From a virus: a stretch of 29,843 nt of DNA. Within the stretch, counting starts at the first letter, position 1, and the number at the start of each line of letters is the position of its first letter. The stretch spans positions 1 through 29,843 of IMG/VR virus record IMGVR_UViG_3300009285_004777, one strand, 5' to 3'. Positions 1 through 29,843 of this stretch are shown in pieces. A program made the position numbers and the translations under genes. The notes under the pieces were generated by a model. That model had not been told where the DNA came from, searched no databases, and was given only the letters and a program-made list of their open reading frames with translations.

Positions 1-449
1 CTAGATTGGATTGTCCTTTAACTGCTTCTAAAAGTCGCATTTTTATTTCTAGTCCTCTTGCAGGAGGACAGTTCAATTATTTAACAGCAGCATTTTATAC
101 TTTTAACTTAGATAATTCTACTTTTTATATTGTTCCTGATTCCTTGCATTATTTCAACATTGTTGCTGGAGAACAATATTTTAAATATGTAGATGTAGAT
201 TTTACCTTAACTGAAGGAAGAGATTATTATTTTGCGTATCAAATATTCAGTCCTAATGCTCCTACCATAGGGTTTGCATATTATGATGGTGTAGGAATTG
301 AACGACCATATAATTATTTCTATGCAGCTTCTTGGTTTGAATCTTCGGCCATTGGAGATCTAACTAAAGTAGATTTGCGTGCTACTACACATGATGTTCT
401 TGGATTGGAAGTTTTTAGTACTGTTGGGCACACAGTTTATGGACCGTAA
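1..449 (+). CDS. Fibre/spike-like protein, 3' part only (5' end outside window)
   Basis: This is the C-terminal end of a gene that begins before the window. Reading is open from base 3 (Arg-Leu-Asp-Cys), and the TTG at base 6 is not a real start, because the three following genes have the same motif (R-x-L-x-x-P-x-TASxSRxY) deep inside. The visible 148 residues match the C-terminal module of the next three genes: TASKSR, then LTAAFYTF, then a Tyr/Phe-rich beta-type stretch with VDFTLTEGxDYYF, ending in GHTVYGP. No known enzyme motif is seen. The tandem repetition, the aromatic- and Ser/Thr-rich composition and the position beside virion genes suggest an exposed tail fibre or spike protein; that role is inferred. 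The stop is TAA and the next gene starts five bases later. Confidence 0.75.
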   Translation, partial: RLDCPLTASKSRIFISSPLAGGQFNYLTAAFYTFNLDNSTFYIVPDSLHYFNIVAGEQYFKYVDVDFTLTEGRDYYFAYQIFSPNAPTIGFAYYDGVGIERPYNYFYAASWFESSAIGDLTKVDLRATTHDVLGLEVFSTVGHTVYGP

Positions 450-454
450 TTAAA

Positions 455-2326
455 ATGGGATTTTTAGATAAAAAAGAAAGAATTTTAGACATTGTTTTGA
501 CAGGAAAAGGCAGAGAATTTTTCTCTAAAAATAATTTAAATTTTTCTTATTACGCTTTTTCTGATGATCAATTTGATTATAGTGGTTCTTTTAGTGCGTC
601 TTTAGCTTTATCTGTATCTTTTGATTCGTATGTTCATAAATCTTTGATGTTAGAAGCCGCAACATACAATGATTCAATATCAAATTTTTTATATAGTATT
701 GATGACGCCAAAATTGTATTGCCTGAAATGGTTTCCAATATAGACGATCAAATAATGCACTCTCTTTATCGTCATTTTTATGTTGAGAATGATTATTTTG
801 ATGTTCAAGGATTAAGTATTCCTGAAAATGTACAACAGATTTTAATGAGAGTTTCTCTTGCTAGAGAATCTAGAGATGATCAGGAAAAAAAATATGCCTT
901 AGAACAACACATTGAAGTCACTAAAGACAAATTTGTAAGAAACGAATCTATTATTGGTAGACATATTACTGAAGAACACATTGTTATATCTGACACTAAA
1001 GTTTTAAATATAACAAATGGTCAAATTGAGAATTTTATAGATGTTTTTGGAAATAGTGCACAAAATGTTATTTTAAATGAACATAATGATGTTGAATTAA
1101 TTACAGGAATTGATTCTCAAAAAATAGAATTTGCACTAAAAGATTACAATGGATACATACGCTTACCTAGCGGATTTTTGGTAGAAATTTACGAGAGTTC
1201 ATCAGACGGTAAACTTGTTAAATTAACCAGAGAAGACATTATAGATGAATTGAATGATGACATTTTTCAAAAAGGATTTGAAAATTATCTAGACATAGAA
1301 GTTGATGTTGGTGTTATTAATAGAGACTTTACAGGCTCACTTGGATTTAAACAGTATATAGAATTTGATAATCCATTCTATAGTCAAGAAAATAAATTAT
1401 CTAACAATTCTTACGACACTTCTTTTTCACCAGCATATTCTTTGATTGGGTCATTTCCTCAAAAAGTTGCTCCCCCTATTATATATACAGCAACAGGAGC
1501 TGGTCATTATATAGCTGTATTTAGCGGATCTTTATCTGTTACTGGAAGCAGTAACTTTACTTTTGATTTAACTGCTAAAACATTAGTTATTAAATCTGGA
1601 ACTACAGATACTTCTATAAAACTTTTTGGTGGGGCTGTAACTATTCAAGAAAGAACGTCTCCGCCATTTGTTGCGCCTGGTTCTGGATTTGGTTCTTTAC
1701 ACGCTTCATCTCCTGGTGGTCATTTGTATTATAGAGATTCTGGAGGAGCAAACCATGATTTATCCAGGAAAGAGCCTAAGATAGGACTTACATATGGTCT
1801 AGCCTCACATCCAATCTATAAAAACAATGATATTACTAATGCAACTATTGCTAATTATAGGTTTGAACTGGTTCAGTTAAGAACTTTAGAATGTTCAATT
1901 ACAGCGTCCCAATCCAGATTTTATTTGCATTCTGCCTTAGCTGGAGGACAGACAGCTTCTTTGACGGCAGCATTTTATACATTTGATGAAGAATCATACA
2001 CATTTACTGTAGTGTCAAACTCTTTACATCATTTTGATTTAGATGATTCAACGCCTCAGCATTATGCTTATACTCCTGTTGATTTTGTTTTGTCAGAAGG
2101 CGAACGATATTTCTATGGTTTCCAAGTTAGCCAGATTAATGTAGTATCAGTAGCTGTTATGCAATTTACCGCTGGACGACAGCCATCGTATTATTTATAT
2201 AGTGGTTCTTATTTTACTTCTAGCCATATAGACGATCTTACAAAAACAATTGTAACTGGTTCTACATATAGTACATTAATTTTAAGTGTAATGAGCAGTG
2301 GTGGATATGTTTTGTTTGGCCCTTAA
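455..2326 (+). CDS. Large fibre/baseplate-attached virion protein (paralogue 2, 623 aa)
   Basis: A 623-residue protein in two parts. Residues 1-95 begin MGFLDKKERILDIVLT with GREFF and an acidic DDQFDY motif; the same module opens the gene at 10479 and is therefore probably a virion docking domain. Residues from about 345 to the end are a copy of the repeated module shared with the neighbouring genes: a GSSNFTFDL segment, an ERTSPPF segment, a short HLYYRDSGG motif of the kind common in phage fibre proteins, then TASQSRFYL, LTAAFYTF and the terminal GGYVLFGP. The middle (about 100-340) is acidic and unrecognised. The other paralogues lack the N-terminal half, so this copy may be the one that anchors to the particle. 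The start is the ATG five bases after the previous stop, with a weak ribosome site. The fibre role is inferred. Confidence 0.75.
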   Translation: MGFLDKKERILDIVLTGKGREFFSKNNLNFSYYAFSDDQFDYSGSFSASLALSVSFDSYVHKSLMLEAATYNDSISNFLYSIDDAKIVLPEMVSNIDDQIMHSLYRHFYVENDYFDVQGLSIPENVQQILMRVSLARESRDDQEKKYALEQHIEVTKDKFVRNESIIGRHITEEHIVISDTKVLNITNGQIENFIDVFGNSAQNVILNEHNDVELITGIDSQKIEFALKDYNGYIRLPSGFLVEIYESSSDGKLVKLTREDIIDELNDDIFQKGFENYLDIEVDVGVINRDFTGSLGFKQYIEFDNPFYSQENKLSNNSYDTSFSPAYSLIGSFPQKVAPPIIYTATGAGHYIAVFSGSLSVTGSSNFTFDLTAKTLVIKSGTTDTSIKLFGGAVTIQERTSPPFVAPGSGFGSLHASSPGGHLYYRDSGGANHDLSRKEPKIGLTYGLASHPIYKNNDITNATIANYRFELVQLRTLECSITASQSRFYLHSALAGGQTASLTAAFYTFDEESYTFTVVSNSLHHFDLDDSTPQHYAYTPVDFVLSEGERYFYGFQVSQINVVSVAVMQFTAGRQPSYYLYSGSYFTSSHIDDLTKTIVTGSTYSTLILSVMSSGGYVLFGP

Positions 2327-2341
2327 TTTTTGGTGATTTTT

Positions 2342-3175
2342 ATGGATATTTCCGGTATAAAAAATGATGTTGGAGTTTTTAGTTCTAGTTTTGATCTTAC
2401 TGGAACTAGTAATTTTACATTTCACTTAAATGATTCTGTTTTGTTTATACAAAGTGGTTCTGCAGATGAATCTTTGATTTTATCTGGTGGTAGCGTTTTC
2501 ATACAAGAACGTTCTTCTCCTCCGTTCGTTATCTCAGGCTCTAATTTTGGGTCTTTGTATGCTTCTTCTTCAAATGGTCATTTGTACTATAAGGATTCTG
2601 CTAATTTTGCTCGCGATTTAGTTTCTCCAAGCTCTAATCCATCGTATATGTATGGAGTTTCTTCAGATTCTTTGTTTTCTCCAGATACTCAAGATTCTTC
2701 TACGAAAATTAATACTTATTTCACTCTTTTTCCCTTGAGAAGATTAAAATATCCATTAACTGCTTCTAAATCTAGAATTTATATAAATAATCCATTACCT
2801 ATAGATACACTAGTCCTAACAGCAGCATTTTATACTTTTGATATTTCTGATTACACTTTTAATGTAGTTGGTGACTCTCTTCATTACATTCACGTTTCTT
2901 CTACGTCTTCTTTGTATTGGTTATATCAAGATGTTGATTTTTCTTTATCTGAAAATGTTGATTATTTTTTAGGATGGGGAGGAAATGTTTTTTCCGGAGC
3001 TATAAATCATCAACAGTATTTTAAAAACACTCCAGACAAAATATGGGCATCTAGTTCATATTTTGAATCTCATTCGCTTTCGGATATGTCTGGGTTTTAT
3101 CCAGAAGCTTCTATTTTGCGTGTTGTTTCTTTAGACATTTTAAGCAGTGGTGGTTATGTTCTTCTTGGGCCTTAA
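2342..3175 (+). CDS. Fibre/spike-like protein (paralogue 3, 277 aa)
   Basis: A short paralogue made only of the repeated module: N-terminal GTSNFTFHL and an ERSSPPF segment, HLYYKDS near residue 85, then TASKSRIYI, LTAAFYTF, VDFSLSENVDYF and the C-terminal GGYVLLGP. I place the start at the ATG at 2342 rather than the TTG or GTG just upstream (2330, 2333). GGTGA at 2332-2336 is a good Shine-Dalgarno match at the right distance from 2342, and the resulting length (277 aa) equals that of the next paralogue (278 aa). No catalytic motif is visible. Serine and aromatic richness together with tandem duplication suggest an adsorption or host-range protein; this is inference. Confidence 0.75.
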   Translation: MDISGIKNDVGVFSSSFDLTGTSNFTFHLNDSVLFIQSGSADESLILSGGSVFIQERSSPPFVISGSNFGSLYASSSNGHLYYKDSANFARDLVSPSSNPSYMYGVSSDSLFSPDTQDSSTKINTYFTLFPLRRLKYPLTASKSRIYINNPLPIDTLVLTAAFYTFDISDYTFNVVGDSLHYIHVSSTSSLYWLYQDVDFSLSENVDYFLGWGGNVFSGAINHQQYFKNTPDKIWASSSYFESHSLSDMSGFYPEASILRVVSLDILSSGGYVLLGP

Positions 3176-3196
3176 ACATTTAGTAGGTAAAAAATA

Positions 3197-4033
3197 ATGT
3201 CAGCTACTGGGTCTTTAAATAATATTGGTGTTTTTTATACATCAACCGAAATTACTGGAACGAGTGATTTTTTCTTTGATTCTTCTAAAGGGTATGTTGT
3301 TATTAAGAGCGGTTCTACAGATGCATCTCTTGTGTTGTCTGGAGGGTCTTTAACCGCCAAAGAACGGTCTGCTCCACCATCAATTTTATCTGGTTCTGGT
3401 TTTGGATCTTTATATGCTTCTTCTTCAGATGGTCATTTATATTATAAAGATTCTGGAGGGGCCGTTCATGATTTGTTTAAAATTAACACGTTTTCAGAAA
3501 AAAGTTTTGGAATCACAACTCATTATTTGGGCGACAATCCAAATACCGTAGCGCAAGCAGTTACTGCAAGTTTTTATACTATACTTTTAAGACGATTAGA
3601 CTATCCAATGACTGCTTCTAGATCTAGAATTTATGTTAGCACCGCTCCAGGTGGAGGTCAATCATTTACATTCACAGCAGCATTTTACACTTTTGACCTT
3701 CCAACATATACATTTAATATTGTTCCTGATTCTTTACAGTATATAAATGTAACCGAGACATCTTCTTTGTTTTATGTTTATCAAAATGTTGATTTTTCTT
3801 TATCTGAAAATATTGATTATTTTTATGGATTTGGTTCTGATTCTGCAGTAGGACAGTTGTTACATGTGTATTGCCAACCTAATTCTGCGGTAGAACATTT
3901 ATTTTTAACTAGTTCTTATTTTTCCGAAAAATCTATTTCTGATTTAGCAAAAAAAGACCTCCGAGGTCTTAGTTTTCCAGTTCCTATACTGGAATTAATG
4001 AGTAGTGGCTCCTATGTATTGTTAGGTTCTTAA
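3197..4033 (+). CDS. Fibre/spike-like protein (paralogue 4, 278 aa)
   Basis: The fourth and last tandem copy. It has GTSDFFFD, an ERSAPP segment, HLYYKDSGG near residue 88, then TASRSRIYV, FTAAFYTF, VDFSLSENIDYFYGF and the terminal SGSYVLLGS. It starts at the ATG at 3197 behind AGGTAA. Compared with copy 3, the motif positions are preserved while the surface-like residues between them differ strongly, as expected for receptor-binding proteins diverging after duplication. There is no sign of a chaperone or tail-fibre-assembly gene beside it. The function is inferred from composition and neighbours. Confidence 0.75.
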   Translation: MSATGSLNNIGVFYTSTEITGTSDFFFDSSKGYVVIKSGSTDASLVLSGGSLTAKERSAPPSILSGSGFGSLYASSSDGHLYYKDSGGAVHDLFKINTFSEKSFGITTHYLGDNPNTVAQAVTASFYTILLRRLDYPMTASRSRIYVSTAPGGGQSFTFTAAFYTFDLPTYTFNIVPDSLQYINVTETSSLFYVYQNVDFSLSENIDYFYGFGSDSAVGQLLHVYCQPNSAVEHLFLTSSYFSEKSISDLAKKDLRGLSFPVPILELMSSGSYVLLGS

Positions 4034-4036
4034 CTT

Positions 4037-6262
4037 ATGGCAATTAGAGAAACAAGTAAATTAATAGACATAAACAGTTTAAAAGTTCAACTGAAAGAGC
4101 AGAAACTATCTCGTGTGTCACACCTTCCTTCTTTTGGTTCTACTACTATTTCTGTTGGTTCTGACAGAAGATTACAAGCGCCTAAACAAACTCAATCTCC
4201 TGACTTACAGCTACTTGAATTATTGAAGGACGGACTTGACAATATTTATACACAGCTACATTGGCGTATTAGACGTATTGATTTAGAGGCTGGAAAAATT
4301 GTAGCATTCAATGTATATCGAAGGAGATTTTCTACTGATGAAATCGAAAGAGACCCAGACGTTAATCAACTGGCATCAGCAGTCTTTAATGCACGTAACG
4401 TTGACCGGATATCAAATAAGATCACCAAACGTGGAAAGTTTTCTGAAGAAAGAAAATCTTTGCCGTTTATCAAAAAAGGTTCAATTCAATCATCTGTATT
4501 AAATTTCAATCTTGATGAAGAGATTTCAAAATCCGAATCATCCAGAGATGGATTTATTGAGTCTACAGCGGATTTTCAAAATTATTTACAATCTTATAGG
4601 TTCGAAAAAATAGGAGTTGTTGATTATACATCTTTTATTGCGCAACAGAAAAGAAAAATTGTATTTGTAGTTGAAAGAGAATTTGTTGATTTATTATTTA
4701 GCGATAAAAAAGTGTCTTACAATGATGTTTTTGAATACTTTATAACTTCTGTTACAAAAGAAGGTCAAGAAAGTTCTCGTTCTAATTCTATAAAAGTTAA
4801 AATTCAGGACCCTACACCAATTTCTCCACCACTATCAATAATAGCTAAACAGATTTCAGATACAAAAATGCGCCTATCCATTAGGGTAAGCAAAAGAGAT
4901 AATGTTTCTAAATTATTGATATATAAAAGATCTGAAACTGATGTTGAGTTTGTCAGATTTTTAGAAACGGATGTAATTAAAGATTCTTTAGATTTTGTAG
5001 ACCATACAGTTAGTTACTTAAACACTTATATCTATAGAGCGTTCGTTCAAAATATTTTTGGAGAACTTTCAGAGCCCAAAGAAATAACTGTATTTTCCAG
5101 TGTAAAAAAAATAACTGCTAAAAGCCAATCTAATAATCTGAAAATACCAGTCTTTAATGCGTCGAGTGATCAAAATTCAAGCAATATTAATATTAGTATT
5201 TTTCCAAATGATCCAACTGTAAGTTATTATGAATTACAAAGACGAGATTTAAGTATTCATGAAAAAAAATTCAGTAAACCATCTGATATAGAAACAAATT
5301 ATGGTGGTGATGGTTGGGCGCAAAATAAATTCTTTGTAGAAAGAGAAACTCAATTTATAAATAATGTTGGAGAAACAAATCTTCTACAAAGAAGATTGGT
5401 GGCAAAACAAATTAATTTTATTGATGATGCAATAACTCCAGGACATCTTTATCAATATAGAACAAGAGGATTTGATTTGTTTGGCAATTCAACATCTTAT
5501 CAATTTTCGATCGTAAGATCAAAAACAGATAAACGATTGCGAATTCCAATTAATTTAAGATATTTTGTAGTTCGAGGATTTCCTTTCAGAGTTCAGATTG
5601 AATGGAATAACGATAATCCAACTTTAATAGAAAGTGATATAAAATACCGTTTTAAAATTCAACGAAGAAGAAAAAATTCTCTTATTTATGAAACATTTCC
5701 ATTAACGGAAAATAATTTTTTAATTGATGAAGTTCCAACGGAAGATTTTGTTCCTTTTTCTGAAACAATTATAGATAATTTTAATCAAGAACAACAACTA
5801 AATAGTCAAAATATACAAGTTACTAGTCAAAAAACTTCTCTTAAAAGAACGTTTCCAATTCCTGATTTTCTTTTTCCGAATGATATTTATTTTTATCGCA
5901 TTGCTGTTGTTGGTCCTAATGGCGAAGATAGTAATTATACAGAAGAAATGGAAGTTTCTACATTGCCTGAGTTATCTGAACCTTTAGAGTTTTCTGCTAG
6001 AGTATTAAATGTAAAAATTAGACCTATTGTGGGTATCTTAGAGTGGAAAACAGACACTTCAAAAGCTTTGCCTGATTATTGGTTGGTAGAAAGAAAAACT
6101 TCTGCAAAAAATGATTCTTTTAGAACAATTGGAAAAGTATATTTACAATCTCAGTTTTTTGATAGGGATTTAAATTTAGGAAATCAGTATATTTATAGAA
6201 TAAAATCTTTTGATACCACCGGAAGAGAAAGTCAATTCATAGAAACAAGGTTAACAATTTAA
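4037..6262 (+). CDS. Large virion protein with fibronectin-III-like modules (741 aa)
   Basis: A 741-residue protein rich in beta-strand patterns. At least three segments look like fibronectin type III folds: about 255-355 (PPLSIIAKQ, KLLIYKRSE, YIYRAFVQN), about 385-490 (YYELQRRDL, LYQYRTRGFDLFGN) and about 645-741 (GILEWKTD, YWLVERKT, QYIYRIKSFDTTGRES). The recurring pair, a strand with Y-x-L/I-x-R-R/K followed 40-60 residues later by Y-x-Y-R-x-x-x-D/V-x-x-G, is seen directly. The N-terminal 60 residues are basic and Ser/Gln-rich, probably flexible. It lies three bases after the fibre cluster and directly abuts the next gene. Such Ig/FN3-like chains are usual in phage baseplate, tail or fibre proteins; which one this is cannot be told. 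Confidence 0.7.
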   Translation: MAIRETSKLIDINSLKVQLKEQKLSRVSHLPSFGSTTISVGSDRRLQAPKQTQSPDLQLLELLKDGLDNIYTQLHWRIRRIDLEAGKIVAFNVYRRRFSTDEIERDPDVNQLASAVFNARNVDRISNKITKRGKFSEERKSLPFIKKGSIQSSVLNFNLDEEISKSESSRDGFIESTADFQNYLQSYRFEKIGVVDYTSFIAQQKRKIVFVVEREFVDLLFSDKKVSYNDVFEYFITSVTKEGQESSRSNSIKVKIQDPTPISPPLSIIAKQISDTKMRLSIRVSKRDNVSKLLIYKRSETDVEFVRFLETDVIKDSLDFVDHTVSYLNTYIYRAFVQNIFGELSEPKEITVFSSVKKITAKSQSNNLKIPVFNASSDQNSSNINISIFPNDPTVSYYELQRRDLSIHEKKFSKPSDIETNYGGDGWAQNKFFVERETQFINNVGETNLLQRRLVAKQINFIDDAITPGHLYQYRTRGFDLFGNSTSYQFSIVRSKTDKRLRIPINLRYFVVRGFPFRVQIEWNNDNPTLIESDIKYRFKIQRRRKNSLIYETFPLTENNFLIDEVPTEDFVPFSETIIDNFNQEQQLNSQNIQVTSQKTSLKRTFPIPDFLFPNDIYFYRIAVVGPNGEDSNYTEEMEVSTLPELSEPLEFSARVLNVKIRPIVGILEWKTDTSKALPDYWLVERKTSAKNDSFRTIGKVYLQSQFFDRDLNLGNQYIYRIKSFDTTGRESQFIETRLTI

Positions 6263-8077
6263 ATGGGTGCAGTATTTGAAGCATTATCAATTAAATTAAA
6301 TGCTATAAAAAAAGAAAAAGAAGTAACTCCTACTCCTGTTGTTGCTCCCTCTTCTACTGCAGCTTCTGACGTCTCTTCATTTCGCGATCGTGTTCGCGCT
6401 GTCGCCGGCGCTGCTGCTGCTGGCGCCGTGGGTCAGTCTGCTACTCCTGCTCCTGCTGGTCGGTCTGCTAACAGGACGGTAGCCGCTGCTGTAGCCGCCG
6501 CCGCAAACGCCGCCGAAGCCGCCGCCGTTGGTCAGCCTACTACGCCTGAAGCCAATGCGTTTCGTGAACGGCTTCGCGCTGTTGCAGACGCTGCTGCTGG
6601 TGGTCGGTCTGCTAACGGGACGGTAGCCGCTGCCGTGGCCGCCGCCTTACCAGAAATTAAAGAAAAATTTATACCTCCACCTCTTTTGTCTGACATAGAA
6701 GAATTAAGAAAAAAGAAGGATTCAGCTAGAGAAACGATTATAAAAGATGCAGAAAAAAAGATTGATCCGTCTTTTGAAAGAGAGTTGCAAAACTTTATTA
6801 ATGATGAACCAATTATTTTATTTAATTCCGAATATATAGTAGATAATAAATTTGTTGGTGTTTTGGTTGTTTGGGAAGACTATAGAAATGCTTCTCATTA
6901 TGAAGTTTTTAAAAGAAACGTTTTCGATTCTGAGCCTGAATTTGAAAGAGTTTTGTTTTTAGATAAACAAAGTCTTGCCAATGAAAGAAAATATTTTGAA
7001 GAATATATTATTAATGTTCTTGGATTTGATGCTTTAAGTTTTGAAAACATATATGTTTTTTTTGATGATGTTGTCAAACAAGATAGAATATATGAATATA
7101 AAATAGCAGCATCTACAGTTCCGTCCAAAGCTTCTGAAATTGATTATGATTTGCTATTAGAAAGAAGTGGGTTTTTACCAGAACAGTTTATTGACAGAAG
7201 TTCTAATTTGATTTCTGTTGCATTAACATATTTAGGAGATGCTCGATTAGCTTGGTTGATTTCTTTAGTTAATGAAACTATTCCTTATTTTGGTGCGACT
7301 TCGTCTGGTGCATCTGGGCCTATTGAATTAGTTCGATTTGGCGTTGGTTCTTCTGGAACTATTCCAATACCTAACAATATTGTTTTGATTGAAAAGATTA
7401 TTTTAGAATCAATATCTTTATTTGGTGTAAAAAATACCATTAAACATTTGCTTGAGGTTCTCGGAGGAGCCAGTTCTGTATTTATTGATTCTTTTGTTGA
7501 TGCTATCGATGAAGTCAAAAATGTATTTTCTCCAAAATTATTTGGAGATGCTTTACAGAAGAAAATACCAGCGTTTAAATTATTGTTAAATTTAGCGTCT
7601 TCATTTTCTTTGGATGTGCAGAAAATTATACCAGTTTCTTTACCTGTAGAGTCTGGAAATATTTCAATAACTTCTGTAGCTAATTTAACTGTAGCGTTTG
7701 ATTTTTTAAATAGAACTATAATATCAATTCAGTATTCTCAGAATCCTGATAGATTGTCTGCTTTGAGGTTGTTGGAAGAAGCCTCTAAAACAACTGGAAC
7801 TAGAGATGGAGTCAATTTATATGTTATTGCTTTAAAAGAAGCAAGAGAAAAGATTCTGCAATTAAAGCTTCCAGACGTATTGGTGGCTGGGTATTTAAGA
7901 CCCGAACCGCCCCCTCCAGAACAAGTTGGTCATACTCAAGCAAGAAAAGAGGCTGTAACTAATTCTGGTTTTGGTGCGAGAGTTGACAATGTTCAGATTA
8001 GTGCAGTTCAGCGCTTTTCTAGTCATGAGCAGGCCATAAAGGCACTATCTTCTCTTAATTCAGGAGAAGTTCTTTAA
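6263..8077 (+). CDS. Baseplate-type virion protein with Ala-rich repeat linker and LysM/gp53-like motif (604 aa)
   Basis: The start ATG follows the previous TAA with no gap. Residues about 33-130 are a low-complexity Ala/Gly/Arg linker built from an internal duplication (FRDRVRAVAGAAAAG / FRERLRAVADAAAGG and GRSANRTVAAAVAAA / GRSANGTVAAAVAAA). This stretch is far more GC-rich than its surroundings. About 185-295 look FN3-like (VGVLVVWEDYRNASHYEVFKR, then RIYEYKIAAST). About 313-375 contain a YLGDARLAWLISLVNETI...GTIPIPN pattern, resembling the LysM-like core of T4 gp53-type baseplate wedge proteins (GD-x-R-L-x-W-x-I...N...P). The rest is unrecognised. The assignment to a baseplate is inference from that motif and from the neighbours. 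Confidence 0.65.
   Translation: MGAVFEALSIKLNAIKKEKEVTPTPVVAPSSTAASDVSSFRDRVRAVAGAAAAGAVGQSATPAPAGRSANRTVAAAVAAAANAAEAAAVGQPTTPEANAFRERLRAVADAAAGGRSANGTVAAAVAAALPEIKEKFIPPPLLSDIEELRKKKDSARETIIKDAEKKIDPSFERELQNFINDEPIILFNSEYIVDNKFVGVLVVWEDYRNASHYEVFKRNVFDSEPEFERVLFLDKQSLANERKYFEEYIINVLGFDALSFENIYVFFDDVVKQDRIYEYKIAASTVPSKASEIDYDLLLERSGFLPEQFIDRSSNLISVALTYLGDARLAWLISLVNETIPYFGATSSGASGPIELVRFGVGSSGTIPIPNNIVLIEKIILESISLFGVKNTIKHLLEVLGGASSVFIDSFVDAIDEVKNVFSPKLFGDALQKKIPAFKLLLNLASSFSLDVQKIIPVSLPVESGNISITSVANLTVAFDFLNRTIISIQYSQNPDRLSALRLLEEASKTTGTRDGVNLYVIALKEAREKILQLKLPDVLVAGYLRPEPPPPEQVGHTQARKEAVTNSGFGARVDNVQISAVQRFSSHEQAIKALSSLNSGEVL
6458..6502 (+). repeat. Direct repeat, copy 1 (GC-rich Ala linker)
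   Basis: A 45-base direct repeat that differs from the copy at 6602-6646 at only three positions, two of which are the third base of alanine or valine codons. It encodes GRSANRTVAAAVAAA. A second, looser pair lies at about 6380-6420 and 6560-6600 (FRxRxRAVAxAAA). Together they show that the linker of this virion gene grew by duplication. Confidence 0.85.
6602..6646 (+). repeat. Direct repeat, copy 2 (GC-rich Ala linker)
   Basis: The second copy of the 45-base repeat, 144 bases downstream of the first and in the same reading frame. It encodes GRSANGTVAAAVAAA. The close match at the DNA level implies a recent duplication or ongoing recombination. Confidence 0.85.
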
Positions 8078-10428
8078 TGTCAAAATTAAAAACTGGTGTA
8101 AAGATTGAAGGAACTACAAGAAGTTATGGGCAGCACATTATTATGGATGGAAGTAGAGCTTCTACTGTATCGTCTAATGTTTCTCATATTCCCACTGTTA
8201 TAGAACAAGACATTCCTGTTCAGGTAAGTAGAATAAAAAATATAGTTAATGATTTAACATCTTTTGGAAGTCCTAAGACTTTAGACAAAACAGCTATAGC
8301 TTTAGCTGCTGCAATTTCTAAAAATAAGGCATTTGTTCAGATAGAAGATACAACTTCTAAGAAAAATACTTTAGATGATTCTTTGCTGTCGGTTTTAGGT
8401 GATTTTGTAGAAATATCTGAACAAACGTCTGGGCAAGCTATTGTTCTTGGAAGCAAGGTTAATAATAACGAAGAAGTAAAAAAGGCATTATTAGAGTCTC
8501 AAAAGATCGATAATGTTACTACTGTAAAATCAAAAGAATCTCAATCTGTTGAATTTAACACATTAAAGCAGCCTAAAATGTCTGCTGGTTTAGTATATAA
8601 CTTTTTTTCTGGTTCTGAAGGAGACTTTGAAACTCAAGAAGATGTTAAGCAAGATCCTCTTTTTGCTAATCGTCACTATAATGTTCCTCGATATGTTGAA
8701 TTAAAATGGGAACCTGCTGTTATATCAGATCCTTTATCAGGTGAAGAGCGTCTTCCTGAATTAACGTTATTAAGAAGAAACTTATTTCACACCAAACGAG
8801 GCGTAATGACAGATGGCAGAGCCAGTTTCAAGTTCGATCCAGCTAAAAAACTTAAAAATTTTTCTACAATTAAAAAAGACGGAATTCCTAGCGAAATAAT
8901 AGATGTTCACGCGCCAGAAGTGGGAATAGAAAATACAGAAAATTTTAAAATGTTTAGAAATGCGATATTTTCTATTGTAAATACAAGAAAATCATCTAGT
9001 AATATTAATAAAATACCAATAAAAGAAAATAATGGAAATACAATACTGTATTCTAAAGAAAATGTTGCTAATAGAATTAATGTAAATTTTAGTAATTTTG
9101 GATTATCAAAAATATTAAATGCTCAAATTTCAGCAGACAATTCTTCGAATGATGATTTTTCATTAATAACTCACGATATGGCTAATTTAAAAATTGCTCA
9201 ATTGGAGCGTGTTGGATTTCCATCTATACCTGAACTTTTGGGCATAGATTATGTTGGATATATTGTTGATAAAGAGCGATTAATGACTCAAACTGGTACT
9301 TGGCTCAAAGTTCATGAATATAGATTTGTTGGTTCAGAAGCTAGTTTATTTAGAGACACCAGAATTATTTACGGACAAACTTATCGCTATAGAATTCGTT
9401 CTGTAGCTAAGGTTACTTTAGGGTTTAAAAAGAAAACTGTAGAAGATTTTGATTTAGCTCGTAGTTTGGATAAAGTTCGAAAAGATTTGCTTGTTCAAGA
9501 TTTTCAAAAAAATATTAAAAAAATAGCCACAGAAAGCGGAAATGTTGCTACAGGGATTAAACCAAAAATTTCTTCTGGTAAAGCCTCTACAAAAATTAAT
9601 ATTGGCGATGCTGTAGTAGAAATAAATGACGGTAATACTAAAATATCTTCCAATAATTCTACTAAGGTAAAAAATTTGGATGACATAGAAAGACAAAAGC
9701 TTTCTAAAATGTCTAACAATAATGTTCTTAACGGAACGGTATCTAAAACTGAACTTGCTGAATTTTTAAATAAAGCAATATCTCAGTTTTTTGTTGAAAG
9801 CATAGAGTATAAATCATTTTATTTTGAAAGTGAAAATGGAAGTCCTTGGCAATATGTTCATATTGAAGAAAACGTTCCACCGCCAGCTCCTACTGTTATT
9901 CATGTAGTTGCTAGTAGTAGAAAAAAATCTATTACGGTTATGTGGTTGCTTCCATCTAATGCACAACGTGATATTAGGTTTGTTAAATTATACAGAAGAA
10001 AAAAAGTTGGAGAATTTTGGTCTTTTCTTGGACAATTTGAAGGGTCTGAAACGTTTTTTGTAGATCAAGATGTAAATTTCGAAGACAAATATATTTATGC
10101 ATTGTCATGTGTTGATGTTCATGGAATAGAATCATTTTTGTCTATTCAAATTCAAGCAGAGTTGAATTCTAGATTTGAAATAGAAAAAAAAGAAAGACCT
10201 CTTATTTGGATTAGTGGAGGTGGATTAGCCACAAAAGACATCAATAAGACAATTAAGAAATTTAAAAACACTAAAGACGTGTTTGTCGCTAAACAAAATG
10301 TTGTTGTAAAGCCATCATTAGTATTTAATGATACAGAAAAAGACTTTATAATAAGAATTACTTCTTTAGACACTCACGAGAAAAAAGAATTTAAAATTTC
10401 TGCAAGAAATGTTAATGTTAAAAAATAA
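8077..10428 (+). CDS. Large virion protein with FN3-like C-terminal domain (783 aa)
   Basis: The start ATG shares one base with the previous stop (TAATG), with CAGGAG upstream, so translation is probably coupled. The 783-residue product has an Asn/Ser/Lys-rich N-terminal half, a central RYVELKWEP...LTLLRRNLF strand pair, and a YRYRIRSVAKV strand near residue 450. The most regular FN3-like domain is at about 605-700 (PPAPTVIHVV, SITVMWLLPS, FVKLYRRKK, KYIYALSCVDVHGIES). The modules resemble those of the two preceding genes, so the three probably arose together and act in one assembly (baseplate or tail). No enzyme motif is seen. The role is inferred. Confidence 0.7.
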   Translation: MSKLKTGVKIEGTTRSYGQHIIMDGSRASTVSSNVSHIPTVIEQDIPVQVSRIKNIVNDLTSFGSPKTLDKTAIALAAAISKNKAFVQIEDTTSKKNTLDDSLLSVLGDFVEISEQTSGQAIVLGSKVNNNEEVKKALLESQKIDNVTTVKSKESQSVEFNTLKQPKMSAGLVYNFFSGSEGDFETQEDVKQDPLFANRHYNVPRYVELKWEPAVISDPLSGEERLPELTLLRRNLFHTKRGVMTDGRASFKFDPAKKLKNFSTIKKDGIPSEIIDVHAPEVGIENTENFKMFRNAIFSIVNTRKSSSNINKIPIKENNGNTILYSKENVANRINVNFSNFGLSKILNAQISADNSSNDDFSLITHDMANLKIAQLERVGFPSIPELLGIDYVGYIVDKERLMTQTGTWLKVHEYRFVGSEASLFRDTRIIYGQTYRYRIRSVAKVTLGFKKKTVEDFDLARSLDKVRKDLLVQDFQKNIKKIATESGNVATGIKPKISSGKASTKINIGDAVVEINDGNTKISSNNSTKVKNLDDIERQKLSKMSNNNVLNGTVSKTELAEFLNKAISQFFVESIEYKSFYFESENGSPWQYVHIEENVPPPAPTVIHVVASSRKKSITVMWLLPSNAQRDIRFVKLYRRKKVGEFWSFLGQFEGSETFFVDQDVNFEDKYIYALSCVDVHGIESFLSIQIQAELNSRFEIEKKERPLIWISGGGLATKDINKTIKKFKNTKDVFVAKQNVVVKPSLVFNDTEKDFIIRITSLDTHEKKEFKISARNVNVKK

Positions 10429-10443
10429 ACAAAATAAAATGAA

Positions 10444-10451
10444 GATAAATA
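10444..10451 (+). promoter_or_regulatory. Possible T4-late-type promoter box (GATAAATA)
   Basis: GATAAATA matches the T4 late promoter consensus TATAAATA at seven of eight positions. It lies in the short gene-free gap before the gene at 10479, with 27 bases between box and ATG, exactly the same distance as the identical box before the gene at 12704. In AT-rich DNA such 8-mers arise by chance, so the main support is the position and the repeated spacing. Whether this phage uses a gp55-like late sigma is not shown in the window. Confidence 0.35.
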
Positions 10452-10478
10452 TTTATAGAAAAAAAGGAAGTGTTGCTT

Positions 10479-11180
10479 ATGGGACTATTAGATAATTCTG
10501 GCGATATTTTAATTGATGCAGTTATTACTGACATTGGTAGAGAATTTTTAGCAAGAAATGATGGAAGTTTTGAAATAGTTCGTTTTGCTTTGGGCGATGA
10601 CGAAATTGATTATAAATTATTTAATCCTAATACGGGGTCTTTGCAACAAGACATAAATATTATAAATCAACCAATTTTTGAAGCAAACATTAATGAAAAA
10701 ATAGCATTGAAAAATAGGTTGATTTCTATTTCCAATCCAGATTTAAAATACCTTCCTAATTTTCAAGCAAGTGTCACGGCGATTACTTTAGGTGAACGTA
10801 CTGATGCTCAAGTTGGAAAGGCTTTTGAGTTTAAGCAGTCTACTCAGAAGGGAAGGACTGTTCCTTCTGAAATTGTTGATGGTTCTTTTATTGTTCAAAT
10901 TAATAATGATTTGTTATTTATTGAAAAACAAACTCCTGTAAATATTAGTCCATTTGGAACCTCTCAGTATGTAATACCAAGAACATCTATTGGTCCTAAT
11001 CAAGGATCTCAAATTACGTTTAATGTAGCTGTTCAGGCATTATCAAGTGATTTGTGGGATACTTTAGGGTCTGGTACAAAGGGCTCTAGAACTATTTCAA
11101 CTAAAGTTAAGTGCCAGGGTACTTTATCTGGTTTGTCTGCGGAGGTTTCTATTACAATCAACGAAGAATTTGTACGTTAA
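10479..11180 (+). CDS. Virion protein with the MGxLD...GREF docking module (233 aa)
   Basis: I choose the ATG at 10479 over the GTG at 10470 because AAGGAAG (10464-10470) is well placed for it and because the product then begins MGLLDNSG, matching the MGFLDKKE start of the gene at 455. Residues 1-45 carry the shared module: ILIDAVITDIGREFLARN, FALGDDEIDY. Similar short N-termini recur in virion proteins of large phages, as far as I recall, so this is probably a structural docking domain. The C-terminal part (about 150-233) is beta-rich (QGSQITFNVAVQAL, STKVKCQGTLSG, EVSITINEEFVR), suggesting a compact beta-sandwich. It is followed after 38 bases by another virion gene. The exact particle location is unknown. 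Confidence 0.7.
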   Translation: MGLLDNSGDILIDAVITDIGREFLARNDGSFEIVRFALGDDEIDYKLFNPNTGSLQQDINIINQPIFEANINEKIALKNRLISISNPDLKYLPNFQASVTAITLGERTDAQVGKAFEFKQSTQKGRTVPSEIVDGSFIVQINNDLLFIEKQTPVNISPFGTSQYVIPRTSIGPNQGSQITFNVAVQALSSDLWDTLGSGTKGSRTISTKVKCQGTLSGLSAEVSITINEEFVR

Positions 11181-11218
11181 TAAGCTAAAGCGATAATTAA
11201 TCTTAGGAGACAAACAAA

Positions 11219-12235
11219 GTGTCATTTTCTGAATTAGACCAATCACAAGATATTAGCACTCAGTTATCTGTTATAAATGAAGTGATTCCATTAACAGGAA
11301 CATTTTTTTCTGGTGCTACTGCATTTAAAAAATCTTATATTAATATAACATCAGGTTCTGCAGCATCAGGTGGTTTTTTTGAAACCATTTATGATGGTTC
11401 GCCTACTTCAATTTCTGCATCTGCATTGATTGATTTAACATATGGACACTCTTCGGCTTCGTTGTTAGCTGGATATACTGAAACTTATTTGAATGCTGAA
11501 AAACAACGTGTATATAGAGAAATGGCTGGATTGCTATTAGGTAATCCGAATTCATTTTTCTCATTTAATAGTAACACTAAACATGAATTATTTTTCTTTT
11601 CTTTTAAAAGAAGGATTTTTAAAGATGAGGTTAAAAAAGGTAACACTAGTATAGAGCTGCAAGTGTCTGGTGTGGTTGCAGCTAATGATACGTTAACGCT
11701 ATCGGATGCTGGCGCTGCGTCTTCGTATGTTGTAGGCCCTTCTGGAGATGAAGCGGCACTGTATTCTGGCTCTACAGAGGTCGGGAAGATTTATTATAAT
11801 GCTGGTGTTGTTGCAATGATGACTGGCGTTTTTCTGTCGCCGACGACAAATGCATCGGTATATTGGTCTGGGTCGACTGCCGGGAGAATGAACTTAAATC
11901 AAACTCCAATATCTGCAACTATTGATAATGTTGTTGATGGATTAAGAAATAGAGTTAATGACATTCAGTTTCAAAATCAAACAAATATACATTCTACCAT
12001 CTATTTTTGTAGAGCTTTAAATAATCAATTTAATTATTCTACAAATCAAACATTTGTTGATAGTGATGGAAGAATTATTCCTACATCAGGAACTGACAAT
12101 CAAACTAGAACGTATCCAACTTCTGTAGCTTTAGCAGATTTGCAAAATAATATTTTGGCTGTGGCAAAGCTTTCAGAACCTGTCAAAAAGAGCCCGGATT
12201 CAGAATTAGTCTTCAGAGTTCGTTTGAGCTATTGA
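11219..12235 (+). CDS. Virion structural protein, paralogue A (338 aa)
   Basis: It starts at a GTG, supported by TAGGAGAC nine bases upstream and by the lack of a better in-frame ATG. The C-terminal half is paralogous to the gene at 12704. Both have LYSGS...G-x-I-F/Y-Y...GV, then F/Y-C/R-CRA...Q-x-N-x-STN-x-TF, and end with a V-x-L...N-x-x-x-VAKL-x-x-P-x-KK...L-x-FR-x-R-L/M signature. That terminal signature recurs in structural proteins of large myoviruses (family-level memory, not a search). The middle (11690-11880) is more GC-rich than the flanks and may be an acquired loop. The protein is Ser/Thr/Asn-rich with no enzyme motif; it is probably a tail or baseplate component. Confidence 0.7.
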   Translation: MSFSELDQSQDISTQLSVINEVIPLTGTFFSGATAFKKSYINITSGSAASGGFFETIYDGSPTSISASALIDLTYGHSSASLLAGYTETYLNAEKQRVYREMAGLLLGNPNSFFSFNSNTKHELFFFSFKRRIFKDEVKKGNTSIELQVSGVVAANDTLTLSDAGAASSYVVGPSGDEAALYSGSTEVGKIYYNAGVVAMMTGVFLSPTTNASVYWSGSTAGRMNLNQTPISATIDNVVDGLRNRVNDIQFQNQTNIHSTIYFCRALNNQFNYSTNQTFVDSDGRIIPTSGTDNQTRTYPTSVALADLQNNILAVAKLSEPVKKSPDSELVFRVRLSY

Positions 12236-12278
12236 TTTTTCTTGACCATTTCTAAATCTATGATACAAAGTCGTCATC

Positions 12279-12352
12279 GGCCCAATAATTCAACGGCAGA
12301 ATAAGCGACTTATAATCGCTCTACGGTGGTTCGACTCCTCCTTGGGCTACCA
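12279..12352 (+). tRNA. tRNA-Ile (anticodon UAU, decodes AUA)
   Basis: A 74-nt cloverleaf with an encoded CCA. The acceptor stem is GGCCCAA with TTGGGCT (G-U at 1-72), the D stem ATTC with GAAT around a GG-containing loop, the anticodon stem AGCGA with TCGCT enclosing CTTATAA, the anticodon TAT at 12311-12313, a 4-nt variable region, and a T loop TTCGACT closed by GGTGG with CCTCC. The T stem has a U-U mismatch at its centre. AUA codons are common in this AT-rich genome, so the tRNA would supplement a rare host species. It sits between two virion genes and is probably processed from their transcript. Confidence 0.9.
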
Positions 12353-12404
12353 AAAAGTGTCTTATTTTTTATGTCAACACATAATACAGTCGGAAAAGAC
12401 AATC

Positions 12405-12677
12405 ATGAAACTTCACGAAATTAAAAAAATTACATTTGCCTCTTCAGACAAGATAGAACATTTGTCAAAATATGTGGACAAAGTTTTAGAAATTCTAAAA
12501 CATCCTGAGGCTTTTGTAAGTGATAGAAGTACAATCTGGGATTTTAGCCCAGTATTTTCAGATAACAAACAAAAACAAAAGTGGTTGTCTGAAATGTCTG
12601 AAAAGTTCCAAATGCCCATTTCTACTAAAGATTATATTTGGGAAATTGCTGAAAATTTAAAAAATAGAGATAAATAG
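12405..12677 (+). CDS. Small unknown protein (90 aa)
   Basis: Starts at the ATG at 12405. A longer in-frame reading from 12342 is not credible because it would run through the 3' end of the tRNA. The product begins MKLHEIKKI, a start typical of small accessory proteins in T4-like phages, and is mostly helical and charged: LSKYVDKVLEILKHP, KQKQKWLSEMSEKF, IWEIAENLKN. There are no cysteines, membrane segments or recognised domain. The ribosome site is weak (GGAAAAG at a long distance). The stop overlaps the possible late promoter box of the next gene. The function is unknown. Confidence 0.6.
   Translation: MKLHEIKKITFASSDKIEHLSKYVDKVLEILKHPEAFVSDRSTIWDFSPVFSDNKQKQKWLSEMSEKFQMPISTKDYIWEIAENLKNRDK
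12669..12676 (+). promoter_or_regulatory. Possible T4-late-type promoter box (GATAAATA)
   Basis: The identical box to the one at 10444, again with 27 bases to the ATG of the following virion gene (12704). It overlaps the last codons of the small gene upstream. The repeated spacing is suggestive; the sequence alone is weak evidence in AT-rich DNA. Confidence 0.35.
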
Positions 12678-12703
12678 CTTTAAATTGATATTTAATAGCA
12701 GTC

Positions 12704-13567
12704 ATGACTTTTTATAAATTTACCGATTCAGATATTGTAGATACGTTTATCTACACAAATCCTTCTTATTCTGTTGAATCTAATGGTGACGTTGTTTCTG
12801 GAAGTGTTTATTTAGAGAGGCCATATCTTACTAGTTCTTTAAATGATAAAATCCGAATGGGGTTTTCTAGGCGCCTGGGAGGATTAGTAACAGGAAGTGG
12901 ACCTTTAACGTCTTCTATAGAATTAATTGATGTTGAAAAAGATGTTACAAATAACAATCTGTATTCAGTGTTGTCTCGTTCGTATGATTTTTATTCATCA
13001 TATTTAAATACTGCTTATTCTTTACAATCAACTCAATTGAGAGTGATCAATATACCGGAAATTTATTATGATAAAAATATTTTAACTGGTTCATTTACAG
13101 CTTCTGATATAGATAGCGAAGGAAATAGTAGAAATATTTATGACAATGGTCGTGGCGGCTTATATAGTGGTTCTTTAACAGGAACTTTGATGGGTCATAT
13201 TTTCTATTCTGAAGGTGTGGCTGTTTTAACGGCGTCTAATTTAACTGATTTTGGCGCTGCGTCGTCTACAAATTTTGATTGGAAAGTTTCTTTTAAAGGT
13301 GTGCATAAAATACCAGTTAAAATATTTAGATGTCGTGCTCCTGCCGGACAATTAAATGCTAGCACTAATCCAACTTTTTATAGTGTTCCTTCTGCAGGCG
13401 ATCATAAAAATGCACGAGTTCCTGTTTTTTCTCAGTCCTTTACGTATGTTACTACTATAGGTCTTTTTAATGAAAACTATCAACTTGTTGGAGTTGCTAA
13501 ATTAGCACAACCCATTAAAAAAGAATTACAACAAGATATTTTGTTTAGACTTCGAATGGATTTTTAA
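12704..13567 (+). CDS. Virion structural protein, paralogue B (287 aa)
   Basis: A paralogue of the gene at 11219. Shared features are a GLYSGS...MGHIFYSEGVAVLTAS segment (about residues 150-180), KIFRCRAPAGQLNASTNPTF (about 205-225), and a C-terminal YVTTIGLFN...LVGVAKLAQPIKK...LFRLRMDF. The N-terminal third (FTDSDIVDTFIYTNPSY) is not shared with paralogue A. The last motif is familiar from baseplate or tail proteins of large myoviruses. Its stop overlaps the ATG of the RuvC-like gene by one base (TAATG), so a structural gene is translationally coupled to a DNA-metabolism gene. The location in the particle is unknown. Confidence 0.7.
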   Translation: MTFYKFTDSDIVDTFIYTNPSYSVESNGDVVSGSVYLERPYLTSSLNDKIRMGFSRRLGGLVTGSGPLTSSIELIDVEKDVTNNNLYSVLSRSYDFYSSYLNTAYSLQSTQLRVINIPEIYYDKNILTGSFTASDIDSEGNSRNIYDNGRGGLYSGSLTGTLMGHIFYSEGVAVLTASNLTDFGAASSTNFDWKVSFKGVHKIPVKIFRCRAPAGQLNASTNPTFYSVPSAGDHKNARVPVFSQSFTYVTTIGLFNENYQLVGVAKLAQPIKKELQQDILFRLRMDF

Positions 13568-14100
13568 TGATTCTTGGTCTAGACATTAATACTGTTATTG
13601 TTGGATGGTGTTTGTTGAAAGATGATGGTAATTTTCACAACATTGGATTTGTGGATTTAAAAGATTATGCTGATTTATATGATAAAGCTGATAAACTTTT
13701 TGATTTTGTAGAAAACGAATTATCTCAATTAAAAAACTTGAAAATTTTCATAGAAGCTCCCTTGTCTAGAAGCAACAATCAAAATGTAGTAAATTTATTA
13801 CAAAGATGGAACGGGATGTGCTGTGAACTTCTTTATGGTCGTTTGTCTGTAAAGCCTGCATTAATTGAACACCGTACAGCTCGTAAAGCATTGTCAGTTT
13901 CTCCTCCTCGTGATATTAAGGGTCCTCAGGTCAAACAGTTCTTATTCAACAAAATTAAAGAACTTGGCAACATTCCAGAAAGAAATTGGTATTATAAAAA
14001 AACAGGACTTCCTAAAGAATTTTGTTACGATCAGGTAGATGCCTACATCACTGCTAAAGCAGGATTTTTGCTGAACATCTCACATGAATTTTCTCAATAA
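13567..14100 (+). CDS. RuvC-like Holliday-junction resolvase / RNase H-fold nuclease
   Basis: A 177-residue protein with the RuvC pattern of acidic residues: Asp6 in an N-terminal strand (ILGLDIN), Glu63 at the end of a strand (KIFIEAP), and Asp155/Asp158 at the start of the C-terminal helix (YDQVDAYITAKAG). In the RuvC family these residues bind two metal ions and cut branched DNA symmetrically. The length is close to bacterial RuvC (about 170 aa). As it lies directly before the primase and the SbcCD-like genes, it probably resolves recombination or replication branches before packaging, the job done by endonuclease VII in T4. The next gene overlaps its end by 17 bases. The fold is well supported, the exact substrate is inferred. 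Confidence 0.8.
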   Translation: MILGLDINTVIVGWCLLKDDGNFHNIGFVDLKDYADLYDKADKLFDFVENELSQLKNLKIFIEAPLSRSNNQNVVNLLQRWNGMCCELLYGRLSVKPALIEHRTARKALSVSPPRDIKGPQVKQFLFNKIKELGNIPERNWYYKKTGLPKEFCYDQVDAYITAKAGFLLNISHEFSQ

Positions 14101-15004
14101 ATTATCTTTTATTGAAAAATTTTTAGGTAAAAGTAAATACAGCTCAAATACACGCGAGGCTCTGTTTTACTGTCCTTATTGCAAACATCATAAACCTAAG
14201 TTGTCCATTAATTTGGAAACTGATAAATGGCAATGTTTCCCTTGTGGCAAGAAAGGTGGAAGCTTATCGTCGTTAATAAAAGATTTTGGTAATTCTTCTT
14301 TATCATCACAATATTTTTCAGATTTTGTATCATCTTCTGTAAAGACTAAGTCATTTAAACCTGATGACATTCCTTTTTCATTGCCATTGCCTTCTGACTT
14401 TAGTTCGTTAGTTGATTGCCGGAATTCTTTAGTTGGCATAAATACATGGAATTATTTAGTTAATTTTCGCGGCTTAACAGAAGAAGATATTTTATTTTAT
14501 AAAATTGGTTTAACTAATGAAGGAATTTTGCTTCCATCTTTTAATGCAAAAGGAGAAGTTAATTTTTATACGATACGTCATTCCAATGGAGCGTATTTTT
14601 CTCCTGTTATTCCAAAGGGATATAAAAATACAATTATTCCTAATGAACTTAATATAGACTGGGAAAAGCCTGTTAAAATCGTAGAAGGATTTTTCGATAT
14701 GGTTAAATCAGGTGGTAATTCCATTCCTTTGTTTGGCAGTCTTTTATCTAAGAATTCAAAAATCTTTACTTCTTTGGTTCATCACCAATCTGCAGTATAT
14801 ATGGCGTTAGACACTGACGCTAAAGAAAAGTCATTGTCTATTGCTAGAAAATTTTTGAAGTTTGGATTGGATGTTTTTTATGTTGATATACGACCATTTA
14901 AAGACCCTGGTTTAATGACAAAAGATCAATTCAATGATTGTCTGCGTTTAGCCAAGCCTGTCACTAAAATTGATTTGTTTTTGCACAATCTTTGCTCGTT
15001 TTAG
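14084..15004 (+). CDS. DNA primase (DnaG type: zinc ribbon plus TOPRIM)
   Basis: A 306-residue primase. The N-terminal zinc ribbon uses Cys30-x2-Cys33 and Cys51-x2-Cys54 (CPYC, CFPCGKKGG), as in the CHC2 domain that recognises template DNA. The TOPRIM catalytic core follows: Glu201 in VEGFFD, with Asp205, and the Asp243-x-Asp245 pair in ALDTDA, which bind the metals for RNA primer synthesis. At 306 residues it is shorter than bacterial DnaG (about 580) and has no helicase domain, similar to T4 gp61 (342 aa). It begins inside the end of the RuvC-like gene, which implies coupled translation, and ends with a TAG, unusual in this TAA-dominated window. Confidence 0.85.
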   Translation: MNFLNKLSFIEKFLGKSKYSSNTREALFYCPYCKHHKPKLSINLETDKWQCFPCGKKGGSLSSLIKDFGNSSLSSQYFSDFVSSSVKTKSFKPDDIPFSLPLPSDFSSLVDCRNSLVGINTWNYLVNFRGLTEEDILFYKIGLTNEGILLPSFNAKGEVNFYTIRHSNGAYFSPVIPKGYKNTIIPNELNIDWEKPVKIVEGFFDMVKSGGNSIPLFGSLLSKNSKIFTSLVHHQSAVYMALDTDAKEKSLSIARKFLKFGLDVFYVDIRPFKDPGLMTKDQFNDCLRLAKPVTKIDLFLHNLCSF

Positions 15005-15012
15005 GTGTTTTT

Positions 15013-15681
15013 ATGCTTAAAGTTGCCCATCTTGCTGATACTCAAATTCGTAATTATGAGCGTCATGATGAATTTAGAAAAAGCTATGAAGCATTGTATG
15101 AATCTCTGCGCAAAGAAAATCCTGATTTAATTATTTTTGCTGGAGACCTAGCGCACAATAAGACTAGAATTTCTCCTGAATTAGTGCAGTTGTGCTCAGA
15201 ATATTTAAGAAATTTGTCGAAAATTGCTAAACTAATCGTGATTCCTGGAAACCATGACGGAATTGTTAATTCAACTACTCGTCTTGATGCGCTAACTCCA
15301 ATTGTTAATGCATTAAATAATCCAAGAATATTCTATTATAAAAATTCTGGCGTTTATCCGTGGAATCATCAAATTGATATTGTTGTGTTTTCTTGCTTTG
15401 ACAATGAAAGTTGTTGGCCTACAGAAAAAGACATAGATAGAGAAAAAATTAATATAGGAATTTATCACGGATTTGTTCAAGGGGCGTTTCTTCAAAATGG
15501 AATGGTGGTATCACCACATGAATGTAAGCATTCTGCTAATAGTTTTTTAAAATTAGTTGATTATTTATTTCTTGGCGATATTCATCAGTGCCAGTCTGTT
15601 GGTGATGTAGAGTATAATTATACAGAAATTGATGAATGTGACTTGCAATCTTATCTCAACAATGGCTGGGAATTGTATTGA
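15013..15681 (+). CDS. SbcD/gp47-like phosphoesterase, N-terminal fragment of a fractured gene
   Basis: The start ATG at 15013 follows TAGGTG. The 222 residues cover the SbcD/Mre11 metallophosphoesterase core: HLADTQ (Asp9), AGDLAHN (Asp45, His48), GNHD (80-82 region), YHGFVQGA (His152) and LGDIH (Asp189, His191). The fold then breaks off: after Gln192 a 30-residue tail (Cys193 to Tyr222) unlike SbcD ends in TGA, while the expected next segment (GS-x-x-QQ-x-x-GES) lies more than 1 kb downstream at the start of the 16592 gene. In motif I the usual D-x-H is D-x-Q (Gln11), so one metal ligand may be missing. The piece should still carry most active-site residues and presumably associates with the downstream product. 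T4 gp47, the intact counterpart, is 339 aa. Confidence 0.8.
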   Translation: MLKVAHLADTQIRNYERHDEFRKSYEALYESLRKENPDLIIFAGDLAHNKTRISPELVQLCSEYLRNLSKIAKLIVIPGNHDGIVNSTTRLDALTPIVNALNNPRIFYYKNSGVYPWNHQIDIVVFSCFDNESCWPTEKDIDREKINIGIYHGFVQGAFLQNGMVVSPHECKHSANSFLKLVDYLFLGDIHQCQSVGDVEYNYTEIDECDLQSYLNNGWELY

Positions 15682-15690
15682 ACTTTTTGG

Positions 15691-16608
15691 ATGTGTTCAA
15701 TCATGATGATTTGTAAAGTTTGCGGCAATCAAACAGCAAATAAATGTTATTGTTGTAAAGATTGTCAAATTTTGGATATAAGTCGTAAAACTGCTGTACG
15801 TATAAATAGAAAATGTTTATTTTGTGGTAGTGATTTCTTTATTAAAGAATGGGATTTAAAAGCAGGTAGGGGTAAATATTGCTCAAGAAAATGTAATGAT
15901 TGTCATAAGAAAATAACTTATTTGGGCACTAACAATCCAATGTATGGCAAATGTATTTCGGACATTCAAAAAGAATTAATATCAAATTCTCTTAAGAAAA
16001 AATGGCAAGACACAGAGTTTAGGGAAAAAGTTTTAAACGCACACTATAAAAGTTCTCATGTTATTTTTTCGTCTAGTGGATATTGGCCTGGAACTTCTCC
16101 AGATTCTATGGAAAAAAAGAAAAATACTTTTATTAGAAATTATGGTGTGCCCCATAATTGGTCTTGTGTAGAAGTTAGGGAAACGTGTGAAAAAACTTGT
16201 ATGGAAAGGTATGGAAAGTCTTCTTTAGACATGGCTCGTGAATCATCGTTTAAACCATTTACAAAAATAGAAAAAATAACTCAAGACATTTTAGAAAAAA
16301 ATAATATACAATATGAGAGAAATTATAAAATATGTTATGAAATAAATAAATATAAGCTGTATGATTTTTTTATTGTTGATAAAAATATTTTAATTGAGAT
16401 TGATGGTGATTATTGGCATGCAAATCCAGATATATTTTCGTTTTTAAATGATGTGCAGAAAAACAATATAAAAAATGATTTATTTAAAAACGAATTAGCG
16501 TCTAAAAATAGTTTACATTTATTAAGATTTTGGGAAACAGAAGTGTATAGTTGTGATTATGAAAACAATTTACTAGAAAAGATTTTTTCTTATGTCAAAA
16601 AAAATTAA
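15691..16608 (+). CDS. Homing endonuclease, Vsr-like (EDxHD) type, inserted in the sbcD-sbcC gene
   Basis: About 305 residues (MMICK starts at 15703 or 15706 are alternatives). The N-terminus has cysteine clusters (CKVC, CYCCKDC, CLFC, KYCSRKCNDC) of zinc-finger type, then NPMYGK (NUMOD3-like), then YG-centred repeats (NTFIRNYGVPHNW, TCMERYGKSSLDM) seen in phage homing nucleases. The C-terminal nuclease has the Vsr-like core: YDFFIVD...ILIEIDGDYWHAN with Glu236, Asp238, Asp240 and His243 (numbering from 15691), and LLRFWETEV. This matches the EDxHD family (I-Bth0305I type) described in introns and in 'fractured genes'. It sits between the two parts of SbcD, overlapping the second by 17 bases, and leaves no room for a group I intron core. 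It would cut intact sbcD alleles to spread. Confidence 0.8.
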   Translation: MCSIMMICKVCGNQTANKCYCCKDCQILDISRKTAVRINRKCLFCGSDFFIKEWDLKAGRGKYCSRKCNDCHKKITYLGTNNPMYGKCISDIQKELISNSLKKKWQDTEFREKVLNAHYKSSHVIFSSSGYWPGTSPDSMEKKKNTFIRNYGVPHNWSCVEVRETCEKTCMERYGKSSLDMARESSFKPFTKIEKITQDILEKNNIQYERNYKICYEINKYKLYDFFIVDKNILIEIDGDYWHANPDIFSFLNDVQKNNIKNDLFKNELASKNSLHLLRFWETEVYSCDYENNLLEKIFSYVKKN

Positions 16609-19186
16609 GCTTAGAAAAGCTAAACAAGCGAGAGCATGGTGGGTAGGCTCTTATCCGCAGCAGCACTACGGAGAATCTTTAGACAAAGGATATCTTATTT
16701 GGAACATCTATTCGAAAGATATGCATAAAGTAGACTTCATTAAACTTCCTAATGTATATCCATACTATACCATCGTTGTTGACGACGATTTAGATATTGC
16801 AAAAAACGGAGCCATTCAAACTCAGTCTAGAATTAGAATCCTTTCTAGAAGGTTAACAAACTTTGAAAAGAAACAAGTAACAGATAAGATTCAGTTGTTT
16901 TATGATCCAATTAGAATTGATATTGTTGATGACATCAATGCATCTCGTCAAACAATCGCAATAGACAATATTGGCAATACTATAGAAGATTTACATGACA
17001 TCGGCGTTCAAGAAAAACTTATTTCTGAATATTTTAAAGATTCCGATCTTAGTCAAGAAATGTTATTTTCTATATTTGATATTAATAAAAAGTACAATTC
17101 TTTATTTCAATCTGGCGAAGACATAGCAAGAAATGTCATTTATTCTTTTGGTCTTATGACTTGGAACAATACATTTAGTTTTGGAACAAATAATGAATTT
17201 GATTTTTCTAAACACAAAGGATCGGTAGGTGTTTTTGGCAAAAGTGCAAGTGGCAAAAGTTCTTTTGTTGTTGACAATCCATTGTACATAATGTGGAATA
17301 AGATTTCCAAAAAAGTTGCAAAAAATGATTTAATTATTAATGACAATTGTGATTTTTGTGATGGTTCTTTAGAGATTAATCTGTGTGACAAAACCTACAA
17401 TATATTTCGTAAAACATCGATATATTCAAAGTCAGGGAAAAGAAATGGTGCTCCTGTATTGCAGGGAAAGACAGAAGTTACTGTTTGCTGTAAGACTAAA
17501 GAAGGGGCCGTCATTCCAGTAGAAGGAGAAGAAAGAACTGTTATAGATAATTATATTAGATGTATCTTTGGTATTGCTGAAGACTTTATGTTAACTGCTA
17601 TAGCTCCTCAGTGGCAATTATTAAACTTTATAGATTCAGGAGCAACAGATCGACAAAAGCTTGTTGGTAAATATTTCGATATAGATTTCTTTTTCAAGAA
17701 GCATGATTTTGCTAAATCAGATCTAAAAGAAATCACTGGGAAAATTAAAAAATTTAAAGATAAAAACTTTGATATTTTGATACAACAATCTGAAGATTGT
17801 ATTGTTCAATTGAATGATAAATTAGGAATCAAAAATAAATGTCAACAAGAAACTTCTGATTTGTTGTCTAAGTTTCGACAGCAAATGTTTGCTTTAAAAT
17901 CTTCTATTAGTGATATCGATGTTTTATTTCCGGCTGTTCCACTGGAAGATCAAATTAGAGTGACAACTAAATCAACAGAAGAAGAGCAGCATTGTTTACA
18001 ACGTTATAAGCGTGATTTTGAAGACATACAAGCTCAAATAAAGAAAGATGAAGAGTCATTCAAGCTAGAAGAATTAAACAATCTTTCTGAAAAATATACT
18101 TTGTTGAATTCAGAAATGCAGATTTCTTATGGGAAACTACAGGCATTGAATAAACTGAATGTCAATATTTCGGAAGTTACAGAATCTCTTAAAAGAATGT
18201 TAAAGTATGAATGTTTAAATTATTCAAGTTGCTGTATGCTTAAAGAACATGATAGACATAAATCTAATTTAAAAAATTTAGAAACACAAAGAGAAGAGTT
18301 GCTTCCTGAGGCTGAAAAATATCATGAATTAGTCAAACTAGTATCTACAGTAAAAACACAAATTGCAAGTTTGCGCGACATACAGCAAAATATTTTTAAT
18401 AAAAAACAAAAAATTACTGTATATGAAAAAAAGATTTCAGAATCTTATAATATTATAAAACAATTTAATGACAAAATAGAATCTCTAACAAAATTGTTGC
18501 AAATGAAAAGTAAATATGTTTCGCAACATCAAGAATTAGAAAGTATTGTCAGCTCTATTAATGCATTAGAGCTGTCTGCAAAAGATGTGTCCAAAGAGGT
18601 ACTAAGTCTTACAAAACTACTTGGTTCTGAAGAACAAATTTTAAAAAATCTTGCAAGCGAAAAGAAAGAATTTCTTGACACCAAACAAGAATATGAAGCA
18701 TATGAATACTTTATGCGCGCCATGTCAAAAGATGGAATTGTAAAGAAAATTATTTCTAAAAATTTAGATATTATAAATATTGAAATTAATAAAGTATTGT
18801 CAAAATCAGTTGATTTCAGCGTAAATCTTATTTCTACTGATGACGGTAAAGCTATTGATATTGTGTTTCAGTACAAAAATGGCAAACAGAGACCAATAGA
18901 GCTGTGTTCTGGCATGGAAAAGACTTTTAGTGCTATTTCTATACGAGCTGCACTATTGAGTGTTACTACTCTTCCTAGACCTAATTTTATCGTACTTGAT
19001 GAATCATTTGGTGCTTTAGATTCAGAGTGTGTTGGCAGTGTTCAAAAAATGTTAGATTATTTAAAGACGTTATTTGATACGGTTATGATAATTACTCATG
19101 ATGAAACATTAAAAGATTTGGTAGACTATGTTGTTGATGTAGAAAAAGAAGATGGTGGATTTTCAACAATTAGGAGCTTTAATTAA
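16592..19186 (+). CDS. SbcD C-terminal capping region fused to SbcC/gp46-like ATPase (864 aa)
   Basis: Residues about 15-100 are not SbcC but the missing end of SbcD: WWVGSYPQQHYGESLDKGYLIW, then YPYYTIVVDDD. The SbcC/Rad50 ATPase follows: Walker A GKSASGKS (216-223), long coiled coils (about 380-720) with a cysteine-containing turn at 541-548 (C-x5-CC) where the zinc hook is expected, signature CSGMEKTF (772-779, in place of LSGGE), and Walker B IVLDESFGALD (Asp803, Glu804). With the 15013 product it would form a DNA-end and hairpin-processing complex used in recombination and replication. The natural ancestor was probably one SbcD-SbcC fusion polypeptide, now cut by the nuclease gene. The start ATG lies inside the nuclease gene and its ribosome site is weak. 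Confidence 0.85.
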   Translation: MSKKIKLRKAKQARAWWVGSYPQQHYGESLDKGYLIWNIYSKDMHKVDFIKLPNVYPYYTIVVDDDLDIAKNGAIQTQSRIRILSRRLTNFEKKQVTDKIQLFYDPIRIDIVDDINASRQTIAIDNIGNTIEDLHDIGVQEKLISEYFKDSDLSQEMLFSIFDINKKYNSLFQSGEDIARNVIYSFGLMTWNNTFSFGTNNEFDFSKHKGSVGVFGKSASGKSSFVVDNPLYIMWNKISKKVAKNDLIINDNCDFCDGSLEINLCDKTYNIFRKTSIYSKSGKRNGAPVLQGKTEVTVCCKTKEGAVIPVEGEERTVIDNYIRCIFGIAEDFMLTAIAPQWQLLNFIDSGATDRQKLVGKYFDIDFFFKKHDFAKSDLKEITGKIKKFKDKNFDILIQQSEDCIVQLNDKLGIKNKCQQETSDLLSKFRQQMFALKSSISDIDVLFPAVPLEDQIRVTTKSTEEEQHCLQRYKRDFEDIQAQIKKDEESFKLEELNNLSEKYTLLNSEMQISYGKLQALNKLNVNISEVTESLKRMLKYECLNYSSCCMLKEHDRHKSNLKNLETQREELLPEAEKYHELVKLVSTVKTQIASLRDIQQNIFNKKQKITVYEKKISESYNIIKQFNDKIESLTKLLQMKSKYVSQHQELESIVSSINALELSAKDVSKEVLSLTKLLGSEEQILKNLASEKKEFLDTKQEYEAYEYFMRAMSKDGIVKKIISKNLDIINIEINKVLSKSVDFSVNLISTDDGKAIDIVFQYKNGKQRPIELCSGMEKTFSAISIRAALLSVTTLPRPNFIVLDESFGALDSECVGSVQKMLDYLKTLFDTVMIITHDETLKDLVDYVVDVEKEDGGFSTIRSFN

Positions 19187-19191
19187 AGTAA

Positions 19192-19449
19192 ATGAATTGG
19201 TTGCTTAACAATAGTGCTGGAAAACCTGATGGAATGTTTACTTTCGCAGCAATTAGTTTTTTTGTCACTACTTTCTTAGTTCTTCTGTCATCTATAAAGC
19301 ATTTTTCTATTGGAAGTATTTCTGTAGAAATCTCTGAGATAAATGTTTCATTAATTACATTGTATTTTGGTGGTGCATTTACATCTTATGTTGTTCGCAG
19401 AAATTCAAAGTTGAAAGCAGAAGTTCAGCAAACTTCTTCTAGTTCTTAA
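19192..19449 (+). CDS. Small membrane protein with two transmembrane segments (85 aa)
   Basis: The ATG lies five bases after the SbcC stop. Two hydrophobic stretches are visible, at about residues 15-37 (FTFAAISFFVTTFLVLLSS) and about 52-69 (VSLITLYFGGAFTSYVV), followed by a basic and then Gln/Ser-rich tail (VRRNSKLKAEVQQ). Size and topology fit a holin or another phage inner-membrane protein, and the next gene is also membrane-anchored, so the pair could be a lysis cassette. No endolysin is present in the window and the family is not recognised, so this remains a guess. Confidence 0.65.
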   Translation: MNWLLNNSAGKPDGMFTFAAISFFVTTFLVLLSSIKHFSIGSISVEISEINVSLITLYFGGAFTSYVVRRNSKLKAEVQQTSSSS

Positions 19450-19453
19450 AATA

Positions 19454-20242
19454 ATGTGGAAGTATTTATCAACATTTTTGTTAGTCATTTCTTTATTTTT
19501 TTTGATAAATTTTGCTTATCGAATTCATGCTTACAAAATTGATAATTTTAAGCTAAACAATGAATTGGCAGATTTGAGCAGGCTGAACAAGGAAACTGAA
19601 ACAGTATATTCAAAATTGGCAATAGATCTAGACAATATTGAGACAACCAACAAAGAACTTCAAGATATAATATCTAAAAGAAATGAAAATATTGTATCGC
19701 TTACTCAAGCAAACTTATTGTTAAAAGATAAATTCTTTAAAGCTTCCAATGTTCGTGAAACTGTAGTAACTGATTCAGGAGATTCTGTTAATTCGGGCGA
19801 TACCAAAAGGATTAAAGTAGAATTTGAACACACAGAAGATTTACTAAATATTAAAGGATATACTTTAACAAATCCAGCATATGCAGAAGTTGCACTAAGT
19901 TGGTTAAAAGAACTAAATTTGAATATAGTTGTAGCAAAAAATAAAGATAATTCATACAGAGTCTATATAGATTCTAAAAATTCTGATATTGTTCCTACAG
20001 ATATAAAACTAACAGTAGATTCTAGTCTTTTTGATTTACACTGGTATGAAAAAATAGGTGTAGGAGGGGGAGTTAATTTAACCAATGACTACAATATTAT
20101 ACCATATTTTCAAATATCTTACTTTTTTAATGTTACGAATTCTTTCGACTTACGTCCTTACGTAGAATACGGATATTCGTATATGTCGAATAGAATGAAT
20201 TATTCTGTTGGAACTGATTTAGTATGGTATCCTTTCAAATAA
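19454..20242 (+). CDS. Membrane-anchored coiled-coil protein with beta-rich C-terminus (262 aa)
   Basis: Residues 5-24 form a hydrophobic anchor (YLSTFLLVISLFFLINFAY). About 30-97 is a coiled coil (LADLSRLNKETETVYSKLA, TTNKELQDIISKRN). There is then an acidic Ser/Thr linker, a mixed domain, and from about 197 an alternating aromatic/glycine beta pattern (KIGVGGGVNLTND, IIPYFQISYFFN, LRPYVEYGYSYM) ending in VWYPFK. An N-terminal anchor plus a periplasmic coiled coil is what i-spanins (Rz-like) look like, and the C-terminal pattern recalls short outer-membrane barrel hairpins. Either would suit a cell-envelope role with the preceding membrane protein. This is inference; no family is recognised. 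Confidence 0.65.
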   Translation: MWKYLSTFLLVISLFFLINFAYRIHAYKIDNFKLNNELADLSRLNKETETVYSKLAIDLDNIETTNKELQDIISKRNENIVSLTQANLLLKDKFFKASNVRETVVTDSGDSVNSGDTKRIKVEFEHTEDLLNIKGYTLTNPAYAEVALSWLKELNLNIVVAKNKDNSYRVYIDSKNSDIVPTDIKLTVDSSLFDLHWYEKIGVGGGVNLTNDYNIIPYFQISYFFNVTNSFDLRPYVEYGYSYMSNRMNYSVGTDLVWYPFK

Positions 20243-20252
20243 TGGAGAATGA

Positions 20253-20519
20253 ATGAAAGAGCGATCTGGATTTGACTGGAAAGAAACTTCAACTGGTGGA
20301 TATTGGGTAAAACAACGAGAAGGTCATCATCATAAACATACACTTCCATTTTTCTGTCCTCGCGAAGAATGCAAGAAAATTACAAGCACTATAGATGACA
20401 AGTATTTATTAGAATATGGAGTTTGTTCTCAATGTTATGTTTTTTACATTGAAGATAGAAACGCCCCAATAATTGATGTTGAGTTTTTCAAGAATAGGCT
20501 AAAACAGCGAGGTTATTGA
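20253..20519 (+). CDS. Small zinc-ribbon protein (88 aa)
   Basis: GGAG is five bases before the ATG at 20253. The 88-residue product has four cysteines in ribbon spacing, Cys35-x4-Cys40 and Cys58-x2-Cys61 (CPREEC, CSQC), with a His cluster just before (HHHKH, 25-29). Such small zinc ribbons in phages bind nucleic acid or proteins, for example as transcription or packaging accessories, but nothing here picks one. It ends in TGA followed at once by TAA, and after it comes one of the larger intergenic gaps (80 bases). The function is unknown. Confidence 0.65.
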   Translation: MKERSGFDWKETSTGGYWVKQREGHHHKHTLPFFCPREECKKITSTIDDKYLLEYGVCSQCYVFYIEDRNAPIIDVEFFKNRLKQRGY

Positions 20520-20552
20520 TAAAAAGTTAGAATAACTATTTAATTTAGTATA

Positions 20553-20558
20553 TATAAT
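20553..20558 (+). promoter_or_regulatory. Possible promoter -10 (TATAAT) before the packaging module
   Basis: TATAAT occurs in the 80-base gap before the gene at 20600, about 40 bases ahead of its ATG. There is no good -35 hexamer at the usual spacing, and the flanking TATATATAATAA is simply AT-rich. It is listed because intergenic space is scarce here and the gap precedes the packaging genes. Confidence 0.2.
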
Positions 20559-20599
20559 AAGATATTGCAAATATGATGCGAAATATGTGAGGATTTCTA

Positions 20600-21082
20600 A
20601 TGTCAGCAATTTTAGGATATGCCGATAAAAACTATATTCAGAAAAAGTCTATTTACGATGCTTTATATCAAGCTTTCAATGACTGCAAATATGGCGTTAT
20701 TCATGGCGACAATGGACGCTGGAATGTTCCTGTAGAGATGATGCAAGGTGTTACCATGCGCCTTATAGGCCCAGAACACTTTGAATTAACTTGTCACTAT
20801 TATGAAGTTTGCACAATGGAAGGATTAGCAAGAGTCGAAGACAAAGGATATGACTTTATAGACGGCGTTGTTAAAGAAGTTAAGAAGGTTTTTAAAAACA
20901 ATACAGGCAAGGCTGTAAAAATTAAAGAAATTAAGAAGGACCGTTCTTTAGACAAGGTGTCGCGATTATCTGCAGAATCATCTTGGATGTTAGGTTCTTC
21001 GCGTTATGGACATGGCGCCCGTCCTGTTGGGCGATTTTTAATAAGAGACAGCAAAGTTTTCGATTTTTCTGCTTCACTATAA
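20600..21082 (+). CDS. Unknown protein preceding terminase (160 aa)
   Basis: A strong ribosome site (GTGAGG at 20588-20593) supports the ATG at 20600. The N-terminal 115 residues look like a compact alpha/beta domain (SIYDALYQAFNDC, MRLIGPEHFELTCHYY, DFIDGVVKEVKKVF). The C-terminal 45 are Ser/Arg/Gly-rich and probably flexible. It ends six bases before the terminase start. The small terminase subunit often holds this position, but no helix-turn-helix or coiled-coil oligomerisation pattern typical of gp16 is evident, so I do not call it that. It could equally be a virion or packaging accessory protein. Confidence 0.65.
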   Translation: MSAILGYADKNYIQKKSIYDALYQAFNDCKYGVIHGDNGRWNVPVEMMQGVTMRLIGPEHFELTCHYYEVCTMEGLARVEDKGYDFIDGVVKEVKKVFKNNTGKAVKIKEIKKDRSLDKVSRLSAESSWMLGSSRYGHGARPVGRFLIRDSKVFDFSASL

Positions 21083-21088
21083 TGAAAT

Positions 21089-21679
21089 ATGCCACCTTCC
21101 AGAGCCACCAAAAAAGAATTAATAGCTGAAATTATTGCGTGCGGCCAAGATCCAGTTTATTTTATCAAAAAATATGCAAAGATTCAGCACCCTGTAAGAG
21201 GATTGATACCTTTTACTACCTATCCGTTCCAAGATGATATTATAAATGAATTAGTTCAGCATAAATTCAACATTATTCTGAAGGCACGTCAGCTTGGAGT
21301 GACTACTGTCAGTGCTGCTTATATTGCTTGGTTTATTCTATTCCATCGAGATAAAAATGTTTTAATTATTGCAACAAAGCGCGAAACTGCGCAAACAATG
21401 ATTAGAATAGTTAAAAATATTTTCAAATATCTACCAATTTGGATGTTGGACTTAGGGAAAATATTATTCAACAACAAACATAGTCTTGAATTGGCTAACG
21501 GTTCTCGCGTAAAAGCTATGTCTACTACAAGCGATGCTGGCCGTTCAGAGGCTGTATCGTTGCTGGTAGTTGATGAGTGTGTTGGAAAAGATACTGTTGT
21601 GCAAATTCGTAACAAAAATACAGGTGAAGTTAGAAATATTTCTATGGGCGAATTGTATTCTAACCATTACTATAAATAG
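21089..21679 (+). CDS. Terminase large subunit, N-terminal part, fused to split-intein N-part
   Basis: Residues 1-163 are the start of the TerL packaging ATPase. They include the common terminase P-loop variant KARQLGVTT (65-73), a GSRVKAMSTTSDAGRSEAV stretch, and Walker B LLVVDE with Asp162 and catalytic Glu163. Immediately after Glu163 comes Cys164, which opens a 33-residue intein N-fragment (CVGKDTVVQI...NISMGELY) ending in TAG. The next coding piece at 21719 is in the same reading phase, and 13 codons including TAG and TGA separate them. TerL therefore exists only after trans-splicing with the 21719 product. The upstream gene ends six bases earlier and the ribosome site is poor. The T4 counterpart is gp17. 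Confidence 0.88.
   Translation: MPPSRATKKELIAEIIACGQDPVYFIKKYAKIQHPVRGLIPFTTYPFQDDIINELVQHKFNIILKARQLGVTTVSAAYIAWFILFHRDKNVLIIATKRETAQTMIRIVKNIFKYLPIWMLDLGKILFNNKHSLELANGSRVKAMSTTSDAGRSEAVSLLVVDECVGKDTVVQIRNKNTGEVRNISMGELYSNHYYK
21578..21676 (+). other. Split-intein N-fragment (IntN) in TerL, 33 aa
   Basis: The fragment has intein block A: Cys1, Asp-Thr at 5-6, Val8 and an I-x-M-x-ELY end. It is inserted exactly between Walker B DE and the next extein residue of TerL. A 33-residue N-part with a long C-part is the layout of atypically split inteins such as AceL-TerL (25-residue N-part, also in a TerL gene). It contains the nucleophile of the first acyl shift. Confidence 0.88.
21671..21678 (+). 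promoter_or_regulatory. TATAAATA box between the two TerL pieces (possible late promoter)
   Basis: A perfect match to the T4 late promoter consensus, overlapping the IntN stop codon (TAT AAA TAG) and 40 bases ahead of the IntC ATG. It could give the downstream TerL piece its own transcript. About half a dozen chance matches are expected in a sequence this AT-rich, and others occur inside genes, so confidence is low. Confidence 0.25.
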
Positions 21680-21718
21680 TTGATCAAAAATGAACCAAAG
21701 GAATGAAACAATTTTTAT

Positions 21719-22045
21719 ATGAACAACTGTAAAAACATAGATGAATGGGAGGTTTTAACTCCAAGTGGTTGGAGTGATTTTTCAGCAATTAAAAAGGTTG
21801 AAAAGAATTGTTATTTGTCTATTGTGCTAAGTAATGACACTGTTTTTTTATGTTCAAAAGAACATAAGATAAAATTAAAAACTGGAAAATTTATATTTGC
21901 TGTCGATCTTTTGGCGGGAGACGAACTGGATAATGACATAAATGTTTCTTCTATTGAAAAAATATATTCTGATGTAGACTTATATGATTTAATTAATGTT
22001 GAAAAAAACAATGAATATTATACTGATAGTATAGTAAGCCACAAT
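21719..22045 (+). other. Split-intein C-fragment (IntC) in TerL, 109 aa
   Basis: Contains the block-B-like region after a W-x-VLTPSGW strand, KxHKIKLKTG with AxDLLAGDEL, block F-like LYDLINVEKNNEYYTDSIV, and the C-terminal SHN followed by Cys+1 of the extein. It has no endonuclease domain, so together with IntN it is a mini-intein of about 142 residues. The internal NVEK and VSHN|C features are those of AceL-TerL-type C-fragments. Confidence 0.87.
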
Positions 22046-24604
22046 TGTGCTCATATACCTGGATTTGAAGAACTTTGGACGGGATTGTGGCCCACATTAA
22101 GTTGCCTTTCTGGGGATACTAGAGTTATTACCAACAAGGGAATTAAAAAAATTGAGGATTTTTGCAAAGGTAAGAATGTTGGAGAATATTTTAAAATTGA
22201 TGGATTAGAAACTGTTGGTCTGAATGGCAAACTGGAAAATGTTTCTCATGGATACGTTTCTCCTGAGGGAGATACCTACAAGATAAAAACAAGAAAAGGA
22301 TTGGAGGTTGAAGTAACACATAATCATCCATTGTTTAAATTATGCTCTTGTGGTGGGAGTATGGTTCAGGCAAAAAAATTAAAAGTAGGCGATTTTTTGC
22401 GTGTAGATGTAGGGATGGATGTTTGGGGTGACCAATCTGTTTTTAACAATGGACAGAAGAGTTCTGGTCATTATTTGCCAACAGAAATAAATTTTGCCTA
22501 TATGCTCGGTGGATTTATTGCAGAAGGCTGGATTACAAATAATAATACCTTGATTGAGATTTCCAACCAGGATGATGAATTTAGAAATGTTTATTTAAAT
22601 AACAAAATTGTTAAAGAATTTGTTTCAAAAAACAATGATGAATGTAGGTTGCGCTGTTCTTCTGTTGAATTAGTTAATCTTTTCGTAAAAGCAGGAATAA
22701 ATCCTGAATGGAAGTGTGACACTAAGAGAGTGCCAGAAGGAATATGGTCTGCTCCTAAAATCGTGGTTTCTGAATTTCTTAAAGCTTATTTCGATGGAGA
22801 TGGCAGCGTAACTTCTTCGGGAATTATAGGGTCCAGCACTAGCGAGAAGCTTTTGCAAGACATTCAACAATTATTGTTAAATTTTGGTATAGTTTCTAAC
22901 GTTTTGAAAAATTCAATAGATAAGCAAAAACAATATGGAAGACTTATGCCTTCCGGGCAAGTACTTTCGTCTTTAAAAGATTCTTACACTTTGTCAGTCC
23001 CGAGATCCTTTTTTAAGAAATTTTCAGAAGAAATAGGATTTAAAATTGAACGAAAACAAAACCGATTGTTGCAGTTGGCAAATATCTACAAGAGCGACAC
23101 AAGAAAACAATTTAAGATTCCCTTAGTGGAAATTAGAGAGACAGTTATAAGAGTTTTGGCAAATACAACTAAAACGAAAAAATGGTTTAGAGAGAATGGT
23201 TTACGTATTGATAAGGTAAATAATGGAATTGAATTAAATAATGCTTGGTTTAAGCGGTTACTAGACATTGTTCAAGAGAACGACATTCCAGTTGGCTTTG
23301 AAAATAAAGAGTTTCTTCAAGAAATGACAATTTCTTGTTTTTGGGACGAAATTGTTTCTATTACTCCATCTAAAAATAAAACTTATGATTTTACAGTCCC
23401 TGGAACACATGCATTTTTACAAAATGGAATTGTTGGAAGTAACACAGGTGGCTCTGCTATTCTATTATCGACACCAAATGGAACTTCCAATTTCTTTCAC
23501 AAAGAATATATTCAAGCAAGAGATGGCATTACTTCTTTTAATTGCAGGTTTGGTACATATACAAATCCTCACAATCCTGATGAAATAGTTAGCGATAGGT
23601 TTCCTTGGTGGGTAAATCCTGATTGCGACATGACTTGGTTTGCTGCACAGACAGCAGGTAAAAATCCTCGCGATATTGCACAGGAATTTTTGTGCTCCTT
23701 TAATGCATCTGGCGATACTTTCATTGACCATGAAACTTTAAACTATCTTGAAAATGTTACTTATAATCCTGGCGAATGTTTTCCATCTAATAGAGAAGTT
23801 TGGATATGGGAACGTCCAAGAACTAATGGATTTTATTTGATTTCAGTAGACGTTTCTCGTGGCGACGCAACAGATTATTCAGCTTTTCATGTTGTTAGGT
23901 TGGACAGTAATCCTTTGGTTCAGGTGGCTGAATATAAAGGAAAAACAAGGCCAGATCAACTTGGGTGTCTATTGTATGAAGTTGGGAGTCATTACAATAA
24001 TGCAATTATAGCGCCAGAAAATAATTCAGGATGGTCTGGCCCAACAATTAATAAATTGAAAGAATTAGGGTATACAAATATTTATTATTCTAGGCGTAGA
24101 AATATAGGCTATAAAAAATCCATATATTCTGTTGACCCCTACGATGCTCAGAGACGGTATGATTATCTTCCAGGATATAGTATCACTGCTAACAATCGTT
24201 TAGAGATGTTGGCTAAAATGGAACAATATGTTCGACTAAGAGATATAATTATACATTCTCCAAGATTATTAGATGAATTTAAAACATTTATTGTTAATTT
24301 GAATAATAAACCAGAAGCTCAGAGAGGTTCTAATGATGATTTAGTAATGTCGTTAGCTGGCGGACTTTGGGTTAGAGACGAAGCATTTTTATATAGCTAC
24401 AGAACAGATGAAAATGCTCAATCTTTAATCTCTGGAATCAGTGTTTCTTCAAATACTACAAAAAATTTCAGAGATTTTAATTTTTCCAACAATAATTTTT
24501 ATGATAGAGGAAGAGTTCAAGAACATCTTGCTCAACAAAATAAGGTTGTGTTGGCTAATGGTGACGTAGAAGATATTAGTTGGTTGTTGCCAATATCAAA
24601 ATAA
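21719..24604 (+). CDS. Terminase large subunit, C-terminal part, with IntC and a second, LAGLIDADG intein
   Basis: A 961-residue precursor. Residues 1-109 are the split-intein C-part; 110-128 are TerL extein (CAHIPGF...); 129-575 are a contiguous intein with LAGLIDADG motifs; 576-961 are the rest of TerL. The last piece has STPNG (end of the ATPase) and an RNase H-fold nuclease with Asp711 (LISVDVSRGD), Glu767 (IIAPENN) and Asp873/Asp874 (NDDLVMSL). After splicing, TerL would have 163+19+386 = 568 residues, close to T4 gp17 (610). No good ribosome site lies at the ATG; AAAGGA is 16 bases away, so translation may be weak or coupled to a 10-codon reading frame (21690-21722) that overlaps the start. 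The portal gene follows after 21 bases. Confidence 0.88.
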   Translation: MNNCKNIDEWEVLTPSGWSDFSAIKKVEKNCYLSIVLSNDTVFLCSKEHKIKLKTGKFIFAVDLLAGDELDNDINVSSIEKIYSDVDLYDLINVEKNNEYYTDSIVSHNCAHIPGFEELWTGLWPTLSCLSGDTRVITNKGIKKIEDFCKGKNVGEYFKIDGLETVGLNGKLENVSHGYVSPEGDTYKIKTRKGLEVEVTHNHPLFKLCSCGGSMVQAKKLKVGDFLRVDVGMDVWGDQSVFNNGQKSSGHYLPTEINFAYMLGGFIAEGWITNNNTLIEISNQDDEFRNVYLNNKIVKEFVSKNNDECRLRCSSVELVNLFVKAGINPEWKCDTKRVPEGIWSAPKIVVSEFLKAYFDGDGSVTSSGIIGSSTSEKLLQDIQQLLLNFGIVSNVLKNSIDKQKQYGRLMPSGQVLSSLKDSYTLSVPRSFFKKFSEEIGFKIERKQNRLLQLANIYKSDTRKQFKIPLVEIRETVIRVLANTTKTKKWFRENGLRIDKVNNGIELNNAWFKRLLDIVQENDIPVGFENKEFLQEMTISCFWDEIVSITPSKNKTYDFTVPGTHAFLQNGIVGSNTGGSAILLSTPNGTSNFFHKEYIQARDGITSFNCRFGTYTNPHNPDEIVSDRFPWWVNPDCDMTWFAAQTAGKNPRDIAQEFLCSFNASGDTFIDHETLNYLENVTYNPGECFPSNREVWIWERPRTNGFYLISVDVSRGDATDYSAFHVVRLDSNPLVQVAEYKGKTRPDQLGCLLYEVGSHYNNAIIAPENNSGWSGPTINKLKELGYTNIYYSRRRNIGYKKSIYSVDPYDAQRRYDYLPGYSITANNRLEMLAKMEQYVRLRDIIIHSPRLLDEFKTFIVNLNNKPEAQRGSNDDLVMSLAGGLWVRDEAFLYSYRTDENAQSLISGISVSSNTTKNFRDFNFSNNNFYDRGRVQEHLAQQNKVVLANGDVEDISWLLPISK
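22103..23443 (+). other. Contiguous TerL intein with LAGLIDADG endonuclease, 447 aa
   Basis: Begins CLSGDTRVIT (block A) and has EVTHNHPLF (block B, T-x-x-H). Two LAGLIDADG-type motifs follow: MLGGFIAEGWI (262-272 of the precursor) and FLKAYFDGDGSV with Asp359/Asp361. It ends YDFTVPGTHAFLQNGIVGSN before Thr+1. The penultimate residue is Ser rather than the usual His. It lies only 19 extein residues after the split intein. The endonuclease would home into TerL genes lacking this intein. Confidence 0.9.
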
Positions 24605-24625
24605 GTAAACTAGAAGGTGCTATAA

Positions 24626-27600
24626 ATGGCTGATTTCAATATTAAAAAATATTATGGTGATTTATCAAGTTTGTTCAAAACTAGTTCACCTGTCAAACAA
24701 CGAGTTTCTAATAAAATTGCAGCTCCTGGACAGGTGGGTGTTCCTGTTGGAACAGCTAGAGCATTTTTGCGACACGTCAATAATGCGTATCAGAGCGCAG
24801 TAGCTTCTTTTGGTACTTACAATAGGCTTGCAAGATATTCTGATTATTGCGAAATGGAATCAATGGCCGAAATTAGTAGTGGTCTTGACATTTATGCTGA
24901 TGAGTGTACTACTCATGATGAGAATGGCGACATTTTATCTATCATATCTCCAAATCCTGAAATTCGGAAATTATTAACTTTATTGTTTTATGATAATCTC
25001 AATGTTGAATTTAATCTATGGTCATGGGTGAGAAGCTTGTGTAAGTATGGTGATCAATTTCTTCTTGTTGATCACCATCCAGACTATGGTGTTCTTGATT
25101 TATTGCCTATGCCCGTTAATGAGGTTGAAAGAGAAGAGGGATTTAATCCTGAAAATCCATTAGAATATCGATATCGTTGGGTTACGCAAGGAAACAGAAC
25201 TATCGAACCTTGGGAGGTAATACACTTTAGAGTAATGGGAAATGAATCATTTCTGCCCTATGGAAGCTCTATTTTAGAAGCAGCCAGAAGAGTTTGGCGA
25301 CAACTTATTCTTATGGAAGATGCTGTTATGGTATATCGCATTGTAAGAAGTCCTGAACGTAGAGTGTTTTACATTGATGTTGGCAATGTTGCTCCTCAAG
25401 ATGTCGAAAAATATATGGAGCGCGTTAAAACACAATTGAAGAGAAATATGGTTGTATCGAGTGACACAGGCCGCGTTGATTTAAGATACAACCCTCTTCC
25501 GATTCATTATGCTACTCCTATTCCTCTTTTGGATGGTAGAACTATCACAATTAAAGAATTAGCACAAGAATATGATGACGGTAAAGAGAATTGGGTATAT
25601 TCCATCCAAGATGACAGTAAAAAAATCGTTCCGGGTAAAGTTGTATGGTGTGGTAAAAACTATAGCGCAAAAAAAATAACAAAAGTTACTTTAGATGATG
25701 GGACACATCTCCTAACGGCGCCAGAACATCCGTTTGTGTTGCGTGATGGATCTAGTAAAAGAGCAGATGAACTTTGTGTAAATGATGCTTTGATGCCTTT
25801 ATATAGGAATGAAGTTAAACTGACAAAGACTTCCGAATCTTTATATACAAAAGTGTACGACCCTTGCAGTAATAAATATTTGTTAATGCATAGAGTTGTT
25901 GCTAATAATGTATTGCAAGAAAAATTACATGAGGCCAAGAAAACTGTAGGATGTGATGATAATAAATATTTAGTTATACATCATAAAAATTTTAATTCTT
26001 TAAATAATTATCCTTCTAATTTGCAGTGGGTAGGCAATGCAGAGCATATGCGTTTCCATAAAGACCTAGGAAAGAAAGTATTTACAAGCTACAACAAAAC
26101 TGAAGAAAAAAGACTTAAAACAATAGAAGACAATAAAAAATATAAAAAAGCTCAGCACATGAATGAAGTTTATAATGGAACTGATTTACATAAAGAGCAC
26201 AATAAAATTAGAAGAAAAGCTCAATTGCAATCTTGGGAAAAAAATCGCGAGATGCGTTGTCGTACAATGTGTTGGGTTATTCCTGATGAATGTATTGAAT
26301 TAGGTAAGAAGCTGTGGATTGGCAACTCTAAACTTCATCGTGATGTATTTATAGAATTATTCAAAAAAGATCCAACGATTCGTGAATTACTGAAGCAAGC
26401 AAATGAAAAATTTGGAAGATCTATTGATAAACTATCAAGAACAGCAATCGAAAGACGCTTAAATGAATTGGGTTATTCTGGATTTAGAGAATATCGAACC
26501 GATTCTTTAAAGATTTCTGAATACAAAAATCACAAAGTATCTAAGGTAGAAGAAATAATATGCGAAGGTACAGATGTGTATTGTATGGCCGTTGTAGGTC
26601 CTGATGGAGAAGACGATAGACATAATTTTGCAGCGTGTTCTTTTGGAAATACTGACATGAAATGCTCTAAGTCCGCGATTTTATTGAGGAATTCCGTGGA
26701 CGAAGATTTTTATATTCCCCAAAGAGGAGCAGAAAGTAATTCTAGAATTGAAACATTACCAGGTGGTCAATTTACTGGCGATATCGAAGATCTAAGTTAT
26801 ATTCAAAGTTTTCGTGGCAACGTATTGGTGAAATTATTGGACAATACCAAAGATACCATAAAAAATATTGTTAATAGGATTAATAGTGGCGAAAGTTTGT
26901 GGACCTATTCTATCAATCCTGAAACATTGCATATTTCACCAAGTAAAATTATTGCTGGTCAAAATGTTGGGAAAAAGAATAATTTCATTAGAATTAATTT
27001 AGACAATGAAAAGCATATTGAAGTGACTGATGAACACTTGATGATTCTTAGCGATGGCCGATATATTCATGCTAAAGACTTAAAGCCTGGAGATTCTCTA
27101 AGCGCTCTGTATACTAAAGTTTCTTCAAAGATGAATAGAAATTATCTTGATGGATACGAAATGTTGTATCAGCCCGACAAGAATCGCTGGGACTATACTC
27201 ATCGAATAGTTGCAAAAGAATGTTTAAAAAAAGATTTATCTAAATCTAACGTTGTTCACCACACATCTTTTAATAAACTTAACAATAGTCCTGATTTTTT
27301 AAAGGTATTTGAAAATTCTAAATTACACAGAGATTTTCATGCTTCTGTAAATAAAGATAATAAAATTTATGTTGGAAATGGCAATCCTAACTTTAATTCA
27401 GAAGCAAATATAGAAACTTTATTGGGCGCAGCCCGATTGTCTAAGAATTTTTCTGAGTTAGTTAAAAGAACTGGATATACTCACTTTATTATTAGGCGCT
27501 TAGTTAATGACTTAGGTATGAATTATACTGAATTTCACAAAAAATATATGCAGTATAATCCATCTGTTTATTATTATTGTGGTTACAATTTAACTTTAGA

Positions 27601-28951
27601 TGACATAAAAGAAGTTATTCGTTTTCCAGAGATTAAAAGTGAAGTTGATGTTTGTAAGTTTCTTAGTTGTTCGGTGATGACTTTGAAGCCTATTTTGAAA
27701 AATAGTAATTATCGTGATTTTCGACAACTGTATGATGAAGTTAAAGGATTAACTTTTCAAAATATGGTTAATGTTGCATCTAATTGTTCAACACTTAAAG
27801 AAATTTCTTTAATTCTTGGATGCTCTGAAGGCAAATTGAAAAACTTATTGCATCTTAATGGATTCAAGACAGTTAAGGATTTTAGGAAAAAATTTGGAAT
27901 GAGGAAATATTCAACTCCTCAAATGTTTAAAAAAGGAATGGTTCCTCATAATAAAGTTGCTTTAAATCACAAAGTTGTTTCTGTAGAGTATTTAAACATC
28001 CAAGAAGATGCATATGATATACAGGTAGAGAAAAATAATAATTTCTCTGTAGATTGTGGCATTTTTGTTCATAATTCAAAACTTTTTGCAGCCTTGAAAA
28101 TACCTAAATCATACTTAGGGTACGAAGGCGAAATTGGAAGCAAGGCAACGCTGTCGCAAGAGGATATCCGGTTTTCTCGCACTATTCAACGTCTTCAAAG
28201 AGTTATCGTATCTGAGCTTAATAAAATTGCAGTTATTCATCTATACAGCAAAGGTTTTAAAAATTCAGATTTAGTTAATTTCGATATTCAATTAGCTAAC
28301 CCAAGCACTATTGCAGAAATGCAAAGACTAGAATTGTGGCGGACAAAATTTGAAGTTGCTGGTGTTGTTCAAGAAGGTATGTTTGATAAGAACTTTGTTT
28401 ACAGGCGTATTTGGAAATTGTCTGATTCTGAAATAGAACAAATCGAAGAGGGTCGTAAAAAAGATAAAATGTTTGATATGGAATTGGAAAATATTACAGT
28501 TGAACCTGCTGAAGAAGCAGCGCCTCTTGAAACCCCTCCCGAAGAACCGACTCCTGCAGGCGGTATAGAGGAACCTGCAGCAGCAGCGCCACCTACAGAG
28601 CCAGGATTGCCGCCGCCCCCTGGAGAAGCTGAGCCATTAACTGCCGGCAAAGATCCTAATGCTCAAATTGCTGCACCTAATGAGCTTATTAAACCTTTTG
28701 GAATTAAAAGGAAAAAGAAGTCAACTTTTCCTAATTTAAAAAATTATGTTTTTAATACCAAGAAAACTGCTCTTGATCATCACAGAAATTACAGTGAATT
28801 AAATAGATTTGCTAAAAATCCATTCGGGGAATGTGTAGAATCCGTTGAAGATAAAATATTTAATAAAAATTTAAATAAAATTGAAGAATTAGTAAATAAA
28901 TTAGAGTCTTTAGATAAGTTTAATAAAACAAAAAAGGTTATGTCTGATTAA
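24626..28951 (+). CDS. Portal protein (gp20-like) containing two inteins
   Basis: AGAAGGTG seven bases before the ATG is one of the best ribosome sites in the window. The 1441-residue precursor has exteins 1-291, 690-727 and 1151-1441, which join to a 620-residue portal (T4 gp20 is 524). Portal features are IYADECT, LDLLPMPVNEVEREEG, VIHFRVMGNESFLPYGSS, RRVFYIDVGNV, SVDEDFYIP followed by IETLPGG, and KIPKSYLGYEGEIGSKATLSQ. Both inteins sit in the most conserved portal stretches. The extein C-terminus adds a Pro/Ala/Glu-rich segment (about 1290-1350) not expected in T4 gp20. The portal forms the dodecameric ring through which TerL pumps DNA. It follows TerL, the opposite of T4's gene order 17-18-19-20 with two tail genes between. 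Confidence 0.9.
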   Translation: MADFNIKKYYGDLSSLFKTSSPVKQRVSNKIAAPGQVGVPVGTARAFLRHVNNAYQSAVASFGTYNRLARYSDYCEMESMAEISSGLDIYADECTTHDENGDILSIISPNPEIRKLLTLLFYDNLNVEFNLWSWVRSLCKYGDQFLLVDHHPDYGVLDLLPMPVNEVEREEGFNPENPLEYRYRWVTQGNRTIEPWEVIHFRVMGNESFLPYGSSILEAARRVWRQLILMEDAVMVYRIVRSPERRVFYIDVGNVAPQDVEKYMERVKTQLKRNMVVSSDTGRVDLRYNPLPIHYATPIPLLDGRTITIKELAQEYDDGKENWVYSIQDDSKKIVPGKVVWCGKNYSAKKITKVTLDDGTHLLTAPEHPFVLRDGSSKRADELCVNDALMPLYRNEVKLTKTSESLYTKVYDPCSNKYLLMHRVVANNVLQEKLHEAKKTVGCDDNKYLVIHHKNFNSLNNYPSNLQWVGNAEHMRFHKDLGKKVFTSYNKTEEKRLKTIEDNKKYKKAQHMNEVYNGTDLHKEHNKIRRKAQLQSWEKNREMRCRTMCWVIPDECIELGKKLWIGNSKLHRDVFIELFKKDPTIRELLKQANEKFGRSIDKLSRTAIERRLNELGYSGFREYRTDSLKISEYKNHKVSKVEEIICEGTDVYCMAVVGPDGEDDRHNFAACSFGNTDMKCSKSAILLRNSVDEDFYIPQRGAESNSRIETLPGGQFTGDIEDLSYIQSFRGNVLVKLLDNTKDTIKNIVNRINSGESLWTYSINPETLHISPSKIIAGQNVGKKNNFIRINLDNEKHIEVTDEHLMILSDGRYIHAKDLKPGDSLSALYTKVSSKMNRNYLDGYEMLYQPDKNRWDYTHRIVAKECLKKDLSKSNVVHHTSFNKLNNSPDFLKVFENSKLHRDFHASVNKDNKIYVGNGNPNFNSEANIETLLGAARLSKNFSELVKRTGYTHFIIRRLVNDLGMNYTEFHKKYMQYNPSVYYYCGYNLTLDDIKEVIRFPEIKSEVDVCKFLSCSVMTLKPILKNSNYRDFRQLYDEVKGLTFQNMVNVASNCSTLKEISLILGCSEGKLKNLLHLNGFKTVKDFRKKFGMRKYSTPQMFKKGMVPHNKVALNHKVVSVEYLNIQEDAYDIQVEKNNNFSVDCGIFVHNSKLFAALKIPKSYLGYEGEIGSKATLSQEDIRFSRTIQRLQRVIVSELNKIAVIHLYSKGFKNSDLVNFDIQLANPSTIAEMQRLELWRTKFEVAGVVQEGMFDKNFVYRRIWKLSDSEIEQIEEGRKKDKMFDMELENITVEPAEEAAPLETPPEEPTPAGGIEEPAAAAPPTEPGLPPPPGEAEPLTAGKDPNAQIAAPNELIKPFGIKRKKKSTFPNLKNYVFNTKKTALDHHRNYSELNRFAKNPFGECVESVEDKIFNKNLNKIEELVNKLESLDKFNKTKKVMSD
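25499..26692 (+). other. Portal intein 1, starts with proline, HNH endonuclease, 398 aa
   Basis: Placed by the extein junction NPL|...|SVDEDF. Residue 1 is Pro (292 of the precursor), and the Thr of block A falls at position 6 as in Cys1 inteins (PIHYATPIPLLDGRT). Block B is LTAPEHPF. The HNH nuclease has His452-His453, Asn461/Asn465 and His474/His478. Block F has Cys653 (DVYCMAV) where Asp is usual, and the end is LLRN before Ser+1, with Arg as penultimate residue. Loss of the N-terminal nucleophile with a block F cysteine is the hallmark of class 3-type inteins. Confidence 0.85.
26807..28075 (+). other. Portal intein 2, serine nucleophile, HNH-like endonuclease, 423 aa
   Basis: Lies between LSYIQ and SKLFAALKIP. 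It starts SFRGNVLVKLLDN (Ser1) and has block B EVTDEHLM, then KDLKPGDSL, then an HNH-like region with His878-His879, Asn886/Asn887 and His901/His905. Repeated helical segments of NUMOD type follow, then block F YDIQVEKNNNFSV, and the end is GIFVHN before Ser+1. All canonical splice residues are present, so it should splice by the class 1 route. Confidence 0.87.
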
Positions 28952-29016
28952 TTAGTTGATACTTATAAACAACATGGACTGGGTATATCTTATTTCTTGT
29001 CGAGGAAAAATTTTTA

Positions 29017-29808
29017 ATGAAAAAGAATCCAGAAGCTTTTGGAAAAAAAGCTCACAATAAGAAAAGAAATTCTGCACTTCTATATGAATTTCTGATTCGT
29101 CATATTTCAAATTGCTTAGTAACCGAAAGAGCTGACGAAGCAAAAAAGGCTTTAGAGATGTCTAAAGTTTATTTTGCTAAGAACACTATCTTAAACGAGG
29201 AATTAAAATTATTTAAATTACTTTTAAATACCAATATTCACTCTAGGCAGTCGGCTCAAAAGATTATTGAAGAGGTATATTCTTTATCTAAAAAAATAGA
29301 TGCTAGAAAGTTAGACGTTGAAAAAAGCCGCCTCATCAAAGAGATTAATCATAATTTTGGTAAAAGTGATTTCTATAGCTATAAAATTTTAGATTACCCA
29401 ATTTATGCTTCTATACAGACTTTGTTAACAGAAGAAAGAAATAAGAAAAAACGTTTATTATCTCTCGATAAGATTAAGCTAGAAGATCGAATTGTTGAAC
29501 ATTTAATCACAAAGAAAACACCTATTATGGACAACGATGCTTTTAAGGTAAATCCAGAATATAACAATGTTGTATCTCATTTTGTGGTAGAACGTTTTCA
29601 CAAGAAATATAATAATAGACTTACTGAAAACCAAAAGAAGATGGTTGTAGATTATGCAATTTATCTTATTTCAATTGTTTTAATTTATAGGTATGAATTT
29701 AAAAGATACAAGAAAAACAACGAACACAAAGAAAAAGGTTATGCTATGCGGGCAAAGTGTTTTGCTGATGGCTTATCTCTCGATATTCCCGGTTCTATAA
29801 ACTCCTGA
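29017..29808 (+). CDS. Unknown protein following the portal (263 aa)
   Basis: The ATG at 29017 has GAGG upstream. It is strongly basic and helical: NSALLYEFLIRHISNCLV near the N-terminus, then AKKALEMSKVYFAKNT and EELKLFKLLLN, and a C-terminal hydrophobic helix (MVVDYAIYLISIVLIYRYEF) that is more likely buried than membrane-spanning. I recall a similar N-terminal motif (LLYEFL-x-R-x-I) in unannotated proteins next to the portal of other large phages, but I cannot name a function. Position suggests head assembly, where T4 has the small core proteins and protease, yet no protease motif is seen. Its stop overlaps the next start (TGATG). Confidence 0.65.
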   Translation: MKKNPEAFGKKAHNKKRNSALLYEFLIRHISNCLVTERADEAKKALEMSKVYFAKNTILNEELKLFKLLLNTNIHSRQSAQKIIEEVYSLSKKIDARKLDVEKSRLIKEINHNFGKSDFYSYKILDYPIYASIQTLLTEERNKKKRLLSLDKIKLEDRIVEHLITKKTPIMDNDAFKVNPEYNNVVSHFVVERFHKKYNNRLTENQKKMVVDYAIYLISIVLIYRYEFKRYKKNNEHKEKGYAMRAKCFADGLSLDIPGSINS

Positions 29809-29843
29809 TGGCACTCCAACGTGCGGTAAAATCTGTAAATTGT
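29808..29843 (+). CDS. Start of next gene (5' end only)
   Basis: An ATG overlapping the previous stop (TGATG) opens twelve codons, MALQRAVKSVNC, running off the window. The overlap matches the coupling style used elsewhere here. Nothing can be said about function. Confidence 0.5.
   Translation, partial: MALQRAVKSVNC

What the first reader, a model, noticed from the sequence alone, without database searches (positions are those of the whole stretch)
21578..22045. Atypically split intein breaks the terminase ATPase exactly after the Walker B glutamate
Seen: TerL stops 33 residues after its Walker B DE, in a segment with intein block A. The missing ATPase/nuclease part restarts at 21719 behind 109 residues ending SHN|Cys, and the exteins join perfectly (DE|CAHIPGF). 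Known: AceL-TerL has the same host gene and the same short-N/long-C layout. Inferred: active TerL forms only by trans-splicing. A new natural pair of this rare class is useful and raises the question of why a packaging motor tolerates it.
Basis: partly seen in the sequence, partly recalled or inferred. Interest (0 to 1): 0.92.

Follow-up and report, generated by a model that had tools for sequence, protein, structure and literature searches.

The report
Split intein in phage packaging motor
A virus gene for the DNA-packaging motor is broken in two, and each broken end carries half of a self-splicing protein (an intein) that should rejoin the pieces; this is a new example of a known arrangement that proves common in phages, and the short gap between the halves looks like the scar of a lost nuclease gene.

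Summary
TerL stops 33 residues after its Walker B DE (21578-21676, TAG). A second ORF starts at 21719 with a 109-residue C-intein ending SHN|C. The joined exteins, minus a second contiguous intein, give 568 residues. Sequence and predicted fold place it with the atypically split inteins (Cat 6dsl, VidaL 6vgv), cut after the first helix like AceL-TerL. Trans-splicing is inferred, not shown.

The class is not rare: 92 cultured-phage records and over 200 IMG/VR loci encode relatives, nearly all of those examined in TerL. AceL-like inteins in IMG/VR (recognised partly from memory) sit at another TerL site. The window's site (DE|CA) is shared with phiR1-RT, HY03, JK32, Campylobacter Fletchervirus and others, as contiguous, compact-split, nuclease-interrupted and genome-dispersed forms.

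New here: the 39-nt gap matches the 3' end of a TnsA-like nuclease gene that sits in this gap in relatives (...KGMKQFL; 0 of 5000 shuffles as good). The window pair therefore looks like a fractured gene that lost its nuclease but stayed split. Verdict: new member of a known kind, moderately interesting.

The parts
21089..21577 (+). TerL N-extein, 163 aa, ends at Walker B ...LLVVDE
   Evidence: (Terminase_6N PF03237 E=1.8e-7)
21578..21679 (+). IntN (33 aa, block A C-V-G-K-D-T) and TAG stop
21680..21718 (+). 39-nt gap; aligns over almost its whole length with the last nucleotides of the gap-nuclease gene of L144; carries remnant AAAGGAATGAAACAATTTTTAT (KGMKQFL) and in-frame TGA 21704-21706
21719..22045 (+). 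IntC, 109 aa, own ATG, ends SHN
22046..22102 (+). TerL middle extein CAHIPGFEELWTGLWPTLS (19 aa)
22103..23443 (+). second, contiguous TerL intein (447 aa) with LAGLIDADG domain, CLSGDT...GIVGSN|TGG
   Evidence: (Intein_splicing PF14890, LAGLIDADG_3 PF14528)
23444..24604 (+). TerL C-extein (386 aa; nuclease domain) and TAA

Best explanation
TerL is made from two separately translated proteins. TerL(1-163)-IntN (33 aa) and IntC (109 aa)-TerL(164-568 plus a second, contiguous intein) associate, fold into one Hint domain, and trans-splice to join ...LVVDE to CAHIPGF...; the second intein cis-splices, giving a 568-aa ATPase-nuclease. The break lies after the first intein helix, as in AceL-TerL. The 39-nt gap is the remnant of a TnsA-like nuclease gene that relatives still carry there: the nuclease was deleted but the split stayed. 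Shown here: sequence anatomy, homology, predicted fold, nuclease-gene similarity of the gap. Inferred: expression of both halves, trans-splicing, order of events.
For: IntC best solved relatives are CatC (E=1e-11), VidaL and gp41-1. AF2 of the read-through intein: pLDDT 89.6, pTM 0.81, IntN 90-97, low confidence only in the linker around residues 31-50; Foldseek top hits VidaL (1.7e-8) and Cat (2e-7). The same site DE|CA carries contiguous inteins (L006, L013, L032, L046), compact splits (window, L031, L033, L073), nuclease-interrupted splits (phiR1-RT, HY03, PspYZU05, JK32, L052, L116, L119, L121, L122, L128, L129, L131-L133) and unlinked halves (Campylobacter phage NCTC12673: N half at 46 kb minus strand, C half at 73 kb plus strand). 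The unlinked form in cultured phages means trans-joining, not read-through, must work at this site in relatives. Gap scar: nuclease C-termini ...SMKQFL*/...KGMKQFL* lie directly on the IntC start (L128, L129, L144); the window gap scores 44 against L144, and 0 of 5000 dinucleotide shuffles reach that over 20 loci.
Against: No splicing assay. The IntC start has only a weak Shine-Dalgarno-like AAAGGA about 16 nt upstream. The nearest relative by path, L032, is contiguous, so the order (contiguous to split, or split to re-fused) is unresolved; the intein tree is weakly supported. The window is a 29.8-kb fragment, so another TerL elsewhere is not excluded. The scar homology rests on about 39 nt; the first test against 30 gap nucleases of all families gave 16 of 2000 shuffles, and the stronger value came after sampling the specific family.
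Confidence: 0.87

Rival explanations
1. A contiguous mini-intein broken by assembly or sequencing error: the true gene is one frame, and splicing is in cis.
For: Both halves are in the same frame and the closest relative L032 is contiguous; no second record confirms the stops.
Against: Two in-frame stops, about 33 extra nt against L032, and the extra bases resemble a nuclease gene end found at this exact place in relatives. Many independent relatives are split here.
Confidence: 0.05
2. Stop-codon read-through or recoding joins the halves, so the intein works in cis.
For: Same frame, only two stops, TAG and TGA; the read-through protein folds well in prediction.
Against: TAG and TGA end other genes in the window, long ORFs elsewhere are open under the standard code, no suppressor tRNA in the window; IntC has its own ATG; relatives have frame-shifted or unlinked halves.
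Confidence: 0.04
3. A decaying gene: the halves no longer splice and this virus (or this allele) is defective or uses another TerL.
For: The gap nuclease is already lost; the window is a fragment without the rest of the genome.
Against: All splicing blocks and both extein halves are intact, open over about 1,150 residues, with conserved C1, block-B His, HN and Cys+1.
Confidence: 0.04

Closest known systems
AceL-TerL / Cat (atypically split TerL inteins, S2 split site)
   Same: Host gene TerL; short IntN (25-30 aa vs 33), about 104-109 aa IntC; break after helix 1; IntC homologous to CatC.
   Different: AceL-like loci here (L089, L091) lie at E|CEFLGS near the start of the nuclease domain, not at Walker B. 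That L089/L091 encode AceL-TerL itself rests on the 25-aa IntN length and my memory of its sequence.
gp17 split inteins of cultured T4-like phages (Yersinia phiR1-RT, Escherichia HY03, Shigella JK32, Pseudomonas PspYZU05)
   Same: Same insertion point DE|CAFI, same short IntN/long IntC split.
   Different: These keep a TnsA-like nuclease ORF in the gap or fused to the N half (tested for phiR1-RT and JK32); the window keeps only a 39-nt remnant.
Aeromonas phage PX29 17A/17B (annotated N-intein / GIY-YIG plus C-intein)
   Same: TerL broken by a split intein; already noted by its annotators.
   Different: Other TerL site (..|CCRFMGTSGTL) and a GIY-YIG nuclease.
Fractured genes with gap-encoded homing endonucleases (canonical split inteins, Dassa et al. 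2009; from my knowledge)
   Same: Split intein with a nuclease gene between the halves; the same nuclease family occurs in a canonically split helicase intein (L137, L139, L145).
   Different: The window has no nuclease and an atypical split position.
VidaL
   Same: Atypical short IntN, top Foldseek hit.
   Different: Split at S1 after strand 2, 16-aa IntN (PMC13014065).

Membership tests
Atypically split intein | IntN much shorter than IntC (natural range 15-37 aa, PMC13014065) | tested here: met
   33 aa vs 109 aa
Atypically split intein | Break at S1 or S2; S2 = after helix 1 | tested here: met
   AF2 helix 23-36, natural stop after intein residue 33, low-confidence linker follows; so the break falls at the end of the helix
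Atypically split intein | Sequence or fold relationship to AceL/Cat/VidaL | tested here: met
   CatC E=1e-11; Foldseek VidaL 1.7e-8, Cat 2.1e-7
Class 1 intein splicing domain | Cys1, block B His, penultimate His-Asn, Cys+1 | tested here: met
   C1, H49 of IntC invariant, H108-N109, C+1
Class 1 intein splicing domain | Splicing activity in trans | not testable with these tools
   needs co-expression
AceL-TerL allele (same insertion site) | Insertion at the E|CEFLGS site of TerL | tested here: not met
   window inserts at DE|CAHIPGF
Nuclease-carrying fractured gene | Homing-type nuclease ORF between the halves | tested here: not met
   gap is 39 nt; only a 3' remnant resembling the nuclease gene
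T4-type TerL | Terminase_6N ATPase and complete extein with C-terminal nuclease domain | tested here: met
   PF03237 E=1.8e-7; joined product aligns to Mel-JY01 TerL along its length

The most novel reading that the evidence does not exclude
The TnsA-like gap nuclease family spreads split inteins specifically to Walker B DE|C codons of different phage ATPases (TerL and a helicase seen here, perhaps a clamp loader). After losing the nuclease the gene cannot easily re-fuse, so the split is a ratchet; the window would be a captured step, with TerL assembly made dependent on two proteins meeting.
Probability: 0.3. Interest if true: 0.65.

Novelty: new member of a known kind. Interest (0 to 1): 0.45.

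Why it matters
It adds a natural S2-split intein pair at the TerL Walker B site, useful as a candidate ligation tool. More generally, one insertion site now shows contiguous, compact-split, nuclease-interrupted and genome-dispersed forms, so how inteins become split, and whether they can re-fuse, becomes testable with defined natural alleles. It also shows that an essential packaging ATPase is repeatedly built from pieces.

Tried and rejected
Read-through and recoding (stop usage, tRNA scan). A group I/II intron in the gap (39 nt; Rfam finds only a tRNA in the window). Near relatives of the TerL or of the junction DNA to verify the stops: none. Cellular genomes: only one partial match (48 of 109 residues), so the family appears viral. 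First shuffle test over 30 mixed nucleases was only moderate, so I sampled the specific nuclease family and repeated it. Paper search for the AceL IntN string found nothing. The intein tree separates sites in part but cannot resolve the order of splitting.

Full report
Observation. Searches confirm the anatomy letter for letter. TerL ORF 21089-21679 runs through Walker B (LLVVDE) into 33 residues beginning CVGKDT and stops at TAG. A new ORF begins at ATG 21719, in the same frame, with 109 residues ending DSIVSHN followed by CAHIPGFEELW. Between them lie 39 nt with a second in-frame stop (TGA 21704-21706). The same downstream ORF contains a second, contiguous intein with a LAGLIDADG domain (22103-23443).

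Identity. IntC matches the solved consensus atypically split intein CatC (6dsl, E=1e-11), then VidaL and gp41-1. Translating the two stops as residues and aligning with 31 intein sequences from IMG/VR loci, AlphaFold2 gives a confident Hint fold (pLDDT 89.6, pTM 0.81), with low confidence only in the linker after helix 1; Foldseek ranks VidaL and Cat first. PMC13014065 states that natural atypical IntN fragments are 15-37 aa and that AceL-TerL and GOS-TerL are cut after helix alpha-1 (S2). The window fits both.

Prevalence. tblastn with IntC finds 92 cultured-phage records; the annotated matches listed are nearly all terminase genes (PX29's is annotated as a homing endonuclease with C-intein). 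One alignment-based scan of IMG/VR gives 213 loci that encode a relative, 80 kept. In the kept loci the inteins sit at several TerL sites: Walker A (GK|TT), just before Walker B, after Walker B (DE|CA), near STP, and at the start of the nuclease domain (E|CEFLGS). L089 and L091 carry an IntN that I recognise as AceL-TerL's, at the last of these sites, so AceL is not an allele of the window's insertion.

The same site in other phages. At DE|CA the intein is contiguous in L032, L046, Nitratidesulfovibrio phage SRB7757 (L006) and Vibrio phage VmeM-32 (L013); split compactly in the window, L031, L033, L073; split with a nuclease ORF in phiR1-RT, HY03, PspYZU05, JK32/TB34 and many IMG/VR loci; and in Campylobacter Fletchervirus the halves are unlinked (NCTC12673: N half ...LIFIDE|CVAGDTKITV at 46.0-46.6 kb minus strand, C half ...NNFVSHN|CAFID at 72.9 kb plus strand). 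The unlinked arrangement cannot be rescued by read-through, which supports trans-splicing at this site by analogy. On the intein tree the architectures are interspersed (window with contiguous L032, support 81; compact L033 with nuclease-bearing L058, support 99), so splitting or re-fusion probably happened repeatedly, but the tree is weak.

The scar. L052's gap nuclease ends ...HPQLHRSMKQFLCK* across the IntC start. Relatives of that nuclease (TnsA-like, PF08722, in L128 and L144; 36 IMG/VR loci) end ...SMKQFL* (L128, L129) or ...KKGMKQFL* (L144), with the stop overlapping the IntC ATG as ATGA. The window gap reads AAAGGAATGAAACAATTTTTATATGA, that is KGMKQFL with two extra nt, and aligns over nearly all of its 39 nt to the end of the L144 gene (score 44; none of 5000 shuffles over 20 loci, best shuffle 40). 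An earlier test against 30 mixed gap nucleases gave 16 of 2000. L144 itself is cut off shortly after the IntC start and its N half was not placed exactly at DE|CA, so it shows the nuclease end and not the whole allele. I conclude that the gap is probably the remnant of a deleted nuclease gene.

Function. Steps shown: two ORFs, intact splicing motifs, homology, predicted fold, gap remnant. Steps inferred: both proteins made; association; trans-splicing; cis-splicing of the second intein; active motor. A possible expression route is termination at 21679, a mini-ORF 21690-21722 whose TGA overlaps the IntC ATG, and re-initiation at 21719; this is a guess.

Status. A new member of a known kind.

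Noticed in passing
Salicola phage SCTP-2 MF360958 (L111, L112, L004): TerL appears encoded in three separate places (about 429.5 kb minus, 256.4-257.3 kb plus, 216-218 kb minus): two split inteins would have to act, plus a contiguous intein at S|TGG like the window's second one.
   Followed up: partly
L005, L016, L022, L025-L027: Campylobacter Fletchervirus TerL halves with IntN and IntC lie on opposite strands, tens of kb apart (about 26 kb in NCTC12673).
   Followed up: partly
L137, L139, L145, L146, L147: The same TnsA-like gap nuclease family also sits in canonically split inteins in a helicase-like gene, again exactly after a DE|C; L151 may be a clamp-loader case.
   Followed up: partly
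window 14992-16700: SbcD/gp47-like gene breaks off after GDIHQCQ; a nuclease-like ORF (weak DUF7487) 15691-16608 follows, and the rest of SbcD (ARAWWVGSYPQQ...) heads the next ORF 16592-19186. No intein or Rfam intron seen; Microcystis phage Mel-JY01 aligns across the break in one piece.
   Followed up: partly
window 24626-28951: T4-like portal gene carries two contiguous inteins, with an HNH domain in the first; the first begins oddly (no obvious Cys/Ser at residue 1: NPL|PIHYATPIPLLDG?).
   Followed up: no
window 21284-21310: TerL Walker A reads ARQLGVTT without the usual Lys; L032 (SRQLGLSTT) and Mel-JY01 (SRQMGIST) lack it too, so it seems a family trait.
   Followed up: no
L048, L049, L050, L051: Some IMG/VR TerL genes seem to carry two or three related inteins each, at Walker A, Walker B and nuclease-domain sites.
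   Followed up: no
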